A stretch of DNA of 64,000 nucleotides from Candidatus Paraprochloron terpiosi LD05 (lineage in GTDB: Bacteria > Cyanobacteriota > Cyanobacteriia > Cyanobacteriales > Prochloraceae), in NCBI GenBank assembly GCA_018141785.1, contig CP073341.1:3025261-3089260 (forward strand), read 5' to 3'. The notes under the pieces are model-generated. The model was not told the DNA's origin and searched no databases. It saw nothing but the letters and a program-made list of their open reading frames with translations. Positions 1 to 64,000 of this stretch are shown here, piece by piece. The position numbers and the translations under genes are program-made. Numbering within the stretch: position 1 is the first letter of the stretch; every line of letters starts with the position of its first letter.

Positions 1-1100
1 TCTCCCAATACAGAACCAATATCCCCAGTTTTGTGAGCAATAATCGCACCTGGTCCCAAACTCTGAGGTAAGAGAGTTCGGGTCTTCGTCTGTTTCATAA
101 TCCCCAAGAGGCGATCCCGGGATCGCAAGGTGAGGAGTTCCCCTCGATTAATCATTCCCAGCAACCGAACCAAATCCCTGGGACTGCTAGTATTAGTTCC
201 TTCCAAATCAGGTAGGGGATTGCGAATAACCGTCCCTGTCAAACCCCAATCCCGAAAGCGCTGATTCAGTACCTGTGCACCTCCAATCCTTTCCACGAGC
301 ATATTAGTACCAGTGTTGTCACTAATGACAATGGTTTTGGTGGCGGTTTCCAAAGCAGTAAATTTGGTTCCCGGTTTTTGATATTGCATGGTACCGGAAT
401 GGGGAGCAATTAATTCCGGTTTTATGGTCAACATTTCATCCAGGGTAATATTACCCCGATCCACTTCCTGAAAGAATGCCACCAGAATGGGAATTTTAAT
501 TGTGCTCGCAGCAGAAAAGGGAGTAGAACCTTGAATATTCACATAAGCACCACTATCCAGATCTAGAAAAAACGCTCCCGGTTCCAATTTAGGCCACTTT
601 TTGGCCAATTCTTCTACCTTTACCTTTAAAGGAGCGATCTCTTTGGTGAGGGAAAACGATTGCTGTTTATTGTCAGGCTGTGCATTATCAATATTTACCT
701 TGGTAGATTTTTCTTCCCCATCTGCTACCTTGTATTTAGTGCTGTCAACAGCTGATAAAACGGTTCCGGCGATCACCGCTATCCCAATACCCAAAATAGA
801 TAAGCGTATTAAATAAAGAATCAAATAATATATTATAGTATGACTTACTTGCTTTTTTTTGCTTCGTAAATTTACAGGTGGTCCAGGTCGTTCCCCAACA
901 GGGTCAACAAGTCTCTTTATGTCAGTACTCACAGGAGACTTGGGTATGACTAGAACTTTATTCGTCTGTTTTCTGTTCTCTTGTGGTAGAATAGGGTAGA
1001 TCCTCAGACCGGAATTACTGGGTCGTTTTCCTTTTATAGAGGTGAATTTTAAGCGTGGGGGATAGGTGGAAACGTCAGTTAGTTTATTTTGGCTGTTCAT
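1..1100 (-). CDS. Class A beta-lactamase-fold serine hydrolase, C-terminus beyond window edge
   Basis: Reading the minus strand from ATG at 1100 gives an uninterrupted frame to the window edge. Residues about 1-87 are a polar N-terminal region, 88-116 a single membrane segment, then a linker and a penicillin-binding/beta-lactamase fold. The three family motifs are visible: STIK (SxxK nucleophile, residue about 197), SDN (about 257) and HKTG (KTG triad, about 355). An AAGGAG ribosome site lies just upstream of the ATG. The domain faces the periplasm if the segment is an anchor. Cyanobacterial proteins of this layout are usually called serine hydrolase or class A beta-lactamase-related; whether it cuts beta-lactams or acts on peptidoglycan cannot be told. 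The last part of the gene is outside the window. Confidence 0.85.
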   Translation of the reverse strand, partial: MNSQNKLTDVSTYPPRLKFTSIKGKRPSNSGLRIYPILPQENRKQTNKVLVIPKSPVSTDIKRLVDPVGERPGPPVNLRSKKKQVSHTIIYYLILYLIRLSILGIGIAVIAGTVLSAVDSTKYKVADGEEKSTKVNIDNAQPDNKQQSFSLTKEIAPLKVKVEELAKKWPKLEPGAFFLDLDSGAYVNIQGSTPFSAASTIKIPILVAFFQEVDRGNITLDEMLTIKPELIAPHSGTMQYQKPGTKFTALETATKTIVISDNTGTNMLVERIGGAQVLNQRFRDWGLTGTVIRNPLPDLEGTNTSSPRDLVRLLGMINRGELLTLRSRDRLLGIMKQTKTRTLLPQSLGPGAIIAHKTGDIGSVLG

Positions 1101-1121
1101 CTCCTTCTCCTTGGTTGTTAG

Positions 1122-1865
1122 TTATTCGTTGTTCTTTTGTTGAACCCTCTCCCAGGACATCTGACGGAGAATCCCTCGCAGCATCGCCACTTCCTCACAG
1201 CTGAGCTCGGCGCGGTTAAATAAACGGCGGAATTTTTCCATCCGCGCTTTCCCTGTATGGGGATAGAGATAACCGATCTGCAACAAAACTGTTTCTAAAT
1301 GATGATAAAAATCTTCTAGAATATCCAGTGTTGCTAGTTCAGCTGTCAAAAGAGGAGTACAAATACTCTCCTCTAAGGATGCTCCATAGAGTTCGTAAGC
1401 GCAAACAGCTACAGCAGCTGCTAAATTTAAAGAAGGATACTCCGACGTTGCCGGAATAGAGACAAAGCGCTGGGCGTAGTTTAACTCCCTATTACTCAGT
1501 CCTCGTTCTTCCGGACCAAAAATCAGAGCAGAAACTAGATTTTCTCCTAATAACCAGGGTAAAGCAACCGACGGCAGCTCCAATTGAGTAGGTAAAGAAC
1601 GGGAGCGTGCGGTAGTGGCGATGGCCCTTTGACATCCTTGCAATGCAGCTGGTAAACTCTCTACAGTTCGCGCCCTCTCTAAAATATCTCCCCCATGCAC
1701 CGCCATAATTCGCGCTTCCGGACCGGACGGATCGCAATGAGGCTGCACCAGCACTAACTGTTCCAGACCCATATTTTTCATCACCCGTGCTACAGAACCA
1801 ACATTTAGAGCGCCTGCTGGTTCTACTAGGATAATGCGCACGGATTTCAGGGATATTTTCGCCAT
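1122..1865 (-). CDS. trmJ: tRNA (cytidine/uridine-2'-O-)-methyltransferase TrmJ-type (SPOUT family)
   Basis: 247 residues of the TrmH/SpoU (SPOUT knot) superfamily, which transfers methyl from AdoMet to a ribose 2'-OH. Motif 1 (GALNVGSVARVMKNMG, about residues 18-33), motif 2 (IFGPEERGLSN, about 115-125) and motif 3 (SLNLAAAVAVCAYEL, about 145-159) are all present. Length and the C-terminal helical extension fit TrmJ (tRNA position 32) better than RlmB or TrmL. It lies 21 bp downstream of the beta-lactamase-fold gene start in the same orientation, so the two may be cotranscribed. The substrate position is inferred from family likeness. Confidence 0.87.
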   Translation of the reverse strand: MAKISLKSVRIILVEPAGALNVGSVARVMKNMGLEQLVLVQPHCDPSGPEARIMAVHGGDILERARTVESLPAALQGCQRAIATTARSRSLPTQLELPSVALPWLLGENLVSALIFGPEERGLSNRELNYAQRFVSIPATSEYPSLNLAAAVAVCAYELYGASLEESICTPLLTAELATLDILEDFYHHLETVLLQIGYLYPHTGKARMEKFRRLFNRAELSCEEVAMLRGILRQMSWERVQQKNNE

Positions 1866-2042
1866 CAGTTTCTTCCATTATTCTTAATATAATGGACAAT
1901 AGGAAAAATGAGAGGGGAAGGCATATCTTCTGCTTATGATTTACAGTATCAAGCTATAGCAAATCAAGGATTTAGCTCACGTCTTTAGTCAATTGAAATT
2001 TAATAATAATAATTTAATATAACATTATTTATCCATGAATAT

Positions 2043-2905
2043 TTACTTGATAAAATTATGCTTTAGCTGGCGATAGATTTCGTAAAAAGCGATGGCGGCA
2101 GCAGCAGAAGCATTGAGGCTGGGAGTTTTACCAGTAAGGGGAATAGAGAGCAAAAAATCGCAAGACTTCGACCTCATGAGGCTCAAACCTTCCCCTTCCG
2201 AACCCACCACCAAAGCGATGGCACCGCTGAATTTATTGCTGTATATGGGTTTAGAGGCAGCGCTGGAAGTGCCGTAAATCCAAAACCCAGCCTCCTTCAA
2301 ACTTCCTAAAGCACGGCTGAGGTTAACTACCCGAGCAACAGGAAAATTTTCTAAGGCTCCAGCAGCTACTTTCATAACCGTAGAAGTAACAGAAGCAGCC
2401 CGTCGTTGGGGTATAACCACACCTTGAGCACCAAAAGCCTCCGCCGTGCGAATAATTGCCCCCAAATTATGGGGATCTGTAATCCCATCGGCCACCGCGA
2501 TTACCGGGGATTTTGTCTGAGCTTTAGCCCTAGTAATCAAATCAGCTAAATCCCAATAAGTATAGGGAGCAACGTTAGCCGCCACCCCTTGATGATTGCC
2601 CCCCCGAGCAATCCGATCTAGACGACCTACTCCCACCTCCTCAACCACCGTACCATTAGCTTTAGCCTTCTTCAAGAGGGAGTAAAAGCGGGGATCGTGG
2701 CGGAGTTTAGATGTAATCCAAATGCGATTGAGCTGGCGGGCTGGCGCGGGGGCGCGCCCGATCCGGTGCTCCGCACCGGATCGCTTTCTAAGACAGCCAA
2801 AACAGAATGACGACCGTAGATAATATCACTACTCTCTTTCTTCTCTGATGCAGGTATTGGTGATTGTACTCCGTACAAATTACGCTTAAAGTTATTTTTT
2901 ACCAT
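2043..2905 (-). pseudogene. rlmB: rlmB 23S rRNA (guanosine-2'-O-)-methyltransferase, frame broken by a 41-bp insertion
   Basis: Two frames together make one RlmB-like TrmH-family protein. The N-terminal frame from ATG 2905 carries the substrate-binding start ([15 protein letters not shown]). The C-terminal frame (2043-2675 and upstream in the same frame) carries the SPOUT domain ([44 protein letters not shown]). Removing bases 2738-2778 restores a continuous reading with ESD followed by [13 protein letters not shown], as expected for the family. The ATG overlaps the stop of mrnC by 7 bp, so the genes are coupled. As it stands the protein is split; a product starting inside the second frame would lack the N-terminal domain. 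Confidence 0.85.
2738..2778. repeat. 41-bp GC-rich palindromic insertion in rlmB at a HIP1 site
   Basis: The insert splits what would read as GGC-GATCGC (a HIP1 octamer GCGATCGC in the rlmB reading frame). It contains a perfect inverted repeat at 2759-2783: CGATCCGGTGC, loop TCC, GCACCGGATCG. It is much richer in G+C than the gene around it. Length 41 is not a multiple of three, so it shifts the frame. It has no coding capacity and looks like a small non-autonomous palindromic element. Confidence 0.75.
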
Positions 2906-3330
2906 ATATTTAACGTGTCTAACAACTGGTGCAAGCGATCCGGGTTAGTAAGATAGAGATAGCCGATTAAAGTCTCTAAGCTACTGGCTTGCTGATAAAC
3001 TGCTGCTGATGTACGGCGAGATTTTCCTTTAGCTGCATTGCGTCCCCGACGCAAAATTTCTTTTTCAGAGTCCGTCAGGTATGGTTCCAGGGAGCGCAAG
3101 TGAGCTGCTTGAGTTTCAGCTCGCACCTGCTCAATCACTTGGTTGTGATAGGAAGCAATACGTTTGGGGGGAAAAAGAAAATTGCTGCGGATATACAACT
3201 CGTAAACTACATCCCCAAGATAAGCTAAAGAAGCGGAGGAAAGTCGCGACCTAGGGAAATCCGCAACAGCTTCACAGGTTGGCTGCAATCTTATCAGAAT
3301 CCTGGGGGAGGGGGATTGGGAGTTTGACAT
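2899..3330 (-). CDS. mrnC: Mini-ribonuclease III (MrnC), 23S rRNA maturation
   Basis: 143 residues with the RNase III catalytic domain only and no double-stranded RNA-binding domain, the hallmark of Mini-III. The signature helix LAYLGDVVYELYIR (about residues 34-47) holds the conserved acidic metal-binding residue. The tail SSLETLIGYLYLTNPDRL (about 116-133) contains the second acidic site. In other bacteria Mini-III trims 23S rRNA ends, and its gene is often next to rlmB, as here with a 7-bp overlap. Start ATG 3330 gives a slightly long, polar N-terminus. Confidence 0.88.
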   Translation of the reverse strand: MSNSQSPSPRILIRLQPTCEAVADFPRSRLSSASLAYLGDVVYELYIRSNFLFPPKRIASYHNQVIEQVRAETQAAHLRSLEPYLTDSEKEILRRGRNAAKGKSRRTSAAVYQQASSLETLIGYLYLTNPDRLHQLLDTLNIW

Positions 3331-3379
3331 GGCAAAAAAAGAAGCTATCTAAGGTGTGTCAAACCAGATAGCTTTTGTC

Positions 3380-3748
3380 TCAACTGTTTTCATCAGCATT
3401 TTTTTCTTTCAAGTTTTTGACTGCGTCCTCTACCGTTGACTGGAGGGAGAGAAACTTTTCTAAACGAACTAGCTTAACTGTTTGAGTCACTCTAGCATTA
3501 GTAACAACTTGAAGGCTTCCACCAGCATTTTGACATTTTTTCACTAACTGCACTAAAGCACCCAAACCAGAGCTATCGATCAAATCGATTTGAGCTAGAA
3601 TTAAAATAATGTCTTTAAATCCGGAGTCAATGTAGTTACCTACTACTTTGCGCAAAGCAGGTTCCGAAAAAGCATCTAATAATCCGGCGAAACGAAATAT
3701 TTGGTAGTTTTCCTTGACTTCGCGAGTTCCCCTTAAGCTCACTGTCAA
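3380..3748 (-). CDS. STAS-domain protein (anti-sigma factor antagonist type)
   Basis: About 122 residues forming a single STAS domain. The phosphorylatable serine region IDLIDSSGLGALVQL (about residues 53-67) is present, as in SpoIIAA/RsbV proteins, which are switched by phosphorylation to capture anti-sigma factors. The usual start rules give TTG at 3748. A perfect AAAGGAGG at 3772-3779, however, sits 5 bases before an in-frame ATT at 3766, which would add six residues (IPEQLN). Partner kinase and sigma factor are not in the window. It lies 49 bp upstream of mrnC in the same direction. Confidence 0.85.
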   Translation of the reverse strand: MTVSLRGTREVKENYQIFRFAGLLDAFSEPALRKVVGNYIDSGFKDIILILAQIDLIDSSGLGALVQLVKKCQNAGGSLQVVTNARVTQTVKLVRLEKFLSLQSTVEDAVKNLKEKNADENS

Positions 3749-3932
3749 GTTTAGTTGCTCAGGAATAATTACCTCCTTTACTATAGCTCAATTTTGATGG
3801 TGGTGTATTGTAGCACCGGATTGAAACAGTGACCAGTGACCAGTTGTAGGGTGCGTTGGTAACGGACCGAAAACGTGATCTAATTTTTATTTATTTTTTT
3901 ATGTTTTGGTAGCGGAGATCGCCCCCTTCTTG

Positions 3933-4140
3933 GTAGGATCGAAGGAGTGTATTGCTACACTCCTTCCCTGTAGGAACCGTGCCCTCTCTACGGCGCACAC
4001 GGCTCCTGTGAACTATGGGCGACTAACCCCTTGACAAATTCTATTACCATTTTTGGTACCTGTTAAGGTTAGGTAACTTCGGTTGCCTTTCCTCCCCTGG
4101 ACTTTCGTTTCCCGGTGCATTTTCATCGTCACTACCCTTA
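3933..4140 (-). mobile_element. Group II intron remnant (domain V/VI-like 3' end)
   Basis: On the minus strand a 32-base element at 3974-4005 starts GAGCCGUG and ends CACGGUUC, the base-pairing pattern of group II intron domain V. It is followed by a domain VI-like hairpin (GAAGGAGTGT and ACACTCCTTC arms, 3941-3965) and a CGATCCTAC end. The 140 bases before it are intron-like and fused to the end of a TPR reading frame. No reverse transcriptase is left. The 5' boundary is unclear, so this is a deletion remnant rather than a full intron. Confidence 0.5.
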
Positions 4141-4348
4141 GGTGTGCGGAATTGCCTTTTCTGTAGGCTAAAATATAGTCTGGTTTTAGTCTAATCGCCT
4201 GGGTGTAATCTGCGCGCCGCGAAGCGGATACCTGCGGGATCGTCTCCTCATTATCACCTTGATTCTGTTTATTCAAAGCTCTGTCAAAGAACTGTCTAGC
4301 AGTTAACCTCTCAGTGGGACGGAGAGTAGGTCGTGGAGGGGGAGCCAC
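4013..4348 (-). pseudogene. TPR remnant of a protease-TPR gene, with a 24-bp HIP1-site insertion
   Basis: The frame opens with a proline-rich linker and one tetratricopeptide unit (ALNKQNQGDNEE, then ADYTQAIRLKPDYILAYRKG). Inside the unit, codons for PQVSASRR (about 4205-4228 in plus coordinates) interrupt the usual EEAIADYTQAI. Removing a 24-bp GC-rich stretch restores GATCGC and that consensus. After the single TPR the frame runs into intron-like sequence and stops at 4013. It is probably the C-terminal part of the same gene as the protease fragment at 4376-4786, with the middle deleted. Confidence 0.6.
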
Positions 4349-4375
4349 GGAGGAATCTAAATTAATTGTCCCTCT

Positions 4376-4786
4376 TCATTCTGTAATAAAAAAACCCTGT
4401 TGAATAGCTTGACCAGAATTGCCTATGTTGGCGATAGAATAACTGTTATTACTCTGAAACTCCATCACTGCTAAGTCTACCCCAGGAAGATTTATAATTT
4501 TCCTAGTGTCAATGTCATGGAGTATATCATCATTAGTAGTCACATAGGCTTCTTCTCCTGGGCTAGTACTATTCACCACATGAGCAGCAGTGAGAACCAG
4601 ATAAATATCTCCTTTTCGCTGAATAATAACACCAGAACCAGAAGGACCCGGACCTTGAATCAAAACAGTGATTTCCTTGGCGGTTTGGGCCACTTCAGCA
4701 GGAGAAAGATTGACAGCAACTTGAGGTTGTACCAAAACCAGGGCTGCTGTACCTATGAAAACTGCGGTGTTCCGAAAATTCATCAT
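4376..4786 (-). pseudogene. Secreted trypsin-like serine protease, truncated before the catalytic serine
   Basis: 136 residues: a signal peptide (about 1-25), then the N-terminal barrel of an S1 protease. The catalytic histidine is in LTAAHVV (about 85-91) and the aspartate in PGVDLAVMEF (about 113-122). The frame ends at GFFITE, well before the GxSGGP motif that would carry the nucleophilic serine. Related cyanobacterial proteins continue through a second barrel into TPR repeats, and a TPR fragment follows here, so an internal deletion is likely. As it stands it cannot be an active protease. Confidence 0.7.
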
Positions 4787-4876
4787 CTTTGTTAATCAGT
4801 TCAACAATATTATAAGCAATAGTATACCTATTAGCCCGCAATTTATTCCCAGGCGAGAAAACGGGCAATGCCTACC

Positions 4877-6016
4877 CTACGAACCGCCTCTCATTAAACT
4901 AACAAACTGAGAGAATAAATAGTCAGCATCATGAGGACCAGGGCTAGCTTCAGGATGATATTGTACTGAGAATAAAGGTAATGTTTTATGACGCAATCCT
5001 GCAACAGTACAGTCATTTAGGTTAAGATGAGTAATCTGAACATCTGGACTTAAGGAATCCCCATCCACAGCAAAACCGTGATTCTGACTGGTAATTTCTA
5101 TCCGTTGCTCTAAACCAGCGGGTTGGTTTAAACCCCGATGGCCAAACTTCAGCTTAAAGGTAGTACCACCCAGGGACAAACTAATAATTTGATGTCCCAT
5201 ACAAATACCAAAGATAGGTTTCTTTTCCTTCAATAAAGCTTTGACAGTTTCAACTCCCGAGGTAACTGCTGCTGGGTCACCAGGACCGTTGGAGAGGAAA
5301 ATACCATCCGGGTTGTACTGCAAAATTTCTGCTGGGATAGCATTTCCTGGCACGACGATAACTCGACAGCCATAACTAGCCAAACGTTTGAGAATATTCC
5401 GTTTAATCCCAAAATCAATTGCTACTACAGTTAGCACTTCATCATTATTACTCTTATTGGAAACAGAGGGAAACTCCCAATGGGTATCTGTAGGTTCAGA
5501 CCACTCGTACACTTCTCTGGTAGTGACTTTCTCTACCAAATTTAATCCCGCCATATTGGGTGCTTCTTTTACTTGAGCAAGTAACTCTTCTGGGTCGAGA
5601 ATTTCTGTAGAAATACCCCCATTCATGGCCCCAACAGAACGAATTTTCCTGGTCAAAGCCCGAGTATCGATGCCATAAATTGCTGGGATACCATATTCTA
5701 CCAGGTAGTCCGGTAGAGACCCGGTGGAACGCCAATTACTAGGACGACGGGGGATATTGCGAGCAATCACCGCCTTGATTTGAGGTTTATCTGACTCTTC
5801 ATCCTCTGGATTAACTCCTGTATTTCCCAATTCTGGACAGGTAAAAGTAACGATTTGACCGCAGTAACTGGGATCTGTCAGCACTTCCTGATAACCTGTC
5901 ATCCCGGTGTTAAATACCACTTCCCCAATAGCGGTACCCTCAGCACCGAAGGACTTTCCTTTATAATGAGTACCATCGGCGAGAACTAAAAGGGTTGGTT
6001 TAGCTGTAGAAAGCAT
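4877..6016 (-). CDS. carA: Carbamoyl-phosphate synthase, small (glutaminase) subunit
   Basis: 379 residues, the usual CarA length. The N-terminal CPSase small-chain domain includes [17 protein letters not shown] (about 35-51). The C-terminal class I glutamine amidotransferase has oxyanion motif LSNGPGDP, nucleophile elbow GICMGHQ (Cys) and YHPEASPGP (His and Glu). It hydrolyses glutamine and channels ammonia to CarB for carbamoyl phosphate, used in arginine and pyrimidine synthesis. ATG 6016 is the only sensible start. No carB is nearby, which is common in cyanobacteria. Confidence 0.97.
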
Positions 6017-6037
6017 AGTTAATTGTTCTTTTAAAAT

Positions 6038-6253
6038 CTAAGCAACCCCAACAATAGCAGGAGTAGGGGGAATGATTCCTTTTTGCTTGCAATATTCCAG
6101 ACAGGCAGAAATGCAGTCTTGAGCATTATCCAGAGCATCAGTATAGGTTATACGACTGGTGCAAGGTTGCATCACCAACTCACTAAACTCGGAAATGGTA
6201 ACGAGATAGCGTCGATCTACTTCTGACCACTCAATTAAAATGCTGTAGTTCAT
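6038..6253 (-). CDS. HicB-like antitoxin of a broken HicAB pair
   Basis: 71 residues with the HicB partial RNase H-like fold pattern (YSILIEWSEVDRRYLVTI start and ALDNAQDCISACLEYCKQKG helix). The ATG at 6253 overlaps the TGA of a decayed hicA just upstream, the normal hicA-hicB arrangement. No separate DNA-binding domain is visible after the HicB core. With the toxin gene broken this antitoxin is orphaned. It sits 21 bp upstream of carA in the same orientation, so readthrough into carA is possible. Confidence 0.75.
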   Translation of the reverse strand: MNYSILIEWSEVDRRYLVTISEFSELVMQPCTSRITYTDALDNAQDCISACLEYCKQKGIIPPTPAIVGVA

Positions 6254-6429
6254 GACTCAGACTCCAACTGTTTACGGGCTTTTTTTAGCTGTTGTTCCAG
6301 ATAAGGAGGCACATCTTCTCCATCTTTTTCTGATGTTTCCAGACTCGATGACTACCGCCACGACGTTTCACCCCATTAAAACTGAGCTGCATACAGCTCA
6401 GCTTTATACTCACGTATTTTTCGTGGCAT
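6250..6429 (-). pseudogene. hicA mRNA interferase, frameshifted remnant
   Basis: On the minus strand ATG 6429 opens MPRKIREYKAELYAAQF and then hits a stop. The next frame continues with RRGGSHRVWKHQ, the conserved HicA GSH(R)xWKH active-site region. A third frame gives KDGEDVPPYLEQQLKKARK, the HicA C-terminus, ending in TGA that overlaps the hicB ATG. At least two frame changes and a small internal loss are needed, so the toxin is dead. Found by reading the three frames together; no single long open frame covers it. Confidence 0.7.
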
Positions 6430-6543
6430 TAGCCTTTTTATTGGTTTCTTCTCCTGCCCCAACTATAGCATTTTTACCTCTAATATCACTATGGTCCAAA
6501 GCTATCGCCCTCTCATTGAAACTGAACGGTTAGTCTAGACCCT

Positions 6544-6730
6544 ATGGCTAAAGACAAATTTCACGAATGTGTCAAAACCATGATTCCCACTAACTCAAAG
6601 TGGGCGGAGTTGATCTGGAAATTGACTTAGGTGCAGAGCGTATTATTGTTGCTGAGCGCCAAGGTGACAAAATTGCCGTTGAGGTCAAAAGTTTCCTTGC
6701 TTATACCTCTGCAATCACAGAAAACTAGCG
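6544..6730 (+). pseudogene. xisH (fdxN-element excision controlling factor-like), frameshifted and truncated
   Basis: ATG 6544 gives MAKDKFHECVKT, the typical XisH start, then a wrong-frame stretch. A second frame resumes with GGVDLEIDLGAERIIVAERQ and IAVEVKSFLAYTSAITE, the conserved core of XisH (PD-(D/E)XK-like EVK). About twenty residues between the blocks and the whole C-terminal half are missing. The end is fused directly to the start of xisI, so one deletion removed the end of xisH and the first codons of xisI. Confidence 0.75.
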
Positions 6731-6754
6731 CGTTATCAAACTATCCTACAAGAT

Positions 6755-7051
6755 TTGTTGCTCGGCTATGCCAAAAATAAGCCAAGCTATGGTGAAATTG
6801 AGGTTGAAGTAAGCTTTGATACAGAACGACATCATTATTTAATCTGGCACACAGGGTGGCTGCGGGATCGCTGGGTACATCATTGCCCCATTCATTTTGC
6901 CATTCGTAACCATAAAGTATGGCTATTAGCCAATTCCACCGAGCACGATCTTGGAGCTGATTTGGTTGAAAAAGGAATCCCCAAACACGACATTGTGCTT
7001 GGGTTTCACCCCACTTACATCCGGGAAATATCTGATTATGCGGTTAATTAG
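6755..7051 (+). CDS. XisI-like protein, 5' end truncated
   Basis: 98 residues from a possible TTG at 6755. In-frame codons before it (from 6725) read LARYQTILQD, the normal XisI N-terminus without its Met. The body matches the XisI pattern: LLGYAKNKPSYGEIEVE, then HTGWLRDRWVHHCPIHF, and C-terminal DIVLGFHPTYIREISDYAV. XisI normally pairs with XisH; the pair was first linked to fdxN element excision in Anabaena, though most copies lie far from such elements. Because its start was lost with the xisH end, it is probably not expressed properly. Confidence 0.65.
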   Translation: MLLGYAKNKPSYGEIEVEVSFDTERHHYLIWHTGWLRDRWVHHCPIHFAIRNHKVWLLANSTEHDLGADLVEKGIPKHDIVLGFHPTYIREISDYAVN

Positions 7052-7056
7052 ATTTT

Positions 7057-7087
7057 GTTTCACGCAGAGGCCCAGAGGCGCGGAGAG
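7057..7087 (+). repeat. Dispersed CACGCAGAG-type intergenic repeat
   Basis: TTTCACGCAGAGGCCCAGAG and following GCGCGGAGAG. It belongs to a family found six times in the window (also near 10478, 15311, 15354, 36164 and 38660), built on alternating CAGAG/GCGCAGAG units. Confidence 0.7.
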
Positions 7088-7100
7088 TATATAAAATAAA

Positions 7101-8138
7101 TTATTTATGTAAGCAATGAGTTAGCTCTTCCAACTTAATCCAAGCTGCACCAGCTGCCAGAATTTCCCTTGCTTTAGCAATTCCTGCCAGATGGTCTCCC
7201 CAGGGCACAACCTCCCCTACTTGCAGAGCGAAGGAAGCATTCAAAGCTACTACATCCTGCTGGGCAGCGATTCCCTTACCCTGTAAAACATTACGGAGAA
7301 TAGTTGCATTTTCTTCCATCTCACCACCCCTTAAAGCTATAATGGGCGCTTTTGTTAACCCTAATGCAGTGGGATTCACCGTAGTTAATTTTACCTCACC
7401 CCCCTTCAGTACAGCCAGGTCAGTGGTATCCCCCAATCCCCCTTCGTCCAGTTTCTCCCTACCATGAAGTACAATAGCTTTCGGAGTTCCTAATTGATTC
7501 AAAGCTGTGGCTATAGTAGTTAAAAATTGAGGGTCATATACCCCGATTACCTGACCGGTGGGGCGCAAGGGATTCACCAGAGGCCCGAGGAGATTAAATA
7601 CCGTGCGCACCTTCAAAGTACGTCGCAGAGGGGCCACTGCTTTCATGGCCGGGTGCCAACCGGGAGCGAATAAGAAGGTTATTCCTACCTCTTCCAAAGC
7701 TGCTTTCACCCTTTCATAGGGAGCAGAGAGATTTACTCCCAGATATTCCAGCACGTCTGCGGAACCCACCTTACTAGAAGCAGAGCGATTCCCGTGTTTA
7801 GCTACTTTTACTCCAGCAGCAGCAGCAACAAAAGCCACAGCAGTAGAGATATTGAAAGTAGAAGCACCGTCTCCTCCTGTACCGCAGGTATCGATAACCG
7901 GTTCGGAGTGGGTAATAGTCTCTCCTTGTAAAGACTGACCTTGGAGAACCTGGGCCATTCCCGTCAATTCCTCAGCTGAGACTCCTTTAGCTTGGATAGC
8001 AGCTAAAATACCTCCTGATAGCACCGGGGGAATTTCCTCTTGTAGCCAAGCTACCATTAATTGGGACGCCTGCTCCCTCGTGAGAGATTCTTTGTCCAGT
8101 AGCTGTTGTAGTAAATTGTGTACCATTTCTTTGCGCAT
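7101..8138 (-). CDS. trpD: Anthranilate phosphoribosyltransferase
   Basis: 345 residues, full family length. It joins anthranilate to PRPP in tryptophan synthesis. The PRPP/Mg loop [17 protein letters not shown] (about 83-99), [18 protein letters not shown] (about 115-132) and the second metal site [10 protein letters not shown] (about 229-238) are all intact. ATG 8138 (MRKEM) or the ATG four codons later could be the start. The gene stands alone; there is no other trp gene nearby, as is usual in cyanobacteria. Confidence 0.96.
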
Positions 8139-8200
8139 GCAGCGCCTTTGCGCGAACCTTTTATCTTAAAATCAAGAGTACTACTTGCAAGGAATTTTAG

Positions 8201-8701
8201 ATGAAATACTTTTTCCGACTAACTATTGCCTATCTTTTAGCACTCACGCTCTTATTATACCCTCAGATCGCATTAGCCCAAAGTGCTGCCACTATTACTG
8301 CTACTTTTGAGGACGTGGATCTGCGAGGTGAGGATTTATCCGGTCAAGATTTGAAAGAAGCCAATTTTAGCAAAGTCAAATTAGAAGAGGCGAATTTAAG
8401 CAATGCTGATCTGCAGGGTGCAGTTTTAAGCATCACCAATCTAACTGACGCCAATCTCCACGGCATTAATTTTACTAATGGCTTTGCCTATGTTACCCTA
8501 TTTGATAATAGCAATTTGACCGATGCTATATTTGCAGAGTCAATTGTATTGCGCTCCACTTTTGATGGGGCTGACATTACTGGGGCTGACTTCAGTAATG
8601 CAATTTTAGATTTCGACCAAGTAGAGCAACTCTGCGATCGCGCTTCTGGAGTTAATTCTATCACTGGTGTGGATACTCGGGAATCTTTGGGCTGTCGCTA
8701 G
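8201..8701 (+). CDS. Secreted or thylakoid-lumen pentapeptide-repeat protein
   Basis: 166 residues: a hydrophobic signal peptide ending in ALAQS (about residues 1-27), then roughly 16 pentapeptide units of the A(D/N)LXX type, such as [26 protein letters not shown] short C-terminal cap has two cysteines (QLCDRASG and GCR). The repeats form a right-handed quadrilateral beta-helix. The size and signal resemble lumenal pentapeptide proteins of cyanobacteria; the exact role is unknown. It is divergent from trpD with 62 bp between. Confidence 0.8.
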
Positions 8702-8725
8702 TTTTGGGGTCTAGGGTATCTTGTA

Positions 8726-8745
8726 GGGGCGCAAGGCTTGCGCCC
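8726..8745. repeat. GGGCGCAAG/CTTGCGCCC hairpin after the pentapeptide gene
   Basis: Arms GGGGCGCAAG and GCTTGCGCCC are almost contiguous, making a very tight inverted repeat. Short palindromes of this kind recur between cyanobacterial genes. There is no T-run directly after it, so a terminator role is weakly supported. Confidence 0.5.
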
Positions 8746-8809
8746 ACCAAACCAGAGAGCTTTTTTAAGCCTGCCACGACACTACTATAATTGTGTTAGA
8801 GCTACAGAT

Positions 8810-9682
8810 CTACGTACAGACATAATAGCCCCAATCCGCATCTATATTCCGCCCTGGAGAAATACACTCAAAGAACTCAATTTGACCGTTCCACATGATT
8901 CCAATGGTATTGAACCAATCACTTGCGTAGGGTGCAAAACTTACTACCCCTATTGAGTTACAACTAGAAATTATATGTGTTGCGATATCGGTCATAAATA
9001 GGGCGGACGACATTATATCGTCTACTCCGCGACCATTTATCGCGAAAATATGGCTCTTAGAGCGACCAGCAGGATATTCTGAGTATTGGTGAGCACGAGT
9101 CTCAGAATAAACTAGGTTTGCGTTATTTACCCCATTTATCTTTTGTTCACCATAAGAAATAGCAGATTGGCACTCATTCGCATTTGCTACTAAAGGCTCT
9201 GTAATGCACTTTCTATCTGTAACATAACCCCACCTATTATATGCTGGGAGATCACACTTAAATATCCCAATCAGACCGTTCCACATGATTCCAAACTTTT
9301 TGTAAGAAAAGATGTGGTAGGGTTCGCCAGGAGATTTTTCATATACTGCAAAATCCACTACCCCTATTGAATTGCAACTAGAAATTATACGTGTTGCGAT
9401 ATCGACCATAAATAGGGGGGACGACATTATATCGTCTGCTCCGCGACCATTTATCGCGAAGCTAAGGCCCTTAGAACGACCTTCGGGATATTCCGAGTAT
9501 CCGTGAGCATAAGTATGAGTAGGAAGAACTATGCTGGCGTAATCGAACCCATTTATCTTTTGTTCACCATAAGAAATAGCAGATTGGCACTCATTCGCAT
9601 TTGCTATTAGGGGCGTGGTAACAATAGCTGATATACTTGTAAATGCAAACAAAGGCAACAAAGTCTGTAACTTTACTTTCAT
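8810..9682 (-). CDS. Secreted protein of unknown function with an internal tandem duplication
   Basis: 290 residues with a clear signal peptide (about 1-28, ending IANA-NE). The mature part is two copies of one domain, about residues 30-160 and 172-290. Each begins NECQSAISYGEQKING and contains SEYPxGRSK, FAINGRG and SSCNSIGVV blocks, and ends near GIMWNGxIxxF. The DNA of the two units (about 8940-9190 and 9360-9610) is still very similar, so the duplication is recent. Each unit keeps a few cysteines, which may form disulfides. I do not recognise the family. It is convergent with the pentapeptide gene. Confidence 0.7.
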   Translation of the reverse strand: MKVKLQTLLPLFAFTSISAIVTTPLIANANECQSAISYGEQKINGFDYASIVLPTHTYAHGYSEYPEGRSKGLSFAINGRGADDIMSSPLFMVDIATRIISSCNSIGVVDFAVYEKSPGEPYHIFSYKKFGIMWNGLIGIFKCDLPAYNRWGYVTDRKCITEPLVANANECQSAISYGEQKINGVNNANLVYSETRAHQYSEYPAGRSKSHIFAINGRGVDDIMSSALFMTDIATHIISSCNSIGVVSFAPYASDWFNTIGIMWNGQIEFFECISPGRNIDADWGYYVCT

Positions 9683-9876
9683 ATATCCTATTTAAAGCCT
9701 GATTACAGGATTGCCCTTATGGTAGCAAATGCTCCAGACATCCTTCAAGGGTGGAATGATAGGTAGACATTGCTGGTATTGCCTTAATGTTTTACCTAGC
9801 AATATCCACCACAGTTTACACTCCCCTAAAGAGAGAATCATCAGGCAAAATCAGCGTTTATCTGCGGTTTCCTATA

Positions 9877-10356
9877 TTAAGCAGCAGCCACCAAACTCTC
9901 CCCCAGGGGCTGCCAGCGGAAATAGCGATCGCCTCCCATCTCCAAAACCACTTTAATCCTGGGTTCTAACTGGGGCAGGTTCACCAAATACTCCACTTCA
10001 GTGCGAGAAAGAATCTGTCCTTCAATAATCCACAACACCAAACCCTTGGACTGGGGAGAGAGTGTGTCTAGGTGAGAAGTAGCGATGGCTGGAACATAAT
10101 AAACCGCACCTACAGCCGCACTTTGGGCGATATTTTTTTTCCCTAAGTGAGCAGGGCGCACCCCGTGGACCCCCATTAAATAAGCCCCCAGATCCCCCAA
10201 TCCCCTAGCAGTGAGGTTTAATGTGTTGTAACCATGAGCACGCAAACGTCGTTGATATCTTCCCTCAAAACCCCCTTCCAAAGGGACGTAAACCCCTAAA
10301 GACTTAGACTTTTCCAAGTCCCGGAGGAATGATTTGCCAGTGGTAATTAGAGCCAT
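9877..10356 (-). CDS. ndhN: NAD(P)H-quinone oxidoreductase subunit N (NDH-1)
   Basis: 159 residues, the normal length of NdhN, a peripheral subunit found in cyanobacterial and chloroplast NDH-1 and absent from E. coli complex I. Recognisable segments are MALITTGKSFLRDLEKS at the start, the middle GLGDLGAYLMGVHGVRPAHLG and the end MGGDRYFRWQPL. It supports cyclic electron flow and respiration at the thylakoid membrane. It is divergent from the ribosomal cluster, the typical cyanobacterial neighbourhood. Confidence 0.93.
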   Translation of the reverse strand: MALITTGKSFLRDLEKSKSLGVYVPLEGGFEGRYQRRLRAHGYNTLNLTARGLGDLGAYLMGVHGVRPAHLGKKNIAQSAAVGAVYYVPAIATSHLDTLSPQSKGLVLWIIEGQILSRTEVEYLVNLPQLEPRIKVVLEMGGDRYFRWQPLGESLVAAA

Positions 10357-10477
10357 TTTTGCCTTAAACTTTATTTACAATGATTGTATAGCGCCTTCGC
10401 GCAGGTGTGGGGTGTGTTGTTTGATAAAAGTTTGAGTAATCGTTTGCTCTAAAACCACGCCAGAAAACCTATCTTCC

Positions 10478-10510
10478 CCTCTCTGCGACTCTGCGCCTCT
10501 GTGTGAAACA
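10478..10510 (-). repeat. Dispersed CACGCAGAG-type repeat (reverse orientation)
   Basis: Reads on the minus strand as TGTTTCACACAGAGGCGCAG followed by AGTCGCAGAGAGG. Same family as the copies near 7057, 36164 and 38660. Confidence 0.65.
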
Positions 10511-10540
10511 TTCCAACGAAAAAAATTTTTTCCAAACCCC

Positions 10541-10569
10541 TTGCTTTTTTCCCCACCATGATTTACAAT
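10541..10569 (+). promoter_or_regulatory. Sigma70-type promoter candidate for the S10 cluster
   Basis: TTGCTT at 10541-10546, 17-base spacer, TACAAT at 10564-10569. It lies about 250 bases before rplC in the long leader and faces the right way. No transcript data are available. Confidence 0.45.
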
Positions 10570-10816
10570 GGGTGATTGTGACCAAAAAAGGCTGTATAGC
10601 CACCAAAAGTCACTACAGATCCAGAAATGGAGCAAAAGCCTCCGCGAGATACTGAGGAAAAATTTCCTTAAGTCTCAAGGAACAAAGGCTAACATAGTAG
10701 CCACTTGTAGCGGTAAAATTACCTCACCCTGTGGTTTTAACTATCATCATCACTTCCAAAAAAAAAGCTGTATAGCGCCAAAGTCCTGTTGTCTAGCAAG
10801 TAGAGGTGCTCTAACC

Positions 10817-11455
10817 GTGTCCTTCGGTATCTTCGGCACAAAACTGGGCATGACCCAAATCTTTGACAGGGAAACAGGTTCTGCCATTCCCGTCACCGTG
10901 GTTCAAGCCGGTCCATGTGTAGTAACCCAAATCAAAACCAAAGAAACTGACGGCTATACTTCAGTCCAAATTGGCTATGGAGAAGTAAAGGAAAAAGCCC
11001 TCAGCAAACCGGAACTGGGACATTTGAGCAAAGCAGGTGCCAAACCTTTGCGTCATTTGAAAGAATATCGCCTTCCTGAAACCAGCCCATATCAATTAGG
11101 TCAAACCCTGAAAGCTGATATATTTAGCGTTGGTCAAATAGTAGACGTAACGGGAACCAGTATGGGGCGTGGTTTTGCGGGCTATCAAAAACGGCACAAC
11201 TTTAAACGGGGTTCCATGACTCACGGTTCCAAAAACCATCGTTTACCCGGTTCCACTGGTGCAGGAACCACCCCAGGTAGGGTGTATCCCGGTAAGAAAA
11301 TGGCTGGACGCTACGGTGGTAGTCAGGTAACAACTCGCAAACTGCAAGTAGTCCAAATCGATGCAGAACGGAACCTCCTGCTGATAAAAGGAGCAGTACC
11401 AGGTAAACCGGGGGGTTTATTGAATATCGTACCCACCAAAAAAGTCGGTAAATAG
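10817..11455 (+). CDS. rplC: 50S ribosomal protein L3
   Basis: 212 residues from GTG 10817, chosen because the family begins (M)[15 protein letters not shown]. The open frame upstream to 10568 has no L3 likeness. The conserved core [20 protein letters not shown], which holds the peptidyl-transferase-side loop, is complete, followed by [21 protein letters not shown]3 is an early assembly protein of the large subunit. It is the first gene of the cluster, 2 bp before rplD. There is no rpsJ before it; in cyanobacteria S10 lies elsewhere, with tuf. Confidence 0.97.
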
Positions 11456-11457
11456 TC

Positions 11458-12090
11458 ATGGTTAACTGTGTAATTAAAAACTGGCAAGGGGAAAATGTGG
11501 GGGAGACAACCCTAGAATTGCGGGTTGCCAAAGAAGAAAACGCCTCCCATATCGTCCATAGAGCTTTGGTACGGCAAATGACCAATAGCCGTCAGGGTAA
11601 TGCTTCCACCAAAACTAGAGGGGAAGTGAGAGGAGGGGGACGGAAACCTTGGCGTCAAAAAGGCACTGGACGTGCTCGGGCTGGTTCCATTCGTTCTCCC
11701 TTATGGCGAGGTGGGGGTGTCATTTTTGGACCCAAACCCAAAGACTACAACATCAAAATGAATCGAAAAGAACGGCGTTTGGCTCTCAGAACAGCCTTCA
11801 ACAGTCGTCAGGAAGATTTGATTGTAGTGGAAGATTTTGCCCCACAGTTTCCCAAACCGAAAACGAAGGAGTTAGTAATCGCCCTTTCCCGTTGGAGTAT
11901 TTCCGGGGGAGCCAAAGTACTGGTTATCCTCAAAGAAATTGCCCAAAACGTTCATCTCTCAGCCCGAAATCTCCCCAACCTGAAAGCGATTAAGGCAAAT
12001 AACCTCAACGTCTACGATCTGCTGTGGGCGGACAAAATCGTCACCACCGCTGACGCTCTCGCTGAAATTCAGGAGGTTTACAATGACTGA
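11458..12090 (+). CDS. rplD: 50S ribosomal protein L4
   Basis: 210 residues, family length. The exit-tunnel loop is recognisable: [20 protein letters not shown] then [20 protein letters not shown]4 binds 23S rRNA domain I and lines the nascent-peptide tunnel. In E. coli it also represses its own operon; whether this holds here is unknown. Its end overlaps rplW by 8 bp, which suggests translational coupling. Confidence 0.97.
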
Positions 12091-12385
12091 GTACAATACT
12101 CGCGATTTGGTCGATTTAATCATTAAACCCATCGTCACGGAAAAAGGCTCCCTGCTGTTAGAGCAGAATAAATATGTCTTTGAAGTGGTGAAAAAGGCAA
12201 CCAAACCGGAAATAAAGGCGGCGATCCAAAGTCTGTTTGACGTGAAAGTGGTCAAAGTGAATACACTAATTCCACCCCGCAAAAAACGGAGAGTAGGCAA
12301 ATTTGTAGGATATAAGCCCCAACACAAACGAGCCATCGTCACTTTGGCTGCGGAGGATCAAATCGACTTGTTCCCAGAAGTGTAG
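12083..12385 (+). CDS. rplW: 50S ribosomal protein L23
   Basis: 100 residues. The N-terminal [14 protein letters not shown] and the basic loop [16 protein letters not shown] are typical. L23 sits at the tunnel exit and is a docking site for trigger factor and SRP. It starts inside the last codons of rplD and is followed 16 bp later by rplB. Confidence 0.97.
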
Positions 12386-12401
12386 AGATTAAGCAACCAT
12401 T

Positions 12402-13229
12402 ATGGGTATTCGTTCCTATCGACCATATACTTCCGGTATTCGCACTGCTACGGTTTCCGACTTCAAGGAAATTACCAAAACAGAACCGGAAAAATCCCTC
12501 ACCAAATTTAAACACAACCCCAAAGGGCGTAACAATCGAGGCGTCATTACCAGTAGGCGGCGAGGAGGGGGACACAAGCGTCTCTATCGCCAAATCGACT
12601 TTCGCCGAGACAAGCACAATGTCCCCGCCAAAGTGGCAGCCATTGAATACGACCCCAATCGCAATGCTCGTATCGCTCTCCTCTTTTATCAAGATGGGGA
12701 AAAACGTTACATCATTGCCCCTATGGGACTAAAAGTAGGTGATACAGTACGTTCTGGTATTAATGTAGGTTTTGAAGTGGGCAACGCCTTACCTCTGAGT
12801 CGCATTCCCCTGGGTACAGAAATTCACAACATAGAAATGATCCCCGGAAAGGGTGGGCAAATTGTCCGGGCTGCGGGAACTTTCGCCCAGTTAGTAGCCA
12901 AAGAAGGCAATTATGTAACCCTAAAGCTACCTTCCAAAGAAATTAGAATGGTTCGGAAAGAATGTTTTGCTACTATTGGTAAGGTAAGTAATCCATACCA
13001 CAAAAACATTAAACTAGGTAAAGCAGGGCGGAAAAGGCACTTAGGACGCAGACCTAAAGTAAGGGGAAGCGTTATGAACCCGGTGGATCACCCCCATGGT
13101 GGCGGCGAAGGCAGAGCGCCAATTGGCAGAAGCGGTCCCATGACTCCTTGGGGGAAACCAGCTTTAGGTGCCAAAACTAGGAAGAAAAAACAGAGCGATG
13201 CCTTAATTATCCGCCGTCGCCAGAGTTAA
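12402..13229 (+). CDS. rplB: 50S ribosomal protein L2
   Basis: 275 residues. Conserved stretches are [19 protein letters not shown] near residue 50 and the C-terminal peptidyl-transferase-side motif [19 protein letters not shown] (about 226-244), with the histidine usual in L2. It is a primary 23S rRNA-binding protein needed for subunit joining. All key regions are intact. Confidence 0.98.
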
Positions 13230-13267
13230 GCATTACAACACATCAACTATATTAATGTTTTACAGTT

Positions 13268-13549
13268 ATGGGTCGCTCGTTAAAAAAAGGTCCTTTTATA
13301 GCAGATAAACTGCTAGGAAAAATCGAAAAGCTGAACCAAGCCAATAGAAAACAGGTGATTAAAACCAGGTCGAGAGCTTCCACCATCTTGCCTCAAATGG
13401 TAGGACATACTATAGCAGTTCATAACGGTCGTCAGCACGTACCGATTTTTATTTCCGAGCAAATGGTAGGACACAAATTGGGAGAATTTGCTCCAACACG
13501 TACCTTTCGGAGTCATGCTAAGGGCGATAAAAAAGCAAGGTCTAGATAG
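13268..13549 (+). CDS. rpsS: 30S ribosomal protein S19
   Basis: 93 residues, starting [16 protein letters not shown] and containing [18 protein letters not shown] and the end [15 protein letters not shown], all family hallmarks. S19 lies in the head of the small subunit next to S13. It is 38 bp after rplB and 11 bp before rplV. Confidence 0.98.
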
Positions 13550-13560
13550 AGGAGGAAAAT

Positions 13561-13920
13561 ATGGCGCTAGATACTACAGCAGAAGTCAAGGCGATCGCCC
13601 GCTATATTCGCATGTCTCCCTTTAAAGTGCGAAGGGTGCTAGATCAAATTCGCGGTCGCTCCTATCGGGAAGCACTGATGATTTTAGAATTTATGCCCTA
13701 TAGAGCTTGCACCCCCGTTCTCAAAGTATTGCGCTCTGCGGTAGCCAATGCAGAGCATAACAATGGTTTGGCACCAGGTAGCCTGGTGGTCAGCCAAGCC
13801 TATGCTGATGGTGGACCGGGTTTGAAGCGTTACCGACCGAGAGCACAAGGTCGTGCCTATCAAATTCGCAGGCCAACCTGTCATATTACCGTTGCAGTGG
13901 CTCCCTTAGCAGATGAATAA
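13561..13920 (+). CDS. rplV: 50S ribosomal protein L22
   Basis: 119 residues. N-terminal [20 protein letters not shown] and the C-terminal hairpin region [18 protein letters not shown] are typical of L22, whose beta-hairpin lines the exit tunnel. GAGGAGGAAA lies just before ATG 13561, giving a strong ribosome site. Confidence 0.97.
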
Positions 13921-13941
13921 AGCACTTCAGAGGAAAAATTC

Positions 13942-14673
13942 GTGGGACAAAAAATTCATCCAATCGGTTTTCGCCTCGGCATAACCAAAGATCATTTATC
14001 CTGTTGGTATGCCGACAGCAAGCGCTACCCAGAACTGCTGCTCGAAGACTATCAAATTCGGCAATACATCTCGAAAAACCTGAATAATGCAGGTATTTCT
14101 AAAATTAGGATTGAGCGCAAAGCCGACCAAGTGGACTTAGAAATCCACACCGCGAGACCGGGAGTGGTAGTAGGTCGGGGCGGTAGTGGGATTGAGAACC
14201 TGCGTACTGGCCTTCAAAAAGCCTTGGGGGGCAATCGGCAAATACGAGTCAATGTCATCGAAGTATCCCAAGTAGATGCAGATGCAGCTTTAATTGCCGA
14301 GCATATCGCTGGACAGCTAGAGCGTCGAGTCTCCTTCCGACGGGTAGTGCGTCAGGTAATCCAAAGAGCGGAAAAAGCTCAAGTTCAAGGGATTAAAGTG
14401 CAAGTGAGCGGTCGCCTCAACGGAGTGGAAATTGCCCGTACCGAATGGACTAGAGAGGGAAGAGTCCCCCTCCATACCCTGCGAGCGGACATTGACTACG
14501 CCTACCGGACGGCCAAAACTATCTACGGCATTTTGGGGATTAAAATTTGGGTCTTTAAAGGAGAGATTATCCCAGGAGCTGAAGAAGCCCAAGTTCCCAG
14601 CAAAGGACCAACCCCCCGTCGTCAAAAACGCCGTCAGCAATTTGAAGACCGTTCCTACCAAGAAGAATCATAA
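13942..14673 (+). CDS. rpsC: 30S ribosomal protein S3
   Basis: 243 residues from GTG 13942; the family start (M)[13 protein letters not shown] fixes it. The KH domain holds [15 protein letters not shown] and the C-terminal domain has [14 protein letters not shown]3 forms the mRNA entry channel helicase with S4 and S5. The stop shares a base with the rplP start (TAATG). Confidence 0.98.
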
Positions 14674-15092
14674 TGTTAAGTCCGAGAAGAACCAAATTCC
14701 GCAAACAGCAGCGGGGGCGCATGAGAGGGATGGCCTACCGAGGCAGCACCATTAACTTCGGCGACTTTGCCCTGCAAGCCACAGAACCTTGCTGGATTAC
14801 TTCCCGTCAAATTGAAGCGGCACGTCGGGCCATGACCCGTTACGTGAAGAGAGGAGGCAAAATCTGGATTCGCATTTTCCCCGACAAACCCGTCACCATG
14901 CGTCCAGCCGAAACCAGGATGGGTTCTGGGAAAGGTTCTCCTGAATATTGGGTCGCCGTAGTTAAACCGGGCAAAATCATGTTTGAAATTGCCGGAGTCC
15001 AAAAAGAGGTTGCCAGGGAAGCAATGCGTCTGGCAACTCAGAAATTACCCATTAAAACCAAATTTATCAGTCGCGACGAGGAGTACGTTTAA
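14673..15092 (+). CDS. rplP: 50S ribosomal protein L16
   Basis: 139 residues, starting [19 protein letters not shown]. The rRNA-binding loop [19 protein letters not shown] (about residues 80-98) is intact. L16 organises the A-site tRNA region of the large subunit. It overlaps rpsC by one base and is 3 bp before rpmC. Confidence 0.98.
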
Positions 15093-15095
15093 ATT

Positions 15096-15386
15096 GTGTC
15101 CCTACCGAAAGTAGAAGATGCCCGAAAATTATCAGAGGAAGAACTGGCAGAAGAGATTTTAGCAGCGAAACGGGAACTATTTGAACTGCGGCGGCAACAG
15201 GCAACCAGCGAACTCAAAGAAACCCACCAGTTCAAGCACACTCGTCATCGTCTTGCCCAACTTATGACTGTAGAAAGGGAGAGGCAAATCATAGAGTCTA
15301 ACAAGAAAGAAGCTCACAGAGACACAGAGGCGCAGAGGATAGCACGGTATAAAAGCTCACAGAGACACAGAGGCGCAGAGATATGA
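15096..15386 (+). CDS. rpmC: 50S ribosomal protein L29 with an aberrant repeat-derived tail
   Basis: 96 residues from GTG 15096. The first 66 or so are normal L29 (SLPKVEDARKLSEEELAEEI, QFKHTRHRLAQLMTVERER). After SNKKEA the reading is HRDTEAQRIARYKSSQRHRG, encoded by two copies of the dispersed CACAGAGGCGCAGAG repeat, and a stop at 15384. Further down, in the same frame, bases from about 15500 to 15581 encode an acidic tail ending TSTEEEKEE and a stop 6 bp before rpsQ. That looks like the original C-terminus, cut off by inserted DNA. L29 sits at the tunnel exit; the core is intact, so function is probably kept. Confidence 0.9.
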   Translation: MSLPKVEDARKLSEEELAEEILAAKRELFELRRQQATSELKETHQFKHTRHRLAQLMTVERERQIIESNKKEAHRDTEAQRIARYKSSQRHRGAEI

Positions 15387-15500
15387 CTGATCTAGTGGCG
15401 GCTGTACCGCTTGTTCGTCAATCCTCCGTGCCAACTCTTTGCTCTCTGGTCCTTTTGGGCCAGAGAGCCCAAAAGGCAAAGAGTTGCCTCTGCGCGCAAT
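15305..15500 (+). repeat. Repeat-bearing insertion in the 3' part of rpmC
   Basis: Two direct copies of AGCTCACAGAGACACAGAGG (15311 and 15354) with CGCAGAG following each, then about 110 bases with interleaved inverted repeats: AACTCTTTG/CAAAGAGTT, CTCTCTGG/CCAGAGAG and CCTTTTGGG/CCCAAAAGG (about 15433-15488). The inverted repeats are nested so they could form a compact fold. The net length keeps the rpmC frame across the insert, but a TGA inside it ends the protein early. Confidence 0.65.
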
Positions 15501-15587
15501 GATGAGGTAAAAAGTACTGCCACCTCAGATACTGACCCCCAGACTCGGAAAACCTCAACAGAAGAAGAAAAGGAGGAATAAATTCTC

Positions 15588-15824
15588 ATGGCAGTCAAAG
15601 AAAGAGTGGGCATGGTGGTGAGCGACAAAATGAATAAAACCGTAGTAGTGGCGATTGAGAACCGTTCGCCCCACCCAAAATACGGCAAAATCGTCGTCAA
15701 GACCAAGAAATACAAAGCCCACGATGAAGAAAATAAATGCAAACAGGGCGATCGGGTAAGGATAAGGGAAACTCGCCCTCTCAGTCGCACCAAAAGGTGG
15801 ATGGTTGCTGAAATACTGAATTGA
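15588..15824 (+). CDS. rpsQ: 30S ribosomal protein S17
   Basis: 78 residues, starting [20 protein letters not shown] with the OB-fold pattern [20 protein letters not shown] and [18 protein letters not shown]. It is a primary 16S rRNA-binding protein. A good AGGAGG site precedes the ATG; it is actually part of the displaced rpmC tail codons. Confidence 0.97.
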
Positions 15825-15830
15825 AAGAAA

Positions 15831-16199
15831 ATGATTCAACAACAAACATTTCTGAATGTTGCCGACAATAGTGGCGCTCGCAAGTTAATGTGTCTGCGAG
15901 TTCTGGGAACGGGAAATTGTCGTTATGGAAGTATCGGCGATCGCATTGTTGCCGTTGTCAAAGATGCCATCCCCAATATGGGAGTGAAAAAGTCCGACGT
16001 AGTCAAAGCAGTTATCGTGCGCACTCGCAAGTCTTTGCGCCGGGAAAGCGGGATGAGTATTCGCTTTGACGACAATGCCGCCGTCATTATCAATGACGAC
16101 GGTAACCCCAAAGGAACCAGGGTTTTTGGACCAGTAGCCCGAGAATTACGGGAGAAAAACTTTACCAAAATTGTCTCGCTTGCTCCGGAGGTGATCTAA
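15831..16199 (+). CDS. rplN: 50S ribosomal protein L14
   Basis: 122 residues, starting [20 protein letters not shown] and containing [19 protein letters not shown] and [15 protein letters not shown]14 forms an intersubunit bridge and is where RsfS binds. Six bases after rpsQ; its stop overlaps the rplX ATG by one base. Confidence 0.98.
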
Positions 16200-16555
16200 T
16201 GGTTAAGGGAAAGAAAAAAAATAATTCCCCCACTCGTTACAAAATGCATGTGAAAAAAGGCGACACAATCCAAGTGATTTCCGGTCGTGATAAAGGTAAA
16301 GTAGGGGAAATATTAAACGCATTACCTCGTTCAAGCCAGGTAATTGTCAAAGGTGTCAACGTCAAAACCAAGCACGTTAAACCTCAGCAAGAAGGAGAGT
16401 CTGGTCAAATTACTACCTTCGAGGCTCCAATTCACAGCTCCAATGTGATGCTATATTCAGAAAAAGAGAAAATAGCTAGTCGCATTTGCTACAGTTTCAC
16501 TGAAGATGGTCGCAAGGTGCGCATGTTGAAAAAAACGGGAGAAATTATTGATTGA
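16199..16555 (+). CDS. rplX: 50S ribosomal protein L24
   Basis: 118 residues with the KOW motif [19 protein letters not shown] near residue 20 and [18 protein letters not shown] after it. L24 is an assembly initiator near the tunnel exit. One-base overlap with rplN (TAATG). Confidence 0.97.
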
Positions 16556-16616
16556 TTGGTTGTTTGTTTTTTTTTTGCTCTATAAACAACAAACAACGGA
16601 AAAGAAAGGTATAATT

Positions 16617-17162
16617 ATGCCACAAAGACTCAAAAATATTTACCAAGAGACTATCGTACCTAAACTAAAGGAACAATTTGGATATATGAATATTCATCAA
16701 GTTCCGAAAGTAACGAAAATAACCGTTAATAGGGGTTTAGGAGAAGCATCTCAGAATGCCAAAGCCTTAGAATCCTCTACTAGAGAACTGGCAACTATTA
16801 CCGGGCAACAACCCGTAGTGACCCGGGCAAAAAAAGCCATCGCTGGGTTCAAAATCCGTCAAGGGATGCCAGTAGGTGTAATGGTAACCCTGCGCTCGGA
16901 AAGAATGTATGCTTTTTTAGATCGCCTCATAAATATCGCCCTACCGCGTATTCGCGACTTCAGAGGTATAAGTGCCAAAAGCTTTGACGGACGAGGTAAC
17001 TACAGTTTGGGCATTAGGGAACAGCTCATTTTTCCAGAAATAGACTACGACACCATCGACCAAATTAGAGGCATGGATATTGCCATCATTACCACAGCCA
17101 ATACTGACGAAGAAGGTCGTGCCTTACTAAAAGAAATGGGAATGCCCTTCAGGAATAGCTAA
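16617..17162 (+). CDS. rplE: 50S ribosomal protein L5
   Basis: 181 residues from ATG 16617, chosen because [17 protein letters not shown] is the family start; the open frame before it is a T-rich leader. [19 protein letters not shown] and [19 protein letters not shown] are conserved. L5 binds 5S rRNA in the central protuberance. Confidence 0.97.
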
Positions 17163-17191
17163 GTCAAGGAACGGGAGGCAACACAGTAATA

Positions 17192-17590
17192 ATGGCGGCA
17201 ACTGATACAATCTCAGATATGTTAACACGCATCCGCAATGCTTGCTTGGTAGGACATCCAAAAACCAAAGTACCCACCACAAAAATGACCCTGAGCATTG
17301 CCAAGGTATTGAAACAGGAAGGCTTCATTGAAGATTTTGTTCAAGAGGGCGAAGGGATAAAAAAACATTTGATAATTTCCCTGAAATATAAAAAAAATCG
17401 CCAACCAATTATCAAAAAATTAAAGCGCATTAGCAAGCCAGGACTGCGAGTTTATTCTAACCGTAAAGAACTGCCTAAGGTTCTGGGTGGAATCGGCATT
17501 GCCATTGTCAGTACCTCCAGAGGTATAATGACAGATAGAGAAGCCAGACACCAAGGAATCGGCGGTGAAGTGCTTTGCCATGTATGGTAG
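17192..17590 (+). CDS. rpsH: 30S ribosomal protein S8
   Basis: 132 residues, starting [17 protein letters not shown] and ending with the family signature [20 protein letters not shown] then GEVLCHVW. It is a primary 16S rRNA binder. S14, which stands between L5 and S8 in E. coli, is absent, as is normal for cyanobacteria. Confidence 0.98.
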
Positions 17591-17630
17591 TCAACACAAT
17601 GTGCAACCAACAATCAAGGAGTAATTAGTC

Positions 17631-18170
17631 ATGTCGCGCATCGGCAAGCGGCCAATTAAGATTCCGAAGAAAGTAACGATAAACATCAACGGACAACACA
17701 TTGCAGTAGAAGGTCCCAAAGGCTCACTGTCTAGGGTTCTCCCAGACTTAGTAAGAGCAGAACAAGAGGGAGAGGAAGTTCAGGTATTGCGAGTTGACGA
17801 TTCGCGAACCGCTCGAGAACGCCATGGTCTCTCTCGCACCTTAGTAGCAAATATGGTCCAAGGAGTTTATCAAGGGTTTGAAAAGCGCCTGGAAATACAG
17901 GGGGTGGGTTATCGCGCCCAGGCTCAGGGCAGTAAATTGACTCTGAACGTAGGCTACAGCAAACCAGTAGAAATGACTATGCCCAAAGGTATCCAGGTGC
18001 AAGTGGCAAACAACACCCTGGTTATCCTCAGCGGTATTGATAAAGAAGTGGTAGGGAACGTCGCCGCCAAAATAAGGGCAGTGCGGGAGCCAGAACCCTA
18101 CAAAGGGAAAGGTATTCGCTACCTGGGAGAAATGGTTCGACGTAAAGCTGGTAAGGCAGGGAAGAAATAA
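17631..18170 (+). CDS. rplF: 50S ribosomal protein L6
   Basis: 179 residues. [17 protein letters not shown] start, two related L6 folds, and the C-terminal signature [20 protein letters not shown]. It lies near the sarcin-ricin loop and factor-binding site. AAGGAG precedes the ATG; rplR follows 2 bp later. Confidence 0.98.
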
Positions 18171-18172
18171 CC

Positions 18173-18535
18173 ATGAAGCAGACTCGCAAACAACAAATTC
18201 GCCGCCGTCATCAGCGGTTGCGCCGGAAAGTGAGGGGAACAGGCGATCGCCCTCGGTTGGCTGTCTTTCGCTCCAATCAACATATCTACGCCCAGATTAT
18301 CGACGATACCGCTCATCATACCTTAGTGGCTGCCTCAACCCTAGAGCCGGAACTTAAATCGAAAATATCATCTGGGGCCAATTGCGCAGCTTCGGCAGTA
18401 GTAGGCAAGCTTGTGGCGGAGCGCAGTCTGGCACAAGGAATTGCCCAGGTAGTTTTTGATAGAGGAGGCAACCTGTATCACGGTAGGGTCAAAGCCTTGG
18501 CTGAAGCTGCTCGGGCAGCAGGGTTATATTTTTAG
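18173..18535 (+). CDS. rplR: 50S ribosomal protein L18
   Basis: 120 residues, rich in Arg at the N-terminus ([20 protein letters not shown]), with [15 protein letters not shown] and [20 protein letters not shown]. It binds 5S rRNA with L5. A HIP1 octamer lies inside the gene. Confidence 0.98.
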
Positions 18536-18550
18536 CATAAAATAATTATT

Positions 18551-19072
18551 ATGGCAAAAAAGCGTCAAAAAAGTAATAAACAAGAAAAAGAATCAGCTTG
18601 GCAAGAGCGAGTCGTTCAGATTCGTCGGGTCAGTAAGGTTGTCAAAGGCGGAAAAAAATTGAGTTTCCGGGCCATTGTCGTGGTTGGCAATGAAAAAGGT
18701 CAAGTAGGAGTGGGGGTCGGTAAAGCCAGCGATGTCATCGGCGCAGTGCGCAAGGGAGTCGTGGATGGTAAAAAACAATTAATCGACGTTCCTCTGACTA
18801 AATCTAATTCTGTTACCCATATTGCTAATGGCATTGCAGGGGGAGCCAAAGTAATTATCCGACCAGCCTCTCCTGGTACAGGGGTAATTGCAGGGGGAGC
18901 AGTGCGAACTGTATTGGAATTGGCAGGAGTTAAAAATATCTTAGCGAAACAGCTCGGTTCTAATAACCCTTTGAATAACGCCAGAGCAGCCATTAATGCC
19001 TTGGAAGCCTTGCGGACATTTTCCGAAGTGGCACGAGAGAGAGGCATTTCTCTGGAGCAACTCTACGCTTAA
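18551..19072 (+). CDS. rpsE: 30S ribosomal protein S5
   Basis: 173 residues: dsRBD-like N-terminal domain ([38 protein letters not shown]) and C-terminal domain ([36 protein letters not shown]). S5 is needed for decoding accuracy and mRNA unwinding at entry. Confidence 0.98.
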
Positions 19073-19091
19073 TCTTTTAGGAGAGACAATT

Positions 19092-19541
19092 ATGAGATTA
19101 CACGAGGCCGCAGGGAAACAAGGCTCCCATAAGCGTCGCCGTCGGGTAGGTCGAGGCATAGCCGCAGGACAGGGAGCTAGTTGCGGCTTTGGGATGCGGG
19201 GTCAAAAATCCCGCTCCGGTACGGGAACCAAGCCAGGATTTGAAGGGGGACAAATGCCCTTGTATCGGCGGGTTCCCAAATTAAAGCACTTCCCCATTAT
19301 CAATCAGAAACATTACACCATTGTTAATGTGGGTAAGCTGGCATCCCTGGCTACCAATACAGAAGTGACTCTAGCATCTTTGCAGGAATTGGGCATTGTC
19401 ACCAGTAACGACGGACCTTTGAAAATTCTCGGTTCCGGGGAGTTAAACGTTTCCCTTCAAATTAAAGCTTCAGCCTTTACTGAGTCAGCGAAACAAAAAA
19501 TTGAAGCTGCTGGAGGAAGTTGGGAGGCGATGGATAGGTGA
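19092..19541 (+). CDS. rplO: 50S ribosomal protein L15
   Basis: 149 residues from ATG 19092, preceded by TAGGAGAG; the earlier in-frame codons overlap rpsE and are not L15-like. The glycine- and arginine-rich N-terminus ([30 protein letters not shown]) threads into 23S rRNA. L30 is absent between S5 and L15, as usual in cyanobacteria. Confidence 0.97.
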
Positions 19542-19633
19542 AATTTTCCCATCTTGGCAATATCATAAGACGTGAGGGTGAAAAGTTTTAAAAATATAAC
19601 TGTTAACCTAGCAACCTATAGAGATAGCCATTT

Positions 19634-20974
19634 ATGGTCGTAAGTCGAGACAAAGCCCCAACGGCTCAAGAAACGTTTATGCAAATGGCACAAGCAGCCG
19701 GATTGAGAGGTCGGTTGCTTGTTACCATCGGTTTGCTCGTTTTAGTCCGCTTTGGAATATTTATTCCCGTACCGGGCATTAACCGACAAGCATTCCAACA
19801 AGGAATCCAAGATTTGCCAGTACTGGGATTTTTGGATATTTTCACCGGAGGCGGTCTTTCTGCTGTAGGCATTTTTGCCTTGGGGATCCTCCCATTTATT
19901 AATGCCTCTATCATTATGCAGCTTTTAACCGCTGCCATTCCTGCACTAGAGGACTTGCAGAAGAATGAAGGGGAAGCGGGAAGGCGCAAAATTTCCCAAA
20001 TTACTCGCTATGTGGCTCTGGGCTGGGGGATAATTCAAAGCACGGGCATCACCATTGGCTTACTGAGTCCCTATGCCAATAATCCCGGAGTGGGGTTTGT
20101 TACAGAAACCGTACTGGCATTAACAGCAGGCTCCATGTTTGTCATGTGGCTGTCAGAATTAATTACGGAACGAGGCATAGGCAATGGTGCTTCCCTCTTT
20201 ATATTTGTGAATATTGTGGCAACATTGCCGAAAACTTTAAGCAATACAATTGAGTTTGCCCAACAAGGGGGTCGGGAAGCAATAGCCCAGGTAACGATTC
20301 TGTTGTTGGTCTTCTTGGTGATGATTGTAGGCATTGTTTTTGTTCAGGAAGGAACCCGACGAATTCCGATTATCTCCGCCAGAAGACAAGTGGCGGGACG
20401 CCTATACCGGGAAAGAAAAAATTATTTGCCACTGCGACTGAATCAAGGGGGGGTAATGCCGATTATTTTCGCCTCTGCTGTCTTGATTTTGCCTTCTTCT
20501 TTAGCAGGTTTCACCCGCAGTGGGGCTGAAGCGAATTCAGGTATCAATGCCCAATTAAATCAAGTATTGAATGAGATAGCTAATGCTCTCAGACCCGGAA
20601 GTTGGGTTTACGTGGTGGTTTACTTGCTGTTAATTGTCTTCTTCAGTTATTTCTACGCCTCCTTGATTGTTAACCCGGTAGATATGTCCCAAAATCTGAA
20701 AAAAATGGGAGCTTCTATTCCAGGAATCCGTCCAGGAAAGGCAACGAGCGAATATTTGGAAGGGGTTATCAATCGGCTCACTTTCTTAGGAGCGATATTT
20801 TTGGGCATTGTGGCTACGGTACCTACCTTTGTGGAAAGTGCCACTGGAGTGACAACTTTTAGAGGTTTGGGGGCTACCTCATTGCTTATTTTAGTTGGTG
20901 TTGCCATTGATACAGCCAAGCAAATTCAAACTTACGTTATATCTCAGCGCTATGAGGGTATGGTTAAACAATAG
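19634..20974 (+). CDS. secY: Protein translocase subunit SecY
   Basis: 446 residues with ten predicted membrane segments, the standard SecY topology. Plug region GGGLSAVGIFALGILPFINAS and the cytosolic loop ERGIGNGASLFIF (about 175-187) are intact, as is the C5 loop around GIRPGKATSEYLEGVI. It is the channel of Sec export in both plasma and thylakoid membranes. 92 bp separate it from rplO. Confidence 0.97.
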   Translation: MVVSRDKAPTAQETFMQMAQAAGLRGRLLVTIGLLVLVRFGIFIPVPGINRQAFQQGIQDLPVLGFLDIFTGGGLSAVGIFALGILPFINASIIMQLLTAAIPALEDLQKNEGEAGRRKISQITRYVALGWGIIQSTGITIGLLSPYANNPGVGFVTETVLALTAGSMFVMWLSELITERGIGNGASLFIFVNIVATLPKTLSNTIEFAQQGGREAIAQVTILLLVFLVMIVGIVFVQEGTRRIPIISARRQVAGRLYRERKNYLPLRLNQGGVMPIIFASAVLILPSSLAGFTRSGAEANSGINAQLNQVLNEIANALRPGSWVYVVVYLLLIVFFSYFYASLIVNPVDMSQNLKKMGASIPGIRPGKATSEYLEGVINRLTFLGAIFLGIVATVPTFVESATGVTTFRGLGATSLLILVGVAIDTAKQIQTYVISQRYEGMVKQ

Positions 20975-21067
20975 CTATTTACTAAGTACCCTGATAACGA
21001 AATCTGAAGCAGTAAATTGAAGGCCAATGTCTTTCTTTAGACTTCATAACGAAAGGAGAATTTTTTC

Positions 21068-21634
21068 GTGAAACGATTAATCTTTTTAGGACCACCCGGG
21101 GCAGGGAAGGGAACACAAGCCAAACTCTTGGCGGATACAACGGGAATTGCTCATATCTCCACTGGGGAAATGTTGCGCTCTGCGATCACCTCGGGGACAA
21201 CTCTTGGCAAAAAGGCTCAAACTTATGTAGACATGGGGGAATTAGTTCCCGATGATTTGCTTCTGGATTTACTTCTGGCCAGGTTGAGAGAATCGGATGC
21301 CAAAAATGGTTGGATTTTAGATGGATTTCCCCGGAATGCCTCCCAAGCTGCTTTTTTGGATAAACTGCTTATTGAAATAAATCAAGCCTGCGATTATGCG
21401 ATTAATTTAGAAGTACCAGAGCGAGTTTTGATGGATCGCTTGCTGGTGAGGGGGCGCAAAGATGACAATCCAGAGACCATTAGGCGTCGTTTAGAGGTCT
21501 ATCACGAACATACTGCACCAGTACTGGATTTTTATCTACAAGAGGGCAATCTTAAGTCAGTAAATGGCGATCGCCCTCTCGAAGAAGTAAATAAATCGTT
21601 GCAAGAAATTGTCAATGGTGATTCAAGAGAATAG
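21068..21634 (+). CDS. adk: Adenylate kinase
   Basis: 188 residues from GTG 21068 with AAAGGAG upstream. P-loop [14 protein letters not shown] at the N-terminus, AMP-binding region around [10 protein letters not shown], and [10 protein letters not shown]. The LID is the short form without zinc cysteines, typical of cyanobacteria. It balances ATP + AMP with 2 ADP. It lies after secY as in most bacteria. Confidence 0.97.
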
Positions 21635-21645
21635 AGGAAAAAAAA

Positions 21646-21873
21646 TTGGCTAAACAAGATTTAATCGAAATGGAAGGAGTGATAACGGAATCCTTACCTA
21701 ATGCAATGTTTCGCGTAGACCTAGACAATGGTTTTAACGTTCTGGCTCATATCGCTGGCAAAATTAGGCGAAATTACATCAAAATTCTACCAGGGGATCG
21801 GGTGAAGGTGGAATTAACTCCCTACGATCTGACTAAGGGGAGAATAACCTATCGGCTGAAAAATAAAAGATAA
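21646..21873 (+). CDS. infA: Translation initiation factor IF-1
   Basis: 75 residues with an S1/OB fold: [40 protein letters not shown] and the end [11 protein letters not shown]. The start is TTG at 21646, fixed by the family N-terminus (M)[10 protein letters not shown] and the AGAGG site before it. IF-1 blocks the A site during initiation. 11 bp after adk. Confidence 0.96.
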
Positions 21874-21987
21874 AATGCGTTCGCCGGTTCCGATAATATC
21901 CAAGACATAAAGACATCATCATAAAGTATGCATTAATGGCTGCCAAGAGAGGAACATGGGAAATTGCCCCAAGTTTTGGCTAATTGG

Positions 21988-22016
21988 TTGACCAAATAGA
22001 TTAAATTTGATATAAT
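21988..22016 (+). promoter_or_regulatory. Internal sigma70-type promoter before rpmJ
   Basis: TTGACC at 21988-21993, exactly 17 bases, TATAAT at 22011-22016, in the 172-bp gap between infA and rpmJ. This near-consensus site would let the rpmJ-rpsM-rpsK-rpoA part be transcribed separately from the upstream cluster. Confidence 0.7.
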
Positions 22017-22045
22017 AGTGGGCTTGCAGTTTACCCAAAAAAGAC

Positions 22046-22159
22046 ATGAAAGTTAGAGCATCAGTGAAAAAAATGTGCGAAAAATGCCGCGTTATACGAA
22101 GGCGCGGTCGAGTGATGGTGATTTGCCCAAACCCCAAGCACAAGCAAAGACAGGGTTAA
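22046..22159 (+). CDS. rpmJ: 50S ribosomal protein L36
   Basis: 37 residues, short but unmistakable: [20 protein letters not shown], then [17 protein letters not shown]. The zinc-binding Cys-Cys-Cys-His set (C11, C14, C27, H32) is complete, so this is the zinc form. It sits in the usual place between infA and rpsM. Confidence 0.97.
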
Positions 22160-22230
22160 AGAGACGGGAATTTTACGATCTGTAATCGGTATATCGTCGC
22201 AAATACAGAAAAAAAGGGAGAAAAAAAAGC

Positions 22231-22614
22231 GTGGCAAGGATTGCTGGTGTAGACTTACCCCGCGATAAGCGCGTGGAAATAGCCCTAACTTATATCTATG
22301 GTATTGGTTTATCCCGGGCCCAAGAAATATTAGCGAAAACAGGGGTGAACCCGGATACCCGCATTAGGGATTTGTCAGACGAAGATGCTGCTACTTTACG
22401 CTCCTTTGTAGGAGCAAACTATCAAATCGAAGGTGATTTGAGACGTTGGCAAGCAATGAACATTAAGCGTCTATCAGACATCGGTACTTATCGCGGTCGT
22501 CGTCACCGTATGGGGCTACCAGTGCGAGGTCAGCGAACTCGTACTAATGCCCGCACTCGTCGCGGTAGAAGGGTTACGGTTGCAGGTAAGAAAAAAGCAC
22601 CTGCCAAGAAATAA
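22231..22614 (+). CDS. rpsM: 30S ribosomal protein S13
   Basis: 127 residues from GTG 22231, after a purine-rich AAAAGGGAG. Starts (M)[20 protein letters not shown], with the helix-hairpin region and the basic end [20 protein letters not shown] that touches the P-site tRNA. Confidence 0.98.
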
Positions 22615-22679
22615 GCCCTAAAGGTTGGTTATGGCAGTCCCGATTGACCGCCAGTTAGTTAAAACAAAGCATTAGTAAA

Positions 22680-23072
22680 ATGGCTCGCCCAACGAAAAAA
22701 AGCGGTTCAAAAAAGCACAAACGCAACGTTCCTAACGGAATGGCTCACATCAAATCTACTTTCAATAACACCATCGTAACAATTTCTGATTCAAAGGGGG
22801 ATGTTATCTCTTGGGCATCAGCTGGATCCAGCGGATTCAAGGGAGCGAAAAAAGGAACTCCCTTTGCAGCGCAAACCGCAGCAGACAGTGCCGCACGCAG
22901 AGCGATGGAGCAAGGAATGCGTCAGATTGAAGTGATGGTGAGCGGTCCGGGATCAGGTCGAGAGACGGCTATTAGGGCACTTCAAGGATCAGGGCTAGAA
23001 ATTACTCTGATTCGGGATGTTACCCCAATTCCTCACAACGGCTGTCGTCCGCCCAAGCGTCGTCGAGTCTAG
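22680..23072 (+). CDS. rpsK: 30S ribosomal protein S11
   Basis: 130 residues. [40 protein letters not shown] and the end [16 protein letters not shown] are family signatures. S11 forms the mRNA exit region on the platform. S4, which follows in E. coli, is absent here. Confidence 0.98.
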
Positions 23073-23254
23073 TTATTAGACTTCTTGCAGAAGTCAGGGA
23101 ATAGGGTAACAGATAAATCTATTGGGTTCCCTACCCCTGCTCGATGTCAGCATTTGTGCCCTAGCAGGGGGGGATGACTTGGGGGCTAGGGGGGATCATC
23201 GTTACTCTTCCGCGTTGCTGCGTTGACACATGACAAACCAAGGGAGGTCAATCT

Positions 23255-24190
23255 GTGGCGGAGTTTAAAATTGATTGTATAGAATCGAAGACGCAGAAAA
23301 ATCAGAGTCAATATAGCAAATTTATCCTCGAACCTCTCGAACGCGGTCAAGGAATCACTGTGGGCAATGCCTTAAGACGGGTTTTACTGTCGAATCTGGA
23401 AGGGGCAGCAGTGACTGCGATCCGGATAGCAGGAGTGAATCACGAATTTGCCACTATTGATGGAGTACGGGAGGACGTCCTGGAAATAATGTTGAATATG
23501 AAGGAAATAGTCCTCAAAAGCTCGACCCATCAAACTCTCCTCGGTCGTCTGAAGGCTACGGGACAGGGAAAGGTAACGGCAGCTCAGTTTATAGTACCCT
23601 CAGAAGTAGAAATAGTAGATCCAAACCAGTATGTTGCTACTCTGGCTGAAGGGGCAACCCTGGAAATGGAGTTTCACATCGAAAGGGGAAAAGGCTATCG
23701 GGCTATAGAACGGGGTAAAGATGAAAACAGATCCTTGGACTTCCTGCAAATAGATTCTGTCTTTATGCCTGTGACCAAGGTAAAATACAGTGTTGAAGAT
23801 GCCAGGATATACGAAAGTGATGCCAGAGATAGGCTCATTTTAGAGATTTGGACTAATGGCAGTTTACAACCAGAAAACGCTCTTTCTACTGCGGCAGGGA
23901 TTGTTGTGGATTTGTTTAATCCCCTCAAGGAGCTGCATATAGAACCGATTGTAAACAGTTATAGAGACAAGGACGATCCTACTAGCCAGATACTTATTGA
24001 GGAGTTGCAGCTGTCAGTACGGGCATATAACTGTCTGAAACGAGCGCAAATAAACTCTGTGGCCGATCTACTCAATTACAGTCAAGAAGAACTCTTGGAA
24101 ATTAAAAACTTCGGCCTCAAATCAGCCAATGAGGTAATTGAAGCTCTACAAAAGCGTTTGGGTATTACTTTGCCTGAAACAAAATCTTAA
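23255..24190 (+). CDS. rpoA: DNA-directed RNA polymerase subunit alpha
   Basis: 311 residues from GTG 23255 with AGGGAGG upstream. The N-terminal dimerisation domain has [20 protein letters not shown] and [15 protein letters not shown]. The C-terminal domain (about 240-311) has [20 protein letters not shown] and the [14 protein letters not shown] helix that contacts UP-element DNA. The 182-bp gap before it holds a GACTTCT/AGAAGTC inverted repeat (about 23079-23095). Confidence 0.98.
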
Positions 24191-24218
24191 TATTGTTCTT
24201 GGATGGAGAAAAATCCCT

Positions 24219-24569
24219 ATGCGTCATAGATGCCGAGTACCCCAATTAGGATTGCCAGCGGACCAACGTCGAGCTTTGCTGAGAACTCTTGCAACACAAA
24301 TAGTTCGTCAGGGTCAAATTAAAACTACTAAAGCCAAGGCTAAGGCTGTGAGAAAGGAAGTAGAAAGAATTATTACTCTGGCCAAAGATGGTTCTTTGGC
24401 AGCAAGACGGAAAGCCTTGGGCTATCTGTACGATAAACAATTGGTACATTCCCTGTTTGCAGCAGCAAAAGAGCGCTATGGGGATCGTCCCGGAGGATAT
24501 ACTAGGGTGGTGCGCACGGTGCGCCGTCGGGGGGATAATGCAGAAATGGCCATCATCGAACTAGTTTGA
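24219..24569 (+). CDS. rplQ: 50S ribosomal protein L17
   Basis: 116 residues from ATG 24219 ([20 protein letters not shown]), the family start; earlier in-frame codons overlap rpo[21 protein letters not shown] and [20 protein letters not shown] are conserved. L17 lies at the tunnel exit. Its TGA overlaps the truA ATG. Confidence 0.97.
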
Positions 24570-25369
24570 TGTCAAGAGTCGCCCTAGTAATTCAATACTT
24601 AGGGACTCATTTTCATGGCTGGCAACGACAACCAAACCTGCGGACGGTACAAGAAGAAATCGAAAAGACGATCGCCCCTGTAGCAGGACATCCAGTTACT
24701 GTATGTCCTGCGGGGCGTACCGATGCAGGAGTTCATGCAGCAGCTCAAGTAGCTCATTTTGATTATTTTGGTTGTCTACCTGGCGAGCGTTGGGCGTCAA
24801 TCCTCAATGCTCGCCTACCCGAGGACATTCTCATTAGAGGTTCGGCGGAAGTTCCTTTAACCTGGCACGCTCGTTTTTCTGCTAGTTGGCGGCGCTATCG
24901 CTATACCCTCTATACGGACAAGGAACCCAACCTGTTCGTAAAGCCATTTTCTTGGCATTATTATTATGTACCCCTGGATGAGTCTCTTATTAAAGCAGCG
25001 TTAAAACCCTTGCTCGGGAGACATCACTTAGCAGCCTTCCGAAGAGCCAATTCCTCTCGGAGTCATTCTTGGGTTGAGGTGCAAGCAGTAGAATGTTACC
25101 GACGGGGACCATTACTCCATGTAGAAATTCAAGCTAATGGTTTTTTATATGGAATGGTACGACTGTTAGTGGGAACCCTGGTTGAGGTAGGAAGGAGGAG
25201 GCGATCGCCAGCTAGCTTTACCCAACTCTGGGTTGAAGAAAGACGAGAAGAAGTAAAATATTCTGCTCCTGCTAAAGGTTTATGTCTGCTTAGAGTTGGT
25301 TATTCAGAATTTCCCTTTCCGAGTAAAATTTGGTTCAATACTCAACCAATTTTTCAATTAGAAAACTAA
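24569..25369 (+). CDS. truA: tRNA pseudouridine(38-40) synthase TruA
   Basis: 266 residues from ATG 24569, which shares a base with the rplQ stop. Catalytic aspartate in PAGRTDAGVHAAAQV (about 48-62); HARFSASWRRYRY and the late NGFLYGMVRLLVGTLVEVG region are conserved. It isomerises uridines of the tRNA anticodon arm. Placement between rplQ and rplM is typical for cyanobacteria. Confidence 0.96.
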   Translation: MSRVALVIQYLGTHFHGWQRQPNLRTVQEEIEKTIAPVAGHPVTVCPAGRTDAGVHAAAQVAHFDYFGCLPGERWASILNARLPEDILIRGSAEVPLTWHARFSASWRRYRYTLYTDKEPNLFVKPFSWHYYYVPLDESLIKAALKPLLGRHHLAAFRRANSSRSHSWVEVQAVECYRRGPLLHVEIQANGFLYGMVRLLVGTLVEVGRRRRSPASFTQLWVEERREEVKYSAPAKGLCLLRVGYSEFPFPSKIWFNTQPIFQLEN

Positions 25370-25379
25370 GTAAAAACTA

Positions 25380-25835
25380 ATGAATAAAACACCATTGCCA
25401 ACAAAAGAAAATTTAGAACAAAAATGGTACGTGGTAGACGCTGCACAACAGCGTTTGGGACGTTTGTCTTCTGAAATTGCCACCATTCTTAGGGGGAAAA
25501 ATAAGCCCACCTTTACCCCTCACATGAATACGGGGGACTTCGTTATCGTAGTCAACGCAGAAAAAGTAGTTGTCACGGGTAAGAAAGGTCACCAAAAACT
25601 TTACCGCCGTCATTCTGGTAGACCCGGGGGTATGAAAGTAGAAACCTTTGCCCAACTTCAAAAGCGCATTCCAGAAAGAATCATTGAAAAGGCGGTTAAA
25701 GGAATGTTGCCGAAGAATTCTCAAGGACACAAACTATTTACCAAGTTGAAAGTTTACGCAGGACCTAATCATCCCCACGCAGCACAAAAACCTCAAGAGT
25801 TGAAAATAAATACCATTCCAGGAGGAGTTAAATAA
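25380..25835 (+). CDS. rplM: 50S ribosomal protein L13
   Basis: 151 residues. [40 protein letters not shown] and KMLPKN-type [14 protein letters not shown] are present. An early assembly protein of the large subunit. Its stop overlaps the rpsI ATG by one base. Confidence 0.98.
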
Positions 25836-26248
25836 TGCAAGCAAAAGAAAATAAGGCTAGGGTAATGTATGGAGGTACGGGCCGCCGGAAATCTGCGGTG
25901 GCAAGAGTAAGCCTTGTTCCCGGTGGCGGAAATATAACTGTTAATGGCAGGTCGGGAGATGACTACTTTAACCGCATTGTTAGTTATGCTAACTCTATTA
26001 AGGCTCCTTTGGAGACTTTGGGGTTAGAAAGTGAGTATGATATTATTGTCAAAGCTCATGGCGGTGGGCTTACTGGTCAAGCGGATGCGGTGAAGCTGGG
26101 AGTAGCGCGAGCTTTGTGTGAACTAGATCCGGAAAATAGGGGACCGTTGAAAACGGAAGGGTACTTAACTCGCGATCCGCGAGCGAAAGAACGTAAAAAG
26201 TATGGTTTGCATAAGGCCCGTAAGGCTCCCCAGTATTCTAAGCGTTAG
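25835..26248 (+). CDS. rpsI: 30S ribosomal protein S9
   Basis: 137 residues. [39 protein letters not shown] and the end [20 protein letters not shown], whose final Lys-Arg touches the P-site tRNA anticodon. It is the last gene of the cluster; rpmE (L31), which often follows, is not here. Confidence 0.98.
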
Positions 26249-26267
26249 ATGGACGCTAATTTTTCTT

Positions 26268-26296
26268 ATCCTACGGCATTTTGTTGTAGGATTTTA
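26268..26296 (+). terminator. Possible terminator after rpsI
   Basis: ATCCTAC and GTAGGAT form a 7-bp stem with an 11-base loop, followed by TTTATTG. It is weak in G+C but lies 20 bp after the end of the ribosomal cluster. Confidence 0.45.
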
Positions 26297-26364
26297 TTGA
26301 TAAATAAACTATATATTGAAGCGCTAACCTAGATTTCTTCAACTATGCCAATCAGCAATATTAT

Positions 26365-27168
26365 ATGATTGAAACAGCAACCAAAATACAACCACCTCTT
26401 TTACCTAATCATACTCAACTACCAGAGTCAGATGGTACTTTTGTGAAGAACTTCCAGGAACATCCCCAAACCATCCTCTTAACCGATTCTATCGGCTCCC
26501 TACTCAAACAAATTCATCCAGACGGTCAATATGCTATTGGTCAAGACTGTGGTATTTATTGGCGACAAACAGATCCCCCAGAAAGAGGTGCAGAAGCACC
26601 AGATTGGTTCTATGTCCCCAATGTTCCACCTATGCTAAAGGGTCAAATTCGCCGTTCCTACGTTCTCTGGCAAGAATTAAGACCCCCTTTAATTGCCATT
26701 GAATTAGCTAGTGGTAATGGAACGGAAGAAAGAGATAAAACTCCTTTATCTCTCTCAGAAGAAGGTAAAAGAACTAAACCGGGCAAGTTTTGGGTCTACG
26801 AACAAATGATTCGTATTCCCTATTACGGCATTTACGAAATCAAAACGGGACAATTGGCGGTTTATCACCTGCAAGATTTAACCTATCAACAGTTAAAACC
26901 TAATGACAGGGGTCATTACCTTATTGCCCCTTTAAAGGTAGAATTGGGACTGTGGCGAGGTACTTATCAGAACCAAACTCAATTGTGGTTGCGCTGGTGG
27001 GACGAACAAGGAAATCTTCTACTCATTGGGGAGGAGCGAGTTGAATTGGAAAAGCAACGAACTGCGCAAGAAAAGCAACGAGCTGAAAGAGCGGAACGAC
27101 GCGCTCATCTTTTAGCAGAAAGGCTCAAAGCAATGGGAGTAGATTTAAATGAGGAAGAATTAAAATGA
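26365..27168 (+). CDS. Uma2-family (DUF820) PD-(D/E)XK-fold protein with coiled-coil tail
   Basis: 267 residues. The N-terminal 200 match the Uma2 pattern abundant in cyanobacteria: DGQYAIGQDCGIYW, APDWFYVPNVPP (acidic site) and LIAIELASGNGTEERD, with a YYGIYEIKTGQLAVYHL strand. The tail (about 225-262) is a charged coiled coil (ERVELEKQRTAQEKQRAERA). The fold is nuclease-like, but the cellular role of this huge family is unknown; many copies behave like mobile accessory genes. 116 bp after rpsI. Confidence 0.8.
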   Translation: MIETATKIQPPLLPNHTQLPESDGTFVKNFQEHPQTILLTDSIGSLLKQIHPDGQYAIGQDCGIYWRQTDPPERGAEAPDWFYVPNVPPMLKGQIRRSYVLWQELRPPLIAIELASGNGTEERDKTPLSLSEEGKRTKPGKFWVYEQMIRIPYYGIYEIKTGQLAVYHLQDLTYQQLKPNDRGHYLIAPLKVELGLWRGTYQNQTQLWLRWWDEQGNLLLIGEERVELEKQRTAQEKQRAERAERRAHLLAERLKAMGVDLNEEELK

Positions 27169-27303
27169 GGGAAGAAAACCATCAATTTTCTCCCTTTAAC
27201 AATAACTTTTGCTGATCGTACACAATGGTCAACTCAACAAAATGCAAAGGCCAAGTGGTCTGGAAATGCGATATGATTATGAGCAGATGATCCTAAAAAT
27301 AAA

Positions 27304-28431
27304 ATGCTGGAAAAAGTAGAACTTTATAACTTTAAAAGTCATCAATCTACAAAACTTAGATTGGACGATTCACGCCTACATGCAATAGTAGGGCAAAACA
27401 GTTCTGGTAAAACATCGATTTTAGAAGCCTTGCATGCTTTCAGTCGCCTTGCGCATTTACCATTCAATAGGGTTTTTGGCTATCAAAAATCGCCTGAATT
27501 CATTATGACAGTAGGACAAGAGCAACTGTCTGTGACTGGAAGCGGTTTTTGGGGGTACCAGAATAACAAAAAAAACTGGAAAGCTTCTTACAGCTTTCAA
27601 CGGAAAGGTGGTAATTATTGGTATCCAACAGCAACATGGAATATCGCTCAAAATGAGGGAAGTGTAAAAGGATGGAACGCATCGTTGAAACATGCTCCAG
27701 ATCCCATACCCATAGCTTTGAGATATGCAGTTCATCTCAAGTTAGTAGCTACCATCCTCGCCAAAGCAGCTTACAGTGATGCAGTTACCCCACGAGTTGA
27801 ATTTGATGGTTCAGGTTTAGCACCTACTTTGGACTATCTTCGTGACGAAGCCCTAGACAAATTTCAATTGTTAGAGGAAATGTTGCAACGGATTGTCCCA
27901 GGTGTTCAGAAAGTAGGAATAAGAAGAGCTAGGGTGACAATCAATCGCCAACGCTTAATTGAAGTTGATGGAAAGTCTATCTCATACGAAGAAAGTCAGG
28001 AAATAGCGGGCCAAGAAGTAGTTCTAGATATGAATATAGGTGAGCGGATTCCTCCCCATGCTATTAGTGAAGGAACAATTCTAACCCTGAGATTACTCAC
28101 TGTTTTAGTGAATCCTCATCAACCGAACTTAGTATTACTGGATGATATTGAGCAAGGACTTCATCCCAAAGCGCAACGAGAATTGATTGGTGTTTTCAAG
28201 GAAATTATTCAAGCCAATAAAAATATCCAAATTATTTTTTCTTCTCACTCTCCCTATATTGTGGATGAACTTGTTCCTTCTCAAGTTCATGTATTAAGTA
28301 ACGCTAATTCTGGTTTTACTTGTTCCAAGCGATTGGATGAACATCCAGATGTGGAATGGGCAATACAAACTTTAACTACAGGGGAGTTTTGGGATGCTGA
28401 AGGAGAGGATTGGGTGGTAACTAATGATTGA
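27304..28431 (+). CDS. OLD/RecF-like ABC-type ATPase
   Basis: 375 residues with an SMC/RecF-like split ATPase. Walker A GQNSSGKTSILEAL (about 30-43), an LRLLTVL signature helix near 262, Walker B LVLLDDIEQGLHPKAQ (about 275-290) and switch histidine IIFSSHSPYIVDEL (about 308-321). There is no TOPRIM domain in this chain, so it resembles the ATPase halves of two-gene defence modules where a nuclease partner follows. The next frame, overlapping the stop by 8 bp, is such a partner start but is cut short. Function is inferred from architecture only. Confidence 0.8.
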   Translation: MLEKVELYNFKSHQSTKLRLDDSRLHAIVGQNSSGKTSILEALHAFSRLAHLPFNRVFGYQKSPEFIMTVGQEQLSVTGSGFWGYQNNKKNWKASYSFQRKGGNYWYPTATWNIAQNEGSVKGWNASLKHAPDPIPIALRYAVHLKLVATILAKAAYSDAVTPRVEFDGSGLAPTLDYLRDEALDKFQLLEEMLQRIVPGVQKVGIRRARVTINRQRLIEVDGKSISYEESQEIAGQEVVLDMNIGERIPPHAISEGTILTLRLLTVLVNPHQPNLVLLDDIEQGLHPKAQRELIGVFKEIIQANKNIQIIFSSHSPYIVDELVPSQVHVLSNANSGFTCSKRLDEHPDVEWAIQTLTTGEFWDAEGEDWVVTND

Positions 28432-28540
28432 GTTTATTGTAATTGTGGAAAGTGGAGCAGACGCGGAAACTGCTACTAAATTAGCTGAACGTGTTCTAGT
28501 AGAAAAGATTGATTGGTTAGATAATGAACAGATTCAGTAG
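28424..28540 (+). pseudogene. Truncated partner gene of the OLD-like ATPase
   Basis: ATG 28424 overlaps the ATPase stop by 8 bp and opens MIEFIVIVESGADAETATKL, ending after 38 codons. The start IEFIVIVE-(S/G)-xADxE resembles TOPRIM-like or DUF4276-like partners of such ATPases, which begin with a hydrophobic strand and an acidic turn. The frame stops 6 bp before the end of convergent speD, so the downstream gene has been lost, probably when the speD cluster came to lie here. Confidence 0.5.
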
Positions 28541-28545
28541 TTGTC

Positions 28546-28926
28546 TTAGCTGGAGAGGGGACGGATCATGGGTCGCTCAATTCGTTGCAGGTTGTGATGG
28601 TGAGGGATGAGGAAGTCTAAGACAGTTTGGCAGGCAGCAGCGGGATTGGCACGCTCGCCACAGGTAAAGAGATCCAGGGCGGCGTATTGTTGTTCGGGCC
28701 AGGTGTGGAGAGATAGGTGGGATTCCCTGAGCAGGAGGAGGACGGTGGCCCCTTGGGGACGAAATTGGTGGCGTTGCGATTGCAACACGGACAAGTTACC
28801 CCGTTCGGCAGCGGTAATTAGTATATTTTCTAAGATTTGTGCATTATCAAGGCGATCCCTCGGACAACCATAACAGTCCACCAACCAATGGCTTCCCGTC
28901 GTGCTTCCGATCACGATGTCACCCAT
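28546..28926 (-). CDS. speD: S-adenosylmethionine decarboxylase proenzyme (prokaryotic type)
   Basis: 126 residues, the normal length for the short SpeD1B type. The self-processing site ESHLSLHTWPE (about 68-78) contains the serine that becomes the pyruvoyl group; nearby HTWPE and the CG in LFTCGERANP (about 87-96) are catalytic family residues. It makes decarboxylated AdoMet for aminopropyl transfer. It ends an apparent minus-strand operon with a DUF4178 gene and a membrane spermidine-synthase-like gene. Confidence 0.9.
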   Translation of the reverse strand: MGDIVIGSTTGSHWLVDCYGCPRDRLDNAQILENILITAAERGNLSVLQSQRHQFRPQGATVLLLLRESHLSLHTWPEQQYAALDLFTCGERANPAAACQTVLDFLIPHHHNLQRIERPMIRPLSS

Positions 28927-28947
28927 GGTGTTGTGTTACCCATTTCC

Positions 28948-29559
28948 CTATCGATAAACACTTTGGCCATCTCCTGGCAAAATTCGGAGCGATCTCGGTG
29001 AAATGGCACGACCAGCTGTGATTTCCCGCTTCCCCCCCCAATCTTCAATGGACAATACCAAATCGTTGGACCCCTCATAATCGTAGTACTGACACTGTTC
29101 GGCTGTGCGTTGTCCAGTGGAAGTCAAGCGGGTCATTGTGGCTTCGCTCGCTTCTTTCAGACGGTATTCATTACCTTGATACGTTAATTGTTTTGGTGGA
29201 TCGCCGCTAATTTCTAAATCCTGGACCGGATCTAACAAACAGGTTTCCAAGGCATCATCTTCTTGCACGGATAACCATGCGGTGCGTTCACCCAATTGCA
29301 ATAAATATTCCATCCAAACAAACCCATCGTCGTTATAGGTCAGCTTGCCTTCCACAATCCAATCTTCGTGAAAATATTGCACCACGTCTCCAATGCGCAG
29401 ATCGAACAGAATGGCCGTGGAATCGGGGGCATATTGGCGGCGACCCGCGCCCCCAGCATCAGACTTTTCCCGTTGACCTGCCCCTGAGAATTGATTCTGG
29501 TTGTTCAAAATATAAATTAGGGCGATCGCAACAACAGCACAAATGATAAGCACAAACAT
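28948..29559 (-). CDS. DUF4178-type protein with N-terminal membrane anchor
   Basis: 203 residues: one membrane helix (about 2-18), a short low-complexity linker, then a domain with the DUF4178 pattern, including LRIGDVVQYFHEDWIVEGKL and a later YQGNEYRLKEASEA. It lies 21 bp before speD and 74 bp after the spermidine-synthase-like gene. DUF4178 proteins often occur with SpeD and membrane-fused SpeE-like proteins; the biochemical role is unknown. Confidence 0.72.
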   Translation of the reverse strand: MFVLIICAVVAIALIYILNNQNQFSGAGQREKSDAGGAGRRQYAPDSTAILFDLRIGDVVQYFHEDWIVEGKLTYNDDGFVWMEYLLQLGERTAWLSVQEDDALETCLLDPVQDLEISGDPPKQLTYQGNEYRLKEASEATMTRLTSTGQRTAEQCQYYDYEGSNDLVLSIEDWGGKREITAGRAISPRSLRILPGDGQSVYR

Positions 29560-29633
29560 AGGTATAACCTGAGATCAATAGTTTTTTTTAGGGATAAACC
29601 ACCTGTGCGCCCATGCGGCCCAGATTTCACATA

Positions 29634-31229
29634 TCAATACCATTGCCAACGGCGATCCCGTTGATATTGGGGCAAGATCGGGTGGCTGAGGCGATTGATT
29701 TGGATGGTGTCGAGATCCCATTGTTCATCCTTGGGCAGGGCAAAGAGGGCAGGCAATAATTCTGGGGTTAAAAATTTGGAGGAGATGGGAATGGTGAGCT
29801 GGTCCAGGACGATCGCTTTGGAGCTAGCTAACACAAATCCCCAGGGTCCAAAACTGGGAATGTCAACCCGATAAGGATAGGTTTGAAACCCACTAGCTGC
29901 CAAGGTTTTCACAATGCAAGCAAAGGCTTTGGGAGCAAAATAGGGACTGGAGGCTTGGGTAACCATCGCGCCGTTGGGGGCTAGGTGCGATCGCAATTGT
30001 CGATAAAATCCATCGGCGTACAATTTTGCCAAGCCATCGCGATCAGGATCAGGGAAATCAGCAATAACCACATCAAAGGTTGCCAGCAAATCCCGCACCA
30101 ACTGAAACGCATCCCCAAACTTGATGGTGACCCGTGGATCCTCAAAGGATCGATGATTCGCCGCCACCAATGCCGGATGGGATCGCCCTAACCGCACCAC
30201 TGCCGGGTCCAACTCCAACACCGTCACCGTTTCCACTCCCGGCCACCGCAAAATCTCCCGCAATGCCAACCCATCCCCCGCTCCCAACAACAACACTCGC
30301 CTTGGCACATCCACTGCCGCTAACACGGGATAGGTCAGCGCCTCATGGTAGCGATATTCATCAGCGGTGGAAAATTGCAAATCCCCATCCAAAAACAGCC
30401 GCGTATCCCCCTCGCGCTGGGTGATCACAATATGCTGATATTGACTGTCCTCTCGATGAATAATTGCTGCCCGATACAGCCTATTTTCCAATGTATTACC
30501 CAGGGGCACCGTGAGAGGAGCCAGCAATGCCAAACCTAAGGCGATAGCCAACCCAGCCCGGCCCCAACGTTTGATCCTTGGCACGGTCTTACTAAAAACT
30601 TGGGCGATCGCTACCACCATCACCGCTGGGATTGCCCCCAAACAAGCCGCCGCCGGGAACATCCCCAGCCAAGGCAACAATACCAATGGAAAAGCGATCG
30701 CCCCTACCAACGCTCCGGCATAATCCAGGGCCAGCACTCCCGCCAATGCCTCTTTTACCGACGAATCCCGCTCCAGCAGACGGGTTAACAGGGGCACTTC
30801 CATTCCCGCTAAGATACCTAAAAATAACGTTGCCAAAGCCAACCCCAACCATAGCCAGCCCCCCGCCACAAACAACGCAAATAACCCCAATGGCATTAGA
30901 GCGATCGCCGGAGCCATGGCCAATTCTACTTGAATAAATGCCCGCAGCAAGCCCTGTCTATTATCAGGATCCTGAGATATCGCCACAAACTGACTGGCAT
31001 AGGAACCCAACCCCATGGCTGCCAAAAAGCCTCCGACAGCCACCCCATAAGCAAGGGCATGATCCCCTACTAAATAACTGGTCAGCCCCCCCAACAACAA
31101 TTCTGTGGCCAAACCACAGGCGGAAGAAACTGCCGCTGCCAGCAATACCACACTGCGCTGTCGTCGCCCCAACTCTAAATAATCTTGATCCAAATAGCTC
31201 ACCGTCCTACTTGCCACCGCCAGGGCCAC
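29634..31229 (-). CDS. Membrane-fused spermidine-synthase-like aminopropyltransferase
   Basis: 531 residues. The first 245 hold seven or eight membrane helices; the rest is a spermidine-synthase Rossmann fold. RVLLLGAGDGLALREIL (about 310-326) is the nucleotide-binding glycine loop, VLELDPAVVRLGRSHP follows, and DVVIADFPDPDRDGLAKLY (about 380-398) carries the family acidic residues. With speD in the same operon it probably uses decarboxylated AdoMet; the acceptor may be a polyamine or a membrane substrate. The DNA is visibly more G+C rich than the ribosomal part and has several HIP1 octamers. Confidence 0.85.
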   Translation of the reverse strand: MALAVASRTVSYLDQDYLELGRRQRSVVLLAAAVSSACGLATELLLGGLTSYLVGDHALAYGVAVGGFLAAMGLGSYASQFVAISQDPDNRQGLLRAFIQVELAMAPAIALMPLGLFALFVAGGWLWLGLALATLFLGILAGMEVPLLTRLLERDSSVKEALAGVLALDYAGALVGAIAFPLVLLPWLGMFPAAACLGAIPAVMVVAIAQVFSKTVPRIKRWGRAGLAIALGLALLAPLTVPLGNTLENRLYRAAIIHREDSQYQHIVITQREGDTRLFLDGDLQFSTADEYRYHEALTYPVLAAVDVPRRVLLLGAGDGLALREILRWPGVETVTVLELDPAVVRLGRSHPALVAANHRSFEDPRVTIKFGDAFQLVRDLLATFDVVIADFPDPDRDGLAKLYADGFYRQLRSHLAPNGAMVTQASSPYFAPKAFACIVKTLAASGFQTYPYRVDIPSFGPWGFVLASSKAIVLDQLTIPISSKFLTPELLPALFALPKDEQWDLDTIQINRLSHPILPQYQRDRRWQWY

Positions 31230-31386
31230 CGCCGCGAAAGCTTCCCCCCGAACGGCGTTCCCTCGACGAAGGCACCGGATTGTAACGCCAGCCCCGATAG
31301 CCAGGTGTGGAGCACTGGTAGAAAATCGCCAGCACCATGATGATTAGAAAGCCCAACAGGGCGTAGCGAGTAATAATGGGATACAT
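31207..31386 (-). CDS. Small membrane protein at the head of the speD operon
   Basis: 59 residues from ATG 31386: one membrane helix (about 9-25, LLGFLIIMVLAIFYQCS) and a Gly/Arg-rich tail (SGGSFRGGGPGGGK). It overlaps the synthase-like gene by 23 bp in another frame, suggesting coupling. Similar small helix-plus-Gly-rich proteins accompany DUF4178/SpeE-like genes. I cannot assign a named family. Confidence 0.5.
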   Translation of the reverse strand: MYPIITRYALLGFLIIMVLAIFYQCSTPGYRGWRYNPVPSSRERRSGGSFRGGGPGGGK

Positions 31387-31470
31387 ACAACCCCACGTGA
31401 TAACAGATGATAATAATAAAATCGATGTGATGATTTGGTCACCTCTCAATTTTACACCAAGATCACACAT

Positions 31471-31857
31471 TCACCACCGCACGATCTAAAAAAAGGCTCC
31501 CACTACCTTCTCTGTTTGAACGCAACTTGGTATTAGACAATCGACCTCAGCGAAGGAAAGGTATTGTCAGAGCATATTGCTCCTTAGGCTCCGCTCTAAT
31601 TCAAGTGAAGAACCCGATCGAATTAGAAATCCCAAAGTAGTGCTCGATCTGCTGACAGGTGGGAAGAAACAAATCTGGAATGCCTAAAACAAAGAGGTAA
31701 AAATACTGTTGTGACAGCTTATCTTGATGAAATCGAGCAACGATTGATTCCAGTTATTACCTGAGTTTATAAATGGTTAAAATATGGCGAGAATTAGCAG
31801 ATCCAAACAAGCATGTGGACTTCATGTCAACGAGTAACGTGGGTGAAGTTCCGGTAG
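31471..31857. other. Gap with no recognised gene
   Basis: 387 bases. A stretch near 31676-31762 reads NLECLKQRGKNTVVTAYLDE on the plus strand and stops, and one at 31773 begins MVKIWRELADPNKHVDFM and stops after 20 codons or so. The latter is a degraded copy of the small gene at 32488. No promoter or RNA is obvious. Confidence 0.4.
31773..31826 (+). repeat. Direct repeat, left copy (5' end of the gene at 32488)
   Basis: 54 bases from ATGGTTAAAATATGGCG, nearly the same as 32488-32541. The two copies bracket the MORN remnant. Right copy is a small open reading frame; this left one diverges after the shared part. Confidence 0.7.
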
Positions 31858-32487
31858 AAGCATCTCCAAACAACTACCTTTAGCAATGGGGATCGCTGTA
31901 AGGGAACTATAAGTAAAGGTAGCCTTAACGGTGAGGGTACTTGCACCTATGCTAACGGCAATCGCTACAGTGGCAGACTAAGAAATAATCAACCCGACGG
32001 CGAAGGCACTTATACATTTGCCAGTGGTGGTAAGTATACTGGTAGATTTAGCCAGGGTCAGTTTAATGGTAATGGTGAGCGAGTTTACGCCAATGGCAAT
32101 CGCTACAACGGTGAATTTCAAGCAGGTCAGCCCAACGGTCAAGGCACTTATATTTTTGCAGATGGCAGCCGCTATAAAGGGGAATTTAAGGATGGAGCCT
32201 TTAGCGGTCGAGGCACTTACACTAATACAGATGGTAGTCGTTATGAGGGACAATTTCAAGCTGGCAAGTTCAACGGAACCGGGACTTACACTTTTGCCAA
32301 TGGTGATCGCTGTCGGGGACGGTTTGAAAACGGCCAAATGAATGGATAGGGTACTTGTAATTATGCTGATGGAGAGGAATATGTTGGTGGATTTCGCCAG
32401 GGGAAACAGCATGGTAACGGTATCTATACCTTTGCTGATGGTACCCGTGTGGAAGGCACTTGGGATAATGGTGAGTTAAGACAATAA
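31858..32487 (+). pseudogene. MORN-repeat protein, lacking a start and with an internal stop
   Basis: About nine MORN units (consensus GxYxGxFxxGxxxGxGxYxxxxG) read in one frame: GEFQAGQPNGQGTYIFADGS, GEFKDGAFSGRGTYTNTDGS and so on. An in-frame TAG at about 32347 follows NGQMNG and the repeats go on in the same frame (GTCNYADGEEYVGGF). Upstream the frame is closed by a stop at 31855 with no ATG between. MORN proteins bind membranes or other proteins. It is truncated at the 5' end and broken inside. Confidence 0.75.
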
Positions 32488-32655
32488 ATGGCAAAAATAT
32501 GGCGCGAACCAGCAGATCCAAGCAAGCATCTGGACTTCATGCTAGAGCATTATTGGCAACCTTGGTACTGTAAGCTACCAAAAGGAATTACAAAAGAAAG
32601 CAAGCGACAAAGAGTTCTAAAAGCATTGGAACGATCATTAGAATTGTATTATTAA
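32488..32655 (+). CDS. Small hypothetical protein (55 aa)
   Basis: ATG 32488 directly follows the stop of the MORN remnant (TAAATG). The product starts MAKIWREPADPSKHLDFMLE, is basic and has a predicted C-terminal helix (QRVLKALERSLELYY). Its first 18 codons are duplicated at 31773. No family recognised, and it may itself be the 5' or 3' part of a larger lost gene. Confidence 0.35.
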   Translation: MAKIWREPADPSKHLDFMLEHYWQPWYCKLPKGITKESKRQRVLKALERSLELYY

Positions 32656-32778
32656 TATTTAACCAATCTCTCCCACCCATGGGGTTGAAGAAAAGTACTG
32701 ACTGAATCTTCCCGTAGGAGTAAAGAAATGAGCTTTAGTGGAAAGGAAAAGTAATGTCAGCCTGGAGCACCTAATTTT

Positions 32779-33290
32779 CTAAGAAAAATTACCATTAGTA
32801 CTGTTACGAAAATTATTTCCTTCTTCGTACATTGATAGGTCATAAAATTTATTAGGAGCAGCTACTTGATTTTGATTTAACAATTCCAGAGACCACTTAG
32901 CGAGTTCCTGAACTTCCTTGTCCGTATCTTCAATAGCAAAGTACAATCTTTTATTAACTTGGGACATTAATTCGTAAATTTTAGTGAAGTCCCGGATCGC
33001 ATTTTTACGCGATTTTTAGCTTGCAGGGAGACAGTTAATGTTTGATTCAGAGGTTTGAGAGTGCGGATAGAAATTTGCGATATGGCCTCCAAAATTAAGC
33101 TGCGTTCTTAAGAATTTGTCTCCATCATCAATTGAACGAGAGGTGGTATTGCTCGAGATTCCCCCTCTTGTGCTAGTTCCCAAATTGCCTTCTCTCTAAT
33201 TGTGGGATCTGGCATCTGCAAATCTTCGATTAATTCTTCAATAATATCAACCGTAGTAAGAGGAGTACCTTCTGAGTGAATGTCTTATTT
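32779..33290 (-). pseudogene. HEAT-repeat protein remnant
   Basis: Minus-strand pieces in different frames: TTVDIIEELIEDLQMPDPTI and AIWELAQEGESRAIPPLVQL near 33130-33270, then after frame changes DFTKIYELMSQVNKRLYFAI and DTDKEVQELAKWSLELLNQ (32779-33000). These are HEAT-type helix pairs. At least two frame changes are needed. Only the last 62 codons form an intact open frame. Confidence 0.6.
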
Positions 33291-33611
33291 TTCAAAGTTT
33301 TGCGAGGATCTGTCGTTGGAAAATTTATAATACTCAAAAGTGTGGGTCAAGCCTTGAGCAAACAAGCCTTGAAACATCGCTCCATCTACCAGAGCAAATA
33401 AGCCAATCCAGAGCCATGTCTTGAGGGTTTTCGGTTGAGGAAGACCGTAGATAGCTGCTGCCGCCAGCACTAACAACCCCGCTGGCAGCAATCTTACCCC
33501 AGCCATGAAGAGAGGAGTGGTATTATCTAGGGTGGATTTCATGGCGACCATAGCTGTTCCCCAGAGGAAAAAGGGGGCGATGACTAAGGGTTTGGTGAGA
33601 TTTAATTGCAT
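33285..33611 (-). pseudogene. EamA/DMT-family permease, N-terminal fragment
   Basis: 108 residues with three membrane helices, starting MQLNLTKPLVIAPFFLWGTA and containing NTTPLFMAGVRLLPAGLLVL, as in the first half of ten-helix drug/metabolite transporters. After FAQGLTHT the frame becomes unrelated and stops, where family members continue through seven more helices. A deletion therefore joined it to the HEAT remnant. Not functional as a transporter. Confidence 0.7.
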
Positions 33612-33681
33612 GGTTGATGCTAGTATTATATCTAATTTACTGTAACTAATTGTATACTAAAATTACAATAACTAAAACAAT

Positions 33682-34509
33682 ATGGTCTGGCCTTTTAAAC
33701 GGAAAGCAAGCAAGCAAATAGCACGCATCGAAATTACAGGGGCGATCGCAAGTCAAACTCGTAAACGGGTGCTGAAAGCCCTAGAAACGGTGAAAGAGAA
33801 GAAATACTCGGCCCTGTTGTTGCGCATCGACTCTCCTGGAGGAACTGTAGGGGATTCTCAAGAAATCTACGCAGCCCTGAAGACTTTACGAGAAAAAGTG
33901 AAAATTGTGGCCAGTTTCGGCAATATCTCCGCTTCTGGGGGGGTTTATATTGGTATGGGGGCTGAATACATTATGGCCAACCCTGGGACGATTACAGGCA
34001 GTATTGGGGTCATTCTGCGGGGAAATAACCTGGAGCGACTGCTGGACAAAATTGGCATTTCTTTCAAAACGATTAAATCTGGTCCCTATAAAGACATTCT
34101 CGCCTTTGACCGAGATTTGACCACTGATGAAGAGAATATCCTCCAGGAGTTAATTGACACCAGCTATCAGCAATTTGTGGAAACCGTAGCCGCAGGCCGT
34201 AAGTTGGCGGTGGATAAGGTGAGAAGTTTTGCCGACGGTCGGATTTTTACCGGTCAGCAAGCTCTAGAATTGGGTGTAGTAGACCGCTTGGGTACGGAAG
34301 AAGATGCTCGCCGTTGGGCAGCAGAATTGGCGGGACTTGACCCGGAAAAAGCAGAGTGTCAAACTATCGAAGAACCAAAATCTCTCCTCAATCGCCTTCT
34401 TTCTAGTAGAGGTAAAGTAGGGTTAGAGTTAGGGGGAACCATAGATTGGTTAGAATTTGAACTGGCTACCAATGGTCAGCCTTTATGGTTATATCGACCT
34501 AATTATTGA
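33682..34509 (+). CDS. sppA: Signal peptide peptidase SppA (short, cytosolic/peripheral form)
   Basis: 275 residues of the S49 protease family. LLRIDSPGGTVGDSQEIYAA, nucleophile region GNISASGGVYIGMGAEYI (Ser in SASGG, about residue 91) and the catalytic lysine in KSGPYKDILAFDR (about 133-145) are present. It digests leftover signal peptides; an N-terminal membrane helix is not evident. A TATACT box near 33652 precedes it. It overlaps the open frame of aroH, whose likely GTG is 23 bp later. Confidence 0.92.
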   Translation: MVWPFKRKASKQIARIEITGAIASQTRKRVLKALETVKEKKYSALLLRIDSPGGTVGDSQEIYAALKTLREKVKIVASFGNISASGGVYIGMGAEYIMANPGTITGSIGVILRGNNLERLLDKIGISFKTIKSGPYKDILAFDRDLTTDEENILQELIDTSYQQFVETVAAGRKLAVDKVRSFADGRIFTGQQALELGVVDRLGTEEDARRWAAELAGLDPEKAECQTIEEPKSLLNRLLSSRGKVGLELGGTIDWLEFELATNGQPLWLYRPNY

Positions 34510-34531
34510 TGATATTTCGGAGGAAATAGCT

Positions 34532-34888
34532 GTGGAGTGGAAAGTGCGAGCAATTCGTGGAGCTACGACTGCTGCGAAAAATACAAAGGAGGAAATTACA
34601 GTGGTAGTGACGGAATTGCTCCACCACCTCAAAAAGCTCAATGAGCTAGATACTGAAGATATAGTGAGTGTTATATTTACTATGACCCCAGATCTGGATG
34701 CCATTTTTCCTGCTGCCATCGCACGCTCATGTCTGGGGTGGGACAACGTTCCCCTCTTGGATATGCAGCAAATGCAGGTAAAAGGCAGTTTAAAGCAATG
34801 TATTCGGGTTTTAATCCACCTCAATACCACAAAACCCCAGAGCGAGATGAAACATTCTTACCTTAGAGGAGCAAAGGACCTGCGATAG
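34532..34888 (+). CDS. aroH: Chorismate mutase, AroH class
   Basis: 118 residues from GTG 34532 with GGAGGA upstream; the family begins (M)EWKVRAIRGATTA. TKEEITVVVTELLHHLKKLN, FTMTPDLDAIFPAAIARS and the Arg in CIRVLIHLNT fit the AroH trimer active site. It turns chorismate into prephenate for Phe and Tyr. An open frame reaches back into sppA but has no family likeness. 22 bp after sppA, so cotranscribed. Confidence 0.93.
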   Translation: MEWKVRAIRGATTAAKNTKEEITVVVTELLHHLKKLNELDTEDIVSVIFTMTPDLDAIFPAAIARSCLGWDNVPLLDMQQMQVKGSLKQCIRVLIHLNTTKPQSEMKHSYLRGAKDLR

Positions 34889-35030
34889 TAATTTTGTTCA
34901 ACTACTTCTTTAAAGTAATCAGTATTCATCTGCGTTTATCTGCGTCTTTGGTGCGGTTAAACTTGAGAATTGGAGGCAGTGCGTTACGGCGCTAATAATT
35001 AGTCTATTATACTGCCCCGCACCCTACACA

Positions 35031-35915
35031 CTAGGGTGATTTTTTGTTATGAAAACGAATACCCAAGAAAACATCGTAAAGGAAACTCCAAAAATTTTTC
35101 CCGGATAATAAACCTAATGATTGCTCGCAACCTTTAGCATCCAAGAGGGGCTTAGTAATATGGTAAGCTGGTTGATATTTATACCAGGGAATAGAAGGCC
35201 AGAGATGATGAACTAAGTGGTAATTCTGTCCGAGAATGAGGAGGTTGAGAATGGGATTGGGATAAACTCTCGCATTTTTCCAGCGATCGCGCTCAGTAAA
35301 AGGTCGATGGGGTAAATAATCAAAAAACAATCCTAGAGCTATCCCTACCACCAAAGCTGAGGGCAGCCAACAATTGGTGATATAATCGCTATAGCCATAT
35401 TGAAAGCCGAAATAAATTACACCAACAATGAATAGGCGGCTCAAAAACCATTCTAATAACTCGTATTTGCGCCACAAACGCCGCTTGAAGAAAAATATTT
35501 CGTGGTAGAAGAAGCGAACTGCAATCAGCCAGAGTGGACCTCCGGTGGACACAAAATGCTCCGGGTCATTTTTCGGATCGTTGACATGAGCATGATGCTG
35601 CAAGTGTACTCGCGTAAACACAGGAAAGGCGAATCCCAACATCAGCGCACTTCCATGGCCGAGGATAGCATTAATAATTCTGTTACGATGACCAGAATTG
35701 TGGGAAGCGTCGTGAATCACTGTCCCCGCTATGTGTAAGGCGAGGACGTTCAAACAAAAACAGCACCAACCCTGCCAGTTCCAGATAAAATAACCGCTTC
35801 CTGACAAAACCATCAGGGTTAAGCCCAGCATAAACATAAAGACATTGAGATTGAAACCACCGGCAGGGTTGAGTAACTCTTTCGGAGGTGTCAGCAGCGA
35901 TGAAGCCGACTGCAT
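35031..35915 (-). CDS. crtR: Beta-carotene hydroxylase CrtR (membrane di-iron desaturase family)
   Basis: 294 residues with four or more membrane helices and three histidine boxes: HDASHNSGH (about 70), HLQHHAH (about 103-109) and HLVHH (about 234-238). The pattern and length fit the cyanobacterial CrtR, which makes zeaxanthin and other hydroxylated carotenoids, rather than an acyl-lipid desaturase. The frame starts at ATG 35915 with AAAGGAGC upstream. CrtR versus a related ketolase of the same family cannot be fully separated by eye. Confidence 0.85.
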   Translation of the reverse strand: MQSASSLLTPPKELLNPAGGFNLNVFMFMLGLTLMVLSGSGYFIWNWQGWCCFCLNVLALHIAGTVIHDASHNSGHRNRIINAILGHGSALMLGFAFPVFTRVHLQHHAHVNDPKNDPEHFVSTGGPLWLIAVRFFYHEIFFFKRRLWRKYELLEWFLSRLFIVGVIYFGFQYGYSDYITNCWLPSALVVGIALGLFFDYLPHRPFTERDRWKNARVYPNPILNLLILGQNYHLVHHLWPSIPWYKYQPAYHITKPLLDAKGCEQSLGLLSGKNFWSFLYDVFLGIRFHNKKSP

Positions 35916-36012
35916 TATTACTTTTGCTCCTTTCTACTCTTTCTTGAGGTAGTTTACAATACTATGGGAATTTGATAAAGATTTGTAACGCCCCCTAAGG
36001 TTGATTCTACTT

Positions 36013-36166
36013 CCCAACAGCTTCTGCAAGAGTAGATAATCAATCCCTGTCGCCCCCGCCATTAATCAATGCCGGGGGCAGCCCTTCCAGGATAGAGGGG
36101 ATCATCCAGGGACTTAGATAGACCCAGCCGGTGTAAACTTGAAGCAACCGGCAGTAATTTTTTTTG
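36013..36166. repeat. Duplicated 3' fragment of pyrD
   Basis: GATAGAGGGGATCATCCA, TAGACCCAGCC and GTGTAAACTTGAAGCAA appear in the same order as in the pyrD 3' end (36880-37020), with small changes and a short GC-rich palindrome-like insert (about 36045-36085, GCCCCCGCC ... GCCGGGGGC). It carries no useful reading frame. The gap 35916-36255 otherwise holds only a dispersed repeat. Confidence 0.75.
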
Positions 36167-36198
36167 TTTCACGCAGAGACACAGAGACGCCGAGAGGG
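36164..36198 (+). repeat. Dispersed CACGCAGAG-type repeat
   Basis: TGTTTCACGCAGAGACACAG followed by AGACGCCGAGAGG, directly after the pyrD-like fragment. Confidence 0.65.
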
Positions 36199-36255
36199 AG
36201 GTCGTAGGGTGGGCAATCGGGAAACAGTTTATACTTTATTGATCTAGTAAATTAC

Positions 36256-36453
36256 TTATTGCCCACCATCCTGTAATAAATTCTTTGCTTCGTTCTCTTT
36301 CCAAGCTTTGAATGTATGAGCTGCGGCCTTATCTTTTTCGTCAAGTCCTCGATTCAAGATTTCTCGAAATGCTTCTTCGTCTCGTGTTTCTCGAAAGTAG
36401 GCCCGTAATTGCTGGTTTGTCATAGACTTAACGCTAGACGCAGGATTAACCAT
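36256..36453 (-). CDS. Small DUF6887-like protein
   Basis: 65 residues from ATG 36453 (MVNPASSVKSMTNQQLRAYF). The MTNQQLRAYFRETRDEEAFR segment is like the small cyanobacterial proteins listed as DUF6887, but I make that link from memory. Mostly charged helix. It overlaps the gene before it by 8 bp, and the three small genes 36256-36818 form one overlapping run. Function unknown; such runs often behave as toxin-antitoxin-like accessories. Confidence 0.5.
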   Translation of the reverse strand: MVNPASSVKSMTNQQLRAYFRETRDEEAFREILNRGLDEKDKAAAHTFKAWKENEAKNLLQDGGQ

Positions 36454-36637
36454 CTGATAGCACCTCTCCATCTATAGTAATCAAGAAAAATCGCTCGTGT
36501 TCCATACCAAATTGGATATACAAGTAGTGTGGTGGTCTTTCATCTACCCTAATAATAGTAATCGATTCTTTGAGATACTCTGTAATCCAGTGGGCTACTT
36601 CATAAAGTTGCTCAGCCTGTGCAGGTATTGGTTTCAT
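36446..36637 (-). CDS. Small conserved hypothetical protein
   Basis: 63 residues: helix QLYEVAHWITEYLKES, then strands SITIIRVDERPPHYLYIQF and RFFLITIDGEVL. It overlaps the DUF433 gene by 26 bp and the following small gene by 8 bp. I do not recognise a named family with confidence; a two-layer alpha/beta domain seems likely. Confidence 0.5.
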   Translation of the reverse strand: MKPIPAQAEQLYEVAHWITEYLKESITIIRVDERPPHYLYIQFGMEHERFFLITIDGEVLSDG

Positions 36638-36818
36638 ATGCTAATTCCAAGACTGCAATTGTTTGTTCACGTTTTACACTGGGGAAGTGCTCTAGAAACT
36701 TATCTAGAGAATCTCCAGCCTCAAGGTAATCCAGAAAAGTCTTGATCGGTACACGGGTATCAGGGAATACAGGAATTCCTCCTAGTATATCGGGGTCAGT
36801 TTTAACAACAGGTGACAT
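36612..36818 (-). CDS. DUF433 (VapB-like antitoxin) protein
   Basis: 68 residues. VKTDPDILGGIPVFPDTRVP (about 5-24), TFLDYLEAGDSLDKFLEHFP and the final helix are the DUF433 hallmarks; the domain is winged-helix-like and usually pairs with a DUF5615 PIN-like toxin. No such toxin follows here; instead come two other small genes. It is 38 bp after pyrD start-side end on the other side (pyrD lies downstream in coordinates, same strand). Confidence 0.8.
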   Translation of the reverse strand: MSPVVKTDPDILGGIPVFPDTRVPIKTFLDYLEAGDSLDKFLEHFPSVKREQTIAVLELAYETNTCTG

Positions 36819-36856
36819 AAAACCAGATTGCGTTTGGCAACATCTACAATACCATT

Positions 36857-37996
36857 TTACTCATTTTGGTTAGATATACCAACAGCTTCCGTAATAGTAG
36901 ATAATCCCAATTGCTCCAATTGAGCAGTCAACCCTTTGAGGATAGAGGGGATCATCCATGGACCTTGATAGACCCAGCCCGTGTAAACTTGAAGCAAACT
37001 GGCACCAGCAGTAATTTTTGACCAAGCGTCCTCCGGGGTGAAAATGCCCCCAACCCCAATAATGGGCAACTTTCCCCTAGTTTGTTGCCAGATAAAACGG
37101 ATTATTTCTGTGGAGCGTTGTTTTAAGGGAGCACCGCTTATACCTCCCGGTTCATCAGTGATAGCTTTCTTAGTAGACTGGAGGATACGAGTTTGCAAAC
37201 CATCTCGACGAGTAGTAGTGTTAGTGGCGATAATTCCAGCCAAATTATGAGTTGTGGCTAAATCCACAATCTTCTCGATGGCCTCCCATTCTAAATCCGG
37301 GGAAATCTTCACCAGGATCGGTTTACTGTGGCGATTGTGTGCTTGCAAAGCAGCCAAAATCTCTTCTAGCTGTTTCTCAGTTTGGAGCGATCGCAAACCG
37401 GGAGTATTGGGAGAGCTGACATTGACCACAAAGTAATCCGCCTGCTCCTGCAAGAGGTCAAAACTGCCTGTATAGTCTGACGCCGCTGCTTCTAAAGGGG
37501 TTATTTTCGATTTACAGAGATTGATACCGATAGGAATAGTAGGTGTCCTCAAAGCCCAAATTTCTTCCAGAGTGGTAGCCATAACGGCAGCCCCCAGATT
37601 ATTGGCTCCCATGCGATTGAGAGCAGCCTTATCTAAGGGGAGGCGAAATAACCGGGGAGGAGGATTGCCTATTTGTGGGTGGAGAGTGACAGCACCCAAT
37701 TCTGCAAAGCCAAAGCCCAGGTGAGACCAAATTCCTGCCGCCACCCCATCTTTATCGAATCCCGCTGCCAAACCCACGGGATTGGGAAAATTCAATCCCC
37801 ATAAGTTTTGTTCCAGGCGATGGTCTGTGTAACAGAAAGATTGCTCTAATTGTCTCACCATTCTAGTACCCCAGGTGCTATGACGAGAGCGATCCAACCA
37901 GCTTAAAATTTTCAGTAGCTGTCGATGGGCCGACTCTGGGTTACCTTGGGCTGCGGCTAAAGCAATAGAATAGATAGGTTTGGCAAAGTTCCACAT
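36857..37996 (-). CDS. pyrD: Dihydroorotate dehydrogenase (quinone), class 2
   Basis: 379 residues, class 2 length with an N-terminal membrane-associating helix pair (about 1-45). FMN site region [13 protein letters not shown] (about 71-83), catalytic serine region in [14 protein letters not shown] (about 187-200) and [17 protein letters not shown] are intact. It oxidises dihydroorotate to orotate and reduces quinone. Stop at 36857; a copy of its 3' end lies at 36013-36166. Confidence 0.96.
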
Positions 37997-38068
37997 AGAT
38001 AGCAGTCTATCATATAAAACTAATATAAAAATTCATATATTCCCATGGATAGGTTTCCAAGAGGGCTA

Positions 38069-38635
38069 TTATGGCTTCATCTTTAACCAGTTAAATAATG
38101 CTTCTACTTTTAATTCTAATTTAATGTTTTCTAAACTTACTAAATTATCCTTACCATAGCAAATTCTTGGTTCCTGTTTAGGTTGAAAAACTAAAATTGA
38201 ACAATCTTGTGTATCTATCAACCATCCTAGTTGACAACCATATTTAAGACAGTGTAATATGTTACCTGTGACTTTATTAGCACTTTGACTTGGTGAGACA
38301 ATTTCAATTGTCCAATCTGGAGCAATTAAGATATCGTCTACAGGTTCTCCTTTTTCGTCAAAAGGAATATGATTCCATTGCAGAATTGCTATATCGGGAA
38401 CAACTGAACTACCACCAAAAGTACAACGCAATTCTGGAAAAGCATAAGCAAGATGGACAGGTTCTGTGATACCATTTATTTGGGCGATTATTTTACTCTG
38501 AAGTCTAGAATGACGAGTTTTTGGCATGGGTTTTTGCCTAATCTGTCCATCAATGTACTCACTAGGAGGCTTGGTTTCTGGTAATGTCAGAAACTCTTCT
38601 AAAGTTAGGGGTTTTGGGAGGGTTTGTACCATCAT
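38069..38635 (-). CDS. Uma2-family (DUF820) protein
   Basis: 188 residues. LTLEEFLTLPETKPPSEYID, SSVVPDIAILQWNHIPFDEK (acidic site) and DWTIEIVSPSQSANKV, then LKYGCQLGWLIDTQDCSILV, are the standard Uma2 blocks with the D...E-x-(I/V)-like PD-(D/E)XK pattern. Complete and of usual length. Role unknown. It shares only the fold, not close sequence, with the copy at 26365. Confidence 0.85.
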   Translation of the reverse strand: MMVQTLPKPLTLEEFLTLPETKPPSEYIDGQIRQKPMPKTRHSRLQSKIIAQINGITEPVHLAYAFPELRCTFGGSSVVPDIAILQWNHIPFDEKGEPVDDILIAPDWTIEIVSPSQSANKVTGNILHCLKYGCQLGWLIDTQDCSILVFQPKQEPRICYGKDNLVSLENIKLELKVEALFNWLKMKP

Positions 38636-38659
38636 ATAAATTTGAGTGCGGTTACATTG

Positions 38660-38740
38660 TTTGTTTCACGCAGAGGCACAGAGGCACAGAGGAGGCGGGG
38701 AAATTCGTCGTAGGTTGGGTTGAGGGAACGAAACCCAACA
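38660..38740 (+). repeat. Two dispersed repeats side by side
   Basis: 38660-38692 is a CACGCAGAG-type copy (TTTCACGCAGAGGCACAGAG then GCACAGAGG). 38709-38740 is a second family, GTAGGTTGGGTTGAGGGAAC followed by GAAACCCAACA, with copies at about 41606, 43145 and 43464. Both fill the gap before the TPR-CHAT gene; the rest of 38741-38881 shows nothing clear. Confidence 0.65.
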
Positions 38741-38881
38741 CCTAAGGATATGGTATAGGATTAGGCAGTGTACCACTCAACCTACTATTGGAGTTAATAG
38801 TGGAACCAATTTGCATCCCTCCTTTTTAAGGACTATAATGTCACTTTAAGGTATAATTACAGTAAAAGGGAGATTGGAGCT

Positions 38882-41071
38882 ATGGCTAATATAAAACAAT
38901 ATAGAGCCTGTTGGCATGCTTTGGTGCAGGCTGAAAGACAGAGCAACGGAGACGTTCAGGTTGTTCATCAGGTGATGGCAAACCACTTAGACTGTCTCAA
39001 TGAAAATTTGATTCCGGTGATGAAGGAATTGGTAGAAGAAGCACTCACTAAATATCCACATGAGTCAAAGAAAGGGGCTATCGTGGTGGGGTATATCAGC
39101 CTTTGTTTTTGGAAATTTCCTCTGGGTAGTCGGGGGGATAATATGGAAATTGCTATAGCAGGTTACAAAATTGTTCTCCCTATCTACACCAAAGAGAACG
39201 ACCCCGAAGGTTGGGCCACTACTATGAATAACCTAGCTACTGCCTACAAAGACCGCATAAAAGGAGATAGGGCAGAGAATATAGAGGAAGCCATTGCAGC
39301 TTATAAGGAAGTTTTGACGGTAAAAACCAAAACTGATTTCCTTGTGGACTGGGCTACTATTATGAATAATTTAGCTCTTGCCTACAAAGACCGCAAAAAA
39401 GGAAATAAGGCAGACAATATAGAGGAAGCCATTGCAGTTTATAAGGAAGTTTTGACGGTAACAACCAAAACTAATTGCCCTAAGAAATGGGCTACTATTA
39501 TGAATAATTTAGCTCTTGCCTACAAAGACCGCGAAAAAGGAAATAAGGCAGACAATATAGAGGAAGCTATTAAAGCCTGTGAGAAAGCCTTGACGGTAAC
39601 AACCAAAATCGTTTTCCCTGAGGACTGGGCTACTATTATGAATAATTTAGCTCTTGCCTACAAAGACCGCAGAAAAGGAAATAAGGCAGAGAATATAGAA
39701 AAAGCCATTGCAGCTTATAAGGAAGCTTTGACGGTAAAAACCGAAACCGCTTTCCCTGTGGACTGGGCTATTATTATGAGTAATTTAGCTGCTGCCTATT
39801 GGGCACGCATAAAAGGAGATAAAGCAGAGAATATAGAGGAAGCCATTGTAGCCTATAAAGACGCCCTCACCATTTTACACCCCGACAAACTTCCCAATGA
39901 ATGCCGTTTAACCGCCTGGAGCCTAGGCAACCTCTACAGTGATAACCAACGGTGGACAAAAGCCACAGAATCCTACACCCTGGCTATCAGGGCGGCAGAA
40001 AACCTCTACAGTGCCTCCCTCTTCCTCAGCAGCAAAGAAGCTGAACTGAAAGAAACCGATAACCTCTACCGTCGTGCAGCCTACGCCTATGGCAAAACCG
40101 ACAACCTTCAAAAAGCTATCGCTACCCTGGAACAAGGGCGCGCTCGTGGTCTCCGGGAAACCCTCCAACGGGACAGAACCAACCTAGAAGGGGTCAAAAA
40201 CATCAACGAAGGACTCTTTCAACGGTATCAAACTGCTGCTATGGCTATTAGCCAACTGGAATCTGAGGAACGGAACAACTTCAACGTTGATTCTGGTTCA
40301 AAGCAACTCACTCCTGGAGAATTGCGGCAACAAGCTATTCGCTACCGAAAAAAACTGGAAGACTGTATCGCCGAAGTTCGCCAGGTTGAGGGTTATGAGA
40401 ACTTCCTGAAACTGCCTACCTTTGAAGAAATTGTTGAATGGACTCCTGCCAACAACCCCCTAGTGTACCTCCTGGTGACGCCTTTGGGAGGGGCAGCCTT
40501 AGTACTTGAGAAGGGGGAAACTGGTTCTGAGGAAACGACTACTTCCCATGCTACCTGGCTGGAAAACCTCACCGAAAAAAGCCTGGTGGAACTTCTGCCA
40601 AGCTGGAGTAATGCTAATAATGAATGCAAGGAGGCTTACTTTCAATATAAGGACAACCAGGACAACTCCCAAACGAAACAGCAACTTCACCAAGCTAAAG
40701 AAAAGTGGCTCCAAGTTATTGACGATACCACCCGCCAACTCTGGACTTTGGTTATGAAACCAGTAGTTCACTACCTGGAAGGGCACAAATTCACCCAAGC
40801 CATCCTAATCCCCACAGGGTACCTGAGCCTTCTGCCTCTCCACAGTGCCTGGACAAACAACCCCGACACCCCCACAAAGCGCAGCTACGCTCTAGACAAT
40901 ATCCGCTTCACCTACACTCCCAACGCCGTCTCCCTCCAAGCAGCCCAAACCATAGCCCAACAGACTCCCGTCACCAACCTTCTGGCTGTGGAAAACCCCA
41001 CGGGCGACCTCCGCTATTCCACTCGGGAAGTTGCCGCCGCTACTGCCACCTTTGAAGACCATACTATTTAA
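38882..41071 (+). CDS. TPR-CHAT protein, cut by a stop codon before the catalytic residues
   Basis: 729 residues from ATG 38882, preceded by GGGAGATTGGAG. Residues about 110-340 are five tandem 46-residue TPR units (WATIMNNLALAYKDR ... NIEEAIAVYKEVLTV) nearly identical in DNA. Then a helical linker and the first half of a CHAT (caspase-HetF associated with TPR) domain: LVYLLVTPLGGAALVLEKG, QAILIPTGYLSLLPLHSAW and SYALDNIRFTYTPNAVS. TAA at 41069-41071 ends it just before the His-Cys part, which continues in the same frame to 41608. CHAT proteases cut protein targets in defence or cell-death-like pathways; this copy can be active only with readthrough or if the stop is an error. Confidence 0.85.
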   Translation: MANIKQYRACWHALVQAERQSNGDVQVVHQVMANHLDCLNENLIPVMKELVEEALTKYPHESKKGAIVVGYISLCFWKFPLGSRGDNMEIAIAGYKIVLPIYTKENDPEGWATTMNNLATAYKDRIKGDRAENIEEAIAAYKEVLTVKTKTDFLVDWATIMNNLALAYKDRKKGNKADNIEEAIAVYKEVLTVTTKTNCPKKWATIMNNLALAYKDREKGNKADNIEEAIKACEKALTVTTKIVFPEDWATIMNNLALAYKDRRKGNKAENIEKAIAAYKEALTVKTETAFPVDWAIIMSNLAAAYWARIKGDKAENIEEAIVAYKDALTILHPDKLPNECRLTAWSLGNLYSDNQRWTKATESYTLAIRAAENLYSASLFLSSKEAELKETDNLYRRAAYAYGKTDNLQKAIATLEQGRARGLRETLQRDRTNLEGVKNINEGLFQRYQTAAMAISQLESEERNNFNVDSGSKQLTPGELRQQAIRYRKKLEDCIAEVRQVEGYENFLKLPTFEEIVEWTPANNPLVYLLVTPLGGAALVLEKGETGSEETTTSHATWLENLTEKSLVELLPSWSNANNECKEAYFQYKDNQDNSQTKQQLHQAKEKWLQVIDDTTRQLWTLVMKPVVHYLEGHKFTQAILIPTGYLSLLPLHSAWTNNPDTPTKRSYALDNIRFTYTPNAVSLQAAQTIAQQTPVTNLLAVENPTGDLRYSTREVAAATATFEDHTI

Positions 41072-41608
41072 AAAAAAAACCTTGCGGAGATTTTTCCGGT
41101 TAGTGATGCCCTGAAAAACCACAGCGTAGCGCACTTTTCTTGCCACGGCTCTGCCAACTTTCAGGAACCATTGGAGAGTAAGTTAGTTATAACTAATAAA
41201 AAAGTTATCACACTTCGGCACCTCTTGAGCCTGAAGCTCCAAAACATTCGTCTTATCCTCCTATCTGCCTGTGAAACGGGAATTCCTGGCCTTGACCTGC
41301 CCGACGAAGTAGTGAGTCTGCCCATGGGCTTATTGCAAGCAGGGGTTGGGGGAGTGGTGGCGTCCCTCTGGCCCGTGTCAGACCTCAGTACCATGATTTT
41401 GCTGACTCGTTTCTATGACTTTTGGCGCAAAGATGGGTTAGAACCTGCTGAAGCTCTCCGTAAAGCACAAATATGGTTGCGAGATAGCAGTAAAAGAGAG
41501 AAGAGAGAGTATTTTCAAGATATGGACAAAGAGTTTCATGAGCAATTATTGGGAACGGACTTTACTCACCCTTTCCATTGGAGTGCTTTCACCTATACTG
41601 GAGTGTAG
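41072..41608 (+). pseudogene. Catalytic end of the same TPR-CHAT gene, after the stop
   Basis: Same frame as the gene above. It begins KKNLAEIFPVSDALKNHSVA, then HFSCHG with the catalytic His, and LILLSACETG with the nucleophilic Cys; the end GVGGVVASLWPVSDLSTMIL and HPFHWSAFTYTGV completes a CHAT domain. A run of ten A at 41070-41079 sits on the junction, and the residues between EDHTI and KKNLAEI look fewer than usual, so a small deletion may have made the stop. An internal TTG at 41171 could start a fragment, but not a useful one. Confidence 0.8.
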
Positions 41609-41670
41609 GTTGGGTTGTGATGCGGTCCACGGTAGATTAATTATTGGGACTACATATCAAGGAGATTCTT

Positions 41671-42129
41671 ATGGCTTCTACTCAAGAAATTCTCTCAGCA
41701 GCCCGTACAGTACAATCTGAACTGGACACCTTATTAGGAGATAAAGCGGCTGAAGTTGCCCCAAAACTAGCACAACTGATAAATGAGGTGGAAGCTGGAC
41801 AAACTCTTGACTTAGATTTGTGGGAGTTTCTCACAGAATATGATGCCACGGATCGTCGCATGACAGAGTTATTAAAAGAAACCCAATCTGAAGATACTAT
41901 ACATTATAACCCCATGGGAGAAATTTCTCATGAATACATCAGGTTAGGAGATGTAAGTTATAGCCCCCCTCCAGGAATTAGACGACCTTCCTCTCTTCAG
42001 AAATATACTTGTCCCCAGTGCGATTATACCTGGGAGCGTCGGCATATAGGGGAAGATATACCCGAATGTCCTGAACATAAAGTCCCCCTTCAGTGCCATG
42101 ATAACCACTCAATTCCTGACGGGACTTAG
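41671..42129 (+). CDS. CHAT-linked protein with C-terminal zinc ribbon
   Basis: 152 residues from ATG 41671 (AAGGAG 6 bp upstream). The first 75 are helical (TQEILSAARTVQSELDTLLG, LAQLINEVEAGQTLDLDLWE). The C-terminus has CPQC at about 114 and CPEH...C, a zinc-ribbon pattern (YTCPQCDYTWERR). It is 62 bp after the CHAT gene and overlaps the next gene by 32 bp. Its place suggests a regulator, substrate or sensor for the CHAT protease. No named family recognised. Confidence 0.6.
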   Translation: MASTQEILSAARTVQSELDTLLGDKAAEVAPKLAQLINEVEAGQTLDLDLWEFLTEYDATDRRMTELLKETQSEDTIHYNPMGEISHEYIRLGDVSYSPPPGIRRPSSLQKYTCPQCDYTWERRHIGEDIPECPEHKVPLQCHDNHSIPDGT

Positions 42130-43018
42130 TAATCAACTAGCCAAAAGTTGGCTTATCAACCTCCTCACTCCTCTCTTTCTCTTCTGGGCTGGAGGCTTAG
42201 TAGTTACCTTACCCAAATTGGGCGGCTGGCAGAACACTTACGAAGCCCTCAATGAGTTTTCTCAACCCCAACAAATAGGTTTTCTCATTTTCAGTATCCT
42301 TTTTGTTCTTATCTCAGCTTTTTTAATCGAACAGTGGAACTTTGCTACCCTCCAATTCCTAGAAGGTTATTGGCCTTTTTGGTTACGCAACTGTTTTGTT
42401 GAACTAGAAAAGGCACGGAAAAAGAAGGCGGAGAAACAGTTTCAAGTACTTCACAAAAAGATGAAAAACCCAGGTTTAACTCCCCAGGAAAAAGAGAAAC
42501 TAGTTAGAGTGGAAGAGAAACTGAACAACATGCCTTTCAAAGAGGAAGATATCATGGCCACTCGCTTAGGGAATATCCTCCGCAGGGCAGAACTCCTTCC
42601 CTTCGTGAAATATGGCCTGGACACGGTCCTCTGCTGGCCGCACCTCTGGCTTCTTTTGCCGGAACAAGTGCGCCAAGACTTAGGAGAAGCCCGGAACCAA
42701 CTGGACACTGCTGTCAGGTTTTGGTGCTGGAGCCTTCTTTTCACAGTCTCGAGTCTTTGGAGTATTTGGGCACTACCCATAGGTCTCCTTTCAGCTCTGT
42801 TTGCTTACTACCACTGGATAATAAATGCTGCCAGAATCTACCGTGACCTCTTGGAAGCAACTTTTGACCTCTACCGCTTTCACCTCTATAGTTCCCTGAA
42901 GTTTCCACTCCCCGCTACCCAAGAGGGGGAAAAAATCTTAGCTACTCAATTAAATACCTTCCTACAACGAGGATACTACCCTCCAAACTTCCATTATACT
43001 CTACCGGACAGTTGGTAA
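42098..43018 (+). CDS. Membrane protein of the CHAT triad
   Basis: 306 residues. Membrane segments at about 17-41, 61-81 and a pair at about 208-242; between them a charged coiled coil (VELEKARKKKAEKQFQVLHK, about 105-155). It starts inside the zinc-ribbon gene (32-bp overlap, -1-type frame change), a sign of tight coupling. The layout, with a membrane-anchored helical middle and small cytosolic ends, fits an effector or sensor. I do not recognise a family. Confidence 0.6.
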   Translation: MITTQFLTGLSNQLAKSWLINLLTPLFLFWAGGLVVTLPKLGGWQNTYEALNEFSQPQQIGFLIFSILFVLISAFLIEQWNFATLQFLEGYWPFWLRNCFVELEKARKKKAEKQFQVLHKKMKNPGLTPQEKEKLVRVEEKLNNMPFKEEDIMATRLGNILRRAELLPFVKYGLDTVLCWPHLWLLLPEQVRQDLGEARNQLDTAVRFWCWSLLFTVSSLWSIWALPIGLLSALFAYYHWIINAARIYRDLLEATFDLYRFHLYSSLKFPLPATQEGEKILATQLNTFLQRGYYPPNFHYTLPDSW

Positions 43019-43463
43019 CCTATCCAACGGCGATCGCCCAGCTTCACACCTTCTCTCAGCAACTCGATATAAAGTCCTATCTAATTGACTTCATCTCCTC
43101 TGATACCCCCTTGATACCCCCCAAATATCGAAAAAATCCTGCATCGTAGGTTGGGTTGAGGGAACGAAACCAACTTTTTGCCCCTTTACCCCTAAACCTT
43201 GCAATCCATAGTCAAACAACTTACTCAATATATAACTTAACTTGATATACCATACTATTGTGTTTTATACAAGTGTTATTGTTAAAGTAGCTCAAGAACT
43301 TTGACGATATCAACAGGTGTAGAGCTATGAACATATCCTTCTTTCTGGCACAACCAACTTATTATTTGGCCCATAACCGCCCTTCTTAGTGCCAATATTT
43401 CTATTACGCCTTGGGGAGGTCTTCATGTGCTATGTCTCATAGTTGCTAGAAACTTACTGGACT
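43019..43463. other. Gap with no recognised gene
   Basis: About 445 bases. A copy of the GTAGGTTGGGTTGAGGGAAC repeat at 43146. Bases 43335-43460 on the plus strand read QLIIWPITALLSANISITPW-like hydrophobic codons without a start, perhaps the remnant of a small membrane protein. No RNA or promoter stands out. Confidence 0.4.
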
Positions 43464-43490
43464 GTAGGTTGGGGACAAAACCCAACCTAC
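43464..43490. repeat. GTAGGTTGGG/CCCAACCTAC hairpin after ndhB
   Basis: Perfect 10-base arms with a 7-base loop (GACAAAA), 28 bp past the ndhB stop. It is a compact form of the dispersed GTAGGTTGGG family and could stop transcription of ndhB, but a T-run on that side is missing. Confidence 0.55.
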
Positions 43491-43517
43491 GAATTTTAGC
43501 TGAAGCAAGACCAAATA

Positions 43518-45116
43518 TTAAAGGTTGATTACTTGCTTCCTGTCTTGGTGTTTTTCCGCGCCAAATTTCTTTCTAAGAGACACTTGAATGTCAGTTTGAG
43601 AAGGCAGAACTGATTGCAGCATTGGGGTACTAATAACAGAATTTTCAGCCAAAGTTAACAAGGGATTGGCAAAAATCCCCAGGAGGCAAGTTGCCACTAA
43701 TGAGAGCACCAAACCCACTTTTAAAGGAGGCATTCCCGACAAATTCCAATTAATGGGAGGATAATTTTTAACGGAAGAGGACATTTCGTGGGGTTCTTTT
43801 ACCACCATCATCTTCACAACCCGGATATAATAGTAGATGGAAATTACGCTAGTAATGAGACCCAACAACACCAAACCGTAAAGTCCCGCTTGCCAACCAG
43901 CCCAGAAGATATAGATTTTGCCGAAAAATCCAGCCAAAGGTGGAATACCACCTAAGGAAAGGAGGCAGATGCTTAAACTAAGGGTGAGGAGGGGGTCTTT
44001 ATGATATAGACCAGCATATTCGCTAATCTGGTCAGTACCCGTTCGCAGGGAGAAGAGAATGACACAGGTGAAAGCCCCTAAGTTCATGAATAAATAAACC
44101 AGAAGATAGAAAATAATGCTGGTATATCCTGCATCGGTTCCGGCGATTAAACCAATCATCATAAAGCCGGCTTGCCCAATGGAGGAATAAGCTAACATCC
44201 GTTTCATACTGGTTTGTGCGAGAGCAACTACGTTACCTAAGACCATGCTGAGAATGGCAAGAACAGCAAAAATGAGGTGCCATTCTGGGGTGAGGGAGCC
44301 AAAAGCAGTGAGCAACAGGCGCATGGCTAAGGCGAAACCAGCGGCTTTAGAACCCACGGAGAGAAAAGCTACTACTGGGGTAGGAGAACCTTCATAAACG
44401 TCTGGAGTCCATTGGTGGAAGGGAACAGCGGAAATTTTGAAACCAATACCGGCGATGACAAAGATTAAGGCAACCGCCAAGGCTAAAGATTGACCCTCAT
44501 CCCCTGAACTAATGGCAGCAGCAATGGCATTCAAATTGGTTGAACCTCCTGACAAACCATACAAGAGGGAAACTCCATAGAGAAAAATGGCTGAACTGGC
44601 GGCTCCAATCAATAAGTATTTTAATGCTGCTTCATTGGAGCGAGAATCCCGCTTCATGTAACCTGTCATTAGATAGGAGGAGATACTCAACATCTCCAAA
44701 GAGATGAAAATCATCACCAGCTCTTGGGCACCGCACAGGAACATGGCTCCCACCGTCGCTGTCATCATGATGGCGATAAACTCCGTCAAGGAAGAGCCGG
44801 TTTCCAACCCATAGCGCACGGACATGAGAATGGTGAGGGCTGTGGATAATGCGATAATAGCCCTAAAGAGAATACTCAAATGGTCCCCATTAAAGCCGCC
44901 GAGAAAACCAATGGGGTTGGCTGCATCCCAGCAACCATAAAGGGCGACAAGGGAGGCTAATAGCCCCGCGATGGCAAATTTTGGTAAAAGCAGAGCTAAT
45001 TTACGCCCTCCAATCAAATCAGCTCCTAAAATTACTATCAGGGTAGCCAGCAGGATCCCTTCTGGCAAAATGGTCCCAACATTCAGCCTGGCTGCTATAT
45101 TACTAGAAAAATCCAT
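43518..45116 (-). CDS. ndhB: NAD(P)H-quinone oxidoreductase subunit 2 (NDH-1)
   Basis: 532 residues with about 14 membrane helices, matching cyanobacterial NdhB. Proton-channel motifs are intact: [19 protein letters not shown] (acidic E in TM5 region), [20 protein letters not shown] and [14 protein letters not shown]. It serves all NDH-1 forms (respiration, cyclic flow, CO2 uptake). The C-terminal tail is polar. Divergent from topA with a 306-bp gap. Confidence 0.97.
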
Positions 45117-45422
45117 AAGGTTTAGGCAAATTAAACTCCCACTTGAGGAATTTACAACAACCTTAGGATATCACGTCGGCTTAAAACTGGTTGGTGTTCT
45201 GGGTTCTGTCTGTGGGGAGAAAGCTGTCATTGGGCAATTTGTGCTATTATGAGAGTAAATTTCTTATTGCCAACCAAACCCCTGCAAGCGAGAGCAAAAA
45301 TGAAAATCCCTTATACTGAAGGTCTTTGAGCCACATAGAGCATGATTTAAGTGAGAGGTTTAGCAAACTAATTACCCAAAACCTATAATTGTTTTTCCGC
45401 CTCTGTGAGACGAACTAATCCC
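45117..45422. other. Divergent promoter region ndhB/topA
   Basis: 306 bases between two outward genes. It must hold both promoters, but I see no near-consensus pair. An open frame on the plus strand into this gap is antisense to the ndhB start and is not considered real. Confidence 0.4.
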
Positions 45423-48020
45423 ATGTTAACCCTAGTCATCGTCGAATCCCCTACTAAAGCACGCACAATTCGTAAATACCTCTCTGACGGTTATCTGGTA
45501 GAGGCTTCTATGGGTCACGTCCGGGACCTTCCTTCGTCTGCTGACGAAATTCCCATCCAGTTCAAAGAAAAGGAGTGGGCAAGGCTAGGAGTGAATGTAG
45601 AGGATAATTTTCAACCCCTATACGTGGTTCCTAAAAGCAAGAAGAAGGTTGTTGAAGAACTGAAAAAAGCGGTCAAAAAAGCGGAGCGAGTCATTCTGGC
45701 TACAGACGAAGACAGGGAAGGGGAAAGCATTAGCTGGCATTTACTTCAGGTACTCAAACCCAAGGTGCCCATCGCCCGTATGGTGTTTCACGAAATTACT
45801 CAGGAAGCTATTCTGGCGGCTCTCAATCATTGTCGGGATCTAGATTATAATCTGGTTCGCGCTCAAGAAACGAGACGGATTTTAGACCGACTGGTGGGTT
45901 ATACCGTCTCTCCCCTATTGTGGAAAAAAATTGCCAGGGGGCTGTCGGCGGGACGGGTACAGTCAGTGGCTGTGCGCCTCTTGGTCATACGGGAAAGGTC
46001 TCGACGTGCTCATAAAAACGGCTCCTACTGGGACTTGAAAGCTATATTGCAGTCGGAACAAGCTTCTGGAACATTTGAAGCCAAGTTAGTGGCTGTAGGC
46101 GGGAAAAAAATTGCCACTGGAGGCGACTTTGACCCCAAGACGGGGAAAATTGCTGATGGGAGGGATGTTCTCCTTCTGGAAGAAAAGGAGGCCATGGCAT
46201 TAAAGCAAATCCTCCAAGATAAAATCTGGACCGTCAGCCAGGTTGAAGAACGACCCACCACTCGTAAACCGGCTCCACCTTTTACTACTTCTACCCTGCA
46301 ACAAGAAGCCAACCGCAAATTGAGCATGGGGGGGCGACAGACGATGAAAGTTGCCCAAAGTCTCTACGAGCAGGGATATATTACCTATATGCGGACTGAT
46401 TCTGTTCATCTGTCAGCCCAGGCGATCGCCGCTGCCAGATCTTGCGTAGAGCAAATGTACGGTCCACCATATCTTAGTGCTAAACCCCGCCAATATACCA
46501 CCAAAACCAAAGGTGCTCAGGAGGCACATGAAGCAATTCGCCCCGCTGGCAATAGTTTCCGCTATCCCCAGGAAACTGCTTTGTCGGGGAAGGAACTCCA
46601 GCTATATGACTTGATTTGGAAGCGCACTGTTGCCTGCCAAATGGCATTGGCCAGATTAACCCAAATTACTGTCAAAATTCAAGTAGAAGATGCAGAATTC
46701 CGCGCTCAAGGGAAGCAGATTGATTTTCCTGGCTTTTTCCGCGTCTATGTGGAAGGATCTGACGATCCGAAAGGGGCACTAGAAAATCAGGAAGTGATTC
46801 TCCCTCCTTTAAAGGTAGGGGATACTCCCAACTGCATTGAATTAGAGGCTCTTTCTCACGAAACCCAACCTCCTGCTCGTTATACAGAGGCAAACCTGGT
46901 GAAAACTCTGGAAAAAGAAGGCATCGGCAGACCCAGTACCTATGCCAGTATAATGGGGACGATTGTGGACCGAGGTTACGTACAGAGTCGCAATAAAGCT
47001 TTGATTCCCACTTTCACTGCTTTTGCGGTCACCAGCTTGCTGGAGAAGCATTTTGCCCACTTGGTAGATCCCCGCTTTACTTCCCAAATGGAGCAAACTC
47101 TAGATGAAATTGCTACTGGGGACACCCCATGGCAGCCTTACTTAGAGCAGTTTTATTTGGGGGAAAAAGGTCTGCAAAACCAAGTTAAAGTTGGGGAGCG
47201 TGAAATTGAAGCCAACGCTGCTAAGGCGATCGAGTTGGACAATTTCCAGGACCATATTAAAATCAAAATTGGTAAATTCGGTTCTTATATCGAAGTTACT
47301 CAGGGTGAGGAAGTTGTCAAAGCTTCTATTCCCCCAGACTTGACCCCGGCAGATTTGCAGCCAGAACAGGTAGAGCAACTCCTGGAGCAAAACAGAGAAG
47401 AGAAAGAATTAGGGGTACATCCAGAAACAGGAGAGACCATTTATCTTAAAATGGGTACTTATGGACCTTATTTGCAGTTGGGTGAAGCAACAAAGGAGAA
47501 GAAAAAACCGAAGCGAGTTACTTTACCTAAAGGGCTGAAGACTGAAGACCTGACCCTCGCAATAGCAGTTAGTTTACTCTCTCTACCTCGCCTCCTCGGA
47601 ACTCATCCAGAAACATCCGCCTCAGTTAAAGCAGCGTTAGGTCCATTCGGCCCCTATGTGGTTCACGACCAAGGTAAGGAAGGAAAAGATTATCGCTCGG
47701 TCCCTCGTGAAGATGATGTCTTGACTATTTCTCTAGAACGAGCATTGGAGTTATTGGCAAACCCTAGACCTGGTGTGGTCAGAGAACTAGGACGTCACCC
47801 AGAGGATAAGAAACCAGTCAGTATTAACAAAAATCGTTTTGGTTTTTATGTCAAGCACGGCAGAGTCAGGGCTGCCTTTCCTAAGGGAGAAACAGCAGAA
47901 AGCTTTAGTTTGGAAACAGCTCTTACCTTGCTGCGGGCAAAAGCATCTAGTAAGTCAACTACTAAAAAGTCTAAAACTAAGAAGAATGCATCTAAGTCTA
48001 AGAAGACAACATTGAAATAA
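45423..48020 (+). CDS. topA: DNA topoisomerase I
   Basis: 865 residues from ATG 45423 ([20 protein letters not shown]). TOPRIM with VIVESPTKA and [15 protein letters not shown] (about 86-100), catalytic tyrosine in [15 protein letters not shown] (about 322-336), and the [14 protein letters not shown] region. The zinc fingers of E. coli TopA are absent; instead several cyanobacterial-type C-terminal repeats ([18 protein letters not shown]) and a Lys/Ser/Thr-rich tail follow. It removes negative supercoils. The first in-frame GTG at 45405 is less likely. Confidence 0.97.
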
Positions 48021-48049
48021 AAAGTCTGGCAGTAGCAGTACTTAGAGTA

Positions 48050-48658
48050 CTAGGACGATAATTGCGACTGAAGAAAATTATAACCATGGTCAAATCGTGG
48101 AATCATCCGGCAGTTGAATTGGTTAAGTTTATTAACGATATCAGGAGAGTCAAAATCTTTGGAGTTTCGATTCAGAAAACATGCCTGCTGTGGCTGATAA
48201 CGTCGCAGATGCTCAAGAACCGATGCATAAACAAGGTCATCTTGTGGTGTTAGGTCATAAGTGGTTTGACCAGATGCTGCCTGGCTCAGAATCTCAGCGG
48301 TGAGCGCAACAATTTCTCCAGTCTTGATAAGACGCTCTCGACATTGTCCAAAGCGATGTTGTTCCTCCTCATTGCTTTGCACCATCAAGCTAACAGTATC
48401 TTGGATACTCTTGATACGACTTGCATAGGAAGCTGTACCTGAAAGTTGTTGTAATTCATTATTTAGCAACTTTTGTAACTCCCGGCGTCTCCTTGCTTGA
48501 CGACCTAGTTTCTCATGAGGTTCAGCAAGACTATAGGCTGGAATAATGAGTTTTGCCTGCCCTGCTTGACAAAGTTGCAGAATCTGTTCACAGCTTGCAC
48601 ACTGCTCTTGCTCGAAGGTTAGCTCTAAAACAAAATTTGTTTCAACATAAATATTCAC
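48050..48658 (-). CDS. PIN-domain protein (putative RNase toxin)
   Basis: 202 residues from GTG 48658, which overlaps the previous gene by 4 bp; (M)NIYVETNFVLELTFEQEQ is a PIN start with the first acidic residue. A second acidic cluster is LTPQDDLVYASVLEHL and the last is FLNRNSKDFDSPDI, giving the D-E-D-D pattern of PIN nucleases. A long helical insert (about 65-120) is unusual. The open frame runs further upstream, but the coupled GTG is preferred. The partner gene before it is frameshifted. Confidence 0.75.
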   Translation of the reverse strand: MNIYVETNFVLELTFEQEQCASCEQILQLCQAGQAKLIIPAYSLAEPHEKLGRQARRRRELQKLLNNELQQLSGTASYASRIKSIQDTVSLMVQSNEEEQHRFGQCRERLIKTGEIVALTAEILSQAASGQTTYDLTPQDDLVYASVLEHLRRYQPQQACFLNRNSKDFDSPDIVNKLNQFNCRMIPRFDHGYNFLQSQLSS

Positions 48659-49114
48659 CCTACCACCTTTCCTCCGGATAATGCAGCATACAATCCTGAT
48701 TGTAGCAACCATTGTTGAGAACTGTCCAAATTTTTAGGTGATTTCTCAGAGTAAATAATCTCTTTCAGCCAAGATAAAATAATTAGTTCAAGGCTTGACC
48801 TACTAATTTTGTTTGGATTAACTCTCGCCCTCTCAAAGTAATACTTAAGAAGAGGACGTGCATCAATTGTATAATTAGAGGTACTATTTTCGATATATGC
48901 ATTGACACCATTCCATAAAAAAAAATTATTAGGAAAAACCATTAAAAGAATAGGTCGTCTTTGGGAAAGTGCCATGTGCCAGAATATTCCGTCGGAATTG
49001 TGCCGCCCACTCTGGTGATACGTTGGTTTTTCGCTTGACTTCAACTGCAAGGATCAGTTCACCATAGCGGTTTTCAACGGATAAATCCCAGCCAGAATCA
49101 AATCTAATAGCCAT
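48655..49114 (-). pseudogene. PD-(D/E)XK-like protein coupled to the PIN gene, single frameshift
   Basis: Frame 1 from ATG 49114: MAIRFDSGWDLSVENRYGEL, then ILAVEVKRK (E-x-K of a PD-(D/E)XK core) and FRRNILAHGTFPK. Frame 2 continues at about 48965 with RPILLMVFPNNFFLWNGVNA and runs to 48655 (LDSSQQWLLQSGLYAALSGG). One base change near 48960-48970 would join them into about 150 residues. The pair with the PIN gene (4-bp overlap) looks like a toxin-antitoxin or two-nuclease module. Confidence 0.65.
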
Positions 49115-49142
49115 AATAGACTCACAAGGAAACTACTCCATT

Positions 49143-49877
49143 TTAGTGCCAGATGTCCAGAGCGCGCCAAGCAAACTGGGGTAAAGCGAGCATTCGCCGC
49201 CAACGCCAGGGTTCTTGATAGAGTCGATAAAGCCATTCTAGATAACTCTGGATCAGCCATTGTGGCGCTCTGGATTTGACTCCCGCCCAGACATCAAAAC
49301 TACCGCCGATCCCCATCCAAGTGGCTTCCGGTGCTAAGTGGCGGTGATCGCGAATCCAAAGTTCTTGTCTAGGGACCCCCAAGCCTACTAAGATTAATCT
49401 GGGTTGTTTGGCTTTGATAATATTACACCATTTTCGTTCTTCTTCTGGTGAAAGATAGCCGTGGTTGTAAATAATGCATAAATTAGGTCTTTTTTCTTGC
49501 CAAAACTGAACAGCGAGAGCGTTAACTTGAGGTTTACCCCCATAAAAACAAATGAGGTATGAGTTTTCTTTCACCGCAATTTGTTCGAGTATTGATGTTG
49601 CTAAGTCAATTCCCGGGCAACGTTTTTGTCTTTGACTCCTCAGCCACAAATATAATATTACTCCAGAACCATCGGGAATTACCAGATCCGCAGTTTTAAT
49701 TACATCGGCTAATTCCTGATTTTTTTCCGACAGCATTGCCATTTCAGCATTGAGGGTTACCACATGAGTGCCTAACTTTCGCTCTAAACGTAATCGCAAC
49801 CAACTAGTATAGTCATCTAAGAGATGTACCGGGAGGTTAAGAACCTCAAATTCCCGGCAATGAATATTTTCCTCCAT
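49143..49877 (-). CDS. WecG/TagA/CpsF-family glycosyltransferase (GT26)
   Basis: 244 residues. VVTLNAEMAMLSEKNQELAD and VIPDGSGVILYLWLRSQRQ (donor site), LICFYGGKPQVNALAVQFWQ and PRLILVGLGVPRQELWIRDH, then MGIGGSFDVWAGVKSRAP are the GT26 blocks. It adds a ManNAc-type sugar to a lipid-linked glycan or an exopolysaccharide intermediate. Complete; the C-terminal basic amphipathic part probably touches the membrane. Confidence 0.9.
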   Translation of the reverse strand: MEENIHCREFEVLNLPVHLLDDYTSWLRLRLERKLGTHVVTLNAEMAMLSEKNQELADVIKTADLVIPDGSGVILYLWLRSQRQKRCPGIDLATSILEQIAVKENSYLICFYGGKPQVNALAVQFWQEKRPNLCIIYNHGYLSPEEERKWCNIIKAKQPRLILVGLGVPRQELWIRDHRHLAPEATWMGIGGSFDVWAGVKSRAPQWLIQSYLEWLYRLYQEPWRWRRMLALPQFAWRALDIWH

Positions 49878-49982
49878 ATACTTAAATAGTCTGGGAAATA
49901 GTTTTTCCTAAGTTAATCAAAGTTTGCTGAAAATGTTCTGCGGGATATTGTGACTCATCCATCCAATGTTACTAGTAAGGTT

Positions 49983-50678
49983 TCAGACATTGCTCTTTGG
50001 GGCTGCCGAAAATTGCTGATTGTATTGTTGTAGATAATCTAAAGCAACCGAAGTGGTAACTTGGTCAAAATGAAGGTAAAAACGGCTGACACTCAAGAAA
50101 GGAGAGGGGGTTTCTAAGATAAGAAGGCGATTGCAGGACTGGTTCAGTTCTGGGAGTAATGGTCGGGGAGCAACTGGGGAGGCGATCCATACCTGGGCTG
50201 CTTGATGATTGGCCTTAATTGCCTCAGCAGCAGCTAGAATGGTCATTCCTGTGGCAATTCCGTCATCTATGATAATAGTTGGATCCCCTTCAGCATTGAC
50301 TTGGGGTCGGTAGCTAGCAAATTGGGATTCTTGGGTTAGGGCTTTTTCTAGAGCGAGAGACCGGGATTCATTGAGGAGGTCGCAACTGATTCTTTTTAAG
50401 AGTTTGGGACTGCTCCAAAGAACGTTTCCATCGGTTGTTACTGCTCCAATTGCTAATTCGCGATTCGAGAAAGTGGTAATTTTTTTCGCTACTATTATGT
50501 CTAGGGGACATTTTAGCTTCCGGGCTACGGGTATGGCGACGGGAATGGCTCCCCGGGGCAGAGCATAGACAATGGGGGATATTGCCCGGTTTGACCCCTG
50601 GCTAATTTCCTGACTGACTAATTGGGCTAGTTGTTCCCCCGCACTGAGGCGATCTGTAAATAAGATAGTTTGAGACAA
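49983..50678 (-). CDS. Phosphoribosyltransferase-family protein
   Basis: 231 residues with a type I PRTase fold. VYALPRGAIPVAIPVARKLK, then the PRPP motif PTIIIDDGIATGMTILAAA (about 128-146), whose DDGIATG matches the family pattern. LDIIVAKKITTFSNRELAIG precedes it. Proteins of this kind are of unknown substrate, not a classic purine or pyrimidine salvage enzyme. Confidence 0.85.
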   Translation of the reverse strand: MSQTILFTDRLSAGEQLAQLVSQEISQGSNRAISPIVYALPRGAIPVAIPVARKLKCPLDIIVAKKITTFSNRELAIGAVTTDGNVLWSSPKLLKRISCDLLNESRSLALEKALTQESQFASYRPQVNAEGDPTIIIDDGIATGMTILAAAEAIKANHQAAQVWIASPVAPRPLLPELNQSCNRLLILETPSPFLSVSRFYLHFDQVTTSVALDYLQQYNQQFSAAPKSNV

Positions 50679-50737
50679 GGCTATATCTTTATATTACAAT
50701 TTAGATTAACAAAAGAAGTATTTAATCCAATCTAACA

Positions 50738-51949
50738 TTACCACGATTTGCGACCTTTTTCAAGAACTTTTTCTAGTATTTGTACGGCTGCTTCTACTTC
50801 TGGGGCGGAAACAATCAGAGGGGGTAGGAAACGCAGTACTTTCGGACCTGCTGGTACTAGCAATAAGCCTTCTTCCATTGCTGCTTTAACTATATCTAGG
50901 GAGGTGGTTGAACTGTCTTCTTTCAGTTCCATACCATTAATTAAACCCCAACCTCGCACTTGAGTAAATAAATGGGGATATTTCAGGGCGATGGCCTGCA
51001 ATTTACCCCGCAACTGTTCCCCTCGCTCCTGAACGTTTTGGAGCAAGTTTTCTTTTTCCAAAGTTTGTGCTACAGTTAAAGCGGCAGCGCAGGCTAAAGG
51101 GTTTCCACCAAAGGTACTGGCGTGGTTTCCGGGTTCAAAGACATCGCAGGACTTTTTGCACATCATGGCTCCGATAGGAATTCCTCCTGCTAAACCTTTG
51201 GCACTGGTAAAGATATCCGGTTCGATTCCTAAGTGTTCGTAGCCCCATAACTTGCCTGTGCGTCCCATTCCCGTTTGTACTTCATCTAAGATAAGGAGAA
51301 TTCCGGTTTGGTCGCAAATTTTCCGTATGTGCAAGAAATACTCCCTTTCCCCCGGTACCACTCCTCCCTCTCCTTGTAAGGGTTCTAACATAATGGCGAC
51401 GGTTTGGGGATTTTTGCTTAGGGTTTCTTCAATTGCTTGTATATCATTGTAGGGAACGTATTCAAATCCGGATACTAAAGGGGAAAAGTCTTTTTGATAT
51501 TTGGGTTGTCCAGTGGCTGTAATGGTGGCTAGGGTGCGTCCGTGAAAGCTAGCTTTTGCTGTTATAATAACAGGGTCTTGGGTCATATGCAACACTTTAT
51601 AGGCATATTTACGAGCTAGTTTAATGGCTGCTTCATTTGCTTCTGCACCGGAGTTACAAAAGAATGCTTTATCAGCTACCGAATTGGCTACGATCCAGTC
51701 TGCTAATTTTTCTTGTTCTGGGATATGATAGAGGTTAGAAACGTGGTGTAATTTTTGGATTTGCTTGGTTACTGTTTCCACTAGGGCTGGGTGAGCGTGA
51801 CCTAGGGTACAAGTGGCTATTCCGGCTACGAAGTCCAGATATTCCCGTCCGTCTGTATCCCAAACGCGACAACCTTCTCCTCTTTCCAGGGCTATGGGAA
51901 AGCGTCCGTAAGTGTTCATGACGCTGGTGTGGGAATTTATTTTTGACAT
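50738..51949 (-). CDS. argD: Acetylornithine aminotransferase
   Basis: 403 residues from ATG 51949 (MSKINSHTSVMNTYGRFPIA). PLP enzyme fold type I: FCNSGAEANEAAIKLARKYA, LILDEVQTGMGRTGKLWGYE, and the Schiff-base lysine in FTSAKGLAGGIPIGAM (about 252-267), then STFGGNPLACAAA. It makes N-acetylornithine from the semialdehyde in arginine synthesis. A longer open frame upstream to 52033 is not family-like. Confidence 0.95.
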   Translation of the reverse strand: MSKINSHTSVMNTYGRFPIALERGEGCRVWDTDGREYLDFVAGIATCTLGHAHPALVETVTKQIQKLHHVSNLYHIPEQEKLADWIVANSVADKAFFCNSGAEANEAAIKLARKYAYKVLHMTQDPVIITAKASFHGRTLATITATGQPKYQKDFSPLVSGFEYVPYNDIQAIEETLSKNPQTVAIMLEPLQGEGGVVPGEREYFLHIRKICDQTGILLILDEVQTGMGRTGKLWGYEHLGIEPDIFTSAKGLAGGIPIGAMMCKKSCDVFEPGNHASTFGGNPLACAAALTVAQTLEKENLLQNVQERGEQLRGKLQAIALKYPHLFTQVRGWGLINGMELKEDSSTTSLDIVKAAMEEGLLLVPAGPKVLRFLPPLIVSAPEVEAAVQILEKVLEKGRKSW

Positions 51950-52059
51950 TACTTTCAAATAAACAAAGGTTTGGCAGGACAGAGCACAGAGAAAGAGAGG
52001 AGATAGATTATAACACGTACCATCTGCCAACACAATTTACCTATCTTGCCTAATATTAG

Positions 52060-52137
52060 AGATAACAAGAGATCGTGCTCTACTCTATCAAGCATTGTCA
52101 GAACTAGCTACAGCTCAAGCCAATTTTTACTCCACCC
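52060..52137 (+). repeat. Fragment similar to the coiled-coil gene at 54541
   Basis: GAACTAGCTACAGCTCAAGC followed by CAATTTTTACTCCACCC matches 54558-54595 with few changes and encodes the same ELATAQAxFYST peptide. It breaks off at the end of the mazF remnant. The two copies flank the mazEF-intron region in the same orientation. Confidence 0.65.
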
Positions 52138-52138
52138 G

Positions 52139-52524
52139 TTACCCAACCAGCGTATTCAGCTTGCCCAGCACTTGCTCTACCAACTCTAACGGTGCTTCTT
52201 TCACAAACTTAGCTTTCCTCACTCGACAGTCAACACTTCTCAGTTGGTCGGCCAGCACTACCCCATAGGTGTGCATCTGGGCAGGTAACTCAACCTCAAA
52301 AGACCAACCTTTTATTTTACTCGTAATCGGACAAACCAGAATCAGATTCGAGATGCGATTGTAAGGAAGAGGGGAAATGACTAACACCGGACGATAACCT
52401 GCCTGTTCGTTGCCGATTTGCGGATTCAGCTGTAGTATGATTTAACTTTCTGGCCTGAAGGGCCCGAAAGGTTAATATAGATGATATCACCTCGCTTGGG
52501 AGTGCGTCCTTCAATCCCTACCAA
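52139..52524 (-). pseudogene. mazF-type toxin, frame broken by a 41-bp insertion
   Basis: The first frame opens (TTG 52524) LVGIEGRTPKRGDIIYIN and goes on into foreign codons SGPSGQKVKSYYS and a stop. The other frame has LNPQIGNEQAGYRPVLVISP and then an intact MazF body (YNRISNLILVCPITSKIKGW, ending LVEQVLGKLNTLVG at 52139). Removing 41 bases (about 52440-52482) joins INLNPQIGNEQAGYRP, exactly the family reading. The insert contains a CTTTCGGGCC/GGCCAGAAAG near-palindrome. MazF cuts mRNA; this copy is broken. Confidence 0.75.
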
Positions 52525-52681
52525 AGCTCTTCTCCTACTGGATCTCCCCAGTCTAATTCATCGTGCTGCATTTCGGGGAGAGCTACTGCGAGTAACTCGT
52601 CGAGATCGTACTTGGGTCGAGCTGGGGATAAGACCACCCGGTTGCCTAAAGAGATAGAGTTACGGTTTCTCCCTCTTTCCA
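52518..52681 (-). pseudogene. mazE-type antitoxin, 3' exon
   Basis: The minus strand after the intron end reads GNRVVLSPARPKYDLDELLA, then ALPEMQHDELDWGDPVGEELW and TAG 52518, the C-terminal half of a MazE/AbrB-type antitoxin that overlaps the mazF start. The matching 5' exon lies at about 54050-54140, beyond the intron. The N-terminal part carries extra frame changes, so the antitoxin is dead even if the intron were spliced. Confidence 0.7.
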
Positions 52682-54049
52682 TCCTAATTAGAGTCGAGGG
52701 GGATGTTACCACCCCGCCCCTCTCCTACGAACTGTACGTGAGACTTTCACCTCATACAGCTCAGGTGCTTCTACACCTTTACGGCGCGTTTTACGAGTCC
52801 GTCTTTAATGCGCTTGCGGTATATCGCTTGCGCCTGATGACATTCCCGATGGAGGGCAACTAGATTCTTACGTTTCCAGTTGTTATGGTTACCGTCAATG
52901 TGGTGCAACTCCACGGCACCGTCTATCTCCATGAACTTACGGTTGCAATGCGGACATATGCCTTTCTGTCGCTTAATTGCTTCAGCAGTTGGCCCATTAT
53001 ATAATTTGGAATTTCGACCAACCCAGTAGGGAATGTTCCCATTGTAGGGTGAGGCATCACCTTTAACCATCACGTGGTTATTGACTTTCCAGGGAACTTC
53101 TGGGAAAGCTTTCTCTATCTGCTTTGATGTAAACTGGCGTTTAGCCGCTCCTAAGGGTTTACCCTTGATAGCCAGACGTCGTCAGCCCTCCGGCCAATCT
53201 TCCCCGCTAGCAGGAATGCTGCTAAGTGGAGCCTCAAGGCTTTTAAACTGCGGTATTCGATTGAAGTCGGGTTAGTGATATTCACAATTTTGACCTCATT
53301 TAGTCGCTCTGATAATTACATTGGGTCTCTTCTCTGTAGAAACCATCAGGCAGTTACGCCTTCTCTTACCCTCGCCCTTCCGTTAAGCCGTTAATCAGCG
53401 GTGCGACCCACCTCTCGCCATCCGCGATGCCGAGAGGTGGAAAGCGCACCAAGACGGCGACCCCACCACTTCACATGCCTGCTCCTGCGCACACGGCAGT
53501 CAGGTTGGGCTTGGAATCCCCTGTTTCTGTGGAAGTTGAGCGAGTTTTTACTCGTTCCGAACGAACTATTGTTACGAACCCTTGGGACTCATCCATTGAC
53601 CTATTACCAACTCAGGAATGCAAGTGCAAGCAATTGGCCTTGCGAGTTTCTTTCGGTATCTTTTCTGCAATACGCGATTTGGCAGTGTCTTACCTTAAGT
53701 CTTTTCGTAGATGATTCACTTTAAGTTATCCCGGTGTTCTCCTTGTTAGCGGTGTTACCATCGAACCGCTCGATAGCTTCAGTTCCGCCCTGTTGCCAGC
53801 TTCTGCCTGGTGATTAACCTCACAGTGGCCAGATAAAGATTCACGTGATTCCCCTGCTCCTGCGCAGCCGCGCCCTCCGGGCGGGAGGGGCTTTCACCCT
53901 CATAGTTCATTCAGTTGTCAAGGTTCGGTCATCCCCTTAGATTATCGGAGACGGTGTCCCGGAAACCCCTGCTCCTGTGCAGCCGCACCTGAGCAGGCTC
54001 TTGCTTATGTTTGGCTTACGCCGCGACTTTCACAAGAAACGAGCCGCAC
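52682..54049 (-). mobile_element. Eroded group II intron within mazE
   Basis: On the minus strand the 5' end is GUGCGGCUC at 54049. The 3' end has a textbook 34-base domain V at 52729-52762 (GAGCUGUAUGAGG ... CUCACGUACAGUUC), a domain VI hairpin and CUCGACUCUAAU at about 52682. It is 1.37 kb. The reverse transcriptase/maturase that should fill domain IV is gone except for the HNH end (52771-53073 and upstream codons). Three copies of a GCGCAGGAGCAGG motif (about 53480, 53855 and 53970) lie in the 5' half. It may keep the ribozyme core but cannot move by itself. Confidence 0.8.
52771..53073 (-). CDS. HNH endonuclease domain of a lost intron-encoded protein
   Basis: 100 residues from an ATG; the frame is open further upstream to about 53187 without a start (LGAAKRQFTSKQIEKAFPEV). 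KGDASPYNGNIPYWVGRNSK, the zinc Cys pair QKGICPHCNRKF, and VELHHIDGNHNNWKRKNLVA with ALHRECH form the HNH endonuclease typical of group II intron-encoded proteins. The RT and maturase domains before it are deleted. It is probably not expressed. Confidence 0.65.
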   Translation of the reverse strand: MMVKGDASPYNGNIPYWVGRNSKLYNGPTAEAIKRQKGICPHCNRKFMEIDGAVELHHIDGNHNNWKRKNLVALHRECHQAQAIYRKRIKDGLVKRAVKV

Positions 54050-54140
54050 CCTGCTGGATAATCCCTTGGGGCAGGTGAAGTGCACTCATAGTTTCGCCAT
54101 TTTCCAATTTCTTGTTCCATCATTGCTGCACTTTTCCCAC
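54050..54140 (-). pseudogene. mazE-type antitoxin, 5' exon
   Basis: Before the intron the minus strand reads MEQEIGKW in one frame and then LPQGIIQQ in another, the start of a MazE antitoxin (kWGNSxALRLPxxIxxQ) with one or two lost bases. It ends exactly at the intron 5' GUGCG. The 3' exon is at 52518-52681. Confidence 0.6.
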
Positions 54141-54209
54141 GTATAATATAAGCCCATCTTACCTCATCCTCCACCAGGTGATAAGATATATCTTATATAT
54201 AAAATTTTA

Positions 54210-54420
54210 TGAGAGGCGATCGCCCTGAATCCTAAATATGTTTTAGCTTGGAGAAATCAAGGGTCTGTACTACAGATATTAAGAAGCTCTTGTAGCTTGC
54301 AATCGCCTTGCGGCGCCACTCTTAGTGCTCCCGCTCTGGAAATTGACCCTAAGAATCATGTTACACTTAATTTTTAAGCATTAACCTTGAGTCTCCTGCA
54401 AGATTTTGAAAAAGCGATGA
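54210..54420 (+). pseudogene. TPR remnant
   Basis: ALNPKYVLAWRNQGSVLQIL and ALEIDPKNHVTLNF read on the plus strand, two TPR half-units joined by a stretch with a CGCCTTGCGGCG palindrome. No start. The rest of the gap 54141-54540 has only an open stretch reading LLQDFEKAMTVIDELINLKH without context. Confidence 0.5.
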
Positions 54421-54552
54421 CAGTTATTGATGAGTTGATCAATCTGAAACATCAAAAAGTGTTATACAGAGCTAATCGGGTATTATTTTAGCCTGGGTAG
54501 GAAGGAAGGACGTGAAGAGAGGCAAAGAGATTGGGATCGACTCTACCAAAGT

Positions 54553-54744
54553 TTGGCAGAATTAGCTACAGCTCAAGCCAGTTTTTACTCCACCCAAGCT
54601 AACCTGAATCAACGATTACAAGAATCAGATAGACGTCAAAAAGAAATTGTTAAAATACAAACTAACCTGAATAAGCGTTTAGAAGAATCAGACAAACGTC
54701 AAGGGGAAATTGTGGAAATAATCAAACTATTAACCAATAAATAA
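54553..54744 (+). CDS. Short coiled-coil protein
   Basis: 63 residues from TTG 54553; the frame is open upstream (RQRDWDRLYQSLAELATAQA) but lacks an ATG. Heptad-rich repeats RLQESDRRQKEIVKIQTNLN and KRLEESDKRQGEIVEIIKLL. Probably the end of a longer coiled-coil protein of a kind common in cyanobacteria. A piece of a second copy is at 52060-52137. Confidence 0.4.
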   Translation: MAELATAQASFYSTQANLNQRLQESDRRQKEIVKIQTNLNKRLEESDKRQGEIVEIIKLLTNK

Positions 54745-54798
54745 AGGTTGCGGGTGGTGATTATACCGCACAATCTTTACTACATAAATTATTAAAGG

Positions 54799-56412
54799 TT
54801 ATGTAGATGAAATTTCGTAGTTGATCGTGAAGTAGAAACCTTTTTCTTGAAGATTATCCCCTTCATTCTCCACTTGTGTCAAGGAAACAGCATAGTCAAC
54901 CCGCATATTTAATCCTGGTAGGGGTTGCAAGAGGATTCCCAAACCAATACCTGCAATTACGTTCTGGTTTTGGCTGAGGGAATTGGGATTATCATCTGTA
55001 TTTAACACTGCTCCAGCATCCAGAAAAGGTGCTATTTGTAAGGTAGGGATTCCATCTTCGTCTCGTTGTAAGGTAATTCTATCTTCAATGGAGAAACGAA
55101 TACCATTATCCCCAGCAAGGAGATTTTGACGATAGCCCCGTACAGACTGACCACCACCAATGATAAATTGTTGGGAGGGTAATAAACCATCGGTGGAAAG
55201 TTGAATTTCTCCTTGTATAATTAAGAAGTTGGTGGGACTGAATATTTGGACTCGTTGTACTTGACCTGACCAACTGAAAAATTGACCGTCGGGAATAGGG
55301 TCGTTATTTTCCGTTGCATTGAATAGTTGGGTACCGAAGTTTAACTGGGACCGTAATGACCAAGCACCTGATTGATTGCGAGTAATATATTCTTGGGAGA
55401 AGTTGAACACACTGGTGGTGCTGACTCCGTCAGAGTCTGGTCCAAAACCAAAGGGTGTGGGTCCTGCAAAGGTAAAAGTCTGACCGTCTCGGTAGGTAAA
55501 ACCAAAGGACAGGGCAAATTCTTTCCCGGGAGTGTAAATTAAAGGTTGACGATAGGTAATATTAAATAAATCCGATTCTCCTTCAATACCTAGGGAGTCG
55601 AAGGGTTCTTGTATTACTTCATTGCGATCAATTGACCCACTCACTCTTAAGGTTCCGTTCATTGCATTGAGGGGTAGTTGATAGGTCAAGTTCCAGGTGT
55701 CCGCACCGGATCGGGTGGTACGTCTATAGGAAACAGCAAAGGAATCACCAATGCCGGAGAAATTCCGGTGGATAGCACCTACTCCTATCTGTTCGGAACC
55801 CACACTGGGAGGGGAATAGTTATCCACACTGAAGTTAGCATTGAAAGGGTTTGCTTCAGTGACTCGTACTATTAAGATACTCTGGTTTACCCCGTGTCCT
55901 TTCCGCAAACTAGCTTCTACGTTTTCTAGGAGGGGGTCGATCCGCAATAAACGCAGTTGTTCTTCTAGCTTTCTGGGATTGAGGGGGGTGGTAGCTCCTA
56001 GTTCTACCCTTTTACGGACGTAACTGGGGTTCAGTTTCCGTAAACCTTCAATTCTGATTTCTTCTATCCCTCCTTCGAGGATTTTAATTTCCACTACTCC
56101 TGTGGTGAGGGACTCGGGGACCAGGGTTGCTTCGGAGGTGAGATATTCCCGTTCTAGGTAGAGTTGGGTAATAGCGTTGACTGCGGCTTCTAGTTCGGTT
56201 CTAGTTACTTCTCGTCCTTGGAGTTCTTGGATAATAGGTCCGAATTTGCTAGAGTCGAAGATGCTGCTACCAGTTACTTCAATGCGGTCTACTTGAATTT
56301 TATCAGGGGTTTGAGCGATTTGTTGTCTAGGAGGAGCGGCCAGAGTGCTGGAACTAATCCACATTAATGCTACTAGGGTGGAAGTAATTATGTCAAGACA
56401 ATGGTTTCTCAT
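54799..56412 (-). CDS. TpsB outer-membrane transporter of a two-partner secretion system (ShlB/FhaC/HecB family)
   Basis: 537 residues. Signal peptide (about 1-25), a short PRQQ linker, a POTRA_2 domain (IQVDRIEVTGSSIFDSSKFG ... VEIKILEGGIEEIRIEG, about 38-120), a second POTRA and a 16-strand barrel. The L6-loop tip motif GGGQSVRGYRQN (about 420-431) is intact. It exports the TpsA partner, whose gene is divergent 113 bp away. The barrel ends with an aromatic residue pattern (GFYFTINYEISST). Confidence 0.95.
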   Translation of the reverse strand: MRNHCLDIITSTLVALMWISSSTLAAPPRQQIAQTPDKIQVDRIEVTGSSIFDSSKFGPIIQELQGREVTRTELEAAVNAITQLYLEREYLTSEATLVPESLTTGVVEIKILEGGIEEIRIEGLRKLNPSYVRKRVELGATTPLNPRKLEEQLRLLRIDPLLENVEASLRKGHGVNQSILIVRVTEANPFNANFSVDNYSPPSVGSEQIGVGAIHRNFSGIGDSFAVSYRRTTRSGADTWNLTYQLPLNAMNGTLRVSGSIDRNEVIQEPFDSLGIEGESDLFNITYRQPLIYTPGKEFALSFGFTYRDGQTFTFAGPTPFGFGPDSDGVSTTSVFNFSQEYITRNQSGAWSLRSQLNFGTQLFNATENNDPIPDGQFFSWSGQVQRVQIFSPTNFLIIQGEIQLSTDGLLPSQQFIIGGGQSVRGYRQNLLAGDNGIRFSIEDRITLQRDEDGIPTLQIAPFLDAGAVLNTDDNPNSLSQNQNVIAGIGLGILLQPLPGLNMRVDYAVSLTQVENEGDNLQEKGFYFTINYEISST

Positions 56413-56525
56413 TTTTCTCTCATTTTAATCTCAGATTTCTTGACAAAAAATTTACATTTAAACTTTGACTTTTATATTATATTGAAAGTAGTAACAATAA
56501 ATGTGCCTGATTGAGGAAATTGACC
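56413..56525. promoter_or_regulatory. Divergent promoter region tpsB/tpsA
   Basis: 113 AT-rich bases. TTGACT at 56465-56470 and TATATTATATTG next to it on the plus strand could be promoter parts, but spacing to a second box is not ideal. The GAGGAA at 56513 is the tpsA ribosome site. Confidence 0.4.
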
Positions 56526-59500
56526 ATGGAGATAATTACTCGGTTACTCATGAAGAAAATATTAGTACGGGGTAGTTTGGGGCTGCTGTTAGGATTACTG
56601 GGAACCGCAAAACCCTTAGTAGCACAGCAGATTATTCCCAATAACGATGGTACCGGAACATTAGTAACGCCCCATGGTAACAGACTGGACATTCACGGGG
56701 GCAGTTTGTCAGGGGACGGCCAGAATCTCTTCCATAGTTTCCAACAATTTGGTCTGGATGTTAACCAAATTGCTAATTTCCTCTCCAACCCCAATATTCG
56801 CCATATCCTGGGCCGGGTGAACGGAGGAGACCCTTCCCTGATTAACGGGTTGATTCAAGTGACGGGAGGTCCAGCTAACCTATATATTATGAATCCGGCG
56901 GGGATTATTTTTGGTCCCGATGCTCGATTAAACGTTGGGGGAGATTTTACAGCCACAACCAGTACCAGTATTGGTTTTGGGGATAATTTGTTTCAAGCTT
57001 TTGGCAACAACGACTATCAAAGTTTGGTGGGAACTCCCGACTCTTTTTACTTCAATAGTGAGTCGGGGACGATTGTAAACGCTGGGGAGTTGGCAGTAGA
57101 TTCCGGGCAGAATTTAACTTTGGCGGGTTCTCGGGTATTGAACTCCGGGAAGTTGGTAGCAGAAGATGGGAGTGTCATTATTGCAGCAGTACCGGGGGAA
57201 AATTTGCTCCGTGTCTCCTTTCCAGGAAATATATTGAGTTTGGAAGTTCCTTTAGAGGTAGACAAAGATGGAAATATTGCTCCTATTACCCCGAAAATGT
57301 TATTAGAGGGTATTAAAGGAACCGGTTTTGCCCTTCAGGAGTCCGGTGAGGTGGCGTTAAATGATGGAACGGTGGTTCCGACGGAACCTGGGAGTGTTGT
57401 GGTTACGGGAACTGTGAGTTCTGGTGCTGTGTCAGTAGTGGGAGAGAAGATAGGATTATATGGAGCAGATTTTTCGGGAAATGAGATTAAGATAGGGGGA
57501 GATATTAGGGGTAAAGGGAGTTTTCCCACTGCTGAGCGGGTCTATATTAGTGAGGGGACTAAGATAAGTACGGGTTTTGAGGGTGAGGTTGTTGTTTATA
57601 GTGATGAAGTGACGTTTTTTGCAGGAGAGATCCATTCTCTTGAAGGTTTTGTGGAGTTGTCCGGGAAGGAGGATTTGGCTTTATTGGGTTCCGTTAATGT
57701 GGGGAATGGGACTATTCTCATCGATCCTCGGGATATTAATATTGTAGCAAGTTCTGGGGGTACAAATAATAATAATGAGTTGACGGATGGGCAGATATTA
57801 ATGAGTGACGGGGGAATTAATATTGATTTTACCATTACGAATCTAGCTTTGACGGAGTTGACTGGGAATATTATTCTGGAAGCATCCCGGGATATTACAG
57901 TGACTGCAAATGCAAATGCGTTTTTTAATGAGCTGTTTTTTAATAATCAAACAGCAGGGGAGACGATTACTTTCACTGCTGGTAGGAATATAGATATTGG
58001 GACCGATATCACAACTAACGGTGGTGCTGTTAATTTGACGGCAACGGGTGATATTACCACACGGAACATTGTAACTTCACAACAAAGCGGTAAAGGGGGG
58101 GATATAACTCTCAATAGTACAGGAGGGAGTATTGATACGATGGGAAATCTAGAATCTCGTGGTACTGGCAGTGGAAATGGAGGTGCCATCAACCTTACTG
58201 CTATGAGTGATATTATGACAAACTCCCTCAATGTTTCTTCAAGTACCGGTAACGGGGGAAATATAACTCTCAATAGTACAGGAGGGAGTATTAATACGAT
58301 GGGAACTCTAGATTCTCGTAGTACTGGCAGAGGAAATGGAGGTGCCATCAATCTTACTGCTCAGGGTAATATTACCACAGACTCCCTCATCTCTACTTCA
58401 CAGAACGGTGACGGGGGAAATATAACTCTCAATACTGCTCAGGGTAATATTACCACCACAGACGACCTCAATGTTGCTTCACAGAACGGTAACGAGGGGG
58501 GAAATATAACTCTCAATAGTACAAGAGGGAGTATTGATACGATGAAAACTCTAGATTCTGGTAATGGCAGAGGAAATGGAGGTGCCATCAGTCTTACTGC
58601 TGAGGGTAATATTACCACAAACTCCCTTGATGCTGCTTCAGACCAAGGTAACGGGGGAAATATAACTCTCAATAGTACAAGAGGGAGAATTGAGACGAGG
58701 GCTGGAACTCAAGTAGATTCTCGTAGTACTGGCAGAGGAAATGGAGGTGCCATCAGTCTTACTGCTGAGGGTAATATTACCACAGACTCCCTCATCTCTA
58801 GTTCACAGAGCGGTAACGGGGGAGATATAACTCTCAAAAGTATAAGAGGGAGTATTAATACGATCGTCATGGACAATGAAGAGTCAGAAAATCTAGACTC
58901 TCGTAGTAACACAGGAAATGGAGGTGCCATCAGTCTTACTGCTGAGGGTAATATTACCACAGACTCCCTCATCTCTACTTCACAGAACGGTGACGGGGGA
59001 AATATAACTCTCAATACTGCAAGAGGGAGAATTGATACGAGGGCTGGAACTTTAGACTCTCGTCATCGGTCTTCTAATAACACAGGAAATGGAGGTGTCA
59101 TCAATCTTACTGCTCAGGGTAATATTACCACAGACTCCCTCATCTCTAGTTCACAGAACGGTGACGGGGGAAATATAACTCTCAATACTGCAAGAGGGAG
59201 AATTGATACGAGAGCTCGGAGAAATAATACGAGCGATCTAAGTCTTCTAGATTCTCGTGGTAGTCGAACAGGAAATGGAGGTGCCATCAATCTTACTGCT
59301 GAGGGTAATATTACCACAGACTCCCTCATCTCTACTTCACAGAACGGTAACGGGGGAAATATAACTCTCAATACTGCAAGAGGGAGTATTGATACGAGAG
59401 CTCGGAGAATGGATACGAGCGATCGAACTCAAGTAGATTCTCGTAGTACTGGCAGAGGAAATGGAGGTGCCATCAATCTTACTGCTCACGGTAATATTAC

Positions 59501-61775
59501 CACAGACGACCTCATCTCTAGTTCACAGAGCGGTAACGGGGGAAATATAACTCTCGATACTACAAGAGGGAGTATTGATACTGGAACTTTACAATCTCAT
59601 AGTCAAGCAAATTCATCCAACGGAGGTGATGTTGAACTAACTGCTCGAGATAACATTAAAGTAGTCACGATCAATGCCCAAGGAGGGAGCCAAGGCAGTG
59701 GTGGTAATGTAGAAATAGACACAGAGCAATTCTTCCGAGCAACCGGCACCTTTATCGACCGAAATGAGCGAGAAGCTAGTATATCCACAGCAGCTCCCGG
59801 CACTATGGGAGGAGATATTACCATTAAACATGGAGGTAACGGTATAACTCCTTTTATAGTAGGAGATGCTACCACTAACGGTACCGCAGGAGTAATTACC
59901 ACCGGTGAAACCACCATAGCTTCCGGTTCCTTCCTCTTCACAGAAAGACGAAATAACATTCACATTATTAGCGTTTCACAAGGGCCACAAGGGCCACAAG
60001 GGCCACAAGGGCCACAAGGGCTACGAGGGCTACGAGGGCTAATAGGGCCACAAGGGCCACAAGGGCCACGAGGGGAACGAGGGCTAATAGGGCCACAAGG
60101 GCTACAAGGGCTACGAGGGCTACGAGGGCTAATAGGGCCACAAGGGCCACAAGGGCTACGAGGGGAACGAGGGCTAATAGGGCCACAAGGGCCACAAGGG
60201 CTACGAGGGGAACGAGGGGAACGAGGGGAACAAGGGCTAATAGGGCTAACAGGGCCACAAGGGGAACAAGGGCTAATAGGGCCACAAGGGGAACGAGGGC
60301 TACAAGGGGAACAAGGGCTACGAGGGCTACAAGGGGAACAAGGGCCACAAGGGACACAAGGGCTACAAGGGGAACAAGGGCTAATAGGGCCACAAGGGCT
60401 ACGAGGGGAACCAGGGCCACAAGGGGAACGAGGGCTAATAGGGCTAATAGGGCCACAAGGGCTACGAGGGGAACAAGGGCCACAAGGGGAACAAGGGCCA
60501 ATAGGGCTACAAGGGGAACAAGGGGAACGAGGGCTAATAGGGCCACAAGGGGCACAAGGGGCACAAGGGCTACAAGGGCTACAAGGGCCACAAGGGCTAC
60601 GAGGGGAACAAGGGCTACAAGGGCTACAAGGGCTACAAGGGCTACGAGGGACACAAGGGCTACAAGGGCTACAAGGGCTACAAGGGCTACGAGGGACACA
60701 AGGGCTACAAGGGCTACAAGGGCTACAAGAGGCTACAAGGGGAACCAGGGCCACAAGGGGAACAAGGGCCACAAGGGCCACAAGGGGAACCAGGGCCACA
60801 AGGGGAACAAGGGCTACGAGGGCTACGAGGGGAACCAGGGCCACAAGGGGAACGAGGGGAACCAGGGCCACAAGGGGAACGAGGGCTAATAGGGGAACCA
60901 GGGCCACAAGGGCTACGAGGGGAACCAGGGCCACAAGGGCTACGAGGGCTACGAGGGGAACCAGGGCCACAAGGGCTACGAGGGGAACCAGGGCCACAAG
61001 GGCTACGAGGGGAGCAAGGGCCACAAGGGCTACAAGGGCTACAAGGGCCACAAGGGCTACGAGGGGAACCAGGGCCACAAGGGGAACCAGGGCTACGAGG
61101 GGAACAAGTGCAAGAAGTGCTACGAGAAATGCTACAAGAGCGACAAGTGCAAGAAGTGCTAAGAGGGCCACAAGGAGAACAAGGGGAACCAGGGGAACCA
61201 GGGCCACAAGGGGAACCAGGGGAACCAGGGCTACGAGGGGAACCAGGGCCACAAGGGCTACGAGGGCTACGAGGGGAACCAGGGCCACAAGGGCTACGAG
61301 GGCTACGAGGGGAACCAGGGCCACAAGGGCTACAAGGGCTACAAGGGGAACCAGGGCCACAAGGGCTACAAGGGCTACGAGGAGAACCAGGGCCACAAGG
61401 GGCACAAGGGGCACAAGGGCTACAAGGGCCACAAGGGCTACGAGGGGAACCAGGGCCACAAGGGGAACGAGGGCTAATAGGGCCACAAGGGACACAAGGG
61501 CTACAAGGGGAACAAGGGCTAATAGGGCCACAAGGGCTACGAGGGGAACAAGGGCCACAAGGGGAACAAGGGCCAATAGGGCTACAAGGGGAACAAGGGG
61601 AACGAGGGCTAATAGGGCCACAAGGGGCACAAGGGGCACAAGGGGCACAAGGGCCACAAGGGCCACAAGGGCTACGAGGGCTACAAGGGCCACAAGGGCC
61701 ACAAGGGCCACAAGGGCCACAAGGGCCAGAAGATCCAGAAAATCCCGGGCCCGGTCTACCCGAGCCCCCCATTGA
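56526..61775 (+). CDS. TpsA exoprotein: haemagglutinin domain, beta-helix repeats, collagen-like region; C-terminal CHAT lost by frameshift
   Basis: 1749 residues from ATG 56526 (GAGGAA 8 bp before). Signal peptide up to AKPLVAQQ (about 35). TPS secretion domain (about 36-250) with [29 protein letters not shown] and MNPAGIIFG, typical of FhaB-like proteins. About 500-1040: tandem units near [34 protein letters not shown]. From residue 1152 a collagen-like Gly-X-Y run of 83 triplets ([16 protein letters not shown]). At 60730 one extra base shifts the frame, and the rest reads [12 protein letters not shown], a very basic tail ending at 61775. The intended protein would go on to 63033 with 2168 residues. 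Confidence 0.85.
58020..59640 (+). repeat. Tandem beta-helix repeats in tpsA
   Basis: About eleven units of roughly 130-170 bp. Each has two peptides: (G)[18 protein letters not shown] and [17 protein letters not shown]. Central spacers vary in length ([20 protein letters not shown] and others). Near identity between units points to recent expansion by recombination. Confidence 0.8.
59982..61731 (+). repeat. Collagen-like 9-bp repeat tract
   Basis: Nearly 1750 bases of 9-mers of the form GGG NNA NNA: GGGCCACAA, GGGCTACGA, GGGGAACGA, GGGCTAATA, GGGGAACCA and a few others, encoding Gly-Pro-Gln, Gly-Leu-Arg, Gly-Glu-Arg, Gly-Leu-Ile, Gly-Glu-Pro. About 83 triplets before and about 105 after the extra base at 60730. 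A non-collagen break lies at about 61105-61164 ([19 protein letters not shown]), which looks helical. Confidence 0.85.
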
Positions 61776-63033
61776 ACCAGTTGATATTGTGAAAATTCCT
61801 GTTACACTCCCCCAAACAGAAATCGAACTAAAAGCTGAGACAAGGGGATGCATAAACAGGGAAATAGACGAAGACTACAGGGAGTATCTGGGCACCAACA
61901 CCCTACGAGAAGTTACCAAAGAACAATCCCAGGGTATTTTGCAAAACATTGAATCGGCAGTCAACGTCAAACCAGCCCTGATTTGTGCCTTCTTTTCCCC
62001 CACCACCAACAAACTGACACTACTACTGGTAACCTCCTCCGGAGAAGCCATGGAAGTGCCAGTAGAAGAAGTTACTCCCAGGAAAGTCGTAGAAACGGCG
62101 AAAAGATTTCGCCAAAATATTCAATCCGCACTTCCTCTAAGGGTTATCAAAAAAGACGCTCAACAACTCTATCAATGGTTAATTGCCCCCCTGGAAGCAG
62201 AACTACAGGCAAGGGGAATAGATAACCTGGTGTTCATTATGGACCAAGGTTTGCGTTCCCTCCCCCTGGCAGCCCTCCACGACGGCCAACAATACCTGGT
62301 GGAAAAGTACAGCCTCGGTTTAATGCCCAGTCTCAGCCTCACCGATACTAGCTATGGAGAGATTAAAAACGCCCAAGTATTAGCTATGGGAGCCTCCAAA
62401 TTTGACCAACTTAACGACTTGGCAGTAACCCAAGAACTAGCAACCATCGACCAACTCTGGGAAACAGACACCTTCCTGAATGAGGACTTTACCATTGCCA
62501 ACCTCAAACAAGCAAGAGCGAGGAAGGGCTATCGTATCATTCACCTAGCCACCCAAATCGAATTCAAACCAGGAGATATCTCCAACTCCTACATTCAATT
62601 TAGCCCAGAAAAGCTGTCCCTAGATAAACTACGAGAATTAGGGTTAAATAACCCCCCCGTAGAACTACTAGTCTTAAGTGCTAGCAAAACCGCTATAGGA
62701 AGCAAAGAGGCAGAACTAGGTTTTACCGGACTAGCCCACCAAGCAGGGATAAAATCAGTCCTGGGCAGTCTCTGGTACGTAAGTGACGCCGGAACCTTAG
62801 GGCTAATGAGCCAATTCTACCATGAATTGCAACAAGCACCCATCAAAGCAGAAGCCTTGCGACAAGCCCAACTAGCCATGATATCCGGTCAAGTGAAACT
62901 AGAAGGCGATCCGGTAATATCGAACTTAAGCAGTCTCACCGTCCTCCCAGAAGAAGGAGATCCCCCACAGAATATCGGGCTGGATCATCCTTACTACTGG
63001 TCAGCCTTTACCATAATAGGCAATCCTTGGTAA
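61108..63033 (+). CDS. C-terminal part of the TpsA protein: collagen-like segment and degenerate CHAT domain
   Basis: 641 residues of the intended frame downstream of 60730; an ATG at 61108 happens to lie in the helical break. About 1-210 are Gly-X-Y triplets, then a Pro-rich linker ([12 protein letters not shown]), a small domain ([20 protein letters not shown], about 255-310) and a CHAT domain (about 310-641): [67 protein letters not shown]. The catalytic His is Gln (HLATQ, codon 62554-62556) and the Cys is Ser (LSASKTA, codon 62683-62685). So it is a non-proteolytic CHAT fold unless another residue serves. Confidence 0.85.
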
Positions 63034-63046
63034 CAGTTACCTTGTA

Positions 63047-63073
63047 TTCGCGCCTTTGCGCCGGGGGCGCGAA
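63047..63073. terminator. TTCGCGCC/GGCGCGAA hairpin after the tpsA locus
   Basis: 8-base perfect arms, 11-base loop, 14 bp after the CHAT stop. G+C-rich stem without a T-run; either a terminator of unusual form or another copy of the small GC palindromes seen in this window (GCGCCTTTGCGC also at about 8147). Confidence 0.45.
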
Positions 63074-63114
63074 AGTACGGGTATAATAGCAAGGCCCGAT
63101 ATGTAATTAATTAT

Positions 63115-63675
63115 TTATTCATCAACATAGAAGCGATAAAAGAAATATCCATTCTCAAAATTATGTTCATCGCAAACATGATGAATCCATTTTTCATTTA
63201 CTAGTCTTTGACCTATTCCTACCGCTTCAGCAGTAGAAATATGCAAGAAATGTTCAAACCATTCCACAGCTTCCCGACCGACAAAACAGCGAGGATATTT
63301 TTTCAGCCAGTAGAAACGGTCTTTAATGGTAACCCCTCCCACATCCCGCATTTTCTCCACCAGTTTATCCAGCTTAATTGTCCCTACTACATCCCGTTTT
63401 TTCCTTTTCTTTTCTACTAACTTTAATCTTGCATCTTCCTCCCAGACAGTAAAACCAGCCTCCTCTTCTACAACTAAAAACATAACCCGTCCTTTCCCCT
63501 CTAAAAATGCCTGGCGACCGTAGCGAATTGCTTCTTGTCCTTGGTCTTTATGATAGGATAATACCTTGAAAAATAGCTTGTCCATATATAAAACTCCAGG
63601 TAAAGTTTTACCTTCTCCTAAATCAGGGTTGATTTCCGGACAATATTTAACTTTATCGGCGTTCAAAATATGCAT
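63115..63675 (-). CDS. DEP-domain protein
   Basis: 186 residues from ATG 63675 (AAGGAGG 11 bp upstream). N-terminal half of mixed alpha/beta (FKVLSYHKDQGQEAIRYGRQ) and a C-terminal DEP domain (about 105-186): LVEKMRDVGGVTIKDRFYWL, CFVGREAVEWFEHFLHISTA, and ENGYFFYRFY. DEP domains usually bind membranes or signalling partners. The gene directly follows the dndD-like gene (33 bp) on the same strand. Link to DNA phosphorothioation is by position only. Confidence 0.75.
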   Translation of the reverse strand: MHILNADKVKYCPEINPDLGEGKTLPGVLYMDKLFFKVLSYHKDQGQEAIRYGRQAFLEGKGRVMFLVVEEEAGFTVWEEDARLKLVEKKRKKRDVVGTIKLDKLVEKMRDVGGVTIKDRFYWLKKYPRCFVGREAVEWFEHFLHISTAEAVGIGQRLVNEKWIHHVCDEHNFENGYFFYRFYVDE

Positions 63676-63708
63676 TTTCAATCAATCCTCCTTGAATCGA
63701 AATCTAAT

Positions 63709-64000
63709 CTAAGCCTCTACTTCAATCATTTCCGTGTACTCAAACTTATTAGGACTTAATTTTACGAGAGGATAAATCTTTCCTCCCAATTCAATTATAT
63801 CTTCCTCACAATCAGACTTAGGAGAATTATAAGTCAAAACATATTGTTTGCCAATATAAGGTGTTATTTCCCGTTCCACTTCTCCCCGCCATTGGGTTTT
63901 GGTTGCCAAGATAACTAACTGATTTGCCAACTGGGGAATGGACTGTGCCACCTGACGGCGATAGATTTCATCCAAACTGCCAAAAGGGGAATCCATTACC
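63709..64000 (-). CDS. DndD-like ATPase, C-terminal end only
   Basis: The frame runs off the window edge. The visible 97 residues start VMDSPFGSLDEIYRRQVAQS, an SMC-type Walker B/D-loop region (DSPFGSLD), then LANQLVILATKTQWRGEVER, as in DndD, the SMC-like ATPase of DNA sulfur modification. The rest of the dnd cluster must lie to the right. SbcC-like alternatives exist, but the VMDSPFGSLD...KTQW pattern suits DndD best. Confidence 0.7.
   Translation of the reverse strand, partial: VMDSPFGSLDEIYRRQVAQSIPQLANQLVILATKTQWRGEVEREITPYIGKQYVLTYNSPKSDCEEDIIELGGKIYPLVKLSPNKFEYTEMIEVEA

What the first reader, a model, noticed from the sequence alone, without database searches (positions are those of the whole stretch)
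28546..31386. speD / DUF4178 / membrane spermidine-synthase-like operon
AdoMet decarboxylase sits with a multi-helix protein fused to an aminopropyltransferase fold, a DUF4178 protein and a small Gly-rich membrane protein, all overlapping or close. The membrane fusion suggests the acceptor is a lipid or envelope molecule instead of free putrescine. Base composition is richer in G+C than the flanking genes, and it abuts a truncated ATPase partner gene, so it may have been acquired as a block.
Basis: partly seen in the sequence, partly recalled or inferred. Interest (0 to 1): 0.6.

Follow-up and report, generated by a model that had tools for sequence, protein, structure and literature searches.

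The report
Membrane aminopropyltransferase with lysine-tailed partner protein
This cyanobacterial gene block makes a membrane enzyme of the spermidine-synthase type, and in relatives across bacteria that enzyme is nearly always encoded beside a small envelope protein ending in a lysine, which suggests that the lysine, not free putrescine or a lipid, is the long-sought target of the enzyme.

Summary
The operon is real: speD, DUF4178, a 7-TM aminopropyltransferase (APT) and a 59-aa Gly-rich membrane protein. The module is known (Ravi 2024; Li 2019), and bacterial membrane APTs are reported not to make spermidine; their acceptor is unknown. Here the APT is the genome's only SpeE-fold match and speD its only AdoMetDC.

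What I found no record of is the acceptor candidate. The small protein ends in GGGPGGGK. Across phyla the gene beside the APT, or the tail of DUF4178, is membrane-anchored and ends in Lys: 71/109 loci versus 4/109 on the opposite strand and 0/24 soluble-SpeE loci. The gene just 5' of DUF350 ends in Lys in 35/43 (control 12/113). Where the operon is split, the tail gene was still found beside DUF4178. A 7-TM model with positive-inside charge in 75/75 sequences puts the catalytic domain outside the cytoplasm, as the tails appear to be.

Best model: the APT aminopropylates the tail's C-terminal Lys (protein-bound 'spermidine'). Unproven.

The block sits inside a split gene (AAA partner), so it moved here, but its APT is of cyanobacterial type.

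The parts
28546..28926 (-). speD, class 1b AdoMet decarboxylase (126 aa) with ESHLSLHTWPE and FTCGE motifs; the only AdoMet_dc match in the genome
28948..29559 (-). DUF4178 protein (203 aa), N-terminal TM helix plus all-beta domain; the only DUF4178 in the genome
29634..31229 (-). 7-TM membrane-fused aminopropyltransferase (PRK03612/NF002956; up to 531 aa, start codon uncertain); the only SpeE-fold match in the genome
31207..31386 (-). 59-aa TM-anchored Gly-rich protein ending ...RRSGGSFRGGGPGGGK (C-terminal Lys); proposed acceptor; no Pfam or NCBIfam family
27304..28431 (+). intact AAA_21 ATPase (375 aa) next to the insertion site
28424..28540 (+). N-terminal 38 aa of the interrupted AAA-partner gene (intact relative 270 aa in L036)
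31533..31758 (+). C-terminal remnants of the same AAA-partner gene (residues 124-137 and 195-261, frameshifted) on the far side of the operon

Best explanation
The block is a cyanobacterial version of the known AdoMetDC / membrane-aminopropyltransferase / DUF4178 module. SpeD makes decarboxylated AdoMet. The 7-TM aminopropyltransferase transfers its aminopropyl group to the C-terminal lysine of the small Gly-rich membrane-anchored protein encoded beside it: the Lys side chain is an aminobutyl amine like putrescine, and the thin GGGxxxGK tail could enter the narrow SpeE pocket. The product would be a protein-bound spermidine-like tip on an envelope protein. DUF4178, and in most relatives DUF350, are accessory membrane parts. 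Shown here: gene content and intact catalytic residues; single speD and single SpeE fold in the genome; conserved linkage of a Lys-terminated anchored protein across phyla, including split operons. Inferred: that the Lys is the acceptor; that the reaction is outside the cytoplasm (7 TM helices, positive-inside, exported partners); the cellular role, probably envelope homeostasis.
For: C-terminal Lys linkage: TM ORFs ending [GH]K near the APT in 71/109 loci, versus 4/109 on the opposite strand, 0/109 at 3 kb, 0/24 at soluble SpeE (Fisher 7e-24 and 6e-10, not corrected for relatedness). Rule without the residue built in: TM ORF just 5' of DUF350 ends in K in 35/43, just 5' of the APT 17/37, control 12/113. 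Out of sample: four beta-proteobacterial genomes with a lone APT have, next to their distant DUF4178, a 47-48 aa gene ending YHK or WHK, and Baaleninema has ...RGGGPGSGK elsewhere. A gene annotated by others in Novosphingobium (48 aa) ends GPSHK. Catalytic Asp, Tyr and Gly motifs kept in at least 74/75 APTs. Model pLDDT 92.8, 7 TM plus SpeE fold. K+R on the N-terminal-side loops in 75/75. Bacillota DUF4178-TM-tail N-in in 20 of 22 scorable. Tat-type FAD amine oxidase linked in many relatives. Single SpeD and SpeE fold in this genome. Literature: membrane fusions do not make spermidine or spermine (PMC12803844). Parallel: E. coli YgiC/YjfC, named peptide-spermidine ligases, sit beside lipoproteins ending in Gly-Gly.
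Against: No biochemistry. Some APT loci have no detected tail gene nearby (L034/G041, L062, L074, L090, L092, L142, L144, L122, L129, L130). A conserved C-terminal Lys could serve another purpose (Lpp-like peptidoglycan link, docking, sorting). If the catalytic domain is outside, dcAdoMet must cross the membrane by an unknown route. Topology of the window's own small protein is ambiguous from charges. Loci are related, so p-values overstate independence. DUF350 is missing from this genome, so the window's version is incomplete compared with most relatives.
Confidence: 0.5

Rival explanations
1. The membrane APT is simply this organism's spermidine (or other free polyamine) synthase, with the TM part a mere anchor or exporter.
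For: No soluble SpeE and no deoxyhypusine-synthase-type homolog in the genome; SpeE fold with all catalytic residues; the NCBIfam name is polyamine aminopropyltransferase.
Against: Homologous bacterial fusions were reported not to be involved in spermidine or spermine synthesis (PMC12803844 citing Li 2019). Relatives G007, G011, G019, G039 and G041 keep a separate SpeE-fold gene beside the fusion. Free polyamine synthesis does not explain the conserved Lys-tailed protein.
Confidence: 0.2
2. The acceptor is a lipid or another small envelope amine; the Lys-tailed protein only recruits or regulates the enzyme.
For: Membrane fusion; the literature proposes an unknown non-putrescine substrate.
Against: No lipid-synthesis gene recurs in the neighbourhoods seen; the invariant feature is a terminal Lys on a thin Gly-rich tail.
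Confidence: 0.15
3. The C-terminal Lys is conserved for covalent attachment of the small protein to peptidoglycan, as in Braun's lipoprotein, and the APT modifies something else.
For: A small anchored protein with a C-terminal Lys resembles Lpp in design (own knowledge).
Against: The Lys follows the APT across phyla, including Bacillota where the tail is the end of DUF4178; it was found with the APT's partners even where operons are split. L,D-transpeptidases were not searched for.
Confidence: 0.1

Closest known systems
AdoMetDC / membrane-APT fusion / DUF350 clusters (Li et al. 2019, Biochem J 476:2579; cited in PMC11237479 and PMC12803844, paper itself not held)
   Same: class 1b speD linked to an N-terminal membrane / C-terminal SpdSyn-like fusion; acceptor thought not to be putrescine
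   Different: no DUF350 in this genome; a Lys-tailed small protein sits in the operon; a protein acceptor is proposed
PspA-CesT/Tir-linked operon with 7TM-spermidine synthase, DUF350, DUF4178 and a lipoprotein 'Ctha_1186' (Ravi et al. 2024, PMC11237479)
   Same: 7TM-SpdSyn fusion, DUF4178, a small envelope protein
   Different: no PspA/CesT gene beside it; the main text found does not mention a conserved C-terminal Lys
E. coli YgiB-YgiC and YjfL-YjfM-YjfC (peptide-spermidine ligases, Pederick 2023 as cited in PMC10948618)
   Same: linked to DUF350 (yjfL); an enzyme that joins polyamine to a peptide, encoded beside an envelope lipoprotein with a special C-terminus (Gly-Gly)
   Different: ATP-grasp ligase and C-terminal Gly-Gly instead of aminopropyltransferase and C-terminal Lys
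Diatom silaffins (PMC3820600)
   Same: lysine side chains extended by aminopropyl units
   Different: eukaryotic, internal lysines, silica deposition

Membership tests
PRK03612 / NF002956 membrane polyamine aminopropyltransferase | score over the curated cut-off (472 bits) | tested here: met
   543.5 bits
PRK03612 / NF002956 membrane polyamine aminopropyltransferase | N-terminal 7-TM domain plus SpeE fold with catalytic residues | tested here: met
   AF2 model and Foldseek; D290, Y294, D319, D391, D394 conserved in at least 74/75
PRK03612 / NF002956 membrane polyamine aminopropyltransferase | aminopropyl transfer activity | not testable with these tools
   needs biochemistry
Soluble spermidine synthase SpeE (TIGR00417) | score over the curated cut-off (249.55 bits) | tested here: not met
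   141.7 bits
Class 1b AdoMet decarboxylase (TIGR03330) | score over cut-off; processing Ser and catalytic His/Cys motifs | tested here: met
   122.5 vs 75.65 bits; ESHLSLHTWPE...FTCGE aligned with PDB 1tlu and 2iii
AdoMetDC / membrane-APT / DUF350 / DUF4178 module (Li 2019; Ravi 2024) | linked speD, membrane APT and DUF4178 | tested here: met
   same order in L041 and, fragmented, in L037
AdoMetDC / membrane-APT / DUF350 / DUF4178 module (Li 2019; Ravi 2024) | DUF350 partner | tested here: not met
   no PF03994 in the genome
AdoMetDC / membrane-APT / DUF350 / DUF4178 module (Li 2019; Ravi 2024) | CesT/Tir-PspA dyad in the operon | tested here: not met
   neighbours are AAA_21, Uma2, a truncated EamA and MORN-like repeats; PspA elsewhere in the genome was not searched
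Lys-tailed acceptor protein (proposed here) | membrane-anchored, C-terminal Gly/His-Lys, encoded with the APT or DUF4178 | tested here: met
   window 31207-31386; family-wide

The most novel reading that the evidence does not exclude
A widespread bacterial post-translational modification: an extracytoplasmic membrane aminopropyltransferase, fed by SpeD, adds aminopropyl to the C-terminal lysine of a dedicated Gly-rich envelope protein (protein-bound spermidine), with a Tat-exported amine oxidase acting on it in many phyla. It would be the counterpart of the ATP-grasp peptide-spermidine ligases that sit beside Gly-Gly-ending lipoproteins.
Probability: 0.4. Interest if true: 0.9.

Novelty: new variant of a known kind. 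Interest (0 to 1): 0.72.

Why it matters
The substrate of the membrane aminopropyltransferases, found in many bacterial phyla and, as homologs, throughout fungi, is an open question since they were reported not to make spermidine. A genetically linked protein whose last residue is nearly always Lys gives a concrete candidate that one mass-spectrometry experiment can test. If right, it is a new protein modification, a non-polyamine role for AdoMet decarboxylase, and a link between polyamine chemistry and envelope maintenance.

Tried and rejected
Lipid acceptor: no lipid gene recurs in the neighbourhoods seen. Acquisition of the APT from another phylum: rejected by the tree. speD taken from the usual cyanobacterial spermidine pathway: not supported; the window SpeD (with L037 and L041) falls outside the 99-supported clade of same-order SpeDs, deeper position unresolved. 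DUF4178 fold search: all-beta model (pLDDT 82) but no significant PDB match. Direct repeats or an IS at the insertion ends: none convincing. First picks of the upstream gene by highest hydrophobicity took the preceding DUF4178 gene instead; replaced by the nearest-stop rule. In one search the terminal-K tally is circular because K was in the search rule, so it is not used as evidence. Organism name not established.

Full report
What is there. The window is part of a 3.84-Mb single-contig genome of cyanobacterial type. On the minus strand, in order of transcription, lie a 59-aa Gly-rich membrane protein (31207-31386), a 7-TM aminopropyltransferase or APT (29634-31229, start uncertain), a DUF4178 protein (28948-29559) and speD (28546-28926). 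The APT scores 543.5 bits against NF002956/PRK03612 (cut-off 472) but fails the soluble SpeE model (141.7 against 249.55). SpeD passes TIGR03330 and keeps the processing and catalytic motifs. The genome has one AdoMetDC, one SpeE-fold gene, one DUF4178 and no DUF350, and no deoxyhypusine-synthase-type homolog. So the only predicted consumer of decarboxylated AdoMet that I found here is this membrane enzyme.

Known background. Ravi et al. 2024 (PMC11237479) describe operons with a 7TM-spermidine-synthase fusion, DUF350, DUF4178 and a lipoprotein, and suggest that they sense polyamines or aminopropylate other substrates. They cite Li et al. 2019, which is not held here. A 2025 paper (PMC12803844) states that the bacterial fusions were shown experimentally to be uninvolved in spermidine or spermine synthesis, and that homologs occur throughout the fungi.

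The new observation. The 59-aa protein ends ...RRSGGSFRGGGPGGGK. In the relatives fetched from 80 GTDB contigs, cyanobacterial genomes and plasmids, a membrane-anchored protein ending in Gly-Lys or His-Lys sits beside the APT. In cyanobacteria it lies just upstream (24 collected tails: last K 1.00 by selection, G at -6 and -8 1.00, F at -10 0.96). In Bacillota it is the C-terminal end of DUF4178 after a TM helix. In Bacteroidota, Acidobacteria, Planctomycetes and Proteobacteria it is a roughly 45-120 aa gene before DUF350. Counts: TM ORFs ending [GH]K on the same strand within 1.6 kb in 71/109 loci, opposite strand 4/109, same strand 3 kb away 0/109, soluble SpeE loci 0/24 on both strands (Fisher 7e-24 and 6e-10, not corrected for relatedness). 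Because the first tally used K in its rule, I repeated it without: the TM ORF whose stop lies nearest before DUF350 ends in K in 35/43, before the APT in 17/37, and in controls 12/113.

Out-of-sample test. Four beta-proteobacterial genomes of the Dechloromonas type carry the APT alone. Searching them for DUF4178 found it elsewhere, and in all four the gene just after it is a 47-48 aa anchored protein ending WHK or YHK. Baaleninema lacks the tail gene beside its APT, but its copy of the 331-aa partner, elsewhere in the genome, is followed by a 77-aa protein ending FRGGGPGSGK. A Novosphingobium plasmid annotated by others has a 48-aa hypothetical protein between DUF4178 and DUF350 that ends GPSHK. 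None of the small tail proteins scanned matches a Pfam or NCBIfam family of this kind.

Why Lys could be the acceptor (inference). Aminopropyltransferases alkylate primary amines such as putrescine; the Lys side chain is the same aminobutyl amine, and it stands at the end of a thin flexible Gly-rich tail. The catalytic residues are conserved in at least 74/75 APTs, so the family is under selection for catalysis. A precedent for aminopropyl units on lysine is the diatom silaffins (PMC3820600). A parallel is the E. coli pair YgiC/YjfC, named peptide-spermidine ligases, whose neighbour lipoproteins YgiB and YjfM end in Gly-Gly; yjfL in the second operon is DUF350. Both systems would give a polyamine-tipped C-terminus on an envelope protein.

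Where it happens (inference). AlphaFold2 gives seven TM helices and a SpeE fold at mean pLDDT 92.8; Foldseek's best matches are polyamine and thermospermine synthases. K+R per loop on the N-terminal side averages 1.8, 2.24, 2.8 and 3.56, against 0.12, 0.35 and 0.71 on the other side, and all 75 sequences agree. With seven helices this puts the N-terminus inside and the catalytic domain outside. Bacillota tails are also predicted outside (N-in 20, N-out 2), and many relatives have a Tat-type FAD amine oxidase next in the operon. Acidic residues E43, E102, E144, D169 and E248 in the TM helices are conserved in at least 96%; they might guide the cationic dcAdoMet or the Lys. How dcAdoMet would cross the membrane is unsolved.

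Origin of the block. The APT lies in a cyanobacterial clade (SH-aLRT 100), so it was not recently taken from another phylum, but its presence is patchy (about 19 of 194 genomes of the phylum). The operon sits inside a split AAA-partner gene: the first 38 residues at 28424-28540 and remnants of residues 124-137 and 195-261 at 31533-31758, against an intact 270-aa relative in L036. The left junction is shared with the congeneric genome G002, while L041 (81% identical APT) has the same gene order in another place. GC3 of APT, speD and the small gene is at the 99th percentile, that of DUF4178 at the 82nd. So insertion of the block at this site is well supported; its donor is open, most likely another cyanobacterium.

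Verdict. The locus is a new variant of a described module. The linked C-terminal-Lys protein, which I did not find described in the papers held (most subscription papers are not held), is the point of interest: it turns the open question of the membrane APTs' substrate into a direct experiment.

Noticed in passing
L228 (NC_000913 3179744-3181581) and L229 (4412387-4414191): E. coli DUF1190 lipoproteins YgiB and YjfM both end in Gly-Gly (SSRSMGG, ARGHWGG) directly beside the peptide-spermidine ligases YgiC and YjfC, so the lipoprotein C-termini are candidate substrates.
   Followed up: partly
L040 (G001 contig C224, 5511-8407): A genome coded as the same genus carries a different, proteobacterial-type version: speD, a 212-aa membrane protein, a 77-aa protein ending KVRGGGPGSGK and a 36%-identical APT, grouping with Rhizobium and Alteromonas.
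   Followed up: partly
L037 (G002 contig C244, 853-1805): In the near-identical congener the DUF4178 frame is broken and its last part is fused in frame to speD; assembly error or decay not distinguished.
   Followed up: no
L038 (G039) 9663-10998: The APT gene is interrupted by a 390-aa ORF that looks like an IS200/IS605-type OrfB transposase.
   Followed up: no
window 31980-32480, + strand: Frame of about 150 aa of repeats like YANGNRYSGRL / GEFQAGQPNGQGTYIFADGSRY, resembling MORN repeats, with an in-frame stop; next to the insertion.
   Followed up: no
window 33285-33611, - strand: EamA transporter cut to 108 aa; together with the split AAA-partner gene this marks 28.4-33.6 kb as a rearranged stretch.
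   Followed up: no
L102, L098, L141, L146 and others, just downstream of the APT: Recurrent FAD amine oxidase with a Tat-type (RR) and often lipobox signal, probably acting on the APT's product outside the cytoplasm.
   Followed up: partly
L036 7410-8405 and its cyanobacterial homologs: A conserved roughly 330-aa membrane protein of no known family precedes the Lys-tailed gene in cyanobacteria but is missing from the window's genome.
   Followed up: partly
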